A stretch of 64,000 nucleotides of DNA from Natrinema caseinilyticum. Its GTDB lineage: Archaea > Halobacteriota > Halobacteria > Halobacteriales > Natrialbaceae. Positions 1-64,000 of this stretch are shown one piece after another. Location: the NCBI RefSeq assembly GCF_024227435.1, contig NZ_CP100445.1:2477369-2541368 (forward strand), given 5' to 3'. Below the pieces are notes generated by a model that saw nothing but the letters and a program-made list of their open reading frames with translations, did no database searches and had not been told where the DNA came from. The number at the start of each line of letters is the position of its first letter. Within the stretch, counting starts at the first letter, position 1. The position numbers and the translations under genes are program-made.

Positions 1-1
1 A

Positions 2-151
2 GACGAGGGTCCCATCCTCGAGCCCGCACTGAATCGAACGTTCCCTGGTTTCGACGCTGTTGAGCGAGTCGGCGATCATGATTTCGTCTGGGAAGACATC
101 GACGAGTCGATTCTCAAGCCGCTCACGAACGATATCGAAACCGAAGGGTGA
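2..151 (+). CDS. C-terminal fragment of an unidentified protein
   Basis: An open frame enters from the left edge and ends at TGA 149-151, giving the last 49 residues of a protein whose start lies outside the window. The fragment is acidic (for example VWEDIDESIL), as expected for a halophile. I do not recognise a family from so short a piece. It reads toward the minus-strand gene at 200-655, so the two genes converge. Confidence 0.5.
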   Translation, partial: DEGPILEPALNRTFPGFDAVERVGDHDFVWEDIDESILKPLTNDIETEG

Positions 152-199
152 CGGGTAGGAGCGAAAATATAGTAAGTGCGTGGTGGCAAACAGTCCGTC

Positions 200-655
200 T
201 TAATTTGAGTTATTTATCAATTTCATATCGACGAGATCCACTTCGACGACGGTTTTCTCGCCGGTCAGCGTGAGATACGTTTTTGTGCCGTTGACAGTGC
301 CCCAGAGTTCCACCATGTCGTCTTCGCGAAACGGGTCGCCGTTCCAAAGTCCGTACAGATAATGGCCGTTGCGGGCGTCGGCCGTCTTGAGTCTTAGAAT
401 AAACTCTTGATAGCCGTCTTTCGATTCCGGAATGTCCGTGATTTCGACGTTCGAGTACGTTACTGGCTCGCCTTTGTACTCACTGACATTCCGATATAAC
501 TCATCGTAGGGCACCGTCTCTGCGTTTTCTTTCACTGATTCTACGTCGGGGTCATTCAGAACAGGAATATCCGACTGATCGATATCGTAATAGACGACGC
601 CGGCAGAGCCAAGTCCGACTGTCGGGATCGCCATGAGCGCGGTTCGGCGATTCAT
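200..655 (-). CDS. exported or membrane-anchored OB-fold-like protein
   Basis: This encodes about 151 residues. I start at the ATG at 655 (MNRRTALMAIPTVG) rather than the longer frame, because the NRR motif and following hydrophobic segment (residues 3-22) form a twin-arginine-like signal or anchor. The rest (about residues 60-150) alternates short beta strands and contains GEPVTYSNVEI and MVELWGTVNG, a pattern typical of OB-fold domains. No Cys follows the signal, so it is not a classical lipoprotein. Function is unknown; small exported OB-fold proteins of haloarchaea are mostly uncharacterised. Confidence 0.6.
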   Translation of the reverse strand: MNRRTALMAIPTVGLGSAGVVYYDIDQSDIPVLNDPDVESVKENAETVPYDELYRNVSEYKGEPVTYSNVEITDIPESKDGYQEFILRLKTADARNGHYLYGLWNGDPFREDDMVELWGTVNGTKTYLTLTGEKTVVEVDLVDMKLINNSN

Positions 656-776
656 GACACGCACATCACAGGTCGGTCTCAAAAGAATGTCGGCTATTAT
701 GGTAATTTTGTTTAGAAGTTAGCTATCGTCGGCTCTGGTGAATCACTAGGTAGCGCCGGTTTAGTGTCTTGACACA

Positions 777-1004
777 TCAGAGCCAAGGTGCCGTCGATGG
801 CTCCGTTTCCTCGTCACTTTCGGGGGCTGGCCGCGCGTGTAACTCGAGGGCTTCAGTAAGGTTCGCTATCGCTTCGATTTTCGTCTCGCCTTGGCTCGCA
901 ACCCCTGTGGATTCGTCTCTCGCGACGTACCACCGGTCTGTGATGGTGATGGTTTCGCCGTTCGAATCACGTCGGGATTGCACTCCTATATCTACTACTA
1001 CCAC
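777..1004 (-). CDS. HicB-family antitoxin-like protein, apparently without HicA
   Basis: A 75-residue protein with the partially degraded RNase-H-like fold of HicB: a beta strand followed by WYVARDESTGVASQGET and a helix EAIANLTEALEL, which is the conserved HicB core. HicB proteins neutralise the HicA mRNA interferase and often bind DNA. I see no HicA-like frame with its GSH motif on either side, so this is either an orphan or relies on a partner elsewhere. The start is a GTG at 1004; the frame is open further upstream without a better start, so the N-terminus is uncertain. Confidence 0.65.
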   Translation of the reverse strand: MVVVDIGVQSRRDSNGETITITDRWYVARDESTGVASQGETKIEAIANLTEALELHARPAPESDEETEPSTAPWL

Positions 1005-1380
1005 CGGACGAGTGAAATGCTTTCCAACAGTCTTCGATGCTTTTGCACGAGGACGATGACCATCCCGATCTCGGGACGACGCACGTTCAACTCGAGGCCG
1101 GGTTCACGAACTGGCACAGATCGACGTCGAAGCGCCACTGGCGTTCCTCGAGAGCTGCCTCGAGCGGCTTCCCGACGGACTCCAAAAAACGACCGAATAC
1201 TGATTCTGCCGGCCCGCACGTCGGAACCGAGCAGGAGTGTTCGGGGGGTACCTCTGCGGCCGTCGGCGTTCGGGCCGACCGCCGCGCCCATGACAGTTGA
1301 TCCATCCGACTGACACACCGTGGGAGCGTGAACACGGTCGCGATCCGCCGGCGGAATCACGGCACACCCAACGCCGTGAG
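1005..1380. other. gene-poor stretch with a possible broken coding remnant
   Basis: No intact gene is recognised. On the plus strand, one frame from 1037 reads HPDLGTTHVQLEAGFT and, after a one-base shift near 1115, continues as an amphipathic segment (IDVEAPLAFLESCLERLPDG) ending at TGA 1201-1203. This looks like the C-terminal end of a decayed gene, but I cannot name the family. Confidence 0.25.
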
Positions 1381-1469
1381 CGGAAGGGGTGGGATTCGAA
1401 CGCCACGAGGCATAGTGCCGCCGCGGAACCAGGTGGCACCGCGGTGCTCTTCCGCTGAGCGACCCTTCC
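1381..1469 (-). tRNA. tRNA-like element with long variable arm, atypical; possibly a pseudo-tRNA
   Basis: On the minus strand, a 7-bp acceptor stem (GGAAGGG with CCCTTCC, then G at the discriminator position), T8, and a perfect 4-bp D stem (GCTC/GAGC) with GG in its loop are visible. A CCGCGG/CCGCGG stem stands in the anticodon position, a GGCA-CTA-TGCC hairpin fits a class II variable arm, and TTCGAAT fills a T-loop. Two defects make it odd: the anticodon-position loop is about 12 nt instead of 7, and the T stem (GTGG..CCAC) carries an extra base. No anticodon can be assigned. G73 and the variable arm would suit a serine tRNA, but the loop does not. It may be a pseudo-tRNA, an intron-containing tRNA or a virus-derived tRNA-like relic. 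Confidence 0.4.
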
Positions 1470-1699
1470 GTACCCAAAGCCGAGGACGGCGTTCGTATTT
1501 GTAATCGGTCGGCTACCCCTCGGTCGATTCGCTCTCGGCTCCCGTAGGCGGTCGATACCGGCGGGTAGACGGCGGTTTCGGTGGGTAGATGGCGGTTTCG
1601 ATACCGCTCGAGCGCGTCCACGATCGACGTCCGCTTCGCAGGACACGCCGTCGCATCACCTGGCGCGACAGTCCGCAGCATTTAGGACGCGGCCGCGCG

Positions 1700-3580
1700 G
1701 TGAGTCGAACGGTGAATCCCGAGCGGATCTTCGAGGCGTTTCCCGCGCCGAGTTATCGCGGGACGCAGCAACAGGCCCTCCGCGACATTCGCGACGCGTT
1801 CGCGGCCGGTAACGACGTCGTCCTCGTTCGCGCGCCGACGGGCAGCGGCAAGTCGCTGCTCGCCCGCGCGGTGGCCGGCTGTGCCCGCACGATCGAGGAG
1901 GGCGATCCCAGCGACGCGACGGGCGCGTACTACACGACGCCGCAGGTCTCCCAGCTCGACGACGTCGCGTCGGACGACCTGCTGGCCGATCTGAACGTCA
2001 TCCGCGGCAAGTCGAACTACACGTGCATCCTGCCACACGAGCGGAACACGCCGGTCAATCAGGCGCCCTGCGTTCGCGAGCGGGGATACGATTGCTCGGT
2101 GAAACACCGGTGTCCGTACTTCTCGGACCGGGCGATCGCCTCGAACCGGGAGATCGCGGCGATGACGCTCGCCTATTTCATGCAGACTGCCGGGAGCGAG
2201 GTCTTTCGAACCCGCGACGTCGTCGTCGTCGACGAGGCCCACGGCCTCGCCGAGTGGGCGGAGATGTACGCGACGATTCAACTGGGGCCGCGAACCGTGC
2301 CCTTCTGGGACGAGTTGCGCGTTCCCGATATCGACTCGATCGAGCGAGCCGTCCGGTACGCCGAAAACCTCGCGGGAACCTGTACGCGCCGGAAGGACGA
2401 ACTGCTCGCACAGGACTCGCTCTCTCCGGGCGAGGTGCGCGAACGCGACCGTCTGCAGGAACTCATCGGCGAACTCGAGTGGTTCGTCTCCGATTTCCGC
2501 GATCCGGAGAGTCCGACGACGTGGCTGGTCGATCAGTCCGAACCGCGCTCCCGCGACGACGGCGACGCTGAACGTGCCAGCGGGCACGCGAACGACCCGC
2601 CGGGTGGTCCCCTGACGATCAAGCCGATGAACCCCGAAAAGTACCTGCAACACACCGTCTGGGACCGGGGAAACAAGTTCGCGCTGTTGTCGGCGACGAT
2701 CCTCAACAAGGACGCGTTCTGCCGGCAGGTCGGGCTCGATCCCGAGACCGTCGCGCTGATCGACGTCGAACACACGTTCCCCGTCGAGAACCGGCCGCTG
2801 TACGACGTCACGCAAGGGAAGATGACCTACGAGCGGCGATCGGAGACGACGCCGAAGATCGCCCGTACGATCGTCCGCCTCATGCAGCGCCACCCCGACG
2901 AGAAGGGGCTCATCCACGCCCACTCCTACGACATTCAGGAGCGTCTCGCCGACCTTCTGACCGACTTCGGCGTCGGCGACCGGATCCGGGTCCACGACCG
3001 CGACGGCCGCGACGCCGCCCTCGAGGCCTGGAAAGCCGCCGACGATCCCGACGTCTTCCTCTCGGTGAAGATGGAGGAGGCGCTCGACCTCAAGGGCGAC
3101 CTCTGTCGCTGGCAGGTCATCTGTAAGGCGCCCTTCCTCAACACCGGCGACTCGCGGGTCGCCCACCGCCTCGAGGAGGGCCAGTGGGCGTGGTATTACC
3201 GGACGACGCTTCGGACCGTCATCCAGGCCTGTGGCCGAGTGGTCCGCGCGCCCGACGACCACGGGGCGACGTACCTCGCCGACTCGAGCCTGCTCGATTG
3301 CTTCGAGCGCGCCCGGACGGACATGCCGGACTGGTTCGAAGCGCAGGTCGACCGCATGGAGCAACCGGACCTCCCGGCGTTCGAGCCGCGTGCGGCGCTC
3401 GGCGACTCCGTCTCGAACTCGAACGCGGGAACGACGGCGGGAACCGGACCGACCGGGGACTCGAGCGGGAGCGAATCCGGCGGTCACGACGGGACGGACG
3501 GCGGCCCATCGCGGTCGCGCCGATCGCGGCGTTCGTCGCGCTCGAGCCCGCTCGCGGACGTCTGGGACACGGACGGGTAG
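1700..3580 (+). CDS. XPD/Rad3-like superfamily 2 ATP-dependent DNA helicase
   Basis: Likely a 5'-3' DNA helicase of 627 residues from GTG 1700, chosen because coding character begins there (an in-frame GTG also lies at 1712) and an AT-rich element sits just upstream. Walker A (APTGSGKS) is at residues 45-52 and the DEAH box at 178-181. Between them lie four cysteines (109, 124, 132, 138) spaced as in the iron-sulfur domain of the XPD/DinG/FancJ group. Motif VI (QACGRVVR) lies in the C-terminal half. The last 60 or so residues are a low-complexity Ser/Gly/Arg tail. The family acts in repair or replication of damaged DNA. Annotated relatives are usually called Rad3-related or DinG-like helicases. 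Confidence 0.88.
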   Translation: MSRTVNPERIFEAFPAPSYRGTQQQALRDIRDAFAAGNDVVLVRAPTGSGKSLLARAVAGCARTIEEGDPSDATGAYYTTPQVSQLDDVASDDLLADLNVIRGKSNYTCILPHERNTPVNQAPCVRERGYDCSVKHRCPYFSDRAIASNREIAAMTLAYFMQTAGSEVFRTRDVVVVDEAHGLAEWAEMYATIQLGPRTVPFWDELRVPDIDSIERAVRYAENLAGTCTRRKDELLAQDSLSPGEVRERDRLQELIGELEWFVSDFRDPESPTTWLVDQSEPRSRDDGDAERASGHANDPPGGPLTIKPMNPEKYLQHTVWDRGNKFALLSATILNKDAFCRQVGLDPETVALIDVEHTFPVENRPLYDVTQGKMTYERRSETTPKIARTIVRLMQRHPDEKGLIHAHSYDIQERLADLLTDFGVGDRIRVHDRDGRDAALEAWKAADDPDVFLSVKMEEALDLKGDLCRWQVICKAPFLNTGDSRVAHRLEEGQWAWYYRTTLRTVIQACGRVVRAPDDHGATYLADSSLLDCFERARTDMPDWFEAQVDRMEQPDLPAFEPRAALGDSVSNSNAGTTAGTGPTGDSSGSESGGHDGTDGGPSRSRRSRRSSRSSPLADVWDTDG

Positions 3581-3606
3581 CTCTTCGCCCGACCGGAACC
3601 GCCCTC

Positions 3607-3693
3607 CTAGAGGAGCGCCGTCGCGCCCCAGGCGACCATCGAGGACATCATGAGGAAGGCAAAGATGAGGGCGATGAGCTGGTTTCTGTCCAT
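3607..3693 (-). CDS. 28-residue single-span membrane peptide
   Basis: A tiny gene reading MDRNQLIALIFAFLMM and then SSMVAWGATALL, stop at 3607-3609. After a short polar N-terminus the whole peptide is one hydrophobic helix (about residues 6-28). The product resembles very short single-span proteins that haloarchaea encode beside housekeeping genes. It sits convergent with the helicase, 26 bp after its stop. Function unknown; the clean frame with an unbroken hydrophobic span supports it being real. Confidence 0.6.
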   Translation of the reverse strand: MDRNQLIALIFAFLMMSSMVAWGATALL

Positions 3694-3774
3694 AGGGGAT
3701 GCATTCGCTCCGCGAGTATCAATGTCACGACACCCCCGTCGACGTGGAGCCCTCTCGAGGGAGGACGGGCCGGC

Positions 3775-3935
3775 TACTCGAAGCGCGCGTCGACGACGAC
3801 GTGTTCGACCCCCGCGCTGTGGCTCTTCACCCGCCGTTTCTCGAGGATCTCGAGCTCAGCGGGGCGTCGGCGGCTCCCTCGAGATGCTCGAGGGTTCGGT
3901 GGCTTCGGGTCGCTCGAAACGGAACTGGTTTGAAA
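3775..3935 (-). pseudogene. detached 3' end of a taw2 homologue (duplicate of the end at 4919)
   Basis: Bases 3775-3857 match 4920-5002, the 3' end of the taw2-like gene, at 80 of 83 positions, ending in the same peptide (VEHVVVDA, then RFE versus CFE) and a stop. The three differences are one silent change and two conservative or single-residue changes. Further upstream (3858-3935) the similarity continues in broken frames, e.g. LEHLEGAADA against LERLEAAGTDA, so this is a decayed homologous end, not an exact recent copy. With the intact end at 4919 it flanks the toxin-antitoxin pair as a direct repeat. Confidence 0.8.
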
Positions 3936-3952
3936 ATCCGTCCGCGACCTGC

Positions 3953-4402
3953 TTACGGCGCTGCGGCCATCGTGTCGCCAGTCTCCGGATCGAACGGGAG
4001 GTTGATGACGAGTTCGTCGAACCAGACGACCGGACGCTTGCTCTGTCCGTTCTCTTCGAAGAAAACGATTCCTAGCTGGGAGAGCCGACTGAGTTCCTCG
4101 TGGACGTTCTTGACGTCTCGGTCGACGGCTCGCGCAGCCCCGTTGATACTGGACGGCTCGGTCCGGCGGATGGCTTCGATGAGATCGAGCACGCGTGGCG
4201 TGAACGTCGCCATGAGTTCGTCGTAGCTGGTAAACGAGAGCGTCGGCGTCGAATCTACCGCGTCACCGCGTTCGAGCGCCTCGATGCCCTCGGTGACGTC
4301 GTCGTGGAACTCGTCGGGCGACTTCACCGTGACGATCAGCGTCGATTCGGCCCGAAGCTGTTCGCGCTCCATCGGGTGTAGCGGCGGCGTAGTATCGTTC
4401 AT
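3953..4402 (-). CDS. TumA-like antitoxin / HVO_A0114-family winged-helix DNA-binding protein
   Basis: A 149-residue protein from ATG 4402 (MNDTTPPLHPME). The first half (SYDELMATFTPRVLDLIEAI) and the helix-turn-helix with the family signature DRDVKNVHEELSRLSQLG, followed by the wing (KRPVVWFDELVINLP), match the haloarchaeal HVO_A0114-type DNA-binding proteins. These are found beside TumE-like toxins. It follows the TumE-like gene by 22 nt on the same strand and should be co-transcribed, serving as antitoxin and as the repressor that binds the paired palindromes at 4773-4820. Binding is inference from position. Confidence 0.8.
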   Translation of the reverse strand: MNDTTPPLHPMEREQLRAESTLIVTVKSPDEFHDDVTEGIEALERGDAVDSTPTLSFTSYDELMATFTPRVLDLIEAIRRTEPSSINGAARAVDRDVKNVHEELSRLSQLGIVFFEENGQSKRPVVWFDELVINLPFDPETGDTMAAAP

Positions 4403-4424
4403 GGGTATCACCGTCGAGATCGCC

Positions 4425-4763
4425 TCACGTGACCACGAACTCGGTTTTCGGGACTTCGTCCCAGAACCGCTCCCAGAGTTCGACCATTCCGGGGAACTTG
4501 ACGCGTTTCGGTTCGGGATCCGGTGCGAGATGGAGTTCGTGGCCTTTCGTGTCTTCGTGTAAATTGTCGAACCGGCGAATCGTACCGTCGCCGAGCGTTC
4601 GAGGCGGGTCAGGGACCGTCGCGCCGTAGTGGAGTTTGTAGGCCCATCCACACGGGTACGCGTCTCGGTCTGTCCGCATGCAGAACACGCGGACGACGGT
4701 TCCGTCGGGGTACTTTTCCCCACCGCTTACGCCATCGAGGTCGTCGCCGGTCAGCGAGGCCAT
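4425..4763 (-). CDS. TumE-family (DUF6516-like) toxin of a toxin-antitoxin pair
   Basis: A 112-residue protein starting at ATG 4763, immediately downstream of the operator region. It has the features I associate with TumE/DUF6516 proteins: an N-terminal beta strand with YPDGTVVRVFCM, then HYGATV, IRRFDNLHED and the family-typical HELHLAPDPEP followed by a helix FPGMVELWERFWDE. The predicted partner is encoded just downstream. An alternative upstream ATG at 4802 lies inside the operator palindrome and is less likely. Toxic activity is not visible in sequence and is inferred from family and pairing. Confidence 0.75.
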   Translation of the reverse strand: MASLTGDDLDGVSGGEKYPDGTVVRVFCMRTDRDAYPCGWAYKLHYGATVPDPPRTLGDGTIRRFDNLHEDTKGHELHLAPDPEPKRVKFPGMVELWERFWDEVPKTEFVVT

Positions 4764-4772
4764 CGTCGTCCG

Positions 4773-4820
4773 TTGGTACACCGACCAATACCATAAGGCC
4801 ATTGGTCGCCGTACCAATGG
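4773..4820 (-). promoter_or_regulatory. paired palindromic operators around a TATA element
   Basis: Two inverted repeats share the form TTGGT-N6-ACCAA: the first at 4773-4788 (spacer ACACCG on the plus strand), the second, longer, at 4799-4820 (CCATTGGT-N6-ACCAATGG). Their centres lie 29 bp apart. Between them, read on the minus strand, is CCTTATGGT, a plausible TATA element about 26-35 bp before the toxin start at 4763. Two operators bracketing the promoter are the expected layout for autoregulation by the downstream HTH antitoxin. Confidence 0.7.
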
Positions 4821-4918
4821 AGGATATCGACCCCTCAGCGCGTGATTTACCGACTCCTCGAGACCACGCCACCCTGATCCCGTCGTAGCGAACCGTCTCG
4901 CGGTGGAGAGAAGTCGTG

Positions 4919-6196
4919 TTACTCGAAGCACGCGTCGACGACGACGTGTTCGACCCCCGCGCTGTGGCTTTTCACCCGCCGTTTCTCGAGGACCTCGAGC
5001 TCCCGCCCCGCGTCCGTACCGGCCGCTTCGAGTCGCTCGAGCGGCCGGTCCCACAGGAGGGATTCGGGGGTCGCCTCGTGATAGTGGACGACGCCGCCCG
5101 GAACCAGCGCCTCGAGAGCGGCCGGAAGGAACTCGTGTGCTTCGTCGGCTCGAGTCCCGTGATCCGATTCGCCATCGTCGTCCGCCTCGCTGCCGTCCGA
5201 CCTGCCGTAGTAGCCCATGACGACGCGGTCGGCCTCGAGTTCGCCCGCGAGGTCACGGCAGTCCGTCATGTAGGCGTCGACCCGGTCGCCAACGTCGTTG
5301 AGCACGGCGTTCTCGAGCAGGTAGCGAAAGGCGGTCGGATTGATCTCGGTTGCGGTCACCCGCGCGCCAGCTCGGGCCAGCGGCAGTGTGAAGTAGCCGA
5401 TGCCGGCGAACATATCGAACACCCGTTCGTCGGCCACGGACTCGAGGTCGCCCATTCGAGCGCGTTCGGCCTGATTTCCCGGGGAAAACATCACGGACGC
5501 GGGATCGAGCCCGTATCGGGTGCCGTGTTCCGTGTGGATCGTTTCCGTGTTTCGCACGCCCGCCAACAACCGGGTGCGGGGCTCCCGGTGGGTCCCCGCC
5601 GGGCCGTCGTTGGCGATCCCCTCGTCGGCGAGGACGCTGTCGGCCTCCCCGTGTACCTCGAGCAGCGCCTCGCCGAGTTCGGTCTCGTTCGGACAGCCCT
5701 CGGGAACCGTCACGAGGATCACCGATCCGATCACCGCCCACGAGCCGGGTGCGGACTCGAGGTCCTCGCTGTTCCAGCCCCGATCGGCGAGCAAGGCCTC
5801 GAGATCCGGATTCCTGCGTTCGGGCTCGAACTGGCGGACGACCTCGAGAACGCGCGTCTCGGTCGGCGGCTCCACGATAGGAAGGGCGATCCGCTCCGCC
5901 CCCGTCTCACGGGTCGGCGACCCGTTCGTCTCCTCCGAGGGCTTCGCATCGCTTCGCCCTCGCGTCTCACGAACGCGTCTCGACTCGTCGTAGACGCCTT
6001 CGGCGCGCAACGACTCGATGGCCGTCTCGGTGCGCGTTTTCTCGACGATCGCCGCGAGCGGCGCGTCGGCCTCGGCTCGTTCGAGGACGTCGGTGGCTGC
6101 AGGTTCACGGTCGCGCTCCACCGCGGGCTCGAGACCGCGACGCGTCGAGTCCCCGTGGTCCGCACCGTCGGACGACCGGTTTTCGTCCTCAGTCAT
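4919..6196 (-). CDS. taw2: Taw2-like SAM-dependent enzyme of tRNA wyosine modification
   Basis: A 425-residue class I SAM-binding protein. FSPGNQAERARMG (residues 237-249) and DMFAGIGYFTLPLA (261-274, SAM site) place it in the Trm5/Taw2 group. The sequence VVMGYYG (325-331) stands where Trm5 has its catalytic NLP motif, which points to Taw2, the enzyme that transfers an aminocarboxypropyl group to the wyosine precursor at G37 of tRNA-Phe. I prefer Taw2 over Trm5 on that basis. The first 90 residues are acidic and poorly conserved. The start is ATG 6196, overlapping the upstream nmd3 end by 8 bp, so the two form an operon. Its 3' end is duplicated at 3775-3857. Confidence 0.75.
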   Translation of the reverse strand: MTEDENRSSDGADHGDSTRRGLEPAVERDREPAATDVLERAEADAPLAAIVEKTRTETAIESLRAEGVYDESRRVRETRGRSDAKPSEETNGSPTRETGAERIALPIVEPPTETRVLEVVRQFEPERRNPDLEALLADRGWNSEDLESAPGSWAVIGSVILVTVPEGCPNETELGEALLEVHGEADSVLADEGIANDGPAGTHREPRTRLLAGVRNTETIHTEHGTRYGLDPASVMFSPGNQAERARMGDLESVADERVFDMFAGIGYFTLPLARAGARVTATEINPTAFRYLLENAVLNDVGDRVDAYMTDCRDLAGELEADRVVMGYYGRSDGSEADDDGESDHGTRADEAHEFLPAALEALVPGGVVHYHEATPESLLWDRPLERLEAAGTDAGRELEVLEKRRVKSHSAGVEHVVVDACFE

Positions 6197-7361
6197 CGCT
6201 ATCGTCGGGTAAAACGTGCACACCCGCGCGGCTCTTCAAGACGGGCACCGTTTCGGCGTTCGGATCGAAGTACTCCGGTCGCGCCACGGTCTTCGCCTGG
6301 AACGTCTCGGGATCGAGTATCTGCACGGCGTTGTCGTCCTCGACGGTGACGACCGTCGTCTCGACGGCGTCCTCGAGCGAGCCGAGCCTGCGAGCGTCGG
6401 GCGAGTTGCCCTCTTCGTAGCTCGCCTCGTAGCGCTCGCCGGTCGTCGCGCGGACTCCCTTCAAGTTGCCGCGGGCGCTGCGGACGATGACCGGGCCGTC
6501 GTCGTCCTCGACGAGATCGATGACGTCGCCGGGCGTGTACGGCGGGAGGCGGACCGCGAACGTGACGCGGTAGACCTCGTTTCCGTCTTCGTCTTCCGTG
6601 ACGAGCGTCTCGGCGTCGGTGACGGTGCCGCCGAACTCCTCGACCATCTTGTTCGCGATCTTCTTGCCGATCTTGTTGGTCGAGACCTTGATATTCAGCC
6701 CGTCGGGGGTCTCGTTCGTCTCGGTGACGAAGGCGTTCCGGTCGCCCGTCGCCTCCATCTCGGCCACGATGCGGTTTGCGATCTCCTCGGCCCGTTCGGT
6801 TTCTTCGGTGGTCGGGGTGCGGTCTTCGGCGCGGATCTGAACGATGCTGGCGTAATAGTCGCCGGCGATCCGACCGCAACGGGTGCACGTTTGACGGGAA
6901 ATCTTGACGGGCACCGTCACCTGCTCGTCGACCGGCGTTCCGCGGACCACGCCCGTGAAATAACAGTGCATCCGAATCGTGTTCTGGTCGACCTGTTCGG
7001 GTTCGATCTGCCAGGCGACGTCGGAGACGTCGACGTGGACGCCAAGCGCCTCGCTCACTTCCTCGATGGCGATGTCGGTGTAATCTTCCGCGCCGACGTC
7101 GACCCACCGATTCCCCCGGTAGACCGCCCCACACCGCGAACAGACGCGAACGTCGATCCGATCCGGCGCGTCCACGAAGTCGAAGTCCTCGAAGTAACAC
7201 GCATCGCAGAGTTCGACCTCGGCACCCGGCCGAAGGGGATCGTTGGCGGTGCCGGTATCACCCTCGGCGGCGCCCCCGCCAGGGCCACCGTTCGCGTCGC
7301 TCCTCGAGCGCTCGGGTACCGGATCCCCACATTGGGGACAGAACGCACGCGACTCACTCAT
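6189..7361 (-). CDS. nmd3: NMD3-family ribosome-export/assembly protein
   Basis: A 390-residue protein with a zinc-ribbon N-terminus: CPQCGD, LCDACYF, VCSRCGAVYRG and CTRCGRIAGDYY provide four Cys pairs. This is followed by a KH-like/beta domain with KVSTNKIGKKIANKMVEEFG and a C-terminal eIF5A-like part, the archaeal NMD3 layout. In eukaryotes NMD3 is an adaptor for 60S export; the archaeal role is thought to be in large-subunit handling. I start at ATG 7361 because it directly precedes the first CxxC, and a TATA-like element (TTAACT) lies about 25 bp upstream. It is the first gene of a pair with taw2. The low-complexity insertion around residues 15-35 is common in halophiles. Confidence 0.9.
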   Translation of the reverse strand: MSESRAFCPQCGDPVPERSRSDANGGPGGGAAEGDTGTANDPLRPGAEVELCDACYFEDFDFVDAPDRIDVRVCSRCGAVYRGNRWVDVGAEDYTDIAIEEVSEALGVHVDVSDVAWQIEPEQVDQNTIRMHCYFTGVVRGTPVDEQVTVPVKISRQTCTRCGRIAGDYYASIVQIRAEDRTPTTEETERAEEIANRIVAEMEATGDRNAFVTETNETPDGLNIKVSTNKIGKKIANKMVEEFGGTVTDAETLVTEDEDGNEVYRVTFAVRLPPYTPGDVIDLVEDDDGPVIVRSARGNLKGVRATTGERYEASYEEGNSPDARRLGSLEDAVETTVVTVEDDNAVQILDPETFQAKTVARPEYFDPNAETVPVLKSRAGVHVLPDDSDD

Positions 7362-7382
7362 TGACCCATGTTTGGGTTTCAG

Positions 7383-7393
7383 AGAGTTAAGCC
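7383..7393 (-). promoter_or_regulatory. TATA-like element of the nmd3-taw2 operon
   Basis: Read on the minus strand, CTTAACTCTCT lies 22-32 bp before the nmd3 ATG at 7361. This is the distance expected for a leaderless haloarchaeal transcript. Confidence 0.45.
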
Positions 7394-7449
7394 ACCCGTT
7401 CTCTCGACTCGACTCGCGGGACACGCGAGACGACTGCTGCAATTCGCCC

Positions 7450-7720
7450 GGTAAAGCCACCCCGTGATGGCCCCTTCGTTCGACACGAAACGAAGGGGTC
7501 GACGGTCCCGAACCCATCAGAAACGCGTCAGACGACGATAAAATTTTCAGACGTCAGACGTGACCGTGTCCCGTGGTCTCCATGCGAAACGAAGGGGTTC
7601 GGGTGGTCGAAGCGAATCGAGCGTCTCCCCGTCGTCGCGGAGCGACAAAATATCGATTACGTTTTCTCGGGGCTCCTCGGGTCGAGAAACCGTGATAGAA
7701 AGTCGACACCCGGGTATGTA
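7450..7720. other. origin-recognition-box-like cluster; possible replication origin or relic
   Basis: The motif GAAACGAAGGGGT occurs at 7487-7499 and 7586-7598. The second is preceded by TCTCCATGC, giving a good match to the archaeal origin recognition box that binds Orc1/Cdc6 (a dyad element plus a G-rich string). A shortened copy in inverse orientation (AACGAAGGGG on the minus strand, 7471-7480) forms a 10-bp hairpin with the first. AT-rich patches (ATAAAATTTTC near 7540; ACAAAATATCGATTACG near 7645) lie between and beside them. No orc1/cdc6 gene is in the window, which is unusual for a haloarchaeal origin, so this may be a secondary origin or a relic. Confidence 0.5.
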
Positions 7721-8171
7721 TGTCACACCAACAGGGACCGGGTAGGTCGACCGAGTTCTCCCTGTCAGACGGCGAGGTAGCATCGTTTATTGGGTGCCAT
7801 CGGAGCCCCCCCGCCACTCCGTCGTTTGCCCTGCTCGATGATAAACGCTCGACAACCGGCAGAACGTTTCAAAGAAGGAGTTGCGCGGTCCGGTCCGTCT
7901 CGAAACCGCGGGCCATCGGTCTCAACCGGATCGCAGAAAACGCCGGCCAGAGGGCACCGTCTCCCTGTATCCCTGTCCGTCCAAGCGGTGACGAAAGGGC
8001 CTGCGATCGCAAAGCGGATAGGTCGGCACCGACCGAGTCCTCTCCTTTCGCCATGCAGATGGCGACAGTGAAGACGATTAACTCTGTTGGCCGCTTCGCC
8101 GTCCGTGATTGCCCGTCCGCATTGCGGCGGGACACGGCCGCTCGTGGGCAGTGCACTTTCGCCGGAAGGAA
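7721..8171. other. gene-poor stretch
   Basis: Open frames exist on both strands but their predicted peptides lack the acidic composition and family features of the neighbouring genes. I see no RNA gene or repeat here. Confidence 0.4.
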
Positions 8172-8648
8172 TTACTGACAGGAACGGCCTTGGAGACGAC
8201 GACCAGAAAAACGGTCGCAGCGTTTCCGAATCGTCCTCGCGCCCGACCGTGCCGGCGAGTTTTCCAACCAGGAGTCACGCTCCCTTCCGAGCAGGCTTCC
8301 GACAATTGAGACGCCGACGACGTCGAATTCGGTGGCGAGATACTGTGGCGTGTCCCGCCCGAGCGCGAGTTCCGTGACGATCACCCGGATCTCGAGGCGG
8401 GTGATCCCGATCCGGTCGACGAGATCGATGGGACCGACGTCACGTACGCCGGCAGCGTCGAGCGCGCTGTTTGACTCGAAGAGATCTCGGACGAGTCGCC
8501 GTCGCACAGACGATGGCGAGTAGGCCCTTGGTCACGGGCGAATCATCCCGACGAATTAGCGCTCCGACGGCGTCTTCACCGAAACGACGATCACGTTCGG
8601 CGGTAGCGACAAAGATATCACAGCCATCGAGGGTGCGATCAAATCACG
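8172..8648 (-). pseudogene. remnants of an HTH gene and a PhiH1-repressor-like winged-helix gene
   Basis: The minus strand reads VRDLFESNSALDAAG, matching the end (VRELFELNSALNAAG) of the intact HTH gene at 20728-21072, and then VIVTELALGRDTPQYLATEF, matching the winged-helix remnant at 20455-20660 (IVTELERGRVTPRYLAC). The gene order is therefore the same in both loci. Frames are broken and no intact start remains. Just upstream, 8540-8640 encodes a coding-like string (DGCDIFVATAERDRRFGEDA) without start. The whole is best read as a decayed duplicate of the 20.5-21 kb locus. Confidence 0.55.
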
Positions 8649-8951
8649 TCACTCCGCGGTGACGTAGGTGAGGAAGGCCAGAGCAACGGTCTGAATCGCA
8701 CGGAGGATGGCTACGGACTGCTCGACGCCTGGTGAATCGGCGTAGAGCATCCCGCTGCTGAAAAAGAAGTAGATGGCGACGATATTTTCGAGGAGCATCG
8801 CAACGCCGAACACGGCCAGTCCTGCAGTCATCTTGGACCCGAACGTTCGGTAGTTGCGCAGCCAGATGACCGTTACCACCGTCAAGAGGAGAACGTTCAC
8901 CCCCGAGAGGACGGTCGCTCCCAGCATCCAGGGACCCATCGCACCCGCCAT
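8649..8951 (-). CDS. three-span membrane protein, DUF7521-like
   Basis: A 100-residue protein with hydrophobic segments at about residues 8-30, 42-64 and 78-98, starting directly after the stop of the HTH gene (8952). Small membrane proteins of this type are paired in haloarchaea with ArsR-like HTH genes; the pair recurs in this window at 38174-38838. The arrangement suggests a membrane partner of a regulator, but no biochemical role is known to me. Confidence 0.65.
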   Translation of the reverse strand: MAGAMGPWMLGATVLSGVNVLLLTVVTVIWLRNYRTFGSKMTAGLAVFGVAMLLENIVAIYFFFSSGMLYADSPGVEQSVAILRAIQTVALAFLTYVTAE

Positions 8952-9224
8952 TTACATCGCCTCCAGAACGGTTTCGAACTCCTCGCGGTGATGTTCGAAC
9001 TGATCGGTCAGGAAGTACAACTTCCCGTACTCGTCGCCGCCGGATTCGATAACGTCATGTTTCTGTAGCATATCGAGGTGGTGTCGCACTGTATTGTAAT
9101 CTACGTCGAGGCACTCCGCGAGCTGATTGGCGTTCCGAGGTCGGTCGTCGAGAGCGGCGATGATGCGCGCACGGTTCTCGCCGCCGCGGGTACCAACGAG
9201 GAGGTACCAGAGTGCCTTCTCCAT
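8952..9224 (-). CDS. ArsR-type winged-helix transcriptional regulator
   Basis: A 90-residue protein with the recognition-helix region NQLAECLDVDYNTVRHHLDMLQKHDVI and a wing (YGKLYFLT), typical of haloarchaeal winged HTH regulators. No metal-binding Cys motif is present. It starts 40 bp after the sulfite-oxidase-like gene and abuts the membrane-protein gene, so the four genes from 11747 down to 8649 may form one transcript. It could regulate this run itself. Confidence 0.8.
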   Translation of the reverse strand: MEKALWYLLVGTRGGENRARIIAALDDRPRNANQLAECLDVDYNTVRHHLDMLQKHDVIESGGDEYGKLYFLTDQFEHHREEFETVLEAM

Positions 9225-9264
9225 CCATGCGTGCTCTTGTTTCAGGGGATTATGAGTCCAGTGG

Positions 9265-10740
9265 TCATCCTCCTATCGTCTTCGTGACCCACCCAGTCGC
9301 CCCACTCGGGAACGCGTCCGACCGCTCTTCGGGCTGGAGGTTCCCCTCGCCGTCGATCGCTCGCACCACGACCTCGTGACTGCCGTCGGGTTCGAACTCG
9401 TAGCGCCACTGTCGCCACACATCGGTCCCAGGGAGCGGCTCCGAGAGTTCCGCATCTTGCCAGATGCTGCCACCGTCCGTCGAGACTTCAACGCGTTCGA
9501 TGCCACGCGTCCCGGCGTAGGCGTGGCCGGCCACCTCGAGGTTCCCGTCGGCAAGCACGGTGTCGCTCCAGAGTTTGGCGACGGTGCTCACTGGCCCGGT
9601 GCCGTGCCAACCGCGCTGTTCCCAGTAGCCGTCCATCTCCTCGTCCAGGAGTTCGATCTCGGCGAGCCACTTGACGTTCGTCTCGCCCCAGTGTCCGGGG
9701 ATCAGCACGCGCACCGGATGACCGTGGGACTGGGGAAGCGACCGACCGTTCATGCCCCACGCGAGAAAGCCGCTTTCGAGAGCCTCGATCGGGAACTGGA
9801 CGAAGTATCCGTCCTCTGCCCGGAGCATCGCACACCCGCACTCTCCCGCAGGATCGGCCGCCTCGAGGACCGACTCGATCGGCGTCCCGGTCCAGACGGC
9901 GGTGTCCAGTTTCTTCCCGTTCAAGTTCTCGCCGACACACCGGAGCGTCACGAATCGGTGCTCGGTCGGCATGTCCGTCAGTTCGTCGAACGTGACAGTT
10001 ACGTCGTCACCGACTTCCCCGGTGATCGTCATCGACCAGTCCGCGGGCGCGAGCTCCGGGTCGAACTGCGCGATGTCGACGTTGTAGAACTCCTCGATCG
10101 TGCTCACGAGTCCCGGCACGTCGCCACGGATGTCGAGCGACTTCGCTTCGGCCTCCTGTAGCAGCGTGGCCACCTCGTCGTCCGTCGTCCCGCTTCCGCC
10201 GGCGACGTCGTCGTCAGCCGTCAATCGACGGAGGCCGATAGCCGCGCCGAGAAAGGCCACCGCGCTCACGCTCGAGATGAGCGCACGCCGTCGCGACGGG
10301 TCGTGGTCGCGAGCGGCGACCGGCGTGGCGCCGACGGCGGTAAACGCCGCGACGGGCACGGCAGCACCGGCTGCGAGCAACGGCTCCGCCGTAAGCGAGG
10401 CGGTCAGACCCCACGCGAAGAGGCCGGCAAGGCCGCTCCCGATCACGGGGCTGTCGAATCGCCGGGCGGCGAAGAGCCCGACGATCGCAGTGCCCGCCAG
10501 CAATCCGGTCGCGATGACGAACGAGAGGGCGATGTGCAGCAGATGCCCCTGTTCGCCAACGTTCACGATAATCCAGGCGACGATCGGTCCCGGCGTGGCC
10601 CGGACGACGAGGTCGTCGATGGGCGCGACGAGGAACTCCGGGGAGTAGCCCGCCACCGCGTAGGACCCTGCGACGCCGGTGCTGCCCGCGAGCGTCGCGA
10701 ACCCGATCGCGTCGCGGGACGGGGAGCGAGAGTCAGCCAT
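9265..10740 (-). CDS. membrane-anchored molybdopterin-dependent sulfite-oxidase-family enzyme
   Basis: A 491-residue protein in three parts: four predicted membrane spans (about residues 10-135), a further RRR-preceded hydrophobic segment (149-170), then a molybdopterin-binding oxidoreductase domain (about 215-380) with the family cysteine in TLRCVG (Cys268) and the sequences GMNGRSLPQSHGHPVR and GETNVKWL. A C-terminal Mo-co dimerisation domain (STVAKLWSD to EVVVRAIDGEG) ends it. The catalytic part should lie outside the membrane. Substrate could be sulfite or another sulfoxide/sulfur compound; the sequence does not decide this. The preceding gene for a Tat lipoprotein ends 23 bp upstream. 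Confidence 0.85.
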   Translation of the reverse strand: MADSRSPSRDAIGFATLAGSTGVAGSYAVAGYSPEFLVAPIDDLVVRATPGPIVAWIIVNVGEQGHLLHIALSFVIATGLLAGTAIVGLFAARRFDSPVIGSGLAGLFAWGLTASLTAEPLLAAGAAVPVAAFTAVGATPVAARDHDPSRRRALISSVSAVAFLGAAIGLRRLTADDDVAGGSGTTDDEVATLLQEAEAKSLDIRGDVPGLVSTIEEFYNVDIAQFDPELAPADWSMTITGEVGDDVTVTFDELTDMPTEHRFVTLRCVGENLNGKKLDTAVWTGTPIESVLEAADPAGECGCAMLRAEDGYFVQFPIEALESGFLAWGMNGRSLPQSHGHPVRVLIPGHWGETNVKWLAEIELLDEEMDGYWEQRGWHGTGPVSTVAKLWSDTVLADGNLEVAGHAYAGTRGIERVEVSTDGGSIWQDAELSEPLPGTDVWRQWRYEFEPDGSHEVVVRAIDGEGNLQPEERSDAFPSGATGWVTKTIGG

Positions 10741-10763
10741 CGGTACGTCCCCCGCTCATCGTG

Positions 10764-11747
10764 TCACTCCATCCCCGCGGAGACGACGGGGCAGTTGACG
10801 GTGGCGGTGTCGGTGGCGAGGACGGTCGCCGAGGTGGCCGACTCGAGGTCCGAGACGTTCTCGAAGTCGGCGTTGTCGTAGACGCTGACCGACCACAGCG
10901 GCGAGTAGCCGTCCTGGCCCGGCAGCGTGGCGACGACGTTGTGTGTCTGCTCGCTCGACGCCTCGGTCACGAACCCCGACTGCGGGCCACCGCCATCCTC
11001 GTCGGGGTTCGTGTTGAAGGAGACGTAAATGGGCGAAACCGGCACCTCGTTGCTGTCGGTCGTCTCCAGCGGCGCTTCCTCGAAGAGGAAGTAACTGACG
11101 ACCTCCCCCTCGTACCAGCCCTCGATCAGGCCCTCGTCCTCGTCACCCGCGCGTTTGGTGGCCGTGGAGCCCTCGGGGACGACCGGACAGTTCTTGATGA
11201 TGTCGGTGGCAGTGATATCGAGGTCGTGCTCCATCAGGTCGGCGCCGCTTGTCACCGTGTTGGCCTCGTAGTCGTCTGGGACCGTGACCTCGTGGACGTG
11301 CCAGAAGTCGTTGTACCCCTCGTCGCCGGGAATCACGTCGACGACGTTGAGTTGGTCCTCGACCGGATCGCCGTTCTCTCGGAAGAACGCGTAGATGGGC
11401 GCGGGCTCGGTCGGCTGCACGTCGAAGTTGTAGTACTCGACGGCCTCGCCGTCGGGACCGAGTCCCCGCGTGACGAACGGCCCCTGATCGAAGTCGACGG
11501 GTTCGTTCGGGTCCGGCAGGTCGTTCATTTCGTCACGCACCATCAGCGTCCCCGCCTCCTCGCTGAACCGGTCGATCTCCGCGCGAGGCGCCCCCTCTGG
11601 GTCCATCGTGCGAGATTCCTCCATCGGGTCGGTTCCGGATGGTTCGTCGCCGACATCCTCGCTGCCCGTACATCCGGCGAGTGCAACCACCATCGCGCTC
11701 CCTGCGAACTTCAGAACTCGGCGTCGCGTCGTATCGTTGCTGGACAT
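10764..11747 (-). CDS. Tat-exported lipoprotein of unknown function
   Basis: A 327-residue protein starting at ATG 11747. RRRVLKFAG, a hydrophobic stretch and the lipobox ALAGC form a twin-arginine lipoprotein signal with the lipidated Cys at about residue 26. The mature part is acidic and contains two related stretches around a shared NCPVV motif (IIKNCPVVPEG and TVNCPVVSAG), suggesting an internal repeat. It is followed closely by the sulfite-oxidase-like gene and probably serves as its extracytoplasmic partner. I do not recognise a named family. Confidence 0.75.
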   Translation of the reverse strand: MSSNDTTRRRVLKFAGSAMVVALAGCTGSEDVGDEPSGTDPMEESRTMDPEGAPRAEIDRFSEEAGTLMVRDEMNDLPDPNEPVDFDQGPFVTRGLGPDGEAVEYYNFDVQPTEPAPIYAFFRENGDPVEDQLNVVDVIPGDEGYNDFWHVHEVTVPDDYEANTVTSGADLMEHDLDITATDIIKNCPVVPEGSTATKRAGDEDEGLIEGWYEGEVVSYFLFEEAPLETTDSNEVPVSPIYVSFNTNPDEDGGGPQSGFVTEASSEQTHNVVATLPGQDGYSPLWSVSVYDNADFENVSDLESATSATVLATDTATVNCPVVSAGME

Positions 11748-11914
11748 AGCAGCTACTCGCACGAGAAGTGCGAAAATATAGATTTTCCAAGAATAATGCA
11801 AACTCTTGCCCATTTCGGTTCAAATTCGGTCTAGATTCTGACTCAGATTCGCGTGACAGCGCCGTGAGAATCTTAAAGAGAGCGATTAACTGTTCCGTCC
11901 TCCTGCGCTGAATC

Positions 11915-11952
11915 TGCGCTGTGTATTCACCACGACACCAGAAACGTATCAC
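11915..11952. repeat. dispersed repeat A, copy 1
   Basis: Contains the core GCGCTGTGTATTC followed by ACCACGACACCAGAAAC. The core is shared with copies at 13370, 14517, 16739 and, shortened, 20430. On the minus strand all copies can be read as a short peptide with NTQR or NTAR. Confidence 0.6.
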
Positions 11953-11984
11953 CGCCTGCGGGTTTCGTCAATTCTCTATTTTGA

Positions 11985-12072
11985 ACCGAGCACGGCTCAC
12001 CGTCGGCGCCTTCTCGTGGATCGTCGACGAGTTCGTCGAGACCCGATACGAGCCGAACGACGTGCTCGTGCC
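11985..12072 (-). pseudogene. remnant of a PhiH1-repressor-like winged-helix gene
   Basis: The minus strand reads RHEHVVRLVSGLDELVDDP, the usual C-terminal end of haloarchaeal PhiH1-repressor-like winged-helix proteins, after an in-frame stop. Upstream sequence no longer encodes a recognisable helix-turn-helix. A similar piece occurs at 20455-20660. Confidence 0.5.
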
Positions 12073-12342
12073 TTTCTTAGAGTCGGATACCGTTTCTCCG
12101 CCGACCGATCCCACTCTGATTCACAACGCTGTGCCCCGCGAATGGTACATCCACCGATCGTTCCACCTGGAATCTGCCGAAATCAGCCTGCCGAATACAG
12201 CGGACGTACGCACGGAGCGGTATCCCACGTAGCGACTACTCCGTTGAACCGTGGACCAGAAGCGAGGAGGCGATCGAAGGACCTGCCGCATCTCTCCAGA
12301 CGAACCTCGTGCTTTTTAGATTCGATTAGTAACCACACCATA

Positions 12343-12868
12343 TGCCCTCGAGACGGGATTTTCTTCGTGGTGGTGGCGGTCTCGCGGCGGTTGGTGGACT
12401 CGGTTGGCTTGGGATTGGACACATCTCTGTGACCGGCGAGGTCAAACGGAAATATATCGACGTTTCGTGGGGGCTAACGGACGACAGCGACGCGGACGCA
12501 TTTTGTGGTCGGCGTTAGCACCAGAAGACGAGCTCAACATCTCGTATGCATCATCCTTCGCTGAGGACGCAGTCCAATCGCCGAGAAAAATCGTCGCCGA
12601 TCGAAATTCAGATAGCAGTCTAACTCGTGACTTTAGCGCCGTATCCTACAAGCTCGGCGTCTGTGGGACTGCATCCGGTGATTGTGGCTACAGCATGAAA
12701 CGAGTGAGTCGGGACGGATTTAATAGCGCCCAACTGGGGGATACAGCGACCGTCGCAAATTTCGGAGATCGCCTCTACGTGTACGAGGTGGATACCCGAT
12801 CCGGGTGGTCGGGATCGTCGGAGATCAGACCGTTCGACTTCGCGAACAAGTATCCGACGTACCAGTGA
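12343..12868 (+). pseudogene. frameshifted Tat-exported protein
   Basis: ATG 12343 opens a clear Tat signal (MPSRRDFLRGGGGLAAVGG) and continues as KYIDVSWGLTDDSDADAF, then stops at 12516-12518. The neighbouring frame carries on without a break (LAPEDELNISYASSFAED to PFDFANKYPTYQ) up to the stop at 12866-12868. A one-base change in the T run near 12503 would join the halves into a protein of about 174 residues. It is either a recent pseudogene or a sequencing error. Similarity to any named family is not evident. Confidence 0.65.
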
Positions 12869-13044
12869 CGGTTGTGTTACTGAGAGACGCCAGTACCGAC
12901 ATCGACGGGACGCGAGTTACGCGCCTCGTCTCTTGTAGTCGTTCGACGATCTTCAGAATTGCTGTCAGTACCACGATGCGAGGGACAGAGGGTGCTTGCA
13001 GCATCTGGGTATGACTGATAGCCGGGGGTGGTCGTCCGGAGAGG
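12869..13044. repeat. dispersed repeat B, copy 1, between genes
   Basis: Around 12944-12990 the sequence matches 18742-18790 (shared core TTGCTGTCAGTACCACG, flanked by CGACGATCT on the left). On the minus strand both read as a hydrophobic helix (VVLTAILKIVERLQ and VVLTATREIVALLQ), so the repeat is probably a fragment of a decayed gene family. Confidence 0.5.
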
Positions 13045-13287
13045 TCACAACTTCTCAGCGATGATCTCGACGGCGATGATAAATCGATAGAGAAGATAAA
13101 CAACAAAGACTAACAGTGCAAGTCTGAGTATCTGGATCCACACCGCTATCGGTTCATAGAGAGTCCCTCGGGTGATAAATCCGTATACGAGGCTTACTCC
13201 AAACAGCACCAGAACCAGTCTGACTACCCAACTGGGGACCTCATCACGAAATTCCTGCACTACGTCATGAAACTCCGGTCCTGACAT
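13045..13287 (-). CDS. small two-span membrane protein
   Basis: An 80-residue protein with an amphipathic start (PEFHDVVQEFRDEVPSW) and two hydrophobic segments (about 21-38 and 50-70), ending IAEKL. The clean frame and halophile-like composition make it credible. There is no recognisable family or partner gene, and its neighbours are decayed. Confidence 0.6.
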   Translation of the reverse strand: MSGPEFHDVVQEFRDEVPSWVVRLVLVLFGVSLVYGFITRGTLYEPIAVWIQILRLALLVFVVYLLYRFIIAVEIIAEKL

Positions 13288-13569
13288 ACCGTATCTCGAA
13301 CACAGAATCCCAAAAAAGCTCCTGATTCGACTCGAATACGCATCTGAGGCGCCGTTTCTCTTTGAACGGTGCGCGCTGTGTATTCAGCACGACAGCAGAA
13401 ACATGTCACTGACAGAGGATCCCAACAAAGCGGTTACATTCAGTCCGTCTCTCTCTCCCAGGACTGTCTTTTTGGCCCGTTCGTGTGGACAGAGAGGTGC
13501 ACCGTAGCAGTCAGACGTGAAGACACCGCGTACAGGGAATCCCCCGTAGAGGGCTGAAAATCGAGCTTT
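13288..13569. repeat. dispersed repeat A, copy 2 (13370-13409), in a gene-poor stretch
   Basis: The best-preserved copy: TGCGCGCTGTGTATTCAGC followed by ACGACAGCAGAAACATGTCAC. No gene is seen in the rest of the stretch. Confidence 0.6.
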
Positions 13570-13900
13570 CTACGTGATTGGCGTCGCATCCAGCTCGAAC
13601 CGACCGGTTTCTTTCACGATCACGTCGACGGCGACCGCGGTGGTCTCGTCGCCATGGACCACAGCACCCAGATCGACGGATGGCCACTCGTTGTAGACGT
13701 GGCTTTTACGTTCGATGAAGAGGGCGATCCCAGTCTGGCGACTGTCGGCGGTTTCCTCCTCCGGCGTATCGATTCCGGAGTACGATGCTATCGAGAGTGG
13801 TCTCCGGAGTGGACCGTGAGCCTGAATCGAGGGCGGAACAGCCACCGAGCGAGACAATCGAACCGGCGAGGAACGTCCGTCTGTTGAAGGGTTTCGTCAT
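13570..13900 (-). pseudogene. frameshifted Tat lipoprotein
   Basis: The minus strand starts at ATG 13900 with a Tat lipoprotein signal (NRRTFLAGSIVSLGGCSA) and continues to SIVLRNR. The neighbouring frame then takes over (DTPEEETADSRQTGIALF) to the stop at 13570-13572, ending GRFELDATPIT. A single frameshift near 13765 separates the halves. The intact ancestor would be about 110 residues. Such short Tat lipoproteins are common and mostly uncharacterised in haloarchaea. Confidence 0.65.
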
Positions 13901-14160
13901 GGTGGGGGTGTGGCAGCGTCAGTTTTGACGTGAGCGTCCTGAATATGCTCTCGATCCCTGTGGTATGGGCCTTGTATTCGGACTCTCCCCCGGACGGTCC
14001 ATCGCGCTCTTCCATCGTGCCTGCCCCAGGAGTCGAGGGATCCTCATCGGGGTGGTAGTGGACACGCCGAACGATGCCTCGATACTGACTATCGCATCCA
14101 CTCTGAAACTGCTGAGTAATTGACGGCGTCATCGGCCAAAATCGAACTCCCTCCGTTCGA

Positions 14161-14454
14161 TCACGCTGTGTCCACGTCCAGCGTCTCTTGGAGCGGCTCG
14201 ACACGAAACACGTAATCCGCGTAACTGCCATCGAGGTTCGTGGGGCTCTCTTCGGCGGCATGCTCTTGACAGAGAACGGCCTCTGCCTCAACGGCACCGT
14301 GCCCGGTTTCTTCCTGATATCGTTCGAGGACGCCAAACGTCGCCCGCTCGGTGCAGCCGCGACGGTGGCACTCGGGAAGCGAGTCCGGAACTCCGTCCTC
14401 GCGTCGGTTCTCGTCGTCTGCTTGCTTCTCCCGTTTGTTTTCCGTGTCTGCCAT
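14161..14454 (-). CDS. small Cys/His-containing protein, possible zinc binder
   Basis: A 97-residue protein from ATG 14454. After a charged N-terminal third it holds CHRRGCTERATFGV and later VLCQEHAAE, giving a Cys-x4-Cys and Cys-x2-His pair that could bind zinc. The end (YADYVFRVEPLQETLD) is acidic. Haloarchaea encode many small zinc-finger proteins of unknown role; I cannot tie this to a named one. No neighbour is close enough to suggest an operon. Confidence 0.6.
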   Translation of the reverse strand: MADTENKREKQADDENRREDGVPDSLPECHRRGCTERATFGVLERYQEETGHGAVEAEAVLCQEHAAEESPTNLDGSYADYVFRVEPLQETLDVDTA

Positions 14455-14943
14455 CCTTACTCCGTAAGGAAGCAAGCGGGATAATGCTGTGGTCGTTCGT
14501 ACTCTCGTGGTGCATTCGCGCGCTGTGTTCAGCACGACCACAGAACTCTGCTCAATTCCTGTCAATAGTCGCGTGCTGACTAGAGAGGATACAGTTTGCA
14601 AGCTGTTTCGGGACGAGTCCTGCCCACAACCGAATCGTGGATCGAACGGTAACCTCGCGATTTGGGTTTGGTAAACGGCTTCATCCAAAAGAGTCGACGA
14701 CCGATCCGATAGCTATCGAGCCGGTTGGAAGGTCACCCGATAGTACTTTTTCTCGCGGTCGTCGTGTTCGTCCGATTCGGTTCACTTAACCTCCGATTCC
14801 GACTCCCAGCACTGGTGAACTCTCACGAATCGACAGACCTGGTCCAGGCTAGTCTGGACGCGGCGGTAGCCGCTTCCACCCGGGCAACCACCTCCTGACC
14901 GCTGTCCTCGTGCTCCTGACGGCGCCGCTTCTTACGTGCCCCG
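14455..14943. repeat. dispersed repeat A, copy 3 (14517-14550), in a gene-poor stretch
   Basis: Carries CGCGCGCTGTGT, then TCAGCACGACCACAGAACTC, lacking two bases of the core relative to other copies. The rest of the stretch, upstream of the zinc-binder gene and downstream of the photolyase gene, has no recognisable gene. Confidence 0.5.
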
Positions 14944-16521
14944 TCAGTCGTCGCTACGCGCGGCCTCGAATGCCGCGATTGCACGCACGCGGCGCTCATC
15001 GTGGTCGACGATGGGAGCGGGGTAGTCGGGCGCGATGGCGGCGCGTGTCTCGTCGTCCAGCGTAGGCCACTCGTGGATGGCGTCGGTCGGTGCGTCCCGA
15101 AGCTCTGGGACGTATTCCCTGACGTACTCGCCATCCGGGTCGTACTTCTCGCACTGGGTCGCGGGGTTGAAGACACGGAAGTACGGCTGGGCGTTTGTTC
15201 CCGTCGAGGCAGCCCACTGCCAGCCGCCGGCGGCGTGGGCGGTGTCGTGGTCCACGAGCTTTCGACGGTACCAGTCGTACCCCTCGCGCCAGTTTATCAG
15301 CAGGTCCTTCGTGAGGAACGAGGCGGCCACCATCCGGACGCGATTGTGAACCCACGCCTCGGCGCGCAACTGTCGCATCCCGGCGTCGACGAGCGGATAT
15401 CCCGTCTCGCCGTCCTTCCACGCCTGGAGCTCCTCAGGATCGTCGCGCCACTGGATTTCGCTCGGGTACTCGCGGTAGTTCTCGGTAACTACGTCGGGAC
15501 GCGCGTCGAGGATGTGCGCGTAGAACTCCCGCCAGGCGAGCTGTCGCCGAAATACCTCGACCGACTCCAGGGCGTCCTCGTCGCTGGCGGCGGCCGCCGC
15601 GTCTTCGGTGGCGTTCCAAACCGTCCGGACGCCGACTGTCCCGAACTTCAGGTGCGGCGAGAGGCGCGAGGTCGACTCCCGGGCGGGGTACTCGCGGTCG
15701 TCCCCGTAGCGGTAGATAGTGTCCTCGCGAAAGTCGGCGAGGAGGTCGTGGGCAGCGTCGGTGCCCGCTGGCTGCACGTCAGCTTCGGGCTCGTCGAAGC
15801 CCAGCTCGGCGAGTGACGGTAGCGGGCCGGCGGTCTCGGAGACCTCGCCGAGCCACTCCTCGTCGAGGCTGTCGCGTGGATCGACAACGTCACCGCGAAC
15901 CGGCGCGGCGACGGGAGCGGCCTTCTCCCGGTCGCGCCACTCTCGCCAGAAGTCCGAGAAAACGGAGTAGTGGTTCCCATCACTCGTCGTGATGTGCTCT
16001 GGTTCGTGGAGGAGAGTGCCACCGAACCGCTCGACGCCGACGCTGACGCCGGCGCCGGAGAGCGCTGCCACGACCGCACGGTCGCGTTCGCTCGCCAGGC
16101 CAGAGTAGTCGCGGTTCCAGGTGACCGCATCGGCGTCGCAGGCCGCGGCGAGCTCGGGAAGCACCGCGCTTGGATCGCCGCGAGCGAGGAGCAATTCGCC
16201 GCCGCGCTCGCGGTACCGCTCGCGCAACGAGTCGAGCGCATCGAGCAGGAACGACACCACGGGCGGCGCGCCGTAGGTGAGTATCTCGGGATCGTGGACG
16301 AACACCGGGAGGAGGCGGTTGTCGCCCGCCAGCGGCGGGTTGTCGGTCACACGAAGGTCGCGGCGGTGCCAGTGGAGTCGTATACCGGAGTCTTGGCGGG
16401 CGCTGGTGCCGCCCATCGCGAGCATTCCGGCGAGGCCCGCCCCGCGAAGCGCGGTTCGACGTGTTGCCCGCGTCGGTTCGGAGTCCGATTCCGCTGTCGT
16501 GTGGTGTGGCTCGTTGCTCAT
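14944..16521 (-). CDS. phr: DNA photolyase/cryptochrome family protein with Tat-like N-terminal extension
   Basis: A 525-residue protein. From about residue 47 (IRLHWHRRDLRVTDNPPL) it is a full class I photolyase: an N-terminal alpha/beta chromophore domain (FVHDPEIL; VTWNRDYSG) and a C-terminal FAD domain (PLVDAGMRQL; AEAWVHNRVRM; GGWQWAASTGTNAQPYFRVF). It should repair cyclobutane pyrimidine dimers using light. The first 45 residues are odd: ATRRTALRGAGLAGMLAMGG resembles a twin-arginine signal, unexpected for a cytoplasmic DNA-repair enzyme. A later ATG at 16425 (MLAMGG) would remove the RR motif. An internal start or a fused leader are both possible. Confidence 0.88.
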   Translation of the reverse strand: MSNEPHHTTAESDSEPTRATRRTALRGAGLAGMLAMGGTSARQDSGIRLHWHRRDLRVTDNPPLAGDNRLLPVFVHDPEILTYGAPPVVSFLLDALDSLRERYRERGGELLLARGDPSAVLPELAAACDADAVTWNRDYSGLASERDRAVVAALSGAGVSVGVERFGGTLLHEPEHITTSDGNHYSVFSDFWREWRDREKAAPVAAPVRGDVVDPRDSLDEEWLGEVSETAGPLPSLAELGFDEPEADVQPAGTDAAHDLLADFREDTIYRYGDDREYPARESTSRLSPHLKFGTVGVRTVWNATEDAAAAASDEDALESVEVFRRQLAWREFYAHILDARPDVVTENYREYPSEIQWRDDPEELQAWKDGETGYPLVDAGMRQLRAEAWVHNRVRMVAASFLTKDLLINWREGYDWYRRKLVDHDTAHAAGGWQWAASTGTNAQPYFRVFNPATQCEKYDPDGEYVREYVPELRDAPTDAIHEWPTLDDETRAAIAPDYPAPIVDHDERRVRAIAAFEAARSDD

Positions 16522-17337
16522 GGCTCGTGCCTCTCTGAGTAGCCCACAGCGCCAGTTGGGGCCGACTCACACACCCCACTCCAGCGCCCCATATAATTCA
16601 GTGACGAGATCTGGGAATAATATCGTGGCGTGATGATAGTGGCAGATGGATGATTATCTCTGAATCCTCAATACCCTACCCGAATCTGCAGCGAGTGATC
16701 ACGGACCTCACTGTTCAACCCTCAGTTCGTGTTGCACTCGCGCGCTGTGTATTCGGCACGACAGCAGAGTTCATCGGGCCCTTATCTTTCCCCCGAAGTC
16801 GACTCCTCGTTGCTGTCTTCTCGAGGGTCGTCCTCGAGTTCGGAGAGCTCTTCGTGTACCGTCCGTGCGCTGCTACGTTCCACGAGACGACCAAGACGGT
16901 CACGAACGTGCTCCAGACTGGAGCCGGGTCCGTCGGCGAGAACGGCGTGGTTCGTAATTACACGGGCTACAGGAGAAAGCCCACAGCGAAAGCCGTGAGA
17001 TGAATCCGTCGGTCGACATCGCGCGATTCAGTCGCCAAAAGCGCCACGAGTGATATCCGGGCACTCAGACACTCGACTGGTTCAGCCTCGGGATCTGATA
17101 GCTCCCGCCGAAGCCCACGCTGCAATCACATCCTGTATCTTGCACACGCCAAATCAACGACCGAGAATCCGTCAGCGAGCGGGTGCTGAATACGGAGGGT
17201 GAGTTCAGCACGGTGAGTATCGAGCATTTACAGCTGAAACGGGCGATAGTACGCCTCTTTCCGTCCGATAGCTCTGATCATCGCCACAATTACCTTTTTG
17301 CACGTTAGCCTTTCAGAGTTCAACCAGCATCGATATC
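16522..17337. other. gene-poor stretch with repeat A copy 4 and a coding remnant
   Basis: Repeat A (16739-16775, CGCGCGCTGTGTATTCGGC then ACGACAGCAGAG) and the remnant at 16782-16960 are the only structures I see. A further repeat-like TCCTGTATCTTGCACACG lies near 17133. Upstream of the HAD gene (about 17295) there is TTACCTTTTTGC, an AT-rich promoter candidate. Confidence 0.45.
16782..16960 (-). pseudogene. C-terminal remnant of an unidentified protein
   Basis: The minus strand reads ITNHAVLADGPGSSLEHV, then DRLGRLVERSSARTVHEE and ELEDDPREDSNEES before a TAA at 16782-16784. Composition and helix pattern are those of a real haloarchaeal protein end. Upstream, a different frame reads LTAFAVGFLL, a membrane-helix-like string, so the gene appears to have been frameshifted. 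No start is left. Confidence 0.4.
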
Positions 17338-18024
17338 ATGGACTCCCATAGCATCAAGAACGTGGAAGCGATCTCCTTCGACCTTGATGATACCTTGATA
17401 CGGTACACGAGATCTCCCGGAGAAGTGCTCCGAGTGTGTTTCGACCGTCTCGATCTCGAGCCGCTGTTTTCCGTCGCGGAATACTATGCTCGATACGATG
17501 AGTTTGCGGAAAGGTGTGATTCGATGGACGAACTCCGTTCCGAATGCTTTGCAGTGCTCGCTGCGGAAAACGGGTATAAGAGGCAACGTGGGGAAGATGT
17601 CGCGGACGTATTCAGCAACGAACGCGACCAATCCAACGTCGAACTCCGTCCGTCTGCGGCTCGACTCCTAGACGAACTCTCCCAAGAATACCAATTGGCT
17701 ATCGTCACCAACGGTGCACGGGACGCACAAAAGTGGAAAATCGAGGCCGTTTCTCTTGATCGATGGTTCGAGATGATCGTTATTGCGGGACACGATACAC
17801 CACCGAAGCCGGACCCAGAACCGTTCAACCGCGTAGTGAAGTCCCTCGGTGCAACCCCGGAAACCACGGTTCACATCGGTGATTCGCTCGAAACGGATAT
17901 TGCCGGCGCGACCGCTGCCGGACTCAATTCCGTCTGGATTTCCGAAAGTCCCGCTAGTCGAGAGAACGGCCCGACGTTCCGGGTAAATACCCTCGATGAC
18001 CTTCGGCCCCTTCCGTGGCGGTGA
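17338..18024 (+). CDS. HAD-superfamily hydrolase
   Basis: A 228-residue protein with all HAD motifs: FDLDDTL with nucleophile Asp (residues 14-20), IVTNGARD (motif II), the Lys of PPKPDPEPF (motif III) and GDSLETDIAGA (motif IV). The cap between residues 30 and 110 is helical (C1 type). This is the haloarchaeal phosphatase/dehalogenase-like branch; substrate cannot be told. The ATG at 17338 is preceded by an AT-rich stretch and no Shine-Dalgarno, suggesting a leaderless gene. It stands alone in a decayed region. Confidence 0.88.
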   Translation: MDSHSIKNVEAISFDLDDTLIRYTRSPGEVLRVCFDRLDLEPLFSVAEYYARYDEFAERCDSMDELRSECFAVLAAENGYKRQRGEDVADVFSNERDQSNVELRPSAARLLDELSQEYQLAIVTNGARDAQKWKIEAVSLDRWFEMIVIAGHDTPPKPDPEPFNRVVKSLGATPETTVHIGDSLETDIAGATAAGLNSVWISESPASRENGPTFRVNTLDDLRPLPWR

Positions 18025-18266
18025 ATTCCCTCATCTGAATAATGGCAACTCGGTCGGCTAAATTGAACGATTCGTGCAACCTCGCTTGGGTTGCTCCCTT
18101 GCGAGATACGCCAGTGTAGTTACCGCCGGAATTTCTTCTGTTCGCAGCGCAAGATACGCGCCCTGTGTCTTGCACGCCTCGATTCAGCCTGCCTGAGACT
18201 GGCGGAACTGCTGATGCAAGACTGAGCAGTGTGAGCGCTGTAGATCACTATCGATACACGAGAGTG
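18025..18266. repeat. degenerate repeat between the HAD and GerW genes
   Basis: Contains AAGATACGCGCCCTGTGTC followed by TTGCACGCC (18151-18178), related to 18710-18737 (GATACGCGCCCTGTAGCTTG). On the minus strand both read as a peptide with TGRVS. No gene seen. Confidence 0.4.
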
Positions 18267-18626
18267 CTATTTCCGGCGGCCAAGCAAATATCCGACGAGA
18301 AGACAGCCAATGAGTGTGATGAGGCGACGGTCAGTGGATGTCGGACGAACGAATTTCGTTTCACTTTCCGTTATTTCGACCACGCCAGCAGGTTTTGCCG
18401 CGACACCACCTCCGAGGCCGCCGCCATCGCCGTAGTCCGTGCGCTGTTCGTCGGGCGATCCCTCGTCGGGACTCGACCCGTATCCAGCGCCAAACCCGTA
18501 TGCAATCTTCGCTACCGGAACGATGGTCCGCCCGTTCGTTTCGATTGGATCACCGTACACTGACTCGACGGAGGCCGAGCCGTGAAGACGTTCAACAACG
18601 GTCGTGAGCTGGTCGATTACACTCAT
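18267..18626 (-). CDS. GerW (YtfJ)-family protein
   Basis: A 119-residue protein with the GerW-family core: an N-terminal helix, YGDPIETNGRTIVPVAKI, the Gly-rich AYGFGAGYG, a further Gly-rich loop GDGGGLGGGVAAKPAGVVEI, then a C-terminal hydrophobic segment (ITLIGCLLVGYLLG) and RRK. In bacilli the family is linked to spore germination; haloarchaea do not sporulate, so the role here is different and unknown. The C-terminal span suggests membrane attachment. Confidence 0.8.
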   Translation of the reverse strand: MSVIDQLTTVVERLHGSASVESVYGDPIETNGRTIVPVAKIAYGFGAGYGSSPDEGSPDEQRTDYGDGGGLGGGVAAKPAGVVEITESETKFVRPTSTDRRLITLIGCLLVGYLLGRRK

Positions 18627-19039
18627 GAGGGACCCTCGGTTAGCACTTCTCTACTCATCCACATAGATCCACCTCGAGTCGGGACGTTCTCGGCTACAAC
18701 AAACTGGCGTAACCGATACGCGCCCTGTAGCTTGCAGCAGCGCGACGATCTCCCGAGTTGCTGTCAGTACCACGGTGCCGAGACAGAAGCTGGATTCCGC
18801 ACGGCGCACGTCCCCTCCCAAAGGGTGGAGAACACTCGCTGCAACCCCTGACCCATGACAGGAGCGGACGACGAGGCCACCAGCCTCGAGGCGGCGTTGA
18901 ACCTATCCAACCATCTCTCGTCGTCTCTCTCCCGCATTTCCCACACGGTCGTGGCTGCCAGGGAAAACGTGAGTGACCTGTGCCCAGCGAGATCTCCAGG
19001 ATCTATCGTCTCGAACTCACCGAGACTGCTCGGTGCGGG
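18627..19039. repeat. gene-poor stretch with dispersed repeat B, copy 2
   Basis: Bases 18742-18790 match the repeat at 12944-12990, sharing TTGCTGTCAGTACCACG. Adjacent 18710-18737 resembles 18151-18178. No complete gene is recognised between GerW and the ligase gene. Confidence 0.45.
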
Positions 19040-20152
19040 TTATCCGCCACGTACCGCATCGGCCCGTTGCACGTCTTGTTCGAGTCGATCTGCGTATTCC
19101 AGCCGGAGTCGCCGTGCGTCGTCTCGGGACATCGGGGCGCGGCCCTCGATCTCGTGTGTGACCGGGTGGTACGCGTCGACGTCGAAGCCCATGCGTTCGA
19201 GATACGACCTGACCGACGACGACGCCAGCCCGTCGCGGATGGCGGCGTTGACGTATCCCAGAACTGCGTCGAACGTCGGGACGACGACGCCGTTTTCTGT
19301 GACGCGGCCCTCCTCGCCCTCGATTCGCAGCGTCGTCTCGGTGGCGTGGGTTGCGACGGTCGCGATCCAATCGGCCAGCCGGACGACCTGGCTCGGCAGG
19401 CAGGTGTCCGGTGAACGCCACTCGACGGTCGGAAACTCCTCGCGGAGTTGAACGGGCGTCCAGATGGCGCTCTCTGGCTCGAAGTTGCGCTCGACGGTTC
19501 GGCGGTTGATCCCGGCATCGGCCGCCGCAACCACGAACTCGTCGTAGCGTCGTTCCAGACGCCGTTTCCACTCGTCGGTATCGTCAATGTACGGCCAGAG
19601 CCACCCCTGGTGAGGAACGTCGTCGTATGCCATCCAGCGGTAGAGCTTCGACCGGGCACCGGCCGCCAGGTGTCGCCCCTGATAGTAGGGGGACGAATTA
19701 ACGAGGGCGAGCGCTGGGTCGAGTGCGACGAGCGCGTTTACCTGGTCGGCCTCGTGACCCGGCACTTGCTCGACGTGGACGTGTGTTCCCGCGCAGTGAC
19801 GAACGTACGAGAAGTCCCCACCGACGACTTGATTCTGTATTCGTGTCCGGTCGCTCGCCAGTTCCCGCACCCGGTCCTCGTTCAACGGCGTGGCCAGCGG
19901 AACCAGTCGTTTGCCGTCCGTTGCGGCGCGCTCTAGCGCCTCGTCGACCCGTTCGAATAGCTCGGCACGTAACCCTTCGGTCGTCTCACACGCGGTCGTC
20001 TTGATCTCGAGGATCGGCTCGACGAACTCTCGCTCGGTGCCCGGTGCCGCCACCATGTGGTCGCTCGGCTCGACGAGGTGGCCCTCTTCGTCGATTACCC
20101 AGTATTCGACCTCGATACTTCGTCGTACCGGCTCTGAATTGTGTGCTAACAC
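19040..20152 (-). CDS. GCS2-family glutamate-cysteine ligase-like carboxylate-amine ligase
   Basis: A 370-residue protein of the glutamate-cysteine ligase family 2 (YbdK/GshA-like): RSIEVEYWVIDEEGHL near the N-terminus, EPILEIKTTACET, CAGTHVHVEQVPG (metal/ATP-binding His) and RSPDTCLPSQVVRLADWI. Haloarchaea use gamma-glutamylcysteine as their main thiol, made by such an enzyme, so a role in low-molecular-weight thiol synthesis is likely. Several paralogues can exist per genome, so the exact substrate is not fixed. The start is ATG 20152 before the conserved first strand. Confidence 0.82.
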   Translation of the reverse strand: MLAHNSEPVRRSIEVEYWVIDEEGHLVEPSDHMVAAPGTEREFVEPILEIKTTACETTEGLRAELFERVDEALERAATDGKRLVPLATPLNEDRVRELASDRTRIQNQVVGGDFSYVRHCAGTHVHVEQVPGHEADQVNALVALDPALALVNSSPYYQGRHLAAGARSKLYRWMAYDDVPHQGWLWPYIDDTDEWKRRLERRYDEFVVAAADAGINRRTVERNFEPESAIWTPVQLREEFPTVEWRSPDTCLPSQVVRLADWIATVATHATETTLRIEGEEGRVTENGVVVPTFDAVLGYVNAAIRDGLASSSVRSYLERMGFDVDAYHPVTHEIEGRAPMSRDDARRLRLEYADRLEQDVQRADAVRGG

Positions 20153-20454
20153 GGTGTCGTCATTCGGCGCGTCTGTCTCTGTCGGTGCACTCCTCTTCGG
20201 GATCGTGACTATGCTAACCTTTCACATCATACGGTGTGTGGTTCATTCACATGAATGTTGTGTGCCCCCACAGTATCTGCCCCAAATCGTGGACGGGACG
20301 ATTGGAGGAGATATGTCGGCGGTTTCCGCCCAGCGGCAGGGTACGCGCCTCGCTGGGCAGGGGTACACACAGTCCCGGCTACTGATCGTACCGGTCCGAA
20401 AGAAACGGCCCGATCGAGTCGGTGCAGATTGTGCGCTGTGTATTACTCTCGTCG
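20153..20454. other. intergenic stretch with short repeat A relic
   Basis: Contains a near-palindrome ACATTCATGTGAATGA (minus strand, about 20250) upstream of the ligase gene and, at 20430-20451, TGTGCGCTGTGTATTAC, a shortened copy of repeat A. Confidence 0.4.
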
Positions 20455-20660
20455 TCTTCTTGCGTCACGTCGACGAGTTCGGAGAGACCCGATGCGAGCC
20501 GAACGTCGTGCTCGTGTTCGAGGAACCGCTTCGACTGCTCGCTGGCGGACGGTCTCGAACTGCAGAGTTTGCAGGCGAGATACCGGGGCGTGACTCGCCC
20601 GCGCTCGAGTTCCGTGACGATCGCTCGGGTCTCGGGGGTTCCAAGGCGGGTGATCTCGAT
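20455..20660 (-). pseudogene. remnant of a PhiH1-repressor-like winged-helix gene
   Basis: The minus strand reads AIVTELERGRVTPRYLAC, then, after degenerate sequence, KRFLEHEHDVRLASGLSEL and VD. This matches the winged-helix proteins related to the PhiH1 phage repressor, but lacks a proper recognition helix and start. It lies directly downstream of the intact HTH gene at 20728, and the same pair recurs in decayed form at 8172-8530. Confidence 0.55.
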
Positions 20661-20727
20661 CTGGATAGCGAACCGAACGGGACCGGAAACCGGCGATGAC
20701 CGCACTGATCGGCAGTCGGAATCGGCG

Positions 20728-21072
20728 TCACGCTCGCTCGCCGGCAGCGTTGAGCGCGCTGTTCAACTCGAAGAGTTCCCGGACGACGTCGCTGTCGGCG
20801 ACGCGATAGCGCTGCGGGGCCGTGTTCGGTACTTCCTCGATGAGGTCGACGTCGCACAGGAGGTCGGCGTAGGTTCCGACCGTCTGTCGCGTGACGCCGG
20901 CGTGCTCCGCGAACTCGGTTTTGTTGAACTCGCGGCCCGGGGGCAGATCGAGGAGCGCGTCCACGAGGATCGGAACTCCCTCGTGCTGGGTGAGGGACAG
21001 CCACCCGCTGGGATGCGCTTTTCGGAGCTCCTTTTTGTTCTCGCGGTCGCCGTCCGCGTGCTCAATACTCAT
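20728..21072 (-). CDS. haloarchaeal helix-turn-helix regulator
   Basis: A 114-residue protein from ATG 21072. An N-terminal charged stretch precedes a helix (GVPILVDALLDLPPG), then the HTH (EFNKTEFAEHAGVTRQTVGT) and a wing (PQRYRVAD), ending LFELNSALNAAGERA. The type is widespread and usually controls its own or a neighbouring gene. It is divergent from the 61-residue gene at 21138, with 65 bp between them holding an AT-rich element (GTATAAG) usable in both directions. Confidence 0.8.
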   Translation of the reverse strand: MSIEHADGDRENKKELRKAHPSGWLSLTQHEGVPILVDALLDLPPGREFNKTEFAEHAGVTRQTVGTYADLLCDVDLIEEVPNTAPQRYRVADSDVVRELFELNSALNAAGERA

Positions 21073-21137
21073 AGACGTATCGTAGGCGGTATCCGTGTAT
21101 AAGATTTCCACTCGCGTTAACGACCATTAACAGTGTT

Positions 21138-21323
21138 ATGACGACCGACAGCGACCGCACGAGAATCAGGCTCGAGGAGGTCATCGACCACGTCTGGGCG
21201 CTCGAGCGAGCGCTCCCCGATCCGCTGACGCTCAAGCCGGCGATCAGCAACCTCACGACGACGCTCGAAGCCTACGAGCGCCTCGAGTTCGACGATATCG
21301 ATCTTTCCGAGGGTGATCGATAG
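21138..21323 (+). CDS. small helical protein divergent from an HTH regulator
   Basis: A 61-residue acidic protein (IRLEEVIDHVWALERALP, AISNLTTTLEAYERLEFD) that should form two helices. Its ATG follows GTTAACGACCATTAACAG, a repeated TTAAC motif that may be an operator. Families of this size beside HTH genes are common in haloarchaea; function unknown. Confidence 0.6.
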   Translation: MTTDSDRTRIRLEEVIDHVWALERALPDPLTLKPAISNLTTTLEAYERLEFDDIDLSEGDR

Positions 21324-21721
21324 TGACGTCGCGAGGCTCGGATACCGTGGCGCGAGACCCGGCTGACGAGCCGCTCTTCGCGGCCGACAGGATCGTGATC
21401 CCGTCCTGATCGGCCACTCCTCGAGACACGGCTCTCGAGGGCCACCGCCGCTCTCGAAGACTCGCCTCGAACCCAGCCCCTTCGACCGGTGCCCGGGTCA
21501 TCCGATCGAGCTACCGATAGCGCCGCGACCATCGTTCGACCGGGTTACCGACCACCGCTCGACCGAGCTATCGACCCGCGACCACCGAGGCTGGCGACCG
21601 ACCCCTGCGGATTGGGACGGAACCCATACCCACCCGCCGCCAGCCCACCGATGCCGGCGGCCCCATCGGGCGTCCCCCCGACGATCCCGATCCCCCACGC
21701 AGTTTCACACCCCCAGTTCCA
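21324..21721. other. gene-poor stretch
   Basis: Open frames exist but the predicted peptides are low-complexity (Gly-, Pro- or Arg-rich) by-products of G+C bias. Nothing else seen. Confidence 0.35.
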
Positions 21722-22099
21722 ATGACAGCCGACAGTTCCACCGCCGACGCATCGATGCGCGACCACCTCGCACAGCTCGACGCCCGTCTCACCGATCTCG
21801 AAACTCGAATCGCGGACCTCGAGCACCTCGACGAACGGATCGGGCAACTCGAGGCCGAGCCGGTTGCCGCCGTGGCGCCGTGGCGCCGTGGCGAACCACG
21901 AGGGTGCACTTCGGCGGACTGCGACTGGCCGGGACCACCGTGCCTCCAGGTTCGAGAACTCCTGCGTGAACCGAGCGACGGACAGAAATTGCGGACAATC
22001 GGAGATCAGTCGGTCGTCCACCGCGACTGGTGCCGGCTGATACAGAACTTTAATGTAGCCACTACAACAGGTTGTCCGCATGGAGTTCGTCACCACTGA
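21722..22099 (+). CDS. possible short coiled-coil protein, perhaps truncated
   Basis: The first 50 residues are convincing as protein: HLAQLDARLTDLETRIADLE and LDERIGQLEAEP form a heptad coiled coil. After AAVAPWRRGE the composition changes to unlikely sequence with several Cys and the frame runs over the start of the YbjQ gene. I suspect the true gene was shorter and has been frameshifted near 21880. Confidence 0.3.
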   Translation: MTADSSTADASMRDHLAQLDARLTDLETRIADLEHLDERIGQLEAEPVAAVAPWRRGEPRGCTSADCDWPGPPCLQVRELLREPSDGQKLRTIGDQSVVHRDWCRLIQNFNVATTTGCPHGVRHH

Positions 22100-22394
22100 A
22101 ACGGTCCCCGGTCGTGAGATAGACGAGTCGCTCGGTATCGCTCGAGGAAACACGGTCAAGGCCCGGAACGTCGGCCGGGACATCACACAGAGTATCCGGA
22201 ACATCACCGGCGGGGAGTTGAAGGCCTACTCCGAACTGTTGAGCGACGCTCGCGACGAGGCTCTCGAGCGCATGGCCGACGACGCCAGATCGATGGACGC
22301 AGACGCGGTCGTCAACGTTCGACTCGAGAGTTCCGAAATCGCGAACGGCGGTTCGGAGGTCATCGCGTACGGCACCGCCGTGACGCTGAAATAG
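22080..22394 (+). CDS. YbjQ/UPF0145 family protein
   Basis: A 104-residue protein that fits the YbjQ family over its full length: TVPGREIDESLGIARGNTV, then GGELKAYSELLSDARDEALE and GSEVIAYGTAV at the end. Members are pentameric small proteins once described as heavy-metal-binding; their true role is unknown. The start ATG 22080 follows TTTAATGTAGCC, a TATA-like element about 28 bp upstream. Confidence 0.9.
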   Translation: MEFVTTETVPGREIDESLGIARGNTVKARNVGRDITQSIRNITGGELKAYSELLSDARDEALERMADDARSMDADAVVNVRLESSEIANGGSEVIAYGTAVTLK

Positions 22395-22444
22395 CCCTTC
22401 GGACGGCCATCGGTTCTCAGAGACAGTACGTGTGTGACACGACT

Positions 22445-22912
22445 ATGATCGAACGGAACGATCCGGCGAGAGCGGGCGTCAGAGCGGGCCGAGTCGTCGG
22501 TCTCTTGACGGCCGTCCTCGCGGTCGTGGGTCTGGTACGGGTACAGGGGACGTTCTACCGGGATGCGGGAACGCTATTCGGTCTGGTCGGGATCGACCCA
22601 GGTTGGTCGGTCGTGGCGATATTCTGGTGGACCGTCCTCGTTGCGGCGGTGGCCCGCTACACTATCGGGTACATCGTCGGCTCGCTCATCGGCGTCCTGT
22701 ACGACTGGCTCGATCGTCCCCCGTCGTCGGTTCTGATCGGGATCGTCCTCGCCGTCGGCGTCGGCGACGGGTTTCTCGCGGGCATCGACACGCGAAGCGC
22801 CCTCGTCGGCGGTGCGTACGTCGTCGCCTGGCTCTGTTACGTTCCGGCCTTCTACTCGATATACGACCCGGATGCCGGGGATGATCGATCCGGTCCGCTG
22901 AGACTCGGTTGA
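22445..22912 (+). CDS. membrane protein of unknown function
   Basis: A 155-residue protein with about four hydrophobic segments (residues 16-36, 56-80, 93-118, 124-143), including VVGLLTAVLAVVGLVRV and VLIGIVLAVGVGDGFL. I start at ATG 22445 (MIERND), as the upstream ATG adds only a few codons. It follows YbjQ by 50 bp on the same strand. No family recognised. Confidence 0.7.
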   Translation: MIERNDPARAGVRAGRVVGLLTAVLAVVGLVRVQGTFYRDAGTLFGLVGIDPGWSVVAIFWWTVLVAAVARYTIGYIVGSLIGVLYDWLDRPPSSVLIGIVLAVGVGDGFLAGIDTRSALVGGAYVVAWLCYVPAFYSIYDPDAGDDRSGPLRLG

Positions 22913-23525
22913 TCGGCCGCGCTCGTGACACGGAGGGGGTATCGTGCTCTCACGTCGCCGTCCGGATAATCGCGATACTGCTAATCAGCCACCCAGAGAA
23001 CGGGTCTCGAGTCGGCCTCGGGTTCCCTCGTATCGCTATTGCAGGCCGTACCGGTCTCACGCTGAAACAGGAACGGCGTCTCGCACCGACTGGGTTCATC
23101 GTCGCGACGACGGGACGGCTTCTTCGCGCCGTTGGCGCCCCGTTTTACTTTCCGAATAGCGTAGGCAAACCTGGGACGATGCTATTGTCCGTTGGGTTGA
23201 GACGTGTCCACGCTGACCGTGATCATCGTCTCCGAGGGGTTCCGAACTGGTGAGCAACGGCGGGCGGCAAGTTTTCACGCACGAGTCAGTTACCGGCCGT
23301 GAAACGGTTGCTCGGCCCGCGGTAAAGCCAATTATAGATTACCGTTCGACGAGACAGCGAACCGATGACCGTGAGTCGAAGTTCGTCCTGCTCCGCGTCG
23401 GGGCCCCCGGGTAAGCGATCGCCTCGTCAGGAGAGCTGAAGAAACGGTCGGTTCCCGTTTTTATCCACCGCGTCGCTGTCTCGGCTTGCATTACGGAACC
23501 GCTATCCGTGATGCCGTTCAGGACA
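22913..23525. other. gene-poor stretch
   Basis: No gene recognised. Near 23457 the sequence CCGTTTTTATCC is a TATA candidate for the gene at 23526. Confidence 0.4.
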
Positions 23526-24176
23526 ATGTCACAACACGTACAATCGCCCCAGCCACAGGGCCAACAGACCGGGTATCAGGCACAGACCCAGACAGGACAG
23601 GCGGCACAACAAACACAGCCCGGCCAGTTTGCAGCCGGTGTGTTACAGTCTGAGGCCGGCCAGTTTATCGGCCAGCAGTATCAACAGTCCGTTCCCCAGG
23701 AAATTCAGCAGGCGGTAGATGACCTCGACAGACTGGAGAACGTCTGTGAATGGTTGGTCATCCGGGCGGCAGAGCGCGGCATGATACCCCTCGCAGAACG
23801 AAGTAAGGATATCGCCAACATCGCCCACCTCGAGAAGAAGCTCCTGCTCCGGCAGTCGCCGTTCGCAGAACCGATCAGAGGGGCAATCCAGCAAACAATC
23901 CAGGAGTTCCAGCAGTACGCTGGCGAACCCGAAGTGCAGGAGTCCCTGTCGCACGCACAACAGGCCCTCGACACGATCAACACTGCACTCGAGCGCATCC
24001 AGACGGCCGGCCAGCAGGTCGGTCAACAGCCCACTCGACAGGCACAGCAGCCGTCCCAGCAGATGGGGGCTCAGCCGGGTGTCCAACAACCGTCTCAGCA
24101 GATGGGAGGGCAGCGGAGCGTTCGACAGCCGTCCCAGCAGAGAGGGAGCCAGCAGATTCGTCAGCCACAGCGGTAA
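23526..24176 (+). CDS. Gln-rich protein with a helical core and low-complexity tails
   Basis: A 216-residue protein from ATG 23526 (MSQHVQSPQPQ). Residues 1-45 are Gln-rich. The core (about 55-155) is helical, with QQAVDDLDRLENVCEWLVI, SKDIANIAHLEKKLLL and QALDTINTALERI. The C-terminal 55 residues hold imperfect repeats of QPSQQMG. This layout suggests a disordered-tailed scaffold or aggregation-prone protein. I do not recognise a named family, although similar proteins occur in haloarchaea. Confidence 0.75.
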   Translation: MSQHVQSPQPQGQQTGYQAQTQTGQAAQQTQPGQFAAGVLQSEAGQFIGQQYQQSVPQEIQQAVDDLDRLENVCEWLVIRAAERGMIPLAERSKDIANIAHLEKKLLLRQSPFAEPIRGAIQQTIQEFQQYAGEPEVQESLSHAQQALDTINTALERIQTAGQQVGQQPTRQAQQPSQQMGAQPGVQQPSQQMGGQRSVRQPSQQRGSQQIRQPQR

Positions 24177-24414
24177 TGACACATCGTTCGCGGCGTGTTT
24201 TTTGAGCGCCTCCTCGCCCCGGAAGCGTCTCACTGACCTATCAGCCCGACCGCCGGGCAGGACTAACTCTCCGAGGAGTTCCGTGATTCGCCGACTGCGA
24301 CGCGTCGACCCGTTCTCGAGTGCGCGGGGTGGACGGAGCGGTAATCGCGATCGGAGCGTGATCCGCAACCGTCTCGACAGGGCACTTATTTCCTCGGAGC
24401 CCTTCGTTTCGGGT

Positions 24415-25308
24415 ATGAACTGGCAGGCGGACTGGGGACTGCGCGTTCGGATGTTCGTGACGATGTTCCTGCTGTTTGCACTGTACATCGTCTTCGCCGG
24501 AGTGCTCACCGCCTATCTCGACGCTGGGCTGTTCGGGTTCGCACTACTCTTCGGCGGATTTTCGCTGGTGCAGTACTACTTCAGCGACACGCTCACGCTG
24601 AAGAGCATGGGTGCGAAGACGGTCTCGGCCGACGAGTATCCGCAACTGCACGCCTCGATCGAACGGCTCTCGCAGCAAGCCGACCTCCCGAAACCGAAGG
24701 TGGCGGTCGTCGACTCGAACGTGCCGAACGCCTTCGCGACTGGCCGAAATCAGGCCAACGCCGCCGTGTGCGTGACGACCGGTCTCATGCGAATGCTCGA
24801 GCGGGACGAACTCGACGGCGTCCTCGCACACGAACTCTCCCACGTGAAAAATCGCGACATGATGGTGATGACGATCGCCTCGTTCCTCTCGACGATCGCG
24901 TTCATGATCCTCCGCTGGGGTGCGTTCTTCGGCGGCGGGCACGGCCGCGGCGGCGGCCGTGAGGGCGGCGGCGGTGGAATCATCGTCGCGATCCTCGTCT
25001 CGCTGGTCGTCTGGATCGTCAGCTACCTGCTCATCCGGGCGCTCTCGCGCTACCGCGAGTTCGCCGCCGACCGCGGGGCCGCGGCCATCACCGGCAACCC
25101 GTCCGCGCTCGCGTCGGCGTTACTGAAGATCTCGGGCCAGATGGACAAGGTCCCCAAAGAGGATCTCCGCGAGGAGGCCGAGATGAACGCCTTCTTCATC
25201 ATCCCGATCAAGTCCGGTATCGTCGGTCGGCTCTTCTCGACGCACCCCTCGACCGACCGGCGGGTCGAAGCGCTTCGCGAACTCGAGCGCGAGATGACGG
25301 GGTTGTAG
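24415..25308 (+). CDS. htpX: HtpX-type membrane zinc metalloprotease
   Basis: A 297-residue protein with two N-terminal membrane spans (about 11-32 and 36-55), the zinc site HELSH (139-143), two more spans (155-170 and 190-208, separated by a Gly-rich loop HGRGGGREGGGGG) and EFAADRGAAA with the third zinc ligand. This is HtpX/M48, which degrades damaged membrane proteins. ATG 24415 is chosen because the first span follows directly. The pspAB gene 368 bp downstream is a common partner in haloarchaea. Confidence 0.93.
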   Translation: MNWQADWGLRVRMFVTMFLLFALYIVFAGVLTAYLDAGLFGFALLFGGFSLVQYYFSDTLTLKSMGAKTVSADEYPQLHASIERLSQQADLPKPKVAVVDSNVPNAFATGRNQANAAVCVTTGLMRMLERDELDGVLAHELSHVKNRDMMVMTIASFLSTIAFMILRWGAFFGGGHGRGGGREGGGGGIIVAILVSLVVWIVSYLLIRALSRYREFAADRGAAAITGNPSALASALLKISGQMDKVPKEDLREEAEMNAFFIIPIKSGIVGRLFSTHPSTDRRVEALRELEREMTGL

Positions 25309-25431
25309 CGGTCCCGGCGTCCGGAGGGACGACCGCGCTCGCCCACGTTTCACTTAATTTCACACGTTGCTAAAATAACAACTACTGTTATATTGCCGGT
25401 AGCGATATGGCACGGCTATTACTCGAGCAGT

Positions 25432-25602
25432 ATGTCTGACTGGCAGAGACGATCTGTCGTCGCCACCGGCACAGCACTCACGACTGGTAGTGCGCTTGCG
25501 TCGATCGGTTCGGGCCGTACCGATCGGTCGCGTGCTTCCGAGAGCCCGGTCGACCAGATCGACGAACGAAATGGCTGGTGGGCACCGGGCGGAAACTGCT
25601 GA
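25432..25602 (+). CDS. possible short exported peptide
   Basis: A 56-residue frame (MSDWQRRSVVATGTALTTG) with an RR motif before a weakly hydrophobic stretch and a Trp/Gly-rich end (NGWWAPGGNC). A TATA-like TGTTATATTG lies about 45 bp upstream. It could be a small Tat substrate, but it is short and unsupported by similarity. Confidence 0.35.
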   Translation: MSDWQRRSVVATGTALTTGSALASIGSGRTDRSRASESPVDQIDERNGWWAPGGNC

Positions 25603-25676
25603 CGAGACCGCGGGTATCGCGGAATCGTTCGACGCACAACAGGAGGATTCTAAGGGGTCGCCTCCGTTTTCCCCCT

Positions 25677-26282
25677 ATGGGACTGCTGGACGGACTCCGT
25701 GCCGTACTCGGGATGCGAGCCGAGACCGACGCCGGACGCGACGCCGATCCCGACGATCTGTTCGGAATGAGTACCGCCTACCTCACGATGGAGGCCGACC
25801 TCGGCTACGAGGCGCTCGACGTCGGCGCGCTCTGCTTTTCGGGCGTCGACTCGAGTGACTTCCGTGACGCCGTCGACGAGGTCGAGGCGATTCTCGAGGC
25901 CGGGCAGGAGGAAACGGGAACCGGCTTTTCGGTCACGGAAGACGACCACGGCTACCACTGGGTCGTCCTCGAGGACGACGATCCGGAAGATCTGATCACG
26001 AGCATGCACTTCGCCGCGGACACGTTCATCGAGCACGGGTACGGCTCGCGGCTTCTCGCGGCGGTTTTTTCGTACCGAGACCGCGACGGCCCCGCCTACT
26101 GGATCTACTCCTTCCGTCGCGGTCGCTTCTACCCGTTCGTTCCCCGATCCGGTCGGGAACGGGACTCGAACGCGGAGTTCACGCTCGAGTCCGCGCTGGA
26201 TGGCGAACTCGAGATCGAGCGCGAGAAAGAGTACTGGTATCCGCTCTGGCCCAGCGAACGCGGAACGCATCCCTGGGAGTGA
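25677..26282 (+). CDS. pspAB: PspA-associated protein PspAB
   Basis: A 201-residue acidic protein whose full length fits PspAB: MGLLDGLRAVLGM, LFGMSTAYLTMEADLGYEAL, VDSSDFRDAVDEVEAIL, DDHGYHWVVLEDDD and the C-terminal WIYSFRRGRFYPFVP. PspAB is a haloarchaeal protein linked with PspA-type membrane stress response and often encoded next to htpX, as here. The start at ATG 25677 gives the usual length. Confidence 0.85.
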   Translation: MGLLDGLRAVLGMRAETDAGRDADPDDLFGMSTAYLTMEADLGYEALDVGALCFSGVDSSDFRDAVDEVEAILEAGQEETGTGFSVTEDDHGYHWVVLEDDDPEDLITSMHFAADTFIEHGYGSRLLAAVFSYRDRDGPAYWIYSFRRGRFYPFVPRSGRERDSNAEFTLESALDGELEIEREKEYWYPLWPSERGTHPWE

Positions 26283-26696
26283 CCGATTCTGCGGACCGTC
26301 CGGCGCGTCTCCGTTTCCGTGACCGCGATCCGCGACCTCCCAAATCGTGTTGGGAACATCGGTATTACTGGTCCGCACGTATCGTGACGTACGCGGCAGG
26401 AAGCCACAATCCCAGAGAAACCACATCATCACAGCTGCGCCATACACCAGTTGCTCCCTTTTCCTGCCGCACCCGTTCTTGCGTCGGAGCGAGTAGCTCG
26501 GAGACGCACGGGTTGTTGGTCGTATCGCGAGTGGCGAGCCTATCTGCGAGCCGTCCGGCGGGCTCCGCTTTTCGATCGTCGAGGGCGGTCGGTCCCGCCA
26601 CCGATCCCGAGCAAAATCTCCACTCGAGATCCGGGAGTAACGTTCCGTTCCTGCTCGAGGGTGAAGGCTCTCGTGAAAATATTCTCGTGGACGTTC
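26283..26696. other. gene-poor stretch downstream of pspAB
   Basis: Holds the dispersed repeat at 26336-26373; otherwise no gene is recognised. Confidence 0.4.
26336..26373 (+). repeat. dispersed repeat C, copy 1
   Basis: Contains TCCCAAATCGTGTTGGGAAC and then ATCGGTATTACTGG, matching the minus-strand copy at 36631-36673 (TCCCAAAATTGTTTGGGAAC, then ACCGGTATTTCAG). A short inverted repeat TCCCAA/TTGGGA is kept in both. Each copy lies 54-97 bp beyond the stop of a gene and in the same sense. Confidence 0.6.
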
Positions 26697-27101
26697 TCAG
26701 GCCCGTGCGCCGGCCATCTTGCGGGCCGCCCGGCGGCCGTTGGCCCACGATCCGATGGCGCCACCGAGTGCGCCAGGGACGGCGTAGAACGCGATCAGGA
26801 GCAGTCCGCCGACGAGCACGCCGAACGTCGGGACGAGGCCCGCGAAGAGCAGCGTGGTGAACGTCACGACTGCTAACGTGATGATGGACCCGAGGACGGT
26901 CGCGATCCCGCCGTGGACGGCACCAGTGGACACCGTTCCACCGGCGATGTACCCGGCGACGAGACCGCCGAGTACGCCGATCGTCGCCCACGACAGCGCG
27001 AGCGACGTTGCGTTCGTTCCCGCGACCAGGAGGCCGCTGATGACGGCGAGGACGAGGGCTACGACGAATCCGATTACGATTGCTGACCAATTCAATTTCA
27101 T
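26697..27101 (-). CDS. DUF5518 membrane protein
   Basis: A 134-residue protein with four hydrophobic, Gly/Ala-rich segments (WSAIVIGFVVALVLAVI; IGVLGGLVAGYIAGG; GGIATVLGSIITLAVV; GGLLLIAFYAVPGALGG) and a basic end (NGRRAARKMAGARA). This layout is that of haloarchaeal DUF5518 proteins. The role is unknown; the Gly-zipper-like spans suggest close helix packing. Confidence 0.8.
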   Translation of the reverse strand: MKLNWSAIVIGFVVALVLAVISGLLVAGTNATSLALSWATIGVLGGLVAGYIAGGTVSTGAVHGGIATVLGSIITLAVVTFTTLLFAGLVPTFGVLVGGLLLIAFYAVPGALGGAIGSWANGRRAARKMAGARA

Positions 27102-27327
27102 GATCAGTGGTACTGTAGGCTCTACGCGGCAATAAACCTCTTCTCAGCGTTTTCTGAGAGTGCATTTCCTCTGACAGGAAAACTGACCGAACGGGGGTGA
27201 GAGACGGGACGGGAAACGCCACGTTCGAGACGTCGAACGCGAGACGCCGATCACGGTCGGTGACCGTCTCGATGAGGCGTCGTCTCGAGCGTGGCCGCGA
27301 GTAGATCTCGCGGCGTCGACCGGAATC

Positions 27328-27770
27328 CTACCCGAGAAAGTTGTTGAGTGCGATCGCCATGAAAATGAGGAGCACCAATTCGGTGACGATCCACGAGTTC
27401 GCGTCCATCCAGTCGCGGGTCTTCGGCAGGTAGCGTTCCGCTCGTTCTCCGAAGGCGATCAGTGTGAGCGATGGAAGGGACAGAACCAGGAGCGTCAGCA
27501 GAACGAACGGGACGGCGTCCGTCAGGGGGGAGTTCTGCGCCGCGAGATACGCGCCGACGGTGACGGACGTCAAAATATCGGTCGGGAAAACCCCAGCAGA
27601 AGGAACCCGAGTCTGAACGAGAACCATGGCGTCGCCGTTTCGAGTTTCTCCATCCAGCGGGGCGGGCCCGACTCCGCTCTATTCCGGTACGTGTGCACCA
27701 TCGCGAGCAACAGTCCGGTGAGGACGATTGCGGTGCGCGTGGCGCCCTTTCGCTTTCCAGTTCGTCGATC
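27328..27770 (-). pseudogene. broken GAP-family (sulfolipid-addressing-like) membrane protein
   Basis: Two minus-strand frames join into a typical GAP-family C-terminal half: the first reads PPRWMEKLETATPWFSFRLG and LLL, the second continues GVFPTDILTSVTVGAYLA to ALNNFLG at the stop 27328-27330. The break lies in a G run (CCCC on the plus strand at 27591-27594), one base short of the expected five. The N-terminal spans are also missing; family members run to about 220 residues. Hence a truncated, frameshifted gene. Confidence 0.75.
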
Positions 27771-27847
27771 GGTCGTCGACTCCATGGGAAATCTCGCAGC
27801 CACCCATCCACCCATCGTTATGGCGGTTCGGTCGGTATCCACACGTC

Positions 27848-29059
27848 GTGACCGAGTGGAACCAGACGGGGGGCGATCCGCACAATTCGGGGCTCCGGCG
27901 CGACCTCGAGGGGCCGTCCCGCGTCACCGAGGCCTGGACGACCGACCTCGGCGGCGTGCCGGGATCACCGGTTCTCGACCGCGAAACCGTCTACGTCGGA
28001 ACGAGCCGCGGCAACGGCCACGCGCTCGAGGCCGAGACGGGGCGACGACGGTGGACCGTCGAGACCACTGCGGCGGCCGACGCGACGCCGGTCGTCACCC
28101 GCGATCGGCTGTATCTGGGGACGGGAGACGGGACCGTTCGCGCGCTCGATCCAGCCACCGGCGAGCGGGAGTGGGAGGCCGAACTCCCGGACGATCTCGA
28201 GTCCGACCTCGCCTTTTCCGACGGCCGACTGTACGCCGGCCACGCGACCGGGCTGTCCGCGCTCGAGGCCGACACGGGAACGCTCGTCTGGACGTCCGAG
28301 ACCGAGTCGCCCGTGGTCGGCTGTCCGGCGATCGCCGACGGACGGGACGTCGATCGAAATCGGTCGCCCAGGTCCCGGCTCTCGGAGCCGATGGATTCGG
28401 ACCGCCGTTCGGATTCGATGACCGCGGACCCCGTCGACGACTACGGGGGCGACTCGGCGGGACGGTGGGTCGACGAACGAGTATTCGCGGGAACCGCGGG
28501 TGGGACGATAGTCGCACTCGAGGCCGAATCGGGCGCGGACGTCTGGACCGCACCGACTGCCGGAGCGGTCGCTGCCGGGCCGACCGTCGCGGACGACCGT
28601 CTCTACGTCTGTGACGACGCGGGAACGATGCTCTCGCTCGACGCCGTCACCGGCCGAACGTGGTTCACGTACGAGATTCGCGATTCGTTTACGACGTCGC
28701 CGACCGTCCTCGCGGCGGCCGAGACGACGTTCGTCGGGGCCGCGGACGGGTACCTCCACGTGACCGACACGACGGTCGGCCGGCGAAAACTGCGCGGGTG
28801 GCTGTTCTCGCGGAAGGGTGTCGAACTGGACGGACCGATCCGTTCCCGTCCCGTCGTGGTCGGCGACGTCCTCTGCGTCGGCGACTCGAGCGGCTCGCTC
28901 TACGGGATCGACGTCGACGACTGCGAGCCCCGCTGGCACGTCCGGGCCGACGACGCTATCGCGGGCACCCCTGCAGTCGCGCCGGGCCGACTCGTCGTCG
29001 GAAGTGACGATGGACGTCTTCGGTGCCTCGAGTGGGAGACCGACGACCGAGGGTTCTAA
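27848..29059 (+). CDS. PQQ-type beta-propeller repeat protein
   Basis: A 403-residue protein starting at GTG 27848 (VTEWNQTGGDPHNSGL). Seven or eight repeats of the propeller blade follow, e.g. VYVGTSRGNGHALEAETG, LYLGTGDGTVRALDPATG and LYVCDDAGTMLSLDAVTG. These are PQQ-like quinoprotein repeats, but without an evident PQQ site or signal peptide, so it probably acts inside the cell as a scaffold or in binding. A polar insertion (about 165-205) interrupts the fourth blade. It overlaps none of the broken GAP gene and is transcribed away from it. Confidence 0.82.
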   Translation: MTEWNQTGGDPHNSGLRRDLEGPSRVTEAWTTDLGGVPGSPVLDRETVYVGTSRGNGHALEAETGRRRWTVETTAAADATPVVTRDRLYLGTGDGTVRALDPATGEREWEAELPDDLESDLAFSDGRLYAGHATGLSALEADTGTLVWTSETESPVVGCPAIADGRDVDRNRSPRSRLSEPMDSDRRSDSMTADPVDDYGGDSAGRWVDERVFAGTAGGTIVALEAESGADVWTAPTAGAVAAGPTVADDRLYVCDDAGTMLSLDAVTGRTWFTYEIRDSFTTSPTVLAAAETTFVGAADGYLHVTDTTVGRRKLRGWLFSRKGVELDGPIRSRPVVVGDVLCVGDSSGSLYGIDVDDCEPRWHVRADDAIAGTPAVAPGRLVVGSDDGRLRCLEWETDDRGF

Positions 29060-29353
29060 CCGGGTCGGCTTCGCGTCTGATCTCGCCGGGCTCGTTCACC
29101 ATCGTTTCCGAGAGGCACCGGGCTAGTTTACTTCGCTTCCGGGAGGCACCAGGTGGTCCACTTCGCTTTCGATACAATAGACGACTGGTTCGATCGGTTT
29201 CGGTCGTTCTCACCGTCACCCGTCGGTTGCGCGCTCGCGCCTCCCTTCTAAACCTCTGGTCGAACGCCTTCGTTCCCCCGCTTCCGTCCTGCACTTTCAC
29301 TTCCACTCTCCTGTTAACGAGGCTTTATGGGGGGTCCGGGACAACGGAGAAGT
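29060..29353. promoter_or_regulatory. radA upstream region with TATA element
   Basis: GCTTTATGG at about 29322-29330 lies 25-30 bp before the radA ATG. Further upstream a short direct repeat (TTTCCGAGAGGCACC and TTCCGGGAGGCACC) occurs near 29104-29152. No gene seen. Confidence 0.45.
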
Positions 29354-30385
29354 ATGCCCGAAGCAGATCTCGAGACGCTCCCCGGCGTCGGACCGGCGAC
29401 CGCAGACAAACTCCACGACGCGGGCTTCGACTCCTTCCAGAGTCTGGCCGTCGCGTCCCCCTCTGAACTGTCGAACACGGCCGACGTCGGCGATTCCACC
29501 GCGGCGGACATCGTCAACGCGGCTCGCGACGCCGCCGACGTCGGCGGCTTCGAAACCGGCTCGACGGTGCTCGAGCGACGGAACGAAATCGGCAAACTGA
29601 GCTGGCACATCGACGAGGTCGACGACCTGCTCGGCGGCGGGATCGAAACGCAATCGATCACCGAGGTGTACGGCGAGTTCGGTGCCGGCAAGTCCCAGGT
29701 CACCCACCAGATGGCCGTCAACGTCCAGCTTCCCAAGGAGGTCGGCGGCCTCCACGGCAGCGCCATCTTCGTGGACAGCGAGGACACGTTCCGCCCCGAG
29801 CGGATCGACGACATGGTCCGCGGCCTGCCGGACGACGCGATCGACGCGACGCTCGAGGACCGCGAGATCGAGGGATCGGCCGACGACGAGGCGGCGGTCG
29901 ACGAACTCGTCGACGACGTCTTGGAGAAGATCCACGTCGCGAAGGCGTTCAACTCGAACCACCAGATGCTGCTCGCCGAGAAGGCCAAGGAACTCGCGAG
30001 CGAACACGAGGACTCGGAGTACCCCGTTCGACTGCTCTGTGTCGACTCGTTGACCGCGCACTTCCGCGCCGAGTACGTCGGCCGGGGTGAACTCGCGAAC
30101 CGCCAGCAGAAGCTCAACAAGCACTTGCACGACCTGGACAAGGTCGGCAACCTCTACAACACCGCCGTCATCGTCACGAACCAGGTCGCCTCGAACCCCG
30201 ACTCGTTCTTCGGCGACCCGACGCAGCCGATCGGTGGCAACATCCTGGGACACAAGTCCACCTTCCGGATCTACCTCCGCAAGTCCAAGGGCGACAAGCG
30301 AATCGTTCGGCTGGTCGACGCGCCGAACCTCGCCGACGGCGAGGCCGTCATGCGCGTCCAGGACGGCGGGCTGAAACCGGAGTAA
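29354..30385 (+). CDS. radA: RadA recombinase
   Basis: A 343-residue archaeal RecA/Rad51 homologue. The N-terminal helix-hairpin-helix domain ([16 protein letters not shown], residues 9-24) is followed by the ATPase core with Walker A GEFGAGKS (107-114) and [15 protein letters not shown] (Walker B region). The L2 loop region [22 protein letters not shown] and a C-terminal DGGLKPE complete it. No intein is present, unlike some haloarchaeal radA genes. It catalyses strand exchange in homologous recombination. It starts at ATG 29354 about 25 bp after the TATA element, consistent with a leaderless transcript. Confidence 0.97.
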
Positions 30386-30537
30386 CGACTCGGCGTTCCC
30401 GTTCTCGCCTGATTTCGACCTCGCTAGCTCGGCCACTGTTCTCACCGATTCGCCCCGGTCTGCGGACGGTCGATCGGCGTCGGCCCGGAGTTCGTCGACC
30501 GAGACCGACGGCACCGCTCACAGCGAACCCGACGACG

Positions 30538-31023
30538 GTGCCACGGCGTCCCACACCGTTACGAGAACGGCGCGACCTCGAGTTCGCCTGGCACGAAGGG
30601 ATGCTCATCGAGGGCGTGACGCTCGAGGTGCCCTTCCTCGCTGATCTGGTGACGCTGGCCGACCCGACGAGCCCGTACAGCTTCCTCAATTACGTCCGCG
30701 AGCGGGATCGAATCTACGAGTTTTACGGGCTGTTCGTCGGCGTCTACCGCTACCTCGCAGATCTGCTGGTCCGCCACTGCGACTACCCGGAAGAACGGTT
30801 CTGGGGACAGGTCCGGACCGCGATCGAGGACTACCACGCGCGATTTCCCGCCCTCGAGGAGCGATTCGCCCTGTTCGACCTGCTCGAGCCCACGCTGCCG
30901 AAACTGACCCTGAACCGCAACCGGATCCTCGACGTCGGGTACGGCGACCTGTCCGAACGGCCCCACGCGATCGAGCACGGAACCGTCTCGAATCCGCTGT
31001 CCGCGGTCGAACCGGATCGGTGA
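30538..31023 (+). pseudogene. fusion scar of IucD-like and IucA/IucC-like siderophore genes
   Basis: The 161-codon frame joins two unrelated fragments. Residues 14-63 ([20 protein letters not shown] to ERDRIYEFY) belong to the N-terminal half of lysine/ornithine N-hydroxylases (IucD/SidA family), lacking the FAD-binding start. From about residue 65 ([32 protein letters not shown]) it is the C-terminal end of an IucA/IucC-type NIS siderophore synthetase. In intact haloarchaeal clusters these are separate genes. The natural reading is one large in-frame deletion that removed most of a siderophore operon. The GTG start is arbitrary and the product is unlikely to work. Confidence 0.75.
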
Positions 31024-31150
31024 CCTGATCCGGACGGTGCTGGAGCCCGTGGGTATTCGATCCGCGCGAGTTACGAACGGTCGCTTCGCGTCCGTGAGCA
31101 GAGAGCGGGGTTCTCGCGAAGCGAGCGCACTCGAGCAAAAAACCTGGGTC

Positions 31151-31570
31151 CTAGTCCTCGGTCGTCGTCTTGTCGACGTCCAGTTCGCCCTGGTAGATCT
31201 CCGCGCCGTCCTGGGCGACCTTCTCGGCGAGGACGGCACACTTGACCCGCATCGGTGAGATGTCGACCCCGAGCATGTCCGTCACGTCGTCGCGATCCAT
31301 CTCGAACAGTTCGTCGACGCTTTTGCCGACGAGTTCGCCCGAGAGCATGCTCGCGGAGGCCTGACTGATCGCACAGCCGTCGCCCCGGAAGGCGACTCGC
31401 TCGATCGTCTCCTCGTCCTCGTCGAGTTCGATGTCCATGCGGATCTCGTCGCCGCACATCGGGTTCTCCCCGACGTGGGTGAACGTGGGGTCCTCGAGTT
31501 CCCCGTAGTTGCGGGGATTCTTGTAGTGATCGAGGATCTGCTGTCTGTACATGTCCGAGCCCATTCCCAT
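31151..31570 (-). CDS. sufU: SufU/IscU-type iron-sulfur cluster scaffold
   Basis: A 139-residue protein beginning MGMGSDMYRQQILDHYKNPR, with the three scaffold cysteines in GENPMCGDE (Cys39), GDGCAISQAS (Cys66) and RVKCAVLAEK (Cys111), plus the conserved Asp of CGDE. The insertion between Cys66 and Cys111 marks the SufU type. It receives sulfur from a cysteine desulfurase, for which sufS at 35110-36357 on the same strand is the obvious partner. ATG 31570 gives the standard N-terminus. Confidence 0.93.
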   Translation of the reverse strand: MGMGSDMYRQQILDHYKNPRNYGELEDPTFTHVGENPMCGDEIRMDIELDEDEETIERVAFRGDGCAISQASASMLSGELVGKSVDELFEMDRDDVTDMLGVDISPMRVKCAVLAEKVAQDGAEIYQGELDVDKTTTED

Positions 31571-31658
31571 TGTTGTGTGCGGATAGGCCAGTGAGTTGTA
31601 AAAGGGTTCCGGGGCCGAATCGACCGGATACGGCCGCGTTTTGGGACTTCCGCGGCGG

Positions 31659-32297
31659 TCAGGCGTCGCCCGCGACCTCCGCGTCGAATCGCTCGAGGTA
31701 GCGCCGAACGAACGCCGCGCGGTCGGCGGCGAGGTCGCGACCGGGGTCGGTGTACATCCGCTCCGGAAGGTCGAGAATCTTCTCGTAGAAGTGATCGCGC
31801 TGTGTGACCCCGTCGCCCGTGCCGGCGTCGCGTTCGGCGGTCGCCCGGGCGGCGTCGTGGATCGGATTCCCGATCTCGGCGCCGTGGGCGAACACGCGGG
31901 CGATGCCGACCGCACCGAGCGCGTCGAGGTTGTCCGCGTCGCAGACGACTTTCGCCTCGAGCGTCTCGGGTTCGACCTCGTTCGAGTATCGATGCGCACG
32001 AACGCAGTGCTGGACGCGCTCGATCGTGTTCCGGTCACCGTCGAGGTTGCGCAGAACCCGCCCCGCCTCCCGAGCACCCCACGTCGCGTGATCGTCGATC
32101 TCGCCGCGGTCCTCGTGGGCCCGGCCGATATCGTGGAGGACCACGGCGAGTCGGACGACGCGTTCGTCGACCGGTCGCCCGTGCCGATCGACGAGCGTCT
32201 CGGCCAGCGCCTCGACCCGCCGGACGTGGTGCCAGTCGTGGGCCGGCGATGCGTCTTCGAAATAGGTGCGTGCGCGGTCCCGAACTGCCTCGAGCAT
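31659..32297 (-). CDS. HD-domain phosphohydrolase
   Basis: A 212-residue protein with AHDWHHVRRV (first His), VVLHDIGRAHED (the HD pair), DDHATWGAREA and CDADNLDALG. This is the metal-dependent HD family typified by YedJ-like hydrolases acting on nucleotides or phosphoesters. It ends 88 bp upstream of sufU and could be co-transcribed. An 8-bp palindrome lies 54 bp before its start. Confidence 0.88.
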   Translation of the reverse strand: MLEAVRDRARTYFEDASPAHDWHHVRRVEALAETLVDRHGRPVDERVVRLAVVLHDIGRAHEDRGEIDDHATWGAREAGRVLRNLDGDRNTIERVQHCVRAHRYSNEVEPETLEAKVVCDADNLDALGAVGIARVFAHGAEIGNPIHDAARATAERDAGTGDGVTQRDHFYEKILDLPERMYTDPGRDLAADRAAFVRRYLERFDAEVAGDA

Positions 32298-32350
32298 GGT
32301 CGAGCGTGTTTCGGCGGCCGAAAAATAAACGCGCCGCCACGCGTGTCTGC

Positions 32351-32370
32351 CGACCTTGACTACAAGGTCG
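32351..32370. promoter_or_regulatory. palindrome upstream of the HD-hydrolase gene
   Basis: CGACCTTG-ACTA-CAAGGTCG, a perfect 8-bp inverted repeat with a 4-bp spacer, lies between the HD gene start and the end of the next gene. It looks like a dimer binding site. Its distance from the start (54 bp) places it at or just upstream of the promoter. Confidence 0.45.
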
Positions 32371-32438
32371 ACTGCGGCGATGCGAGACGATTCGTCCCTG
32401 CGTTCGACGGTTGGAACGGTACTCGTTCGAAATGTCGG

Positions 32439-34616
32439 TCAGGCCTGGCCTTCAGAAACCACCTCACCGTTTCGCGTAACTACCACATCTCCGTACGTAA
32501 CGAGATCCTCGAGTGTACCGGAGTAGACGTACGTGTCCGTGCCGCGGTCGACCAACCCGGAGGCAGTCGTGTCGGATACTCTATCCTCACTCGTGAGATC
32601 GAAGCTGTCCGTGATCGTACCGTCTACGGCGAAGTGATACCAGGCACGACTCCCCTGGCCCGTGAATTCCAGTACGGTGCCATCCTGTTCAGCTCTCTGA
32701 TCGAGGGAGTGTTCATCGCTTTGGCCGAAGGAGACTTCAGCGATACGGGTGTGGTAGGGGTCTCGACGCTTGGCTTCGGGCGGAATATTCGTGTCGGGCG
32801 AATACTGGCTCACTGTCCAGAAGCGACCGGTCTCGGGATCGACCGATACGCCGTTGTAGTCTCCCCACCGCATCGACTCCGCACTCTCGTCATAACTGTA
32901 GTGTGACTTCCCGTCTCGAACGACCACGGCGTCTTCGAGGACGTTCTGGCTGAAATCTGCGGTCCGCCCGCCGACATCCATTCGTGGGAACGTATCGGGG
33001 CCGCTCACGTTGTGGGCGATGACCGTCGAATCACCATCGGAGTTGATCGTTGGGATGAAATACGACGATCCGGGGTCGCCGTAGGTACCACTCTGGACGA
33101 GTGACCGTGACTCGGCATCGATCTCGTACCAGGTGATGGCCGACCGGACGTCACTCCCGTTCCAGCTGATGGCGGTGGCATGCGCGGTCCAGAGTGACCC
33201 GGTTTTGGCGTTGTAGTCGACGTTCATGAGCCGACGGCCGAGGGTATCGATGGGCTTCTCCGAGTCCGGTTGCGCGGCGGCCGGCGGACTGGTGTACGAA
33301 TCGACTTCGACGACGAAACAGCGAAGCGTCGGATCGTCGAGCGGGTTGGTGAGCTCCCACTGCGTGAGTGTGCTCGCGAGCGGCGTGTCTTCAGTTCGGG
33401 GGAACACGCTATTGAGGAAGTAGTACGTTCCGTCACTGCCGCCCGAAAACGGCTGGAGTGCCGGTTGAACGGTAAAATCCAGGTAGCCGTCGACCGGGTT
33501 GTCTAGATTATCGAAGTGGTGGGCAGTGACCGCGTCGCCGTCGTACATCGCTGCTTTGTCGAGTGTAACGATCGACACGGAGATGTCGGCGTCGTCGTCG
33601 TTCGGGAAAAAGTTCTGCGAGAGATAGATTGCGTCGCGATCGAGCCCTAACTGGGGATAGTCGACCAGTCCACGATTGTCGGGACCGGTGGCGTCCTCCG
33701 GTGGCAGTCGGTAGATATGCCATTTGCCGGTTGGGTCGCTCGTCGCGGAAACTGCGACCACGAAATATCCTTTTGGCGGGCGAGGATCGGGGTCGCTCGC
33801 CGCGTTGGAGCCGCTTTTTTCCTCCGTTTCGTATTCCCCGGGCTCACCGACACTTTCTTCGATACGTTCGCGTCCAATGACGCTCCCGTCTTCAGCAATG
33901 CCCTGCTGGAGTTGCACCGCACAGAGGACGAACCGATCTTCCGTCCGGTCGTACCGTGCCCGTGGGTCAAAGACGAACGGAGAGTCGGAAACGAACCCGC
34001 CCTCCGGGGTGGGGATAACTGGCTCCCAGATGTCCTCGAGCCGGACCTTGAGTTCTTGTTCGCCAGTGTTCTTGTCGAATATGGCTACCTGTCGGTTGAC
34101 TGCATGAAGGTTTTTGTCGTGACTGGTGGCGATCTGGGAGTCGGATGGCACCCCACCGCGGGTTCCGTCGGTATTGACGCCGTCGTACTCGGTACCAATT
34201 CGTAACCCGTCGTCGCCTGCGTCGGGTCGATTCATCGGTCCGAAGTCGGATTCGGCCCGTTGTGCGCGCTCTGGTGGTCCTCGCTCTTTGATCGTCGCAC
34301 GTTCGGCTTCTAATCGAGCTTCGTTTACCGGAGCTGCGGGGGCGACGTTCGTGTTGGCCGCGTTCTCGTTCGGGTCGGGACTGGGGCCTTCTGGCGATGG
34401 AATTTCACGAAACGTGACTGATCCGGCGGGGTATGCCCGTTGGAACGGTCCGTCGGCGCAATTAGTCGTAGCGCTTGCAGTGTCGGTGGCGCCTCCGAGC
34501 AAGCCCAGACCGGCTATTCCTGCGCCACTTCGTTGGAGAACGCTTCGGCGGCTAACTGTCGATAGTTTTCCTCTTCCGTCGGAGTCATTCTCTGCTCGAG
34601 AACTTTCACGTGACAT
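32439..34616 (-). CDS. large Tat-exported propeller-like protein
   Basis: A 725-residue protein with a twin-arginine signal (SRRSVLQRSGAGIAGLGLLG, about residues 22-41) and no lipobox Cys, so it should be released. The mature part begins with a Pro/Ala-rich region (to about 160), then a long domain of beta-strand repeats with DSQIATSHDKNLHAVNRQ, GKWHIYRLPP, DYPQLGLDRDAIYLSQNFF and RWGDYNGVSVDPETGRFWTV. This resembles haloarchaeal and bacterial secreted proteins with propeller folds of unknown ligand. The end (about 650-725) forms a small separate beta domain. The upstream 120 bp are very AT-rich. Confidence 0.75.
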   Translation of the reverse strand: MSRESSRAENDSDGRGKLSTVSRRSVLQRSGAGIAGLGLLGGATDTASATTNCADGPFQRAYPAGSVTFREIPSPEGPSPDPNENAANTNVAPAAPVNEARLEAERATIKERGPPERAQRAESDFGPMNRPDAGDDGLRIGTEYDGVNTDGTRGGVPSDSQIATSHDKNLHAVNRQVAIFDKNTGEQELKVRLEDIWEPVIPTPEGGFVSDSPFVFDPRARYDRTEDRFVLCAVQLQQGIAEDGSVIGRERIEESVGEPGEYETEEKSGSNAASDPDPRPPKGYFVVAVSATSDPTGKWHIYRLPPEDATGPDNRGLVDYPQLGLDRDAIYLSQNFFPNDDDADISVSIVTLDKAAMYDGDAVTAHHFDNLDNPVDGYLDFTVQPALQPFSGGSDGTYYFLNSVFPRTEDTPLASTLTQWELTNPLDDPTLRCFVVEVDSYTSPPAAAQPDSEKPIDTLGRRLMNVDYNAKTGSLWTAHATAISWNGSDVRSAITWYEIDAESRSLVQSGTYGDPGSSYFIPTINSDGDSTVIAHNVSGPDTFPRMDVGGRTADFSQNVLEDAVVVRDGKSHYSYDESAESMRWGDYNGVSVDPETGRFWTVSQYSPDTNIPPEAKRRDPYHTRIAEVSFGQSDEHSLDQRAEQDGTVLEFTGQGSRAWYHFAVDGTITDSFDLTSEDRVSDTTASGLVDRGTDTYVYSGTLEDLVTYGDVVVTRNGEVVSEGQA

Positions 34617-34737
34617 CCACTGTCACATAATCATGGTAATTAATAAGCTTAATCACCAATACAAATATGCATAAAGAGATCGTAGACATATAATTGTATA
34701 AATAAAAGTGGAAATACTGATGAACACGCTTCTATCT
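34617..34737. promoter_or_regulatory. AT-rich upstream region of the secreted protein gene
   Basis: The densest AT stretch in the window (TAATTAATAAGCTTAATC near 34637; ATAATTGTATAAATAAAAG near 34691). It holds several TATA candidates on the minus strand for the gene starting at 34616 and may also include the left part of the IS-derived element next to it. Confidence 0.4.
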
Positions 34738-34781
34738 TTCTGCGAGGGGAGAATCCCGCCGTTTACGGCGCGGAGGATGTC
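34738..34781 (+). mobile_element. right end of an IS200/IS605-type element, or a PATE-like relic
   Basis: GAGGGGAGAATCCCGCCG followed by TTTACGGCGCGGAGGATGTCAC has the hairpin and terminal GGATGTCA form that ends haloarchaeal IS200/IS605/TnpB elements. No tnpA or tnpB frame is nearby, so this is a solo end or a short non-autonomous palindrome-associated element. The GCCGTTTACG segment is matched in inverse by CGTAAACGGC at 34788-34797, just outside the end. Confidence 0.5.
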
Positions 34782-34810
34782 ACGAACCCGTAAACGGCGC
34801 TCTGGAATTC

Positions 34811-34987
34811 GTGGATCAATCGAAATTCACCGACATCGAGTCAGCGACACCGCCAGTATATCAGGATAGCGTTGCACCACCGTGGGACCCTGGAGAGAAA
34901 AGAGTATACGAAATTCGTGTCGTTGATGCTACCACGAACACTACTGTCGACGCTGTGATTATTGCGATCGAGAACGAGGGCTCGTGA
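34811..34987 (+). pseudogene. C-terminal remnant of an unidentified protein
   Basis: The frame reads FTDIESATPPVYQDSVAPPW, then DPGEKRVYEIRVVDATTNT and VDAVIIAIENEGS before TGA 34985-34987. Composition and strand pattern fit the end of an exported or pilin-like haloarchaeal protein. It begins immediately after the IS-type end, which probably cut the gene. Confidence 0.45.
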
Positions 34988-35016
34988 TACGCTCCTTACT
35001 GTGGCCATGGCGCCCA

Positions 35017-35133
35017 CGCGCGTCAGCGAAAGAGCTGACGCGCGTCTACGAAGCGGCGAAGCCGCTTCGAGCCTTGCCTCGCTCTGCTCGGCAAGACGTC
35101 CCTCGCGCGTCAGCGAAAGAGCTGACGCGCGTC
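35017..35133. repeat. duplicated hairpin at the sufS 3' end
   Basis: A 30-bp unit with a perfect 10-bp stem (CGCGCGTCAG, loop CGAAAGAG, CTGACGCGCG) occurs at 35017-35046 and again at 35104-35133. The second copy is the 3' end of sufS, including its stop codon. Two more hairpins lie between (GAAGCGGC/GCCGCTTC; TTGCC/GGCAA types). The block may end transcription of sufS. Confidence 0.65.
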
Positions 35134-36357
35134 GTCGATGGCCGCAACGAGTTTGTCGACCTCGTCTTTCGTGTTGTAGACGTAGAACGAGGCTCGAGCC
35201 GAGGCCGCAACCCCCAGTTTGTCGTGCAGCGGCTGGGTACAGTGGTCGCCGGCGCGGATCGCGACCGCGTGGTCGTTCATAATCGAGGCCAGGTCGTGTG
35301 CGTGGACGCTCTCTACGTTGAAGCCGACGAGTCCGGCGCGGTCCGGGCCGGGTTCGGGGCCGTAGATCTCGACGTCCGGTTCGGCCGCGAGTTGCTCGTA
35401 GGCGTAGCGGGCGATTTCCTCCTCGTGGGCCTGGATTCGGTCCATCCCGATTTCCTCGAGCCAGTCGATGGCGGCGACGAGGCCGACGGCTTCGGCGATC
35501 TGGGGCGTGCCGGGTTCGAACTTCCAGGGGAGGTCGTCCCAGGTGGAGTCCTCGAAAGTGACCTTCCGGATCATGCCGCCGCCGTAGAGGTAGGGTTGCA
35601 TGTCGGAGAGCAGTTCCCGCTTGCCGTAGAGGACGCCGATGCCGGTCGGGCCGGCCATCTTGTGGCCGGAGAAGGCGTAGAAGTCGGCGTCGATGGCCTC
35701 GACGTCGACGGGGCGGTTGGGGACGGCCTGTGCGCCGTCGATGAACGCCAGCGCGTCGTGGTCGTGGGCGATGTCGACGAGTTCGGAGACGGGGTTGACG
35801 GTGCCGAGCGTGTTCGAGACGTGGACCGCAGAGAGCATCGCGGTGTCGTCGGTAACGACCTCGCGGGCGTGGTCCATGTCGAGGCGGCCGTCCTCCGTAA
35901 TCTGGATGTACTTGACGTCTGCGCCGGTTCGCTTGCCGATCTGCTGCCAGGTGACCAGCGACGCGTGGTGTTCCATCTCCGTCAGCACGACCTCGTCGCC
36001 CGGGCCGAGTTCGGCCAGCCCCCAGGAGTAGGCGACCAGGTTCTCGGCCTCGGTCGTGTTCTTGGTGAAGACGACTTCCTCGCGGCCGCCACCGGCACCG
36101 ATGAACTCGGCGACGCGGTCGTGTGCCTCCTCGTAGGCGATGGAGGCCTCCTGGCTCAGGTGGTGAATCCCGCGGTGGACGTTCGCGTTGAACTCGCGGT
36201 AGTAGTCGCTCATCGCGTCGACGACCGGATCCGGCGTCTGGGTCGTCGCCGCGTTGTCGAGGTAGACGACCTGCTGGTCGTCGAACTCCCGTGTTAGAAT
36301 CGGGAATTGATCCCGGATCGCCCCGACGTCGAGCGACTCGAGGTTCTGTTGACTCAT
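35110..36357 (-). CDS. sufS: SufS cysteine desulfurase
   Basis: A 415-residue PLP enzyme of the group II (SufS) type. It has YLDNAATTQTP near the N-terminus, EMEHHASLVTWQ (catalytic His), the PLP lysine in SGHKMAG (Lys233) and the active-site Cys in RAGDHCTQPLH (Cys373). It releases sulfur from cysteine for Fe-S cluster building with SufU. Length and ends are normal. Its 3' end overlaps the hairpin repeat. Confidence 0.95.
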   Translation of the reverse strand: MSQQNLESLDVGAIRDQFPILTREFDDQQVVYLDNAATTQTPDPVVDAMSDYYREFNANVHRGIHHLSQEASIAYEEAHDRVAEFIGAGGGREEVVFTKNTTEAENLVAYSWGLAELGPGDEVVLTEMEHHASLVTWQQIGKRTGADVKYIQITEDGRLDMDHAREVVTDDTAMLSAVHVSNTLGTVNPVSELVDIAHDHDALAFIDGAQAVPNRPVDVEAIDADFYAFSGHKMAGPTGIGVLYGKRELLSDMQPYLYGGGMIRKVTFEDSTWDDLPWKFEPGTPQIAEAVGLVAAIDWLEEIGMDRIQAHEEEIARYAYEQLAAEPDVEIYGPEPGPDRAGLVGFNVESVHAHDLASIMNDHAVAIRAGDHCTQPLHDKLGVAASARASFYVYNTKDEVDKLVAAIDDARQLFR

Positions 36358-36769
36358 TGGTGTCTAGGATGGTCCCCACACAAAACACTCCTTCGGTCCG
36401 GAACCGATCGATCGGGGCTCGATCGCGGCCGTCCTGCCGGAGAGCCGAACGCGGTCGCGGGGACGAGATCGTGATCGACGTCGGCGGGTCCGGTAACGCG
36501 AGGTGAAAGGTGACGTGGGAAGGGAAACGGGGAAGGGGGATGTAAGAGGCGGATGAGAAGGATGGGGGAGGGAGATGAGACGGCAGCGACACGCTCGTGC
36601 CAGGGGTGCCCTGCCGCAGTTACGTCTTCCGGTTCGACTGAAATACCGGTGTTCCCAAACAATTTTGGGAGACGTCGACGACGGGCCGGGACCGATCGCA
36701 GACCTCCGTTCCGGCATCGTCCGCTCGACGGGGACCGAACTCTCGCTCACCTCCGAGACGGACCGCGTC
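36358..36769. other. stretch between sufS and the sensor gene
   Basis: Contains repeat C copy 2 (36631-36673) and, near 36385, TTTTGTGTG on the minus strand as a promoter candidate for sufS. No gene recognised. Confidence 0.4.
36631..36673 (-). repeat. dispersed repeat C, copy 2
   Basis: The minus strand reads TCCCAAAATTGTTTGGGAAC and ACCGGTATTTCAGTC, matching the copy at 26336-26373. It lies 97 bp downstream of the sensor-domain gene, in the same sense. Confidence 0.6.
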
Positions 36770-37618
36770 TCAGACCGGGGGATCGCTGAAGATAGACGGC
36801 TGCGTGTACCGCAACAGGAGTTCCGTGTACCGGGCAGACAGCCACGCAGCAGCGTTGAACAGGTGCAGGACGACGAGGCCGACGAGGACGCCGAGCGCCG
36901 AGACGGCGAGTGCCGCCGGAAGCGAATCGACGTACAGCGCGAGCAGTTCGCCGTCGGCGATCGAGAGCGTGACCGGGGAGACGACGTCGATCGTCCAGCC
37001 GTCGTGTTGGTAGGTGAGTTCGGGAACGTACTCGATCGGGTCGCCGATGTGGATGCCGACCGTCTGGCCGCGGTAGTGAAGCGGGGCGGCGACCAGGACG
37101 TACGTAAACGAGAATCCGATCGAGACGGTGACGAACGAGGCGATGCCGATGAAGAACTTGCTGAACAGGTAGACGACTCCCTTCCACGTGCCACGATCGA
37201 GGACGAGCCGTCGTGCCCGTTCGCGGATGCTCCGAGCCGGTTCGGCGGTCGGGACGTCCGCATCGAGCAACCGGTCGGCGAGTAGCCGCTCGAGGGCGGT
37301 CAGTTCGATCGCCGCGAACAGGACGACGAGTCCGAGCGGGACGCCGAGGCCGACCAGGACCAGTACGATCGGGATTCCGGCTATCAGCAGCGCGAACGGC
37401 TCCGAGACGGCGATATCGACGAGTGCGAACGCGAGACCGAGCGGTACCGCAGCCCCGGTGACGAGGACGGTAAAGTACCCGATTCCGAGCGGGAACGAGA
37501 GCAGCAGGTACGCGATGTTGGTGTACGTCCGTTTGCGGGCGACGACGCCGAAAAACGCGTAACTCAACGAGACGGTGCGGGCCAGTGCGGTTTCGACCGA
37601 TTCGAGTGGCGGAGACAT
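36770..37618 (-). CDS. sensor-domain membrane protein
   Basis: A 282-residue protein from ATG 37618. Four to five membrane spans (FTVLVTGAAVPLGLAFALVD; IVLVLVGLGVPLGLVVLF; and a later pair FVTVSIGFSFTYVLVAAPLH and LAVSALGVLVGLVVLHLF) enclose an extracytoplasmic part. This is the putative 'Sensor' domain found in haloarchaea and actinobacteria, here without a kinase. It is last in a run HTH - DUF7521 - DUF7521-like - sensor, suggesting a membrane signalling unit. Confidence 0.78.
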   Translation of the reverse strand: MSPPLESVETALARTVSLSYAFFGVVARKRTYTNIAYLLLSFPLGIGYFTVLVTGAAVPLGLAFALVDIAVSEPFALLIAGIPIVLVLVGLGVPLGLVVLFAAIELTALERLLADRLLDADVPTAEPARSIRERARRLVLDRGTWKGVVYLFSKFFIGIASFVTVSIGFSFTYVLVAAPLHYRGQTVGIHIGDPIEYVPELTYQHDGWTIDVVSPVTLSIADGELLALYVDSLPAALAVSALGVLVGLVVLHLFNAAAWLSARYTELLLRYTQPSIFSDPPV

Positions 37619-37629
37619 GGATGGTGAGC

Positions 37630-38112
37630 TCAGTGGGAATCCGGCCGTCTGAACGATCGAACGATCGAGATCAGTCCGAGCAGGTGGCAGGCGGTAACGA
37701 CGAGTAACACCGTCGCATCGGTCGCGTCGGTCGCCAGGTCGACCGCGTGCGAGAGGACGAACGGCGCGACCGTGAGGAACGCGACCCCGACGGCCAGAAA
37801 CAACATCGGCTGACTGTCGTTTCGAGTGTATCCCCGATAGGCCGTCCACGTCACGACGGTGCCGAGTGCGGCGCTCGCCATTCCGAGGAAGAAAATCGTC
37901 GTCGACTCGTCGAGACCGAACACCGCCGTTTCGAGGACGGATGGGGCGACGCCACCGATCTCGCGGGCGACGTACTGCCGGGCGCGCCCCGCCGCGCCGG
38001 AGAGACCGGGAGGAGGGCCCAGCACGAAGTCGAGACCGTCACCCGGGCCGATGCTCGCGCTGATCGGGTCCGCCATACTGGGTCGTGCGGTGTCGAGCGG
38101 TCCGGGTGTCAT
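37630..38112 (-). CDS. DUF7521-like membrane protein
   Basis: A 160-residue protein with an N-terminal extracytoplasmic-like stretch (residues 1-70) and three spans (about 73-93, 103-121, 131-150). The last two thirds match the neighbouring 108-residue protein in layout, including an RxGYxR-type turn (YRGYTRND). It ends 11 bp before the sensor gene. Confidence 0.7.
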   Translation of the reverse strand: MTPGPLDTARPSMADPISASIGPGDGLDFVLGPPPGLSGAAGRARQYVAREIGGVAPSVLETAVFGLDESTTIFFLGMASAALGTVVTWTAYRGYTRNDSQPMLFLAVGVAFLTVAPFVLSHAVDLATDATDATVLLVVTACHLLGLISIVRSFRRPDSH

Positions 38113-38173
38113 TTTCGTAGTCGTGTGGTGTGCAGCGCGGTCGAGGCGGTCGTGGTGATCCGTCGCGACCGGC

Positions 38174-38500
38174 TCACGGGCGGCCGTAGACGGTGTAGAG
38201 GATCGCCGTGAGTCCGGTGATCTCGCTCGCGGTCGCCAGGACGCTGGTCGTCAGGGACGTCGCGCCGAACATCGTCGGGAGCAGGAACCGGACGGCCGTC
38301 GGCACCGCGGCCAGCAGCGCGATGCCGAGTGCGAGCCAGAGCAACGCGGGCCTGCGCGCGTCCCGGTAGCCGTCGTAGGACCGCTTCGCGATCCAGCAGG
38401 CGATCACGAACGCGATCGCTTGCCCGAGGAAGACGGCGATCGCAACCGTCACCGAACCACCCGAGACCGTCTGTAGCGGAGGCCCAGTCATCGTGATCAC
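38174..38500 (-). CDS. DUF7521 membrane protein
   Basis: A 108-residue protein with three spans (about 17-37, 50-70, 78-102) and SYDGYRDARRPALLWLALG between the first two. It overlaps the HTH gene by 4 bp (ATGA type), so translation is coupled. Such HTH/membrane pairs recur in haloarchaea and in this window at 8649-9224. Confidence 0.75.
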   Translation of the reverse strand: MITMTGPPLQTVSGGSVTVAIAVFLGQAIAFVIACWIAKRSYDGYRDARRPALLWLALGIALLAAVPTAVRFLLPTMFGATSLTTSVLATASEITGLTAILYTVYGRP

Positions 38501-38838
38501 AGATCCTCGAACAGACGGGTGAATCGGTCGGCGGGATCCTCGTCGCGGCGGTACACGTCCAGTTCCATCGAGCCCTCGGCGATTTCGATCGCCACGCGCT
38601 CGAGTCGCGTGCTGTAGATCTTGTAGTGGTGGCCATCGGGATCGAGCTCCTGATATTCGTCGAGGAACCCCTTCGCCTCGAGTCGATCGATCCGTCGATA
38701 GATCGTCGGCGGTGAGGCGTCACAGCGGTCGGTCAGTCGGTCGACGGACATCGGTTCCTCGCTGGCGGCGATGAGGATGCGCCGGGCGTACTCGTCGTCG
38801 AGTAACGCGAGCACCTCCTGATCCCCATCGTCGGTCAT
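38497..38838 (-). CDS. ArsR-family winged-helix regulator
   Basis: A 113-residue protein: ALLDDEYARRILIAASEEPM, the HTH (SVDRLTDRCDASPPTIYRRI) and the wing (GHHYKIYSTRL). No metal site is visible. It heads an operon with two membrane proteins and a sensor protein, and is divergent from the ABC exporter genes. The 9-bp inverted repeat at 38875-38899 between the two starts is the likely binding site. Confidence 0.85.
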   Translation of the reverse strand: MTDDGDQEVLALLDDEYARRILIAASEEPMSVDRLTDRCDASPPTIYRRIDRLEAKGFLDEYQELDPDGHHYKIYSTRLERVAIEIAEGSMELDVYRRDEDPADRFTRLFEDL

Positions 38839-38860
38839 TCACCGGTTTGTATGGCCAGAT

Positions 38861-38899
38861 GATATAAAAACGCCCACAGTTTCCGACCGTGAAACTGTG
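38861..38899. promoter_or_regulatory. divergent promoter with operator palindrome
   Basis: GATATAAAAA at 38861-38870 is a strong TATA element about 26 bp from the HTH start at 38838. Next to it CACAGTTTC-N7-GAAACTGTG (38875-38899) is a perfect 9-bp inverted repeat. Both the HTH operon and the ABC exporter operon start from this 102-bp gap. Confidence 0.7.
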
Positions 38900-38940
38900 A
38901 CTGCCGGACTATGTGCCAGCCGACAGTAGCGACAGACGGT

Positions 38941-39963
38941 ATGACTGCTATCGAGACGTCCGGTTTGACGAAGGAGTACGGCGATCTCACCGCCGTCGAC
39001 GACCTCGATCTCACCGTCGACGACGGCGAAGTATTCGGTTTTCTCGGCCCGAACGGGGCGGGGAAGTCGACGACGATCAACATGCTTCTCGATTTCGCGC
39101 GACCGACGGCGGGATCGGCGACGGTACTGGGATACGATGCCCAGTCCGACGCCGAGTCGATCAGCCCCCACGTCGGCGTCCTCCCGGAGGGGTTCGACGT
39201 CTACCCGCGCCTGTCCGGCCGGCGCCACATCGAGCTCGCGATCGAGACGAAAGACGCGACCGACGATCCCGACGAAATCGTCGACCGCGTCGGGCTCTCG
39301 CGGGACGACGCCGCCCGGCCGGCCGGCGACTACTCCAAGGGCATGCGCCAGCGGCTCGCGACCGGCATGGCGCTGGTCGGCGATCCCGACCTGCTGATCA
39401 TGGACGAACCGTCGAGCGGACTCGACCCTCACGGCATCCGCGAGATGCAGGATCTCGTCCGAAGCGAGGCCGAACGCGGGACGACCGTCTTCTTCTCGAG
39501 TCACATCTTGGAGCACGTCGAGGCGGTCTGTGACCGCGTCGGCGTGTTGAACGAGGGCGAACTCGTCGCCGTCGACACGATCGAGGGACTCCGCGAGGAG
39601 GTCGGCGGCGGTGCGACGATGGCGCTCTCGCTCGCTGACTCCGCCGCCGACCACCGAACGGTCGCCGGCGCGGTCGACGGGATCACCGACGTCTCCGCGT
39701 CCGGCCGGACGCTCGAGTGTTCGGTCACCGATTCTGCTGCCAAGGCCGGCGTCGTGGCCGCGCTCGCGGACGCCGGCGCGACGATCCGAGACGTGCGAAT
39801 CGAGGAAGTCTCGCTCGAGTCGCTGTTCACCGTGTTGACGAACGGCGACGGGGCCGGGGCCGAGACGGCGGAGACGATGGAGACGGATACGAGATCGGAA
39901 ACGGGGGCGTCGGACGCTGCAACGACCGGTGCGACCGGAGCGGAGACGGAGGTGGCTCGATGA
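38941..39963 (+). CDS. ABC exporter ATP-binding protein
   Basis: A 340-residue protein from ATG 38941 (an upstream ATG at 38911 adds ten residues). Walker A GPNGAGKS lies at 36-43, the signature YSKGMRQRL and Walker B LLIMDEPSSGLDP follow, and the H-loop is SSHILEHVE. The C-terminal 100 residues form the extra domain of the CcmA/DrrA-type exporters plus a Thr/Ala-rich tail. It overlaps the permease gene by 4 bp. Confidence 0.92.
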   Translation: MTAIETSGLTKEYGDLTAVDDLDLTVDDGEVFGFLGPNGAGKSTTINMLLDFARPTAGSATVLGYDAQSDAESISPHVGVLPEGFDVYPRLSGRRHIELAIETKDATDDPDEIVDRVGLSRDDAARPAGDYSKGMRQRLATGMALVGDPDLLIMDEPSSGLDPHGIREMQDLVRSEAERGTTVFFSSHILEHVEAVCDRVGVLNEGELVAVDTIEGLREEVGGGATMALSLADSAADHRTVAGAVDGITDVSASGRTLECSVTDSAAKAGVVAALADAGATIRDVRIEEVSLESLFTVLTNGDGAGAETAETMETDTRSETGASDAATTGATGAETEVAR

Positions 39964-40835
39964 CGTCCCACGTCTCCACCGTCGCCCGCAAAGAGTTCGA
40001 CGACGCCGGTCGGTCGAAACTCCTCTGGGCGCTGATCGGGCTGCTCGTCAGTCTCGTCGTCATCGGGTACGTCGCGATCTGGTACACGATCGACGACGTA
40101 TCCGCGGCCGAAGTGCTCAGCTTCCTCGGGATGCCGCTGCAGGTGATCCTCCCGGTCGCAGCGTTGATCGCAGGTTACATGGCCGTCGTCGGGGAGCGAC
40201 GGTCGGGAAGCATCAAGCTCCTGGCCGGCCTTCCGCCGAATCGGACCGATATCGTTTTCGGAAAACTCCTCGGTCGGATGGGCGTCGTCGGCCTCGCCGT
40301 CGTGCTCGCGTTCATCGCCTCGCTGTTCCTCGGTGCCGTCCTCTTCGGGTCGGTCCCGTTCGTCGACTGGCTCGGGTTCGCCGCCGTGTCGCTGCTGTTC
40401 GGACTGACGTTCGTCGGCCTCGCGGTCGGCGTCTCCGCCGCCGTCTCGACGCGAGGCAAATCGATGGCGATCGTCGTCGGCCTCTACATGGTGTTCGTCG
40501 CGCTGTGGGAACTCCTCACCGCCGGGCCGTACTACCTGCTCTACGACGAGGGCCCGCCGGTCGCGGCCGAAACGTGGTACCTGGTCGTCCAGCAGTTCAA
40601 TCCGATCTTCGCGTACACCAACGTGGCCAGTTCCCTGATCGAAGACTCGATCTACCCCTTCAAGTTCCAGTACGGACTCCAGTCGATGGAAGCCTACGGG
40701 ATGACACCCGCCGAACGCTATCCGGGCGACGCACCGTTCTACCTCGAGGACTGGTTCGGCGTCGTCGTCCTGCTGACCTGGCTGATCGTGCCCGTCGCGA
40801 TCGGTTACTATCGGTTCCGGAAGACGGATCTCTGA
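39960..40835 (+). CDS. ABC exporter permease
   Basis: A 291-residue protein with six predicted spans (e.g. WALIGLLVSLVVIGYVAIW; VVGLAVVLAFIASLFLGAVL; AAVSLLFGLTFVGLAVGVSA) and ERRSGSIKLLAGLPPNRTD after the second, typical of NosY/ABC-2 permeases. It pairs with the ATPase for efflux of an unknown substrate, perhaps a lipid, copper-related or antimicrobial compound. A larger extracytoplasmic loop (about 185-265) precedes the last span. Confidence 0.88.
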   Translation: MTSHVSTVARKEFDDAGRSKLLWALIGLLVSLVVIGYVAIWYTIDDVSAAEVLSFLGMPLQVILPVAALIAGYMAVVGERRSGSIKLLAGLPPNRTDIVFGKLLGRMGVVGLAVVLAFIASLFLGAVLFGSVPFVDWLGFAAVSLLFGLTFVGLAVGVSAAVSTRGKSMAIVVGLYMVFVALWELLTAGPYYLLYDEGPPVAAETWYLVVQQFNPIFAYTNVASSLIEDSIYPFKFQYGLQSMEAYGMTPAERYPGDAPFYLEDWFGVVVLLTWLIVPVAIGYYRFRKTDL

Positions 40836-40923
40836 GCGCTGTCCGGGCCTCGAGCGACCCGTGACGACCCGCGTTTTTCCCTCCCGGTGCCGACTCGAGC
40901 GCTGTTGGGGTCAGGGCACCGAA

Positions 40924-41820
40924 TCACCGGATGCCGTGATTTCGGAGCAACTCGGCGGCCATCGCCGTGTTCCACTCGATCCGCGTCTCCAGCGAGGTAC
41001 CGTACCGCGTGACCTCCGTGAGATATCCGGGGCGCTCGAGGTCGCCGGCGACCTTGTGCATCAGCTTCGGTTTGTCGCCGAGGAGCGTATTTCCGACCGT
41101 GAACTGGTAGGCGGACCGGTACGCGCCGTAGATGTATTCCCGGTTCATGAACTCCGCAGTGTCGGCTGCGATCCGTCGCGAGTCGCCGACGACCGACGGA
41201 TAGATCGCTTGCCCGTATCCGTCCGGGCCCAGGTCTGACCCCCAGATCCCTTTCGAACTATGGAAGTCGATGACGACGTCGGGATCGACCTCCGTAATGA
41301 GGGTCCAGAGTTCCTCCGCGAGCGACGACGTCGGCGGCTGACCGACCGGGAACTGCCGATTGAGGTTTCCTCTCGGACTGTTGTACGTCCGCCGTTCGAC
41401 CGCGACGGCGTCCGCTTCCGGGAGGACGACGAGCGTTCCTCGGTCGAGTTCCCACTCGAGGGCCCGGTAGGCCGCTTCGACCCCCGACAGTTCGTTCCCG
41501 TCCATTCCACCGACGACCACGCCGGTCGGTCCCGGCCGCGGCGCGTCGTTGACGAAAACCTCCGTTTCGTACGCGGTGTTCGATTGCAACGTCAGCACCG
41601 CCCCATCGGTCGGATCCGGCTCGGACGGGTCCCCGGTGGACGGTTCGCCTCCGTCGGACGAATCCGGACAGGATTCGTGCGCGCTCGCACTGACGGTCCC
41701 GACGCTTCCCAGGACTGTACTCGCGATCGCCGCCGCTCCACCCGTGAGGACCGACCGACGAGACGACGGTAATTTTCGCTGCCTTCCCTCTGCGCTGCGT
41801 TCTCCGTTTGGGTCGTTCAT
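40924..41820 (-). CDS. Tat-exported M14/AstE-like zinc hydrolase
   Basis: A 298-residue protein from ATG 41820 with a Tat signal (SSRRSVLTGGAAAIASTVLG) and a Ser/Asp/Pro-rich linker to residue 75. The domain fits succinylglutamate desuccinylase/aspartoacylase-type M14 enzymes: GGMDGNELSG (104-113), PRGNLNRQFP (149-158), VIDFHSS (183-189) and YLTEVTRYG with the catalytic Glu269. The first zinc ligand, normally His in HGNE, is Asp107 here; Asp could still bind zinc, but activity is uncertain. It probably acts on peptides or amides outside the cell. Confidence 0.78.
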   Translation of the reverse strand: MNDPNGERSAEGRQRKLPSSRRSVLTGGAAAIASTVLGSVGTVSASAHESCPDSSDGGEPSTGDPSEPDPTDGAVLTLQSNTAYETEVFVNDAPRPGPTGVVVGGMDGNELSGVEAAYRALEWELDRGTLVVLPEADAVAVERRTYNSPRGNLNRQFPVGQPPTSSLAEELWTLITEVDPDVVIDFHSSKGIWGSDLGPDGYGQAIYPSVVGDSRRIAADTAEFMNREYIYGAYRSAYQFTVGNTLLGDKPKLMHKVAGDLERPGYLTEVTRYGTSLETRIEWNTAMAAELLRNHGIR

Positions 41821-42196
41821 ACGCCGGCTCAACCAATACCGAACGCTACAGAAAGTATTAGTACAATATCAGCTGGTAGTTAGCACGTAGCGGACGGTAG
41901 CCGGCGATTTGCGATCGAGGCGAACGTTCCCGAATCTGGAACGGTCGGCCCCCTGCTTTCGAATCGCCGTGGTCTCCGCGGTGAGAGGTCCTGACTCGAG
42001 TCCAGACCGAACGGATCGACCGGCGCGCGACTGTCGGCGAAGTTGCTTCGTTCACGAGCCGTGGAGTCGAACTGCTAGCCGTGGAGCCGAACTGTTGACT
42101 GTGGAGTCGAACTGCTGACTGTGGAGCCGAACTGCTGGCCGTGGAGCCGAACTGCTGACTGTGGTGGCCGAATCGCGGTCTGCGGTTCCCGCGATG
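41821..42196. other. intergenic stretch with a tandem repeat
   Basis: An AT-rich promoter region for the hydrolase (near 41835-41875) and the 20-bp tandem repeat at 42061-42160. No gene seen. Confidence 0.45.
42061..42160. repeat. five tandem copies of a 20-bp unit
   Basis: Five directly adjacent 20-bp units with consensus GTGGAGYCGAACTGCTGACT start at 42061, 42081, 42101, 42121 and 42141, with a partial sixth at 42161. No spacers separate them, so this is a minisatellite-like array, not CRISPR. It lies just downstream of the DUF424 gene. Confidence 0.9.
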
Positions 42197-42487
42197 TCAC
42201 ATCCACAGCAGTTGCGCGTGCAGCGTTTTCCCAACCTCGAGGACGTTCGCCTCGTCGACGAACCCCTCCTCGATCGCGAGTTCGACGGCGCGGGTCCCGA
42301 CGATGTTGGCCACGGCCGCCTGTGCGAGGCTCTCGACCACCGCACGTTCGTCGACCTCGTCGCCGCCGTAGAATTCCTCGGTGACGGTCAACGTGATGTC
42401 GCCCTCTTCGAACGTCTCGCCGAGGACGTCCTCGTCGCAGACGGCGACCAGCAGCCCCTCCTGTGTCTCTCGTTCGTTGACGATCAT
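42197..42487 (-). CDS. DUF424 family protein
   Basis: A 96-residue protein that fits DUF424 over its full length: LLVAVCDEDVLGETFEEGD, YGGDEVDE and ANIVGTRAVELAIEEGFVD. The family is found across archaea and its role is unknown; its structure suggests binding of RNA or proteins. It starts directly after the stop of the TPR gene, so the two are an operon. Confidence 0.9.
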   Translation of the reverse strand: MIVNERETQEGLLVAVCDEDVLGETFEEGDITLTVTEEFYGGDEVDERAVVESLAQAAVANIVGTRAVELAIEEGFVDEANVLEVGKTLHAQLLWM

Positions 42488-43405
42488 CTACTCGAGTTCC
42501 CACTCGCGGTCGCGGTCGTCCGCACCGCTCGAATCGGTGCCGCCGAGATCCTCCAGTCCGCGGTCATCCCGTCGCTCGGGCGCTGCCTGCCGGTCTGCGC
42601 CTCGAGCGCCGGCCCCGACGCCCGCGTCGGGTCTGCCGGCACTCGAGCCCTGATCGAACAGTTCCTCGCGGTCCTGCATCATCTGTTGTTCGGCCCGCTC
42701 GCGCATCCCGTTTGCCTCTTCGGCGATTTCCTCGGCCTGGTCGTACTCGCCCAGTTCCTCGAGGATTTCGGCTTTCTCTTCGAGGACTTTCGCGTTGCGC
42801 AACCCGAGTCGGATCGCGTTGTCGATGCAGTGGAGCGCGTCCTCGGCCAGCCCGCGCTCGGAGAGGAAGAACGCGCGGTTGAACCACCCCTCGGCGAACC
42901 GCTCGTCGATCTCGACGGCGCGTTCGGCGTGTTCGAGCGCCTGCGCGGTCTCGCCGAACTCCCAGAGCGCGTAGGCGAGGTTCGTCTCGGCGGTCGCGGC
43001 GTGTTCGCTCTCGTCGTCGATTCGCAGCGCCTCGCGGTGGGCTCCGATCGCCTCGTCGTACTCCTCGAGTTCGGCGTGGGCGACGCCCTTGTTGACCCAG
43101 GCTTCCTGCTCGAGACGCTCGTCTGCGGCGAAGCGGGCGGTCCGCTCGAAGGCGTCGGTCGCCTGCTCGTAGCGGTTGATCTGCATGTAATTCAGCCCGA
43201 CGTCGAGCAGCACGGTGGCGTCGACGTCGTCCTGATCGATGTTGTGTGCATCGAGTGTGTCGGCGACGACGCGGGAGTCGACGGGGTCGACTTTCGAGGG
43301 ATCGACGCCCAGTTCCGGCGGGTCGAGATCGAACTCCTCGTAGGGATCGCCGAACCCCTCTCCCTCGGAGAATCGGTGGTCGCGATCGTCGTCTCGGTCG
43401 GTCAT
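42488..43405 (-). CDS. tetratricopeptide-repeat protein
   Basis: A 305-residue acidic protein with four to five TPR units between residues 70 and 245, for example AWVNKGVAHAELEEYDEAIG, TNLAYALWEFGETAQALEH and NRAFFLSERGLAEDALHCI. The last 60 residues are disordered and charged. TPR proteins mediate protein contacts; the partner here is not known, but DUF424 is co-transcribed. Confidence 0.88.
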   Translation of the reverse strand: MTDRDDDRDHRFSEGEGFGDPYEEFDLDPPELGVDPSKVDPVDSRVVADTLDAHNIDQDDVDATVLLDVGLNYMQINRYEQATDAFERTARFAADERLEQEAWVNKGVAHAELEEYDEAIGAHREALRIDDESEHAATAETNLAYALWEFGETAQALEHAERAVEIDERFAEGWFNRAFFLSERGLAEDALHCIDNAIRLGLRNAKVLEEKAEILEELGEYDQAEEIAEEANGMRERAEQQMMQDREELFDQGSSAGRPDAGVGAGARGADRQAAPERRDDRGLEDLGGTDSSGADDRDREWELE

Positions 43406-43506
43406 TGTCACAAATTGGCGGCGACGACTGTTAAGGGCTGCGACCCGGCATGCGGGGCTGGAACCCGGTTCCGGGCGGCGATTCCCCGCCGCGCCATCGG
43501 CGCGTC

Positions 43507-45135
43507 TCAGACTCGCTCGCCGAGGCGCCTGGTCGCTCCCCGCAGCGACTGCGTCACTGCCGCCGGATGGGGCAACCCGAGCCGGTACCGAAACCGATCC
43601 TGGCGCTTGAACGGTTCGAACACCGCGGGTTCCTCGAGCTCCCAGATCTGCGCCCGTCGACCGCCGGCCGCCCGCCGATCGAGGATCGCGTTGGCGGCGC
43701 GGCGGCCGGCTTCGTTGGCCGATTCCATCGAGGCCAGGTCGGCGTTCGTCCGCACGTAATCGCTCGCCAGCGTCAGATTGTCGACGGCGACGTCGGCGGG
43801 CGGTCGGTTTCGCAACGAACCGACGGTGTTGATCAGCAGCGGCGATCGGTTTTCGACCCCGTTCTCGGTCTCGACGATCGCCGGATCGAGGAACCAGTCG
43901 ACGAGCATGTCGTCCCGAAGTCGCTCGCCGGGCCCGTTCAGGTGGTTCTTCAGTTGCTCCCAGGTCTCCGTCGCGATTTCCTCGGGCGTGCACTCCCTCG
44001 CCGGCTTGCCGGAGACGATTCCGGGCGTGTCCCAGTCCGAGGCGATCACCGAGAGGACGCCCTCGACCTCGTCGGGACCGTGGTTCTCGAGGTCGTACCC
44101 CGTCCAGAACTGCCGCTGGGAGATCGAGGTCAGCGCCCAGGGGGCGTTGGCGTAGACCTGGTGACCGCGGCTCAGATCGACGTCGTCGGTGAGGTAGAAC
44201 TGAATGCCGTTCATCCAGGCCGTGTCGAGTCGCTCGATCCGCTCGAGTTCGGGCGTGTTCCGCGCGACCTCCGTCGGGATCAGTTCGGGCGCGACCTCGA
44301 CCGGAACGGCGAGGACGTACTCGTCGGCCCGAACCGTCTCGCCGTCGACCACCACGGCGCCGGTCACGCGTCGGCCGTCCGACTCGAGTCGCTGGATGGG
44401 CGTCTTCGGGCGGAATTCGACCCCGAGCGTCTCGAGGTGACGGAGCCACGGATCGATCCAGGCCTCGCTCGTCGGTGCGTTCAGGACGCGCTCGGTCGGC
44501 CGCGTCGGATCGAGTTGGCCGAACAGGAGCTGCAAGTAGACGGTGCCGATCGTCCGGGCGCTCCCGACCTGGGGTCGCAACGCGACGAGCGACTGGACGG
44601 CGAACGCGAGCCGGTCGCGAAACTCCGCGGAGCGGTTTTCGGCGTCGATGAACTCCCACCAGGAGACGTCGTCGAGTTCCTCTTCGCGTCGGGCCTCGCA
44701 GGCGGTCAGCAGGTACAGCAGTCGCTCGAGCAGGAAGCGAACGTCCCGGGCGGGCAGTTCCTCGGCGAACGCCGGCCGGAGCGACTCGAGCCAGCCGCGA
44801 ACCGAGTCTGGGGTGCGCGTGTCGGCGATCTGTCCCGGCCCCGTCGTGCTCGCGATGAGCGTGGCCTCGGTTTCGACGAGATTGTCCGCGACCGTCCCGC
44901 TCCCGTCGGGAATCCGCTCCATCGTGTCGACGACGTGGCGATAGAACGCCGGGAAGAACCGGAAACCGTGTTCGCCGTGCAGCGCCGCCGGGTCGTCCGC
45001 GATCGGAATCGATCGAGCCTTTCCGCCGAAGCGGTCGTTCGCCTCGAAGACGGTCACGTCGAATCCGCGCTCGGCGAGTTCGTGGGCCGCGGTCAGGCCG
45101 CCGATCCCACCGCCGAGGACGGCAACGTCGGTCAT
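43507..45135 (-). CDS. FAD-dependent amine-oxidase/phytoene-desaturase-family dehydrogenase (HpnE-like)
   Basis: A 542-residue flavoprotein with the dinucleotide-binding start VAVLGGGIGGLTAAHELAER (residues 4-23) and DRFGGKARS. Further family features include HGFRFFPAFYRHVVDTM and a C-terminal FAD contact NLTLASDYVRTNADLASME. The HGFRFFPAFY sequence is typical of the branch annotated as hydroxysqualene dehydroxylase or NAD(P)-binding protein, which acts on isoprenoids. The substrate cannot be fixed from sequence. It is not obviously part of an operon. Confidence 0.85.
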   Translation of the reverse strand: MTDVAVLGGGIGGLTAAHELAERGFDVTVFEANDRFGGKARSIPIADDPAALHGEHGFRFFPAFYRHVVDTMERIPDGSGTVADNLVETEATLIASTTGPGQIADTRTPDSVRGWLESLRPAFAEELPARDVRFLLERLLYLLTACEARREEELDDVSWWEFIDAENRSAEFRDRLAFAVQSLVALRPQVGSARTIGTVYLQLLFGQLDPTRPTERVLNAPTSEAWIDPWLRHLETLGVEFRPKTPIQRLESDGRRVTGAVVVDGETVRADEYVLAVPVEVAPELIPTEVARNTPELERIERLDTAWMNGIQFYLTDDVDLSRGHQVYANAPWALTSISQRQFWTGYDLENHGPDEVEGVLSVIASDWDTPGIVSGKPARECTPEEIATETWEQLKNHLNGPGERLRDDMLVDWFLDPAIVETENGVENRSPLLINTVGSLRNRPPADVAVDNLTLASDYVRTNADLASMESANEAGRRAANAILDRRAAGGRRAQIWELEEPAVFEPFKRQDRFRYRLGLPHPAAVTQSLRGATRRLGERV

Positions 45136-45366
45136 TGGTGTTCGCTGAGGACCCCGGCCTAATAACGGACGCCCCTAACTACGCGGCGTCCCCGTCCGCG
45201 AACCGGGCGCCGGCCACTGGCGGAGCGACCCGGCGCGGACACGAGACCGGTGGCTGGGGTGTCGGCCCGAAGAGGTGGTGCGTGATGCGGTGGCTGGGGA
45301 CATCGTCTCGAGAGTGCGTCGACGGCCGACCGCGGCCGAGACGGATCTCCCAGGCGCGATCGATCG

Positions 45367-46008
45367 TCACTCCCCGACGGGCCCGTCGAGTTGCTCGAGG
45401 ACGGTCTCGGTCGTCACGACGTCGCCGTACTTCGCGTCGATGTCGAGGAGGTTCGCCCGGTGCGGCCCCTGCGCTCTGTCGCCGACGGCGTCGGCGGGCA
45501 CGATCGTGCGGTAGCCGTGTTGGAGGCTATCGACCGCCGTCGCGCGCACGCAGCCGCTCGTCGTCACGCCGGCGATGACGAGCGTATCGACGCGGTTCGT
45601 CGTCAGCTCCGATTGCAAGTCGGTGCCGAAGAAGGCGCTCGCGTACTTCTTGAGGACGACGCGTTCGCCCTCGAGCGGTGCGATTCGGTCGTCCACCTCG
45701 ACGCGTTCGGTGCCGAGTCGCAACTCCTTCAACGCGGGCACTTTTTCGACGAACCGCCCCGCGTCGCCGTACGATTCCTCGAACGCGACGGTCGTGAAGT
45801 ATCGCGGGAGATCGGACTCTCGAAACGCCTCGAGCAGGCGGTCGGTTTGCTCGAGGACGTCGGAGACGTCCGCCCCGAGGTTCGAGTCCGGGTCGGTGAA
45901 GGCGTTGATGAGGTCGATGACGATCAGCGCCGGTCGCTCTCCCATGCCGACTGTCTCGCCGAACTCCCGTTCGGCGTAGCGGTCTTCGGTGGCGTCGATC
46001 CAGTCCAT
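45367..46008 (-). CDS. isochorismatase-family hydrolase, N-carbamoylsarcosine-amidase-like
   Basis: A 213-residue cysteine hydrolase with the catalytic triad in VIDLINAF (Asp32), VLKKYASAFFGT (Lys120 or 121) and GVTTSGCVRATAVDS (Cys153). The N-terminal stretch FGETVGMGERPALIVID and the AFFGTDL loop are typical of the N-carbamoylsarcosine amidohydrolase/maleamate amidase branch. It follows hyuB on the same strand after 195 bp. N-carbamoylsarcosine is the product of N-methylhydantoinase (HyuAB type), so a shared ureide pathway is plausible, though unproven. Confidence 0.82.
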   Translation of the reverse strand: MDWIDATEDRYAEREFGETVGMGERPALIVIDLINAFTDPDSNLGADVSDVLEQTDRLLEAFRESDLPRYFTTVAFEESYGDAGRFVEKVPALKELRLGTERVEVDDRIAPLEGERVVLKKYASAFFGTDLQSELTTNRVDTLVIAGVTTSGCVRATAVDSLQHGYRTIVPADAVGDRAQGPHRANLLDIDAKYGDVVTTETVLEQLDGPVGE

Positions 46009-46088
46009 GTCTTGGCTCTCGGTGTGCTATCTGGTGCTCTGGTGTGCAACGTGCGGTACGGATCTGTATCAGCGGATTCGTGAGCGGT

Positions 46089-46150
46089 GGTTGCCGGGAC
46101 GTAGGTGGGTGGTGTTGGTGGTTGCCGGGACGTAGGTGGGTGGTGTTGGT
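46089..46150. repeat. 31-bp direct repeat, two copies
   Basis: The unit GGTTGCCGGGACGTAGGTGG plus GTGGTGTTGGT is present twice head-to-tail (46089-46119 and 46120-46150) between hyuB and the amidase gene. Confidence 0.85.
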
Positions 46151-46203
46151 GGCCGGCGGTGCGCAGGTGGTGAGAGGGGGTGTGTGAGCGCCCGATGGGC
46201 GGG

Positions 46204-48069
46204 TCAGTTGTGCCGGTCGTCGAACTCGCGGCGCTCCGCGGCGATCCGTTCGGCGAGGTCCTCCTCGTCCGGCAACGGGCCGTAGTCGAACTCCGCGAGG
46301 TCGTCGCGCTCCTCCCGAATCTCCGCGCGTCTGTCGTCGGTCGCGGCTTCGTCGACGGTTCCGTCGTCGATTACGACGCCGTACTCTTCGCGGGCGGCCG
46401 CGGTGGAGACGAGTCCCCGCCGGACCTCCGCGGCGACCAGTTCGGGAGCTCGCTCGAGCGGATCGCCCAGGCCGCCGCCGCCGGCGGTCCGGAAGACGAG
46501 TTTGTCGCCGGCGGAGACGGGAACGTTCTCGACCTTCGAGGGGAGTTCCTCCTCGGTCCCGTCGGTTCTGACGAGCTTCTTCTCGCTGGTTCGGGCGTGT
46601 TTCCCGCCGTCGACTCCCCACGGGTAGGTGTGGGCGCGGTCGTCCTGGAACGTGATCGCGCCGTCTTCTTCGAACGTGTAGACCTTCGTGATGCCGTGGC
46701 CGCCGCGGAACTCGCCGGCCCCGCCGGTGTCGGGACGCGTGCTGTACTCGTCGATGGTGAGCGGGTAGTAGGCCTCCTGATACTCCGCGGGCACGGTCCG
46801 GAACAGCGGCCACCAGGAGTGGCCGTCGAGGCCGTCGCCGCCGGGCCGGGCGGGGATGCCCCCGTAGAGGATCTCGAGCATCTGGAAGTCGTTGCCCTCG
46901 GAGTCGGTGCCGGCGTACACGAGGTTCGGCGAGGTCCCGTAGCTTCCCGCGACCGAGAAGCCGTCGATGAGCTTCGAGAAGGTCGCCTGCAGGACGTCGA
47001 ACTGGCGGGCCATCAGCGGCAGGCGGTTGCCCAGCGCGGCCGGGAACTCCGGCTGGACGACGCTCCCGTCGGGCAGGTTGACCTCGAAGAGGTCGTAGTA
47101 CCCGTCGTTGAACGTCAGCAGCGGGTCGAAGGCCATGATGAGGAAGACCCCGGTGAACATCTTGAACATCTTCTCGTTGAGCAGGAAGTTCACCGTCCCG
47201 GGAACCTGCGCGTCGGTCCCCTCCCAGTCGAGGTGGACGGTGTCCCCCTCGCGGTAGATCTCGAGGTGGAGCTTGATCGGGCCGTTGCCCATGCCGTCGT
47301 CGTCGACGTGGTCCTCGAAGGTGTAGCGCTCGCCTTCGGGCACGAACTCGCGGATGAGATCGATCATCCCGTCGCGGGTGCGATCGAGGATGGCGTCGCA
47401 GCCTTCCAGGTAGGTGTCCCTGCCGAACCGGTCGCAGAGTTCCTGCACGCGCGATTCGGCGACGGCGGTGCCGGCCGCGAGCGCCTTGATGTCCGCTTCC
47501 GCGTGCTCGGGCAGGCGCGTGTTGTGCGCGAACGTCTCTAAGAGTTCGCCGTCGAACGCGCCTTCCTTGTACAGCTTGACCGGGGGAAGACGCATTCCCT
47601 CCTCGAAGATGGTGGTGGCCTGGACGGGCATGCTGCCGGGCGTCTTCCCGCCGACGTCCATCAGGTTGCCCCACTGGCTGCCGAAGCCGACGAGTTCGTC
47701 GTCGTAAAAGATCGGGCGAAGCAACAGCATGTCCGGCGTGTGCGAAACCGCACCGGCGCACATGTAGGGGTCGTTCGTGGCGACGACGTCGCCGTCGTTC
47801 AGATCGTCCCAGCCGAACGGGGCGTTCTCGATGATCGTATCGATTGCGCTGCCGAACTGTCCCATGACCATCCGGCCCTGCGGGTCGGCGATCAGGGGGA
47901 ACTGGTCGGACTGCTCCCGGATGACCGGGCTGATCGCCGTCGTCTCCACGACGCGGTCCATCTCGTGGCGCGTGTTCGAGAGCGTGCTTTCGATGATGTC
48001 GAGGGTCGTCGCGTCGATGTCGTGGTCGCCCACGAAGTCGGGCGTCGCGTCCGCCGTTTGCTGGCTCAT
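46204..48069 (-). CDS. hyuB: hydantoinase B/oxoprolinase family protein
   Basis: A 621-residue HyuB-type subunit: DVVETTAISPVIREQSDQFP-like start (RVVETTAISPVIREQSDQFP), NDPYMCAGAVSHTPDMLLLR, LEGCDAILDRTRDGMIDLIR and the C-terminal GGGGLGDPLERAPE. With HyuA it forms ATP-dependent ring-opening enzymes for hydantoins or 5-oxoproline, or carboxylases of the acetone/acetophenone type. The start overlaps the hyuA stop by 4 bp. Length is slightly above the family average because of an acidic C-terminal extension (about 560-621). Confidence 0.9.
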   Translation of the reverse strand: MSQQTADATPDFVGDHDIDATTLDIIESTLSNTRHEMDRVVETTAISPVIREQSDQFPLIADPQGRMVMGQFGSAIDTIIENAPFGWDDLNDGDVVATNDPYMCAGAVSHTPDMLLLRPIFYDDELVGFGSQWGNLMDVGGKTPGSMPVQATTIFEEGMRLPPVKLYKEGAFDGELLETFAHNTRLPEHAEADIKALAAGTAVAESRVQELCDRFGRDTYLEGCDAILDRTRDGMIDLIREFVPEGERYTFEDHVDDDGMGNGPIKLHLEIYREGDTVHLDWEGTDAQVPGTVNFLLNEKMFKMFTGVFLIMAFDPLLTFNDGYYDLFEVNLPDGSVVQPEFPAALGNRLPLMARQFDVLQATFSKLIDGFSVAGSYGTSPNLVYAGTDSEGNDFQMLEILYGGIPARPGGDGLDGHSWWPLFRTVPAEYQEAYYPLTIDEYSTRPDTGGAGEFRGGHGITKVYTFEEDGAITFQDDRAHTYPWGVDGGKHARTSEKKLVRTDGTEEELPSKVENVPVSAGDKLVFRTAGGGGLGDPLERAPELVAAEVRRGLVSTAAAREEYGVVIDDGTVDEAATDDRRAEIREERDDLAEFDYGPLPDEEDLAERIAAERREFDDRHN

Positions 48070-50129
48070 TTGGAATCACTCCGGTTGATCTCGAGGTTCG
48101 CGTACCGATCAACCGTCGCCGCGTGGTCGGGCTGGACGACGACGGTCGAGTCGTCGTCGGTGACGATCGCCGGCCCGTCGATCACGTTTCCGGGTCGTAA
48201 CCGCTCGCGGTCGTAGATCGCCGTCTCGCGGTACTCGTCGTCGAAGAAGACGTCCTGCGTCCCGACGCGGGCCTCGCTCGCGTCCTCGTCGCCGAGTTCG
48301 CTCTCTTCGAGCGTGACCCCCTGTAACGTTCCCTTGCCGATGACGCGGAGGTTCGCGATCTCGAGGGGCGCCTCGAGCGAGAAGCCGAAGCGCTGGTCGT
48401 GGCGGGCCTCGAAGTCATCTTTGATCTCAGCGATGCCGTCGTCGGTCCGGAGGTTCGTCGCGTCGATCGGGATGGACATCTGGACGTCCTGGCGGTAGTA
48501 CCGACAGTCCGCGTAGTACTCGAAGGCGTGGTCCTCGTCGGCGACGCCTTCGGACGCGAGCCAGTCCGCCGCTTCGTCTTTCAGCTCCCGGTAGGCGTCG
48601 TACACTTCCTCGCCGTCGACGTCCAGGTCCGTCTTCAGGTAGGTTTCGGAGAACTCGTTCTGGACGTCGCTGGTCAGGAAGCCGAACGCGCTCATGACGC
48701 CCGGTCCCGGCGGGACGATCAGGGGGTAGGCGTCCATCACGTCGGCCAGCGCGTTGGCGTGCATCGGGCCGGCGCCGCCGAAGGCGACGAGCCCGAAGTC
48801 GCGCGGATCGTAGCCGCGTTCGACGGAGACGACGCGGAGCGCACCGTACATGTTCTCGTTGACGATGTCGAGGATCGCCTGCGCGGCTTCCTCGACCGTG
48901 CTGTCGCGTTCGTCGGCGACCGTCTGTACTGCCTCGCGGGCCGCGTCGCGATCGAGGTCCATCTTTCCGCCGAGCCGGACGTTCGACGGAATTCTCCCGA
49001 GGGCGACGTTCGCGTCGGTCACGGTGGGTTCCTCGCCGCCCTGTCCGTAGCAGGCCGGCCCCGGATCGGCGCCGGCGCTCTCGGGCCCGACCTGGAGGGA
49101 CCCGGAGAGCTGGACGCGGGCGATCGATCCGCCTCCCGCGCCGACCGTGTTGACGTCGACGGCTCGAGACTTGAACTCCCGATACCCGACTTTCGTCTGG
49201 CGAGTCGTTTCGGGGCTGCCGTCCTCGACCAGCGAGACGTCGGTCGACGTGCCGCCCATGTCCAGCGTGAGCACGTCCGGGACGCCCTTCTTCTCGGCGA
49301 TGGTCGCGGCCCCGACGACGCCGCCCGACGGCCCCGACAGGGCGAGTTCGACCGGTCGATGCTTCGCGGCCTCGGAGCTCATCAGCCCGCCGTCGGAGCG
49401 GACGACGTTCATCGTCGCCGTCGAACCGGCGTCCTCGAGCGAGTCGTCGAGGTCGTCGAGGTAGTCGATGACCTGCGGCCGCGCGTAATCGTTGATGACC
49501 GTCGTCAGCGTCCGCTCGTATTCGCCGTATTCCGGGACGATCTCGGCGGAAATCGACACCGGAAGGTCGGGACACTCCTCCCGAATGACGTCGCGTACCT
49601 GGCGCTCGTGAGTCGGGTTCAGATACGAGTTCAACAGGGCGACGGTCAGCGACTCGACCCCCGAATCGGCGAGTTCCCGAACCGCGTCTCGAACCTCCGC
49701 CTCGTCGATCGGCTCCTGTTCGGTCCCGTCGGGCGAGGCGATCCGCCCGCCGACGCTTCGCGTGTCGACGAGGTCGGCCAGCGGCGCCGGTTTTTCCATG
49801 TCCATCCACCCGTAGAGCGGTCCCGGCGTCCACGCCCGTGCCAGGTGGAGGACGTCCTCGTGTCCCTCGCTCGTGAGGAGCCCCACTCGAGACCCGGTCT
49901 CCTCGAGCAACATATTGGTGACGACGGTCGTGCCGTGAAACAACAGGTTCAGGTCGCCGACGGTCGTGTCGGCTTTCTCCACGGCCTCCCCGACCCCGTC
50001 GATCACGCCCTCCGACGGATTCGCCGGCGTGGATAGCACCTTGTCGATCGTGAGTTCGTGGGTGTCCTCGTCGAAGACGATGACGTCAGTGAACGTTCCA
50101 CCCACGTCCACTCCTAGATTATGTGCCAT
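48066..50129 (-). CDS. hyuA: hydantoinase A/oxoprolinase family protein
   Basis: A 687-residue HyuA subunit with the ATP-binding start GVDVGGTFTDVIVFDEDTHE, HGTTVVTNMLLEETGSRVGL, the second phosphate motif LTLDMGGTSTDVSLVEDG and GAGGGSIARV. It is the nucleotide-binding half of the HyuAB enzyme. The promoter should lie in 50130-50180, where CTATGTATATGG (minus strand) is a TATA candidate. It is divergent from the CoA-transferase gene. Confidence 0.92.
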   Translation of the reverse strand: MAHNLGVDVGGTFTDVIVFDEDTHELTIDKVLSTPANPSEGVIDGVGEAVEKADTTVGDLNLLFHGTTVVTNMLLEETGSRVGLLTSEGHEDVLHLARAWTPGPLYGWMDMEKPAPLADLVDTRSVGGRIASPDGTEQEPIDEAEVRDAVRELADSGVESLTVALLNSYLNPTHERQVRDVIREECPDLPVSISAEIVPEYGEYERTLTTVINDYARPQVIDYLDDLDDSLEDAGSTATMNVVRSDGGLMSSEAAKHRPVELALSGPSGGVVGAATIAEKKGVPDVLTLDMGGTSTDVSLVEDGSPETTRQTKVGYREFKSRAVDVNTVGAGGGSIARVQLSGSLQVGPESAGADPGPACYGQGGEEPTVTDANVALGRIPSNVRLGGKMDLDRDAAREAVQTVADERDSTVEEAAQAILDIVNENMYGALRVVSVERGYDPRDFGLVAFGGAGPMHANALADVMDAYPLIVPPGPGVMSAFGFLTSDVQNEFSETYLKTDLDVDGEEVYDAYRELKDEAADWLASEGVADEDHAFEYYADCRYYRQDVQMSIPIDATNLRTDDGIAEIKDDFEARHDQRFGFSLEAPLEIANLRVIGKGTLQGVTLEESELGDEDASEARVGTQDVFFDDEYRETAIYDRERLRPGNVIDGPAIVTDDDSTVVVQPDHAATVDRYANLEINRSDSK

Positions 50130-50476
50130 ACGTTATCAACGTCCACCATATACATAGCTTCTCGAGTAAGCGTTCCCCCAACCAGTGAGGGTGGTTTATA
50201 TGTGGGTCCGCAAACGGGTGCTGCAGCCACTGTGGGCTGTTGATACCGGTGTCCCGGAACACATCGGACTCCTGGCCCGTCCGTCTCGAGCGCGGGTGCG
50301 ATCAGACAAGTATGGGTTCAACTCGACCGGTCGTGGGGCCGACTCGAGCGCACCAGCGACGGGCCGAACCGGATCGGTTCGCGTCCAGCGGTCGCCGCCG
50401 CCGGGCGCCCAGGTATATAAACGGCCTACACTGGGTGGAACAACTGTCTTTCGTCGTCGGAGTGTGGTACGGGGAA
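50130..50476. promoter_or_regulatory. divergent promoter region hyuA / CoA-transferase
   Basis: Minus-strand TATA candidate near 50145-50156 for hyuA, and plus-strand AGGTATATAAACGG near 50410-50422 for the CoA-transferase, leaving a leader of about 35-40 bp. CCGCAAACGGGTG at 50207-50219 is matched inversely by CACCCGTTTGCGG near 52892-52904, downstream of the plus-strand operon. No gene is seen in this gap. Confidence 0.5.
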
Positions 50477-51694
50477 ATGACGGCACGAGAACGAGCGGGT
50501 CCCCTCGACGGTCTCCGGGTTATCGACATGTCCGGGATGATAAGCGGGGCGTTCGCGACGACGATGATGGGCGACTTCGGCGCTGACGTCGTGATGATCG
50601 AACATCCGCGGACCGGCGATCCGATCCGGGAGTGGCCACAGAAGACCGAAGACGGGGAATCGTTGGCCTGGAAATCGCTCGGGCGAAACAAGCGGTGTAT
50701 CACGCTCGATCTCGGCTCGGAACGCGGTCGCGAGATCGCCCTCGTGCTGATCGAGGACGCCGACGTCGTCTTCGAGAACTTCCGTCCCGGCACGATGGAG
50801 CGGTGGGGCCTCGGCCCCGAGGACGTCCGCGCGGTCAACGAGGAAGCGATCATGGTTCGGCTATCGGGGTACGGACAGACCGGGCCGAAATCGCAGAAAC
50901 CGGGCTTCGGGACGGTGGCAGAGGGTATCTCCGGCTGGGCGCACGCGAACGGCTTCCCCGACCGCGAGCCGCTGTTGCCCCCGATCAGTCTCGCGGATCT
51001 GACCGCGGCTCAGTTCGCGATGCAGGCCACCATGATGGCGATCTTCGAGCGCGACGTCGGCCGCGGCGGGAGCGGCGAGGGGCAGGTGATCGACGTGTCC
51101 CTCACCGAACCACTCTGGCGGCTGTTCTTCGGCGAGGTCGAAGCCTACGACCGAATGGACCACGTTCGCGAACGGACCGGCAACCGTCACCCGAACACCG
51201 CGCCGCGAAACATCTACGAGACCGCCGACGGCTACATGACGATGTCCGCATCGAACCAGAAGATCTTCGAACGCGTCGCCGAGGCGATCGACAGACCCGA
51301 CCTGGTCGACGACCCGCGGTTCGCGGACAACGAAACCCGCGTCGAGAACTGCGAGCCGCTCGACGCCGAGATCGAAGCGTGGACGAAACAGCGCACCACC
51401 GCGGAGGCCATCGAGACCCTCGAGGCCCACGACGCGATCGTTGGCCCCGTCTACGACATGGCGGACATCTTCGACGACGAGCAGTTTCGGGCGCGCGATA
51501 GCATCGTCGAGGTCGAGGACCCGGACGTCGGGACGATCAAGACGTTCGCCCCGATCCCGAAGTTCTCGCGAACGCCGGGGGAAGTGGAGTTCCTCGGCCC
51601 GCAACACGGCGAGCACAACGAGGAAGTCTACCAGGGCGAACTCGGGATGTCGGCCGACGAGTACGCGGACCTGTCCGACGAGGGGATCATCTAG
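50477..51694 (+). CDS. CaiB/BaiF family (type III) CoA-transferase
   Basis: A 405-residue protein with the family signatures LDGLRVIDMSGMISGAFAT, NFRPGTMERWGLGPED, RLSGYGQTGP and GQVIDVSLTEPLWRLF (the catalytic Asp in IDVSL), plus HPNTAPRNIYETADGYMTM. These enzymes move CoA between carboxylic acids without free intermediates. The next gene begins with no spacing, so the two act together, perhaps activating an acid made or used by the LeuA-type enzyme. The acid is not identified. Confidence 0.92.
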   Translation: MTARERAGPLDGLRVIDMSGMISGAFATTMMGDFGADVVMIEHPRTGDPIREWPQKTEDGESLAWKSLGRNKRCITLDLGSERGREIALVLIEDADVVFENFRPGTMERWGLGPEDVRAVNEEAIMVRLSGYGQTGPKSQKPGFGTVAEGISGWAHANGFPDREPLLPPISLADLTAAQFAMQATMMAIFERDVGRGGSGEGQVIDVSLTEPLWRLFFGEVEAYDRMDHVRERTGNRHPNTAPRNIYETADGYMTMSASNQKIFERVAEAIDRPDLVDDPRFADNETRVENCEPLDAEIEAWTKQRTTAEAIETLEAHDAIVGPVYDMADIFDDEQFRARDSIVEVEDPDVGTIKTFAPIPKFSRTPGEVEFLGPQHGEHNEEVYQGELGMSADEYADLSDEGII

Positions 51695-52786
51695 ATGCAC
51701 TTGAACGACGTGACGCTCCGGGAAGGCGATCAGATGCCGGGGCGAGCGTACACCGCCGAGCAGAAGATCGAGTGCGTCCGCGCGCTCGACGACCTCGGCG
51801 TTCCGTTCGTCCAGCCGGCCTTCCCGGCGACCGGGGAGAAGGACCGAACCGTCGTCGCGGAACTGAGCGGCACGACCGACGCCGAAATCGTGGCGCTCGC
51901 GCGAGCGCTCGAGCGGGACATCGACGCGGCGGTCGATTCGGGCGCCGACGTCGTCGAAACGTTCGTCTCGGTCTCGGATCGCCACCTCGAGTACCTCCTC
52001 GAGATGTCCCGGGAGGAGATGCTGGCGATGCTGACCGATGCGGTCGATTACATCGCCGATCGTGGTGCGACGCCCCACGTCACGCTCGCGGACGCGTTCA
52101 GGACGGACCACGAGAAACTCGTCGACGTCTTCGATGCGATTCCGAACGTGCCGTTCGTCACCCTCGCGGACTCCGTCGGCGCGCGAACGCCGCAGACAGT
52201 CGCGTCGACGCTCGATCGGCTCGCCGAGGACGTCGACTTTTCGCGCGTCGGCGTCCACTTCCACGACGACATGGGTTGTGGGACGGCGAACGCGTTGGCG
52301 GCGTACCACGCAGGCGTCGCGAAAGCGGACGTCAGCGTCGCCTCGCTGGGCGAACGAGCGGGAAACAGCTCGCTCGAGGAGGTCGTCGTCGCCTGCGCCG
52401 TCGACCTCGGCGACGACCTCGGTATCCGCACGGACGAACTGATTCCGGTCTGCCGGTCCGTCCTCGAGACGCTCGGCGAGGAGTACGGCGACCGAAAGGC
52501 GGTCCTCGGCGGGGAGATATCCGAACACGAGTCGGGCATTCACACCGCGGCGATGCTCGGCGATCCCGCCACGCTCGAGCCGTTCGATCCCGCGGCGTTC
52601 GGCGGCGAGCGTCGACTCGTGTTCGGCGCGCCGACGGGGACCGACGGCGCACGGAAGCTCCTCGACCGGGCGGGAATCGAGGCCACCGACGAAACGATTT
52701 CCGCGTTCAAATCGACGCTCGCGGAACGCGGGCCCCTCGACCTGGACGAGGCGCTGGCGCTCGCGAGGAGCGAGTTCGGGGACTGA
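51695..52786 (+). CDS. LeuA-type DRE-TIM metallolyase/synthase
   Basis: A 363-residue TIM-barrel enzyme with the R-x-G-D-Q motif (TLREGDQMPG, residues 7-16), the metal-binding HFH pair (GVHFHDDMG, His188 and His190) and HESGIHTAA (279-287), which belongs to the isopropylmalate/homocitrate/citramalate synthase branch. It lacks the C-terminal regulatory domain of LeuA. It should condense or split an acyl-CoA and a 2-oxo acid. Directly downstream of the CoA-transferase and divergent from hyuAB, it is more likely catabolic than part of leucine synthesis. Confidence 0.85.
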   Translation: MHLNDVTLREGDQMPGRAYTAEQKIECVRALDDLGVPFVQPAFPATGEKDRTVVAELSGTTDAEIVALARALERDIDAAVDSGADVVETFVSVSDRHLEYLLEMSREEMLAMLTDAVDYIADRGATPHVTLADAFRTDHEKLVDVFDAIPNVPFVTLADSVGARTPQTVASTLDRLAEDVDFSRVGVHFHDDMGCGTANALAAYHAGVAKADVSVASLGERAGNSSLEEVVVACAVDLGDDLGIRTDELIPVCRSVLETLGEEYGDRKAVLGGEISEHESGIHTAAMLGDPATLEPFDPAAFGGERRLVFGAPTGTDGARKLLDRAGIEATDETISAFKSTLAERGPLDLDEALALARSEFGD

Positions 52787-53136
52787 TCGTCGGTCGGTCC
52801 GCTGTCGCACTCTCCTCTGGTCGAGTATGAACCTGAACGGAGGCTATCCTCCTGCTGAGAGTATCGGCCAGAACGGGAGTCCGCGCTGTATCACCCGTTT
52901 GCGGGCGGGTAACTCAAGTACTCAGACATCGATGCCCACCGTGGCTAATATGATCGAAAGCCAGGGATTCGAGCGCGGGCGTTCTCCGTGGTCGCGTTTG
53001 CGGGTCCGGCCTCCCGGTAGCCTGCATCGAGACGTGAACCGAAGAAATCCGATCGGCGTCGAGACGGGGACTCGTCTCCGCCGTCGCGAGCCAGTTCTTC
53101 GAGCCGGAAGTCGAATTCGGTCGATACGTCCGGACT
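52787..53136. other. gene-poor stretch
   Basis: No gene recognised. CACCCGTTTGCGG near 52892-52904 matches, inversely, a motif at 50207-50219. Confidence 0.4.
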
Positions 53137-54099
53137 ATGTCTGAGAGAGGTTCCGCTCGGAAGCCGGCGTCGTTCCGTCGAGCCGCGTCCGCAGTCGACG
53201 CACGAAAGGTCGCCGCGTTCGTCGCGCTCGCGTTCGGTCTCTCGTGGTCCGCAGCGGCCGTGTTGTATTTCGCCGGCGTCGAGTACGGCACGATTACGAG
53301 CACGGTGCTCGTGGTGGTCTTTTTCATGTGGGCGCCTGCGGCCGCCGCGGTCGCGGTCCAGCTGTGGTACGGGGAGCCGGTCCGTGCCGGCACTGGCCTG
53401 GTCTTGGGACGGCTCCGCTGGAGCGTGCTGGCGTGGCTCGCGCCGCTCGCACTCCTGGCCGCGACCGTCGGGGTCGGAGTGGCGCTCCCGGGCGTCTCGA
53501 TCACCACGGATTACGGCGCGTTCCTCGCCGAGCAGGGTTTCTCCGAGGAACAGATCGAGCAGTCGCTCGATGCCCTCGAGGCGCTCCCGGTTCCGCCACT
53601 CGTCCTGTTCGTGGTACAGGGGCTCGTCGCGGGGGTGACGATCAACGCGGTCGCGGCCCTCGGGGAGGAACTCGGCTGGCGCGGGTTGCTGTTGACGGAG
53701 CTCTCGCCGTTGGGGTTCTGGCAGCTCTCCGGTGTCACTGGTGTCGTCTGGGGACTCTGGCACGCGCCGATCATCCTCCAGGGCCACAACTTCCCGGCGG
53801 CTCCGATAGCGGGCGTCGTGACGATGACCGTCTGGACCATCGCCGCGTCACCGGTGTTCACGTATCTGACCGTCCGGGCGCGGTCCGTCCTCGCCGCCAC
53901 GTTCTTCCACGGGTCGTTCAACGCGGTCGGCTCGTTCTCGCTCGTCTACCTGACCGGCGCCGGCAACCTGCTGACCGCTGCCGTCGGGGTCGCCGGCATC
54001 GGCGCGGCGGTTCTGGCCGTCGTCGCGTGCGTCGTCCACGATCGGTACCTCGCCGCCGAGCAAATCACGACGGGCGAGCCGTTGTCTCCGTGGGCGTGA
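53137..54099 (+). CDS. CPBP-family intramembrane glutamic endopeptidase
   Basis: A 320-residue protein with about eight spans and the Abi/CPBP motifs: GEELGWRG (Glu177, Glu178 and Arg182), VVWGLWHAPI (His209) and TFFHGSFNA (third motif). The family includes CAAX-prenyl proteases and putative bacteriocin-immunity proteins. A soluble loop at 120-148 lies before the first motif. It starts at ATG 53137 after a region without close genes. Substrate unknown. Confidence 0.9.
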   Translation: MSERGSARKPASFRRAASAVDARKVAAFVALAFGLSWSAAAVLYFAGVEYGTITSTVLVVVFFMWAPAAAAVAVQLWYGEPVRAGTGLVLGRLRWSVLAWLAPLALLAATVGVGVALPGVSITTDYGAFLAEQGFSEEQIEQSLDALEALPVPPLVLFVVQGLVAGVTINAVAALGEELGWRGLLLTELSPLGFWQLSGVTGVVWGLWHAPIILQGHNFPAAPIAGVVTMTVWTIAASPVFTYLTVRARSVLAATFFHGSFNAVGSFSLVYLTGAGNLLTAAVGVAGIGAAVLAVVACVVHDRYLAAEQITTGEPLSPWA

Positions 54100-54326
54100 C
54101 GGCGCCCGAACGGTATCCCAGAACCGCCACATCGGACTGCCGGGTCGGCCTCCTCGGTTGCCGGGGACCCGCTTCCACGGCCACCTGCGACACCTCGAGA
54201 GGACACGTCGTGCCACCAGACTGGCGAAATACTCACACCTCGACAGCGAGGCCGCCGTATGGTAACCGTTCTATCCCGCCCTCGATTGTGAGAAAGCGTT
54301 ATTCAGTGCGGACGAGTACCATACGT

Positions 54327-54983
54327 GTGACGGCCGGCCAGATGTTTCAAGCCGAAATTCACCTCCAGCAGGAGAAAGCGTGCGTGCTCAACGATTTTGC
54401 GGAGCACTTCGATACGTCGTTCGACGTCGTCATCGAGGAACTCCACGATCATCTCGTTACCTTCACTATCCGGGTCGACGACCCCCGACGCGAGTACCTC
54501 GAGTTCTTCAGGGATTCGGAACAGGTCGAGCACGTCGAACGACTCGACGAAGCCAGCTATCTCATTACGAAGACGTCGTGCGGGGCCTACTCCGCCGTCG
54601 ACCGGAACCACGGCGTTCTCCGGCGGCAGAGCCGCGTGCTCGCCGACCGACGCGTCTACACGGTCCTGTTCTTCCGTCGGGAGGACCTGCGGGCCATGAT
54701 CGACGATTTCAATCGGATCGGAACCGTCACTCTCGGAAAGCTCACCGAGTTCACGGAGTCGAAATCGATGCTCACGGACCGACAACTCGAGGTCGTCACG
54801 TGCGCCCTCGAGGAGGGATATTTCGAGTGGCCGCGACGGATCAGCAGCGAGGAACTCGCCGACGAGTTGGACATCAGCCGCACGACGGCGCTCGAGCACC
54901 TCCGCAAAGCGCAGTCGAAGCTCCTCACCAGCGCACTCGAGGAGAACGATCACCTGAACCCGCACGGCCCCGCCGAACGGTAG
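54327..54983 (+). CDS. bacterio-opsin-activator-type HTH-10 regulator
   Basis: A 218-residue protein from GTG 54327, about 26 bp after TTATTC; ATG 54342 is an alternative. The N-terminal 140 residues are the sensory region (FQAEIHLQQEKACVLNDFAE; VLFFRREDLRAMIDDFN). The C-terminal HTH_10 domain reads LTDRQLEVVTCALEEGYFEW, then ISSEELADELDISRTTALEH. Proteins of this group activate one or a few target genes in response to unknown signals. No nearby target is obvious. Confidence 0.88.
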   Translation: MTAGQMFQAEIHLQQEKACVLNDFAEHFDTSFDVVIEELHDHLVTFTIRVDDPRREYLEFFRDSEQVEHVERLDEASYLITKTSCGAYSAVDRNHGVLRRQSRVLADRRVYTVLFFRREDLRAMIDDFNRIGTVTLGKLTEFTESKSMLTDRQLEVVTCALEEGYFEWPRRISSEELADELDISRTTALEHLRKAQSKLLTSALEENDHLNPHGPAER

Positions 54984-55131
54984 GGTCGGTCGCGTCGAGC
55001 GGGGGCGCGCCTCGACCGAGTGGCTGTTCGGTGGCGGCGTTCACCCACGTCGACCGCGGGGACGCACCGACGGGAGCGACACGCCCGATCGGAGCCACAC
55101 GTTCAATAGCCGCTCGCCCGAAGTCGAGCCT

Positions 55132-55689
55132 ATGCGATTGTTCGTCAGCGTCGACCTTCCCGATGACCTCGCGGGACCGGTCGCCGACCTGCAAGACGAA
55201 TTCGCCGACGCGAGCGGCCTGAACTTCACCGATCCCGAGCAAGCACACATCACGATGAAATTCCTCGGTGACGTCGATTCGGACCGTCTCCCCGCCATCG
55301 AGCGGGAACTCGAGGCTGCGGTCGACGACGCCGATGTCGAGCCGTTTACCGTCCGCTACGGCGGGTTGGGTGTGTTTCCGACCCTCGAGTACATCAGCGT
55401 CGTCTGGCTGGGTGTCGAGGTCGGCGGCGACGAACTCACCCGGCTCCACGAGGCCATCGAGGACCGGACGACGGCGATGGGGTTCGACCCGGAAGGGCAC
55501 GATTTCACGCCCCACGTGACGCTCGCACGGATGGATCACGCGGGCGGCAAACAACTCGTTCAGGACGTCGTTCGCACTCGCGATCCGACGATCGGTGAGA
55601 CGACCGTCGAGCAGGTACGGCTCACGGAAAGCACCCTGACGCCCGACGGGTCGGTCTACTCGACGGTCGAATCGTTCCCGTTCGAGTGA
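55132..55689 (+). CDS. thpR: RNA 2',3'-cyclic phosphodiesterase ThpR
   Basis: A 185-residue protein of the 2H phosphoesterase family with both HxT motifs: AHITMKFLG and PHVTLARMD. MRLFVSVDLPD at the N-terminus and WLGVEV in between fit ThpR over the whole length. It opens 2',3'-cyclic phosphates on RNA ends, probably in tRNA-intron or repair metabolism. The last codons and stop are echoed 29 bp downstream (see the repeat at 55674-55726). Confidence 0.9.
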   Translation: MRLFVSVDLPDDLAGPVADLQDEFADASGLNFTDPEQAHITMKFLGDVDSDRLPAIERELEAAVDDADVEPFTVRYGGLGVFPTLEYISVVWLGVEVGGDELTRLHEAIEDRTTAMGFDPEGHDFTPHVTLARMDHAGGKQLVQDVVRTRDPTIGETTVEQVRLTESTLTPDGSVYSTVESFPFE

Positions 55690-55726
55690 CGTCTCCGTCG
55701 GAGTTCCCGTTCGAGTGTCGTCTCCG
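55674..55726. repeat. 24-bp direct duplication across the thpR stop
   Basis: GTTCCCGTTCGAGTGACG (55674-) with the following TCTCCG recurs at 55703-55726 with one difference (the stop codon TGA becomes TGT). Confidence 0.75.
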
Positions 55727-55924
55727 CCGCTCGAGTCCGTGCGGGTGTGCGACTCGAGTCGGCCGGTGGCGGACGCGACCGACAGACCGTTCGGTTTCCG
55801 TTCGAGTCGCGGATACTCGAAGCGAGACCGCTCGCCGACTCGACCGAGTAGGCCCTACCGGTGGTGTAATCCGGACCTACGGCATCGGGTATATGGTGGC
55901 CACTCTCGTAGCGAACGCGAGACG

Positions 55925-56893
55925 ATGCCCGAGGACCGCTCCGCTATCAGCGCCGGCAGTCGGTGGCGTGTAACCCGCCGGGAGGCCCTCGCCGCGGTCG
56001 GCGGGTCGGCCGTTTCGGTCTGGACTCGCAGCGGTCCCGCCGTCGATACGGCGGCGACGGCCGGTCACCGGGACGGGCTGGTTCGGATTCGCGTCTATCC
56101 CGGGGCCGTCCCGTTCCGGGCGCGGCTGCGGTACGGGCTGGGGGAACTGCGCGGGAACTGGCCGCCCCCGTTCCGAGACGCGTTGGCGGCTATCGAAGCC
56201 GCGTTCGAGCACGTCCTCGCCTACGCTCGCGAGCGCTCCCGGCTCGAGGATCTCGCGGTTCGGGTCGACCGCGCCCCTCCGATTCGCGTTTCCCCCTCCG
56301 CGACGTCGCTTTCGGCCGATTCGGTTCTTCCGTCGCTCGAAGCGCTTCTCGGGCGCTTTCGCGAACGGGTGCGAAACCGAGGCGCGCTCACCGGGCGGAC
56401 CTGTCACGTGCTCCTGTGCTGGTCGCCGCTCAATTACCGTGTCGGGTACGGTGGGACGCTGGCACCGAATTCGGTCACCGGCCTGGACGACGGCGGGGAC
56501 GGCGACGCGCTGACGGTCGCGAACGTCGGCGCGACGGAGGTCTGGGACTCGCGGGCGGTGACGCGGAACATCGCGATCCACGAGACGCTGCACACCTTCC
56601 TCTCGGACGACGTCGTTCGATCGATCGGCGACGCGTACTGCGACCACGAACTCGGGACGGCGGTTCGAACGGCCGAGAACACCCTGCGAATCTCACCGAT
56701 GGCGACCGCCTACGCCGGACCGGACCGGATCGGCGGCGGGACGCGATTTCACGGCACCGGCTGTTACGATCACGACCGCTTCGCTCGCCACGACGGACAC
56801 GACGGGATCGAGAACTGGGCCTACACGATCGAACCCAGTGAGACGACCCGCGAGGGTGTGACCCGCCACCTCGAGCGCCGGTTCGAGACGTGA
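55925..56893 (+). CDS. exported HExxH metalloprotease-like protein
   Basis: A 322-residue protein from ATG 55925. A Tat-like signal ([18 protein letters not shown], residues 16-33) precedes an alpha/beta domain. [10 protein letters not shown] (His219, Glu220, His223) is a zincin HExxH, followed by CDHELGT (239-245), where His241 could be the third zinc ligand. A C-terminal Asp/His-rich stretch ([15 protein letters not shown]) could bind further metal. I do not recognise the family; a secreted metallopeptidase is the natural guess. Confidence 0.7.
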
Positions 56894-56919
56894 CCGCCAC
56901 CTCGAGTGCCGGTTCGAGA
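56863..56919. repeat. 26-bp direct duplication across the metalloprotease stop
   Basis: CCGCCACCTCGAGCGCCGG plus TTCGAGA (56863-56888) recurs at 56894-56919 with one base changed, placing a second copy just past the stop. Confidence 0.75.
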
Positions 56920-57095
56920 ACCGACGGATTTCCGCGACCGTCGGCCCCGGACTCTCGGACGGTCGCGACCGACGTCTGACTGCCGACGAACTCCGCGACG
57001 GGTCTGAACGGTCTTGCATCCGGCCTGCTCGGCGTTCTGTCGGTCCCTGCAAGATGGACAAGATTTTAAGCCAGCGTGGGCTACGTTCGGCCACT

Positions 57096-57248
57096 ATGGG
57101 TAAGAAATCGAAGGGCAAGAAGAAGCGTCTTGCCAAACTCGAGAACCAGAACAGCCGCGTGCCCGCCTGGGTCATGATGAAGACTGACATGGACGTCCAG
57201 CGCAACCCGAAGCGACGCAACTGGCGGCGCAACGACACTGACGAATAA
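57096..57248 (+). CDS. rpl39e: ribosomal protein L39e (eL39)
   Basis: A 50-residue basic protein, [18 protein letters not shown] to [13 protein letters not shown], the typical L39e with its conserved Trp residues. It lines the peptide exit tunnel of the large subunit. AGATTTTAAGCC about 30 bp upstream is the TATA region. First gene of the ribosomal cluster. Confidence 0.96.
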
Positions 57249-57250
57249 CC

Positions 57251-57529
57251 ATGAGTGCCAGTGATTTCGAGGAACGCGTCGTGACCGTTCCCCTGCGTGA
57301 CGTCAAGAAAGGAGCGAACCACGAGGCCGCGGATTACGCGATGCGACTCGTCCGCGAACACCTCGCGAAACACTTCGCCGTCGACGAAGCGGCCATCCGA
57401 CTGGATCCCTCGATCAACGAAACCGTCTGGTCCAACGGGCGCTCGAACCCGCCGCGGAAACTACGCGTCCGTGCGGCCCGCTTCGACGAGGAGGGTGAAG
57501 CCGTCGTCGAGGCCGAGGTCGCCGACTAA
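57251..57529 (+). CDS. rpl31e: ribosomal protein L31e (eL31)
   Basis: A 92-residue protein with [20 protein letters not shown] and [20 protein letters not shown], the eL31 signature. It sits near the tunnel exit. Two bases separate it from rpl39e. Its acidic C-terminus is typical for halophiles. Confidence 0.96.
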
Positions 57530-57531
57530 AC

Positions 57532-58197
57532 TTGCAACGCCTCGCCTTCGCCGGATCGTCTTACGTCGGCGTCTTCGCCCGTGCGACGGACTCGTACGTA
57601 CTCGTTCGCCCCGACGTCGACGAGGAAGTCATCGCCGACCTGACCGACGAACTCGAGGTGCCCGCCATCCCGACGACCGTCGGCGGTTCCTCGACGGTCG
57701 GCGCCCTCTCGACGGGTAACGAAAACGGCCTGCTCGTCAGTTCGCGCGCCCTCGAGTACGAACGTGAGACGCTCGAGGCCGAGGTCGACGTCCCCGTTAC
57801 CGAACTGCCGGGTAGCATCAACGCCGCCGGTAACGTCGTTCTCGCGAACGATTACGGGGCCTACGTCCATCCGGATCTGCCGCGCGAGGCGATCGAGATC
57901 GTCGAAGAGACGCTCGCGGTACCCGTTCAACGCGGCGACCTGGCCGGCGTCAGAACCGTGGGAACGGCCGCGGTGGCGAACAACACGGGCGTTCTCTGCC
58001 ATCCGAAGGCGACCGACGAGGAACTCGACGCCCTCGAGGAAGTTCTGGACGTCCGCGCGGACGTGGGCACGATCAACTACGGCGCGCCGCTGGTCGGGTC
58101 CGGACTCGTCGCGAACGAGGCGGGCTACGTCGTCGGCGAAGAGACGACCGGCCCCGAACTGGGGCGGATCGAGGACGCGCTCGGTTACCTGGACTGA
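57532..58197 (+). CDS. tif6: translation initiation factor 6 (aIF6)
   Basis: A 221-residue protein with the five-fold pseudo-symmetric aIF6 repeats: [20 protein letters not shown], then [20 protein letters not shown] and [20 protein letters not shown]. It binds the large subunit and prevents early joining. The start is a TTG at 57532, two bases after the rpl31e stop, which fixes the N-terminus and implies coupled translation. Confidence 0.95.
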
Positions 58198-58327
58198 CCG
58201 GCCCACCGGTTCTCGAGGCCTGTTTTCGCTCTTCGATCCGAGGCGATCGAACCGATCCGTACCTGAGCCGATAGGACACCGGAGTCGACACGCTGCCAGC
58301 TTCGATCGGTTCGCGATCGTCTCGCAA

Positions 58328-58373
58328 TCGTCGTTCGAACCGGCGGCTCACTCTCGTCGTTCGAACCGGTGGC
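58328..58373. repeat. 20-bp direct duplication across the ASCH-gene stop
   Basis: TCGTCGTTCGAACCGGTGGC (58354-58373, inside the gene's last codons) recurs at 58328-58347 (one base changed), just past the stop at 58348-58350. Confidence 0.75.
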
Positions 58374-58662
58374 GAACGACCTCGCTCTCGTCGTCCCACT
58401 CGAAGTCCTCGTGGGCCCGCTCGAGCAGCCGTTCGTAGGCCTCGAGGTCTTCCATTCCTTCGGCCCGGGCGTCTTCGTCGGTCAGATCGCCGAGCGTGCG
58501 CTCGCGGACGTCGGTCACCTCGAAGGTCGTCCCGTCGATCGCGAACGTGTCTCCCTCCTCGGCGTACTGGTGGCCGCGGTGGATCTGCGAGATCTCGCCC
58601 TCGAGTGCCTGCGTTCGCATCCGATCGCTTGGCAACAGGTCGCCGGGATCGAGTTCTGTCAT
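58348..58662 (-). CDS. ASCH-domain protein
   Basis: A 104-residue protein with the ASCH/PUA-like pattern: EGEISQIHRGHQYAEEGDTF, then FEVTDVRERTLGDLTDEDAR and YERLLERAHEDFEWD. ASCH domains bind RNA and may act as coactivators or in RNA modification. It is the only minus-strand gene inside the ribosomal cluster and interrupts it between tif6 and rplX. Confidence 0.85.
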   Translation of the reverse strand: MTELDPGDLLPSDRMRTQALEGEISQIHRGHQYAEEGDTFAIDGTTFEVTDVRERTLGDLTDEDARAEGMEDLEAYERLLERAHEDFEWDDESEVVRHRFERRE

Positions 58663-58793
58663 GCCCGCCGGTTCGTCGCGGATCGGTAAAATCGTTCACC
58701 CTCCGCTCGTCGGAAGCGAAACGGTCGGCGGCCGGGTCCGACGCGCCAAACCGGAAGGGAAGATTCTTCCGACTGCCTGCCAGAGGGATAGGC

Positions 58794-58970
58794 ATGAGTC
58801 AATTTACGGTCAGTGGTCGGTTCAAGAGTCGCGACGGCTACGCGCCGTTCGAGACGACCATCGACGCCGAAAACGAGAACGTCGCCCGCGAACACGCCTT
58901 CTCCCAACTGGGGAGCCAGCACGGGCTCAAGCGAACCGAAATCGAACTCGACGAGGTGTCCGAGCGATGA
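58794..58970 (+). CDS. rplX: ribosomal protein L18Ae/LX (eL20)
   Basis: A 58-residue protein, SQFTVSGRFKSRDGYAPFE and ENVAREHAFSQLGSQHGLK, matching archaeal LX/eL20. It overlaps pfdA by 4 bp. Confidence 0.93.
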   Translation: MSQFTVSGRFKSRDGYAPFETTIDAENENVAREHAFSQLGSQHGLKRTEIELDEVSER

Positions 58971-59416
58971 GTCAGCAACAACTTCAGCAACTGTCCCAGG
59001 AACTCCAGGAGATCGACGAACAGATCGAGGCCCTTCAGTCCAACGTCGAGGCCATCCAACAGGAGAAGACTGAAGTCGACGAAGCCATCGAGGCCCTCGA
59101 CTCGCTCGAGACGGAGTCGACCGTGCAGGTGCCGGTCGGCGGCGGCGCGTACCTCCGAGCGACGATCCAGGACATCGACGAAGTGATCGTCGACCTCGGC
59201 GCCGATTACGCCGCGGAGTTCGAGGAGGACGACGCCGTCGACGTCCTCGAAAACAAGAAGGAACGGCTCGACGACCGCATCGACGAGGTCAACGAGGATA
59301 TCGCAGAACTCGAGACCGAGAGCAGCGAACTCGAACAGCAGGCCCAGCAGCTCCAACAGCAGGCGATGCAACAGCAGATGCAGCAGATGGGCCAGGGCCA
59401 GGGCCCCGACGAGTAA
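58967..59416 (+). CDS. pfdA: prefoldin alpha subunit
   Basis: A 149-residue protein: an N-terminal coiled coil (LQQLSQELQEIDEQIEALQS), a beta-hairpin (VQVPVGGGAYLRATI, DIDEVIVDLGADYAAE), then a second coiled coil and a Gln-rich tail. This is the alpha-class prefoldin, a co-chaperone that holds unfolded proteins. It overlaps the upstream rplX stop. Confidence 0.94.
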   Translation: MSQQQLQQLSQELQEIDEQIEALQSNVEAIQQEKTEVDEAIEALDSLETESTVQVPVGGGAYLRATIQDIDEVIVDLGADYAAEFEEDDAVDVLENKKERLDDRIDEVNEDIAELETESSELEQQAQQLQQQAMQQQMQQMGQGQGPDE

Positions 59417-59440
59417 CGCGTCGGTCCTCACTCGAATCCC

Positions 59441-60826
59441 ATGTTCGACAACCTGAAGGAGAAACTCGGCAGCTTCCGTCAAGACGCCGAAGAAGCCGCC
59501 GAAGAGAAGGCCGAAGCAGTCGACGAAGACGAACTCGAGGATGCGGAACTCGAGGGCGTCGCTGCTGACGATTCCGCCTCGTCGTCGACAGCGACGGAAC
59601 CGGAGCCGGAAGCCGCCGAAACTACCCGTGATCCGGAGGAGAGCCGGGCGCCGGAGACTGTGGCTGCGGCGACGACTGACGCCGAGGGCGAAACCGAAGC
59701 CGAAGCCGACCTCGAGTCGGGCGCGCACGCGACGGCCGAGTCCGGCACACCGCGAGCGGGCGCCGCAGCGGGCCAGGAGCCGACGGCGGACGAGCGGTCG
59801 GCCCCAGCCGAGGCTGACTTCGACGAGGAACCCGCCGAACCGGAGACGGAACCGGGCGATGCGGCCGTCGGCGGGGACGAGACGGCCGACGACGACGAAG
59901 CCGAAACCGGAGACGAGGGCGATGACGACGGTTCGTCGACCGGGTTCGGTGCCAAGGCACGGTCCCTCGTGAAAGGGAAGTTCGTCATCGAGGAGGAGGA
60001 TCTCGAGGGTCCGTTACACGAACTCGAACTGGCGTTGCTCTCGAGCGACGTCGAGATGGGTGTCGCCGAAGAGATTCTCGACAACATCCGCGACGAGTTG
60101 GTCGGCGAGACGCGGACCTTTACGACTTCGACGGGTGAGGTCGTCGAAGAGGCGCTCCACGATGCGATCTACGACGTGATCAGCGTCGGCCAGTTCGACT
60201 TCGACGAGCGGATCGCGATCGAGGACAAGCCCGTCACCATCATCTTCACCGGCGTCAACGGCGTCGGAAAGACCACGTCGATCGCCAAGCTGAGCCGGTA
60301 CTTCGAAGAGCGAGGGTACTCGACCGTGATGGCAAACGGCGACACCTACCGCGCGGGAGCCAACCAGCAGATACAGGAGCACGCCGACGCCCTGGGCACG
60401 AAGTGTATCAGTCACGAACAGGGCGGCGATCCGGCGGCGGTGCTGTACGACGCCGTCGAATACGCGGAAGCCAACGACGTCGATATCGTCCTCGGCGACA
60501 CCGCGGGTCGGCTTCACACTAACGAGGGCCTGATGGATCAACTCGAGAAGATCGACCGCGTCGTCGGTCCGGACATGACGCTGTTCGTCGACGAAGCGGT
60601 CGCCGGCCAGGACGCAGTCAACCGCGTGCGCGAATTCGACGACGCCGCCGAAATCGACGGGGCGATCCTGACGAAAGCCGACGCTGACTCCAACGGCGGT
60701 GCCGCGATTTCGGTCGCCCACGTCACCGGGAAGCCGATCCTGTTTCTCGGGGTCGGACAGGGATACGACGACTTAGAGCGGTTCGACCCGAACGAAATGG
60801 TCGATCGACTGCTCGCCGACGAGTAA
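59441..60826 (+). CDS. ftsY: signal recognition particle receptor FtsY
   Basis: A 461-residue SRP GTPase. Residues 1-175 are an acidic, low-complexity region (many Glu/Ala/Thr). The N domain (about 180-250) precedes the G domain with Walker A GVNGVGKT (271-278), DTYRAGANQQ, LGDTAGRLHTNE and the TKADADSNGG motif. FtsY docks SRP-ribosome complexes at the membrane. Twenty-four bases after pfdA, it ends the cluster. Confidence 0.96.
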   Translation: MFDNLKEKLGSFRQDAEEAAEEKAEAVDEDELEDAELEGVAADDSASSSTATEPEPEAAETTRDPEESRAPETVAAATTDAEGETEAEADLESGAHATAESGTPRAGAAAGQEPTADERSAPAEADFDEEPAEPETEPGDAAVGGDETADDDEAETGDEGDDDGSSTGFGAKARSLVKGKFVIEEEDLEGPLHELELALLSSDVEMGVAEEILDNIRDELVGETRTFTTSTGEVVEEALHDAIYDVISVGQFDFDERIAIEDKPVTIIFTGVNGVGKTTSIAKLSRYFEERGYSTVMANGDTYRAGANQQIQEHADALGTKCISHEQGGDPAAVLYDAVEYAEANDVDIVLGDTAGRLHTNEGLMDQLEKIDRVVGPDMTLFVDEAVAGQDAVNRVREFDDAAEIDGAILTKADADSNGGAAISVAHVTGKPILFLGVGQGYDDLERFDPNEMVDRLLADE

Positions 60827-60905
60827 GGAGCCGTCTGTCGATTATCGGCGCTTCAGTTTCTTGCCATTTCGGAAGACACTTATTATCCGTCTGAGACGTT
60901 ATCGT

Positions 60906-61532
60906 ATGAACCGTCCTCGGTCCCGACGCGCCCTCCTCGCGTCGTTTGCGACGTCCACGGCGGCGGCGACGGGCGGCTTTCAGCGTGCCTCGAGCGACGG
61001 GAACGCGCTGTCGCTCGAGTCGGGTCTCGTCCCCGACGGCTGGTATCGATGCAGCGAGATCACGCGTCCGACCCCGGTCGTACCGCTCGACACCGACGGG
61101 CTCGAGCTGAGACCGTATCCGGAGCCGCCGTCGGAGCTGGTCTCCGTCGTGGATGGTCGACCTGGTCGCTCGTCGTCGACGCTGCGAGACGGTGCAGTTG
61201 CGTACGCCACGGAATTCGAACGGTCGTATCGACAGAACGCGTTTCTCGACAGGTACGGCTCGGTGACCCGGTTCTTCGAACTTCGCCGCAGTACCTGGCA
61301 GGCGACCCGTATCGATTCGGCCACGGGCGAGAGCGCCGTCCTGGTGTCGATCGTTTACAATCTGACGACGCGGACCAGACACTCACCCGCGAACGACGAG
61401 TGGGACACGCGCGTCACGTATTATTTCGACGACAGAATCGCCCTTCGAGCGCGGTACGACGGTATCGCCGAGCAACCGACGTTCTCACCCGATCCGCGAC
61501 GGGAGGGTGACCTCGTCGAGTGCTTCAATTAA
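60906..61532 (+). CDS. Tat-exported protein of unknown function
   Basis: A 208-residue protein with RSRRALLASFATSTAAATGG as a twin-arginine signal and no lipobox. The rest has no family I recognise; VLVSIVYNLTTRTRH and WDTRVTYYFDDRIALRARYD suggest a beta-rich fold. It starts about 80 bp after ftsY, but belongs to a different functional class. The ATG follows TTATTATCC, a TATA-like element 30 bp upstream. Confidence 0.72.
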   Translation: MNRPRSRRALLASFATSTAAATGGFQRASSDGNALSLESGLVPDGWYRCSEITRPTPVVPLDTDGLELRPYPEPPSELVSVVDGRPGRSSSTLRDGAVAYATEFERSYRQNAFLDRYGSVTRFFELRRSTWQATRIDSATGESAVLVSIVYNLTTRTRHSPANDEWDTRVTYYFDDRIALRARYDGIAEQPTFSPDPRREGDLVECFN

Positions 61533-61853
61533 TTCTATTCTGACATACCTCTGCCGGGCGGCGCAGTAAGCGATCACGGACTACCGGGGATGATTGCCGT
61601 TATCACCGACGCGACCGAGACGGTGATGTTCCTCCGACGGCGTCTGCCGAGCTACTGACAGCGTTTTCGGTCGTTTCGATCGACGGCCTCCGAGCGTGGG
61701 GGCAAAATTTACTGGTGAAAACGACCCACGACATGATTCGCCGAGTTGCTGGCCTGTATAGGGATGGGGGAGTACTATGCGATACCCAATGATCCACAAG
61801 AATTCCGACAGCGTCGGTTCTCTCGACTCCGCTCGAGCCACGAGGTGGTCCGT
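61533..61853. promoter_or_regulatory. upstream region of the nitrite reductase gene
   Basis: AT-rich patches (CAAAATTTACTGGTGAAAA near 61703; CTGTATAGGG near 61755) are promoter candidates. A longer in-frame start at 61746 cannot be ruled out. No gene seen. Confidence 0.4.
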
Positions 61854-63539
61854 ATGAACACAGTCGAGGAACACAAACAGGAGAAACATCCCCTCGACGT
61901 CATCGACGACGTCTACGAATACGCCGAGGAGAACCTCTCGTTCGAGGAGATCGAGGACCGGGCCGGCGGTGGCGAGTGGGAACGGCTCAAGTGGGCGGGC
62001 ATGTACGCCCAGAAGCAGGAGGGGTACTTCATGATCCGGACGAAGGTTCCGGGTGGGTATCTGACGCCGGACCAGGCCGAGGTGATCGGCGACGTCACCG
62101 ACGACCTCGCCGTAGCCCCCGAGGAGTACGGCGGCGACGAACAGAACGAACTCTGGGGCGACGCCTATCTCGACATCACGACCAGACAGGACATCCAGAA
62201 GCACTGGATCCGAGTCGAGGACGTACCGGAGATGTGGGATCGCTACGACGAGGTCGGCCTGACGACCGTCCAGGGCTGTGGCGACTCGGCCCGGAACGTG
62301 CTCGGCTGTCCCGCCGCCGGCCTCGACGACCACGAGTGTTTCAACGCACAACCGGTCATCGAAGCCGTCTCGGACTTTTTCACCGAGAATCGCGAGTACG
62401 CCAACCTGCCACGGAAGTTCAAGATGACGATCACCGGCTGCGCCCACGACTGTGCGCAGTCCCAGATCAACGACATCGGGCTCGTCCCCGCGAAAAAGGA
62501 GATCGACGGGACCCATCTCTACGGGTTTCACGCCCGCGTCGGCGGTGGGCTCTCGGACGGCCCGCGCATGGGCTCGGAACTCGACGTGTTCGTCAAACCC
62601 GAAGACGCCGTCGAGTTCTGCCGCGCCGTCGCCCAGACGTTCAAGGAACTCGGCGATCGACACAACCGCGGCGTCTGCCGGATGCGCTATCTCGTCGAGC
62701 AGTTGGGCCCCGAGAAATTCGAGGAAGCGATCCGCGACCGCTGTACGGTCGACCTCCCCGACGCCGGCCGGAACCTGACGGTCGGCTACCAGGGCGATCA
62801 CGTCGGCGTCCACGACCAGAAACAGGACGGGCTGAAATACGTCGGTTTCAACGTCGTCGCCGGTCGCATGGGCGGCGACGAGTTCGCGGCCGCCGCCCGC
62901 GCCGCCCGGAAGTACGGGACGGAAGACGCCTCCGTCCGCCTGGCGACGGATCAGAACTTCCTCATCACCCACGTTCCCGAGGAGAACGTCGACGACCTCC
63001 TCGCGGAACCGTTCGCTCGGGAGTACAGCCCCGATCCGGGGCCGTTCTCTCGGGGTGCGGTCGGCTGTACGGGCAGCGAGTTCTGTAACTACGCGATCAT
63101 CGAGACCAAAAAGCGCACCAAGCGCTGGGCCCGCGAACTCGACGAGCGCATCGACGTCCCCGACGACATCGAGGCCATCCGGATGCACATGTCCGGCTGC
63201 TCGGCGTCCTGTGCCCAACCCCAGATCGCCGACATCGGCTTCCGCGGCGAGACCGTCAAACTCGAGGAAGACGGCGAATCCGATATCGTCGAGGGGATGG
63301 ACTTCGGTCTCGGCGGCTCGCTCGGCGCCGACAACGAGTTCCTGGACTGGGTACAAAACGCCGTCCCCGCCGACTCCGTGATCCCGGCTCTCGAGCAACT
63401 GTTCGAGGCCTACGCCGAGGACCGCGACGGCAGCGAGAAATTCTACCAGTGGTGTCGCCGCACCAACAACGACCGACTCCGCACGATCATGAACGGGGCC
63501 GACGCGCCGGTCGCACGGGGTGTTGCCCATGGCGACTGA
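61854..63539 (+). CDS. nasD: assimilatory ferredoxin-nitrite reductase
   Basis: A 561-residue siroheme/[4Fe-4S] enzyme. The cluster and siroheme ligands lie in GCTGSEFCNYA (Cys405, Cys411) and GCSASCAQPQIAD (Cys449, Cys453). The first half repeats the fold with TGCAHDCAQSQINDIG. This is the nitrite/sulfite reductase family; KWAGMYAQKQEGYFMIRTKV and the neighbourhood favour the haloarchaeal nitrite reductase (NasD/NirA) that reduces nitrite to ammonium. The start is ATG 61854 (MNTVEEHKQEKHP). It overlaps the next gene by 11 bp. Confidence 0.9.
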   Translation: MNTVEEHKQEKHPLDVIDDVYEYAEENLSFEEIEDRAGGGEWERLKWAGMYAQKQEGYFMIRTKVPGGYLTPDQAEVIGDVTDDLAVAPEEYGGDEQNELWGDAYLDITTRQDIQKHWIRVEDVPEMWDRYDEVGLTTVQGCGDSARNVLGCPAAGLDDHECFNAQPVIEAVSDFFTENREYANLPRKFKMTITGCAHDCAQSQINDIGLVPAKKEIDGTHLYGFHARVGGGLSDGPRMGSELDVFVKPEDAVEFCRAVAQTFKELGDRHNRGVCRMRYLVEQLGPEKFEEAIRDRCTVDLPDAGRNLTVGYQGDHVGVHDQKQDGLKYVGFNVVAGRMGGDEFAAAARAARKYGTEDASVRLATDQNFLITHVPEENVDDLLAEPFAREYSPDPGPFSRGAVGCTGSEFCNYAIIETKKRTKRWARELDERIDVPDDIEAIRMHMSGCSASCAQPQIADIGFRGETVKLEEDGESDIVEGMDFGLGGSLGADNEFLDWVQNAVPADSVIPALEQLFEAYAEDRDGSEKFYQWCRRTNNDRLRTIMNGADAPVARGVAHGD

Positions 63540-64000
63540 GAGCGAGGACGAACGCAGTGAGTCCTCGAGTAAGCGAGGGGGAGCGAAGCGACACGCGAGC
63601 CGCGAGGTCCCCGGTGAAGCGAGCGGTGAACCCGCGAGCGAGAAGCGACACGCGAGCCGTGACGGCGACGAGCGTCGGTTCCCTCGCGTCCCCGCATCGG
63701 ACGACGATGACGATGCCGTCATCGTGCCCGACGCGGGCAGCGGTCAGGCCCGCTCCCGTGAGCACACGGACCACGCTCGAGCGGGCGCTATCGCCACTGA
63801 CGGTGGCGCTGACGGCGACAGCTGCTCGCCGGACACCTGTACCTGCGGCGGGAAGACCCGTGCCGACGCCCAGTCGGAGACGCCGCCGGTCGCGACTGAC
63901 GGCGCGGGCGTCGCGAACGTCGACGAAATGGGCGAACTCGGCGAGCTCGAGTTTACGACGCCAGCCGAAAACGTCAGTCAGGACGTCGACAACGGGTCAC
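63529..64000 (+). CDS. N-terminal part of an unidentified gene, with Cys-rich motif
   Basis: From ATG 63529, overlapping the nitrite reductase end, a frame stays open to the right edge (157 codons). The first 65 residues are charged low complexity with a repeated KRHASRE/KRHASRD unit. Later CSPDTCTCGGKTRAD provides three closely spaced cysteines, and the window ends in MGELGELEFTTPAENVSQDV. The overlap means co-transcription with nitrite reductase, so a role in nitrate/nitrite assimilation is likely. I do not recognise the family. Confidence 0.65.
   Translation, partial: MATESEDERSESSSKRGGAKRHASREVPGEASGEPASEKRHASRDGDERRFPRVPASDDDDDAVIVPDAGSGQARSREHTDHARAGAIATDGGADGDSCSPDTCTCGGKTRADAQSETPPVATDGAGVANVDEMGELGELEFTTPAENVSQDVDNGS

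Follow-up and report, generated by a model that had tools for sequence, protein, structure and literature searches.

In the creatinine/N-methylhydantoin pathway an ATP-dependent hydantoinase is followed by a cysteine-hydrolase amidase, and in nicotinate degradation another such hydrolase, maleamate amidase, acts after aromatic ring cleavage. The IaaCE step of anaerobic indoleacetate degradation is followed by a class III CoA-transferase, and we know of no cysteine-hydrolase amidase, nor of any C-C lyase of the kinds described below, in that route. Citramalate degradation in Chloroflexus relies on a CoA-transferase and lyase pair. IaaCE itself is a HyuAB-like enzyme that opens the ring of an N-heterocycle (PMC8453981), and C5 dicarboxylates are known to be handled by pairs of CoA-transferase and lyase, as in itaconate/citramalate degradation (PMC12290011).

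Here we compare these systems with a gene set in a 64,000-nucleotide stretch (the window) of the 4.77 Mb haloarchaeal genome of Natrinema caseinilyticum. As with IaaCE, a HyuAB-like enzyme, here a predicted one for ring opening, is encoded inside what appears to be a catabolic cluster. Among open-licence papers, we found none relevant to the combination of hydantoinase, isochorismatase, CoA-transferase and lyase; those on cyclic imides dealt with chemistry only, and those on maleimides described no microbial pathway. Since no described combination was found, and IaaCE and the CoA-transferase/lyase pairs are known precedents, we rate the set, whose enzyme families are individually known, as a so far undescribed catabolic unit whose lyase modules can be exchanged.

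Gene content and enzyme families

The set consists of two divergent arms, just as the first-pass annotation had described them. On the minus strand lie the genes for a cysteine hydrolase of the isochorismatase superfamily, a predicted half-amide or carbamoyl amidase (45367..46008), for HyuB, the predicted metal-site subunit of an ATP-dependent amidohydrolase (46204..48069), and for HyuA, its predicted ATP-binding subunit (48066..50129), with hyuA and hyuB overlapping by 4 bp (48066-48069). On the plus strand, caiB (50477..51694; the ATG at 50477 is the likely start, and the mechanical ORF begins further upstream) encodes a CaiB/BaiF (class III) CoA-transferase of the dicarboxylate type, and its TAG stop codon is directly followed by the ATG of a gene for a 363-residue LeuA-type DRE-TIM metallolyase, a proposed acyl-CoA lyase (51695..52786). 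A gene for an HTH_10 (bacterio-opsin-activator type) regulator, also on the plus strand (54342..54983), is the sixth conserved member of the cluster, and the six genes are a real unit. The first-pass annotation had missed this regulator; it had also passed over two features described below, a promoter element common to both arms and a switch in relatives from caiB-leuA to another lyase gene. All five enzyme genes were assigned to their Pfam families far above the gathering cut-offs, and none of the five proteins reached an NCBIfam equivalog cut-off; homology alone therefore does not fix what exactly each of them does.

HyuA retains intact ATP phosphate and adenosine motifs, as defined in PMC8453981 (DVGGTFTD at residue 8, DMGGT at 290 and GADPGP at 353). 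In both HMM and PDB scores the best matches of HyuA and HyuB are N-methylhydantoinase and caprolactamase, which for HyuA gave 472 bits and 388 bits (CapA, 6yra) respectively, compared to at most 314 bits for carboxylase subunits. The metal tetrad Asp-His-Asp-His of caprolactamase is incomplete in HyuB, in which D55, H110 and D113 are present but Asn135 occupies the position of CapB His124; this Asn is kept in all haloarchaeal HyuB copies examined, and the solved N-methylhydantoinase has Gln there. HyuAB therefore resembles N-methylhydantoinase and CapAB (PMC8453981) in its ATP motifs, Asp-His-Asp metal ligands and two-subunit layout, but differs from them in its fourth metal ligand, in missing their equivalog cut-offs and in its partner genes. 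Acetone and acetophenone carboxylases also belong to the HyuAB family, and in an alternative reading HyuAB might be an ATP-dependent ketone carboxylase, with CaiB and the LeuA-type enzyme processing the resulting oxo acid. This is very improbable given that the carboxylases score below the hydrolases, that the extra carboxylase subunit gene is absent beside hyuAB, and that the conserved amidase would be left unexplained.

Alignment with N-carbamoylsarcosine amidase identified the Asp/Lys/Cys triad of the amidase (D32, K120 and C153). Overall identity was dropped as a guide to its specificity, since 42% to N-carbamoylsarcosine amidase versus 40% to maleamate amidase does not discriminate. Its active-site loops (F127, T150, S151, A156, P182 and H183) favour maleamate amidase over N-carbamoylsarcosine amidase, although the amidase sequence as such is compatible with either an imide or a ureide route. 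The amidase has superfamily and triad in common with maleamate amidase of nicotinate degradation, which it also resembles in these loops, whereas the step upstream is HyuAB here and aromatic ring cleavage there. CaiB is a class III CoA-transferase by its PF02515 score (400 bits), by Asp174, assigned as catalytic by motif (ADLTAAQ), and by a GNRH loop at residue 235; a GNxH loop has been described for haloarchaeal mesaconate CoA-transferase (PMC5592240).

Conservation and replacement of the lyase genes

In a family sample of 125 genomes, 20 had an amidase orthologue (at least 77% identity), and hyuA-hyuB-amidase was kept in 19 of these 20 neighbourhoods, the window included. At 8 of the 19 loci (the window and L036-L042) caiB-leuA adjoins these three genes, although in L040 it is 4.6 kb distant, on the same strand. 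The other 11 (L043-L053) are without caiB-leuA and have, directly after the amidase gene, one for an isocitrate-lyase/PEP-mutase-family (ICL) protein with the KRCGH lyase motif. The HTH_10 regulator is found with both versions. A further locus, L054, has the amidase, an NMT1-type ABC transporter, LeuC/LeuD and caiB-leuA, without hyuAB.

The same alternation was seen across the order, where 28 of the 293 genomes sampled had an amidase orthologue (E < 1e-90) and all 28 had hyuAB: beside the amidase gene was caiB-leuA in 18 and an ICL gene in 10, with no genome having both or neither. An orthologue of the LeuA-type protein (at least 64% identity) occurred in 18 genomes, 17 of which also had the amidase orthologue, more than chance would give (Fisher P about 2e-19, treating genomes as independent and ignoring relatedness). 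The probability calculated for the mutual exclusion of caiB-leuA and ICL makes the same assumption. In four other haloarchaeal families the genes form a single co-directional array, hyuA-hyuB-amidase-caiB-leuA-regulator, with gaps of -4, 29-39, -4, 0 and 74 bp, in that order, in L089 and L092, the amidase gene and caiB overlapping by 4 bp in both. Overall, caiB and leuA abut at 29 of 32 loci, with -4 to +9 bp between them, and the flanks outside the six genes showed no conservation between families. As a control, distant haloarchaeal amidase paralogues (27-33% identity) had no other gene of the set at any of 23 loci. Among closer paralogues (34-36% identity), the amidase gene occurs with caiB, an HMG-CoA-lyase (HMGL) gene and leuC-leuD in L251-L253, and hyuAB adjoins it in L254. 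Judged by topology alone, a FastTree tree of hyuA, hyuB and amidase has caiB-leuA as the ancestral state, from which ICL arose in about two changes. At loci of the L185, L193 and L216 type, what looks like a pathway for aromatic compounds seems to lead into this amidase; NCBIfam gave no name for it.

The first-pass annotation had taken independent occurrence of the two halves in relatives as evidence against their linkage. They do occur apart, in the ICL-type genomes and as caiB-leuA without hyuAB in L086, L099 and others; this does not refute the linkage, since ICL-type genomes replace the missing half with another lyase.

We also analysed 73 bacterial loci in genome contigs picked by amidase similarity alone. 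A CaiB-type CoA-transferase was encoded nearby at 37, HyuB at 27, an HMG-CoA-lyase homologue at 25 (all 25 with a CoA-transferase), LeuC at 9 and ICL at 6; 25 of the 73 had no partner gene, some contigs being short. Plasmid records illustrate the combinations: CoA-transferase, HMG-CoA lyase and amidase in Tistrella; amidase with CoA-transferase and citryl-CoA lyase beside it in Sulfitobacter; and CoA-transferase, hyuA, hyuB and amidase in Rubrobacter. The sampled bacterial hyuAB clusters had transporters and other proteins nearby, with no common oxygenase or other first enzyme upstream. Lyases of four kinds thus recur beside the same amidase, namely LeuA, HMG-CoA-lyase, citryl-CoA-lyase and ICL types. 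Genes for the first three come with a CoA-transferase, and the ICL type needs no CoA; going by the known chemistry of the four families, what all of them could do is cleave a 2-hydroxy dicarboxylate, either as the free acid or as the CoA ester.

These partners bear on the ureide pathway initially proposed, in which HyuAB would open hydantoin or N-methylhydantoin and the amidase would remove the carbamoyl group, as in creatinine-type degradation. In such a route caiB-leuA would have a separate role, though co-expressed. The order of hydantoinase and amidase is indeed that of the creatinine/N-methylhydantoin pathway, the nearest solved relative of HyuAB is labelled N-methylhydantoinase, and the nearest amidase structures carry the label N-carbamoylsarcosine amidohydrolase. 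The gene context does not fit, however: the partners conserved across domains are CoA-transferase, C-C lyases and LeuCD-type hydratases, and a sarcosine-producing route needs neither such lyases nor such hydratases, which weakens the carbamoyl-removal step, as do the maleamate-type loops of the amidase. Moreover, caiB-leuA is not simply missing, since ICL takes its place, and interchangeable C-C lyases behind the amidase argue against a creatinine or hydantoin substrate. We consider this pathway unlikely.

Which way the LeuA-type enzyme works is less evident from its own sequence. It falls short of LeuA/isopropylmalate synthase membership (best score 271.9 bits against a cut-off of 517), Pfam detects no LeuA regulatory domain in it, and REGDQ (residue 9) replaces RDGEQ, with the metal-binding HxH (HFHDD at 188) and HESGIH (278) being kept. 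The catalytic Glu of LeuA enzymes was tried as a marker of lyase versus synthase and dropped, a paralogue in the same genome also being without it. If the enzyme were a synthase, it would condense an acyl-CoA with a 2-oxo acid and CaiB would activate the product, making the set anabolic or chain-extending. It does retain HESGIH and the HCS_D2 domain, two features seen in the synthase (Claisen) subgroup, its closest profiles are isopropylmalate and homocitrate synthases, and some relatives are annotated as citramalate synthase; the lyase direction accordingly rests on context. But elsewhere its place is taken by HMG-CoA-lyase, citryl-CoA-lyase and ICL-type genes, which points to a retro-Claisen role, and the missing regulatory domain and the TctABC carboxylate-transporter genes that adjoin the set in two relatives likewise speak against synthesis, which we regard as improbable.

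A promoter element on both arms

A promoter element precedes each arm, TATAAACCACCCTCACTGGTTGG in front of hyuA (50178..50200, minus strand) and TATAAACGGCCTACACTGGGTGG in front of caiB (50416..50438, plus strand), with the same spacing from TATA to CACTGG. Across the whole genome the composite motif, TATAAA-N7-CACTGG-NN-GG, matches exactly at these two copies and nowhere else, and allowing one mismatch adds no further site. Since the motif was derived from the two sites, finding it there is no evidence in itself; what counts is that the rest of the genome is free of it and that relatives have it on both arms. In the window and in six relatives, the region between hyuA and caiB has, ahead of each gene, a TATA box and, at fixed spacing, CACTGG(G/T)TGG. 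An element of the same form was not found in ICL-type loci or in most operon-type loci. Together with the co-directional array in other families, the identical element on both arms supports shared regulation of the two arms and, with it, the earlier view of the cluster as one functional set. For a regulator of both promoters, the HTH_10 protein is the natural candidate.

A proposed route for a cyclic amide

From gene content, linkage, the shared promoter element and lyase replacement, all read from sequence, we infer a substrate class, an order of steps and a direction for the LeuA-type enzyme. The LeuCD-type hydratases encoded at several loci point to a precursor that is an unsaturated cis-dicarboxylate, the kind of product expected of a maleamate-type amidase. 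One step earlier, the ring opened by HyuAB would then be that of a cyclic imide or a lactam. On balance we favour, with some reserve, the view that the genes form a co-regulated unit for the breakdown of a small cyclic amide, which is most likely an imide or lactam with a five-membered ring. HyuAB would use ATP to open the ring to a half-amide, from which the amidase would release ammonia and a dicarboxylate. If unsaturated, the latter could be converted to a 2-hydroxy (malate-type) acid by a LeuCD-type hydratase, encoded beside the set in some relatives. The window cluster has no dedicated hydratase gene, and here the biosynthetic LeuCD may serve, the host genome having one LeuC, one aconitase and one further split aconitase-family gene. 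CaiB would then place CoA on the far carboxylate, and the LeuA-type enzyme, in the retro-Claisen direction, would cleave the thioester to a 2-oxo acid and an acyl-CoA, for example pyruvate and acetyl- or propionyl-CoA. In the ICL-type lineage a single isocitrate-lyase-family enzyme would cleave the free acid, standing in for CaiB and LeuA. The broad sequence first suggested, from cyclic amide to acid, CoA ester and cleavage, is plausible. As in itaconate/citramalate degradation, a CoA-transferase would be followed by an acyl-CoA C-C lyase, but here the candidate lyase belongs to the LeuA type and the HyuAB-amidase pair would supply the acid.

This predicts a testable N-heterocycle catabolic pathway in archaea and bacteria, and likely roles for many genes named only 'hydantoinase', 'isochorismatase family', 'CoA transferase' or 'citramalate synthase'. 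It also raises the prospect of a LeuA-family enzyme that works as a lyase instead of a synthase, at a step for which nature offers replacements to compare. That the set represents an unreported, widespread pathway for alkyl-substituted cyclic imides, with a dedicated acyl-CoA lyase of the LeuA family and a cleavage step repeatedly taken over by unrelated lyase families, is a more speculative and rather doubtful extension. The substrate is possibly an alkyl-maleimide or succinimide. Maleimides from chlorophyll and heme breakdown are an example of alkyl-substituted imides; tetrapyrrole breakdown products of this kind are discussed in PMC7318184 and PMC10343206, and might conceivably be substrates of the set.

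Amidase remnants and gene spacing in relatives

Short remnants of the amidase gene (in the window at 45367–46008, minus strand), with 66–79% identity, occur in relatives that have no intact amidase gene (locus L031, at G058:C35:7175–7399, and contigs G057:C62 and G093:C2). Some of the remnants carry stop codons; they suggest that the cluster has decayed in the relatives bearing them. A CPBP (Rce1-like) protease gene (53137–54099) separates the leuA-type gene (51695–52786, plus strand) from the HTH_10 regulator gene (54342–54983, plus strand) in the window only, whereas in close relatives the distance from leuA to the regulator is within about 150 bp.

HyuB paralogues and other haloarchaeal loci

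The N. caseinilyticum genome has five HyuB-family genes (L001–L005), and further HyuAB functions are therefore present. An acetamidase/formamidase gene directly follows the isocitrate-lyase/PEP-mutase-family (ICL) gene in Halorientalis marina (L134, 9698–12065), and a formamidase gene lies a few genes off in Natronomonas pharaonis PL131 (L129, 17393–18624). At L103 and L104, a LeuA-type homologue (55%) is close to TctABC tripartite tricarboxylate transporter genes and to a distant CaiB, with no caiB abutting the LeuA-type gene. A second haloarchaeal cluster (L251, L252 and L253) combines a divergent amidase (34–36% identity), caiB, an HMG-CoA-lyase homologue and leuC–leuD, and lacks hyuAB.

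Bacterial amidase loci

In bacterial loci L169, L193 and L216 (also L185 and L189), the amidase gene lies beside genes for an FAD monooxygenase, aldehyde dehydrogenases and an alpha/beta hydrolase, some loci additionally having a nitrilase-family gene, a CoA-transferase, an HMG-CoA-lyase homologue and LeuCD. Such loci could possibly encode an aromatic N-heterocycle pathway supplying the same amidase.
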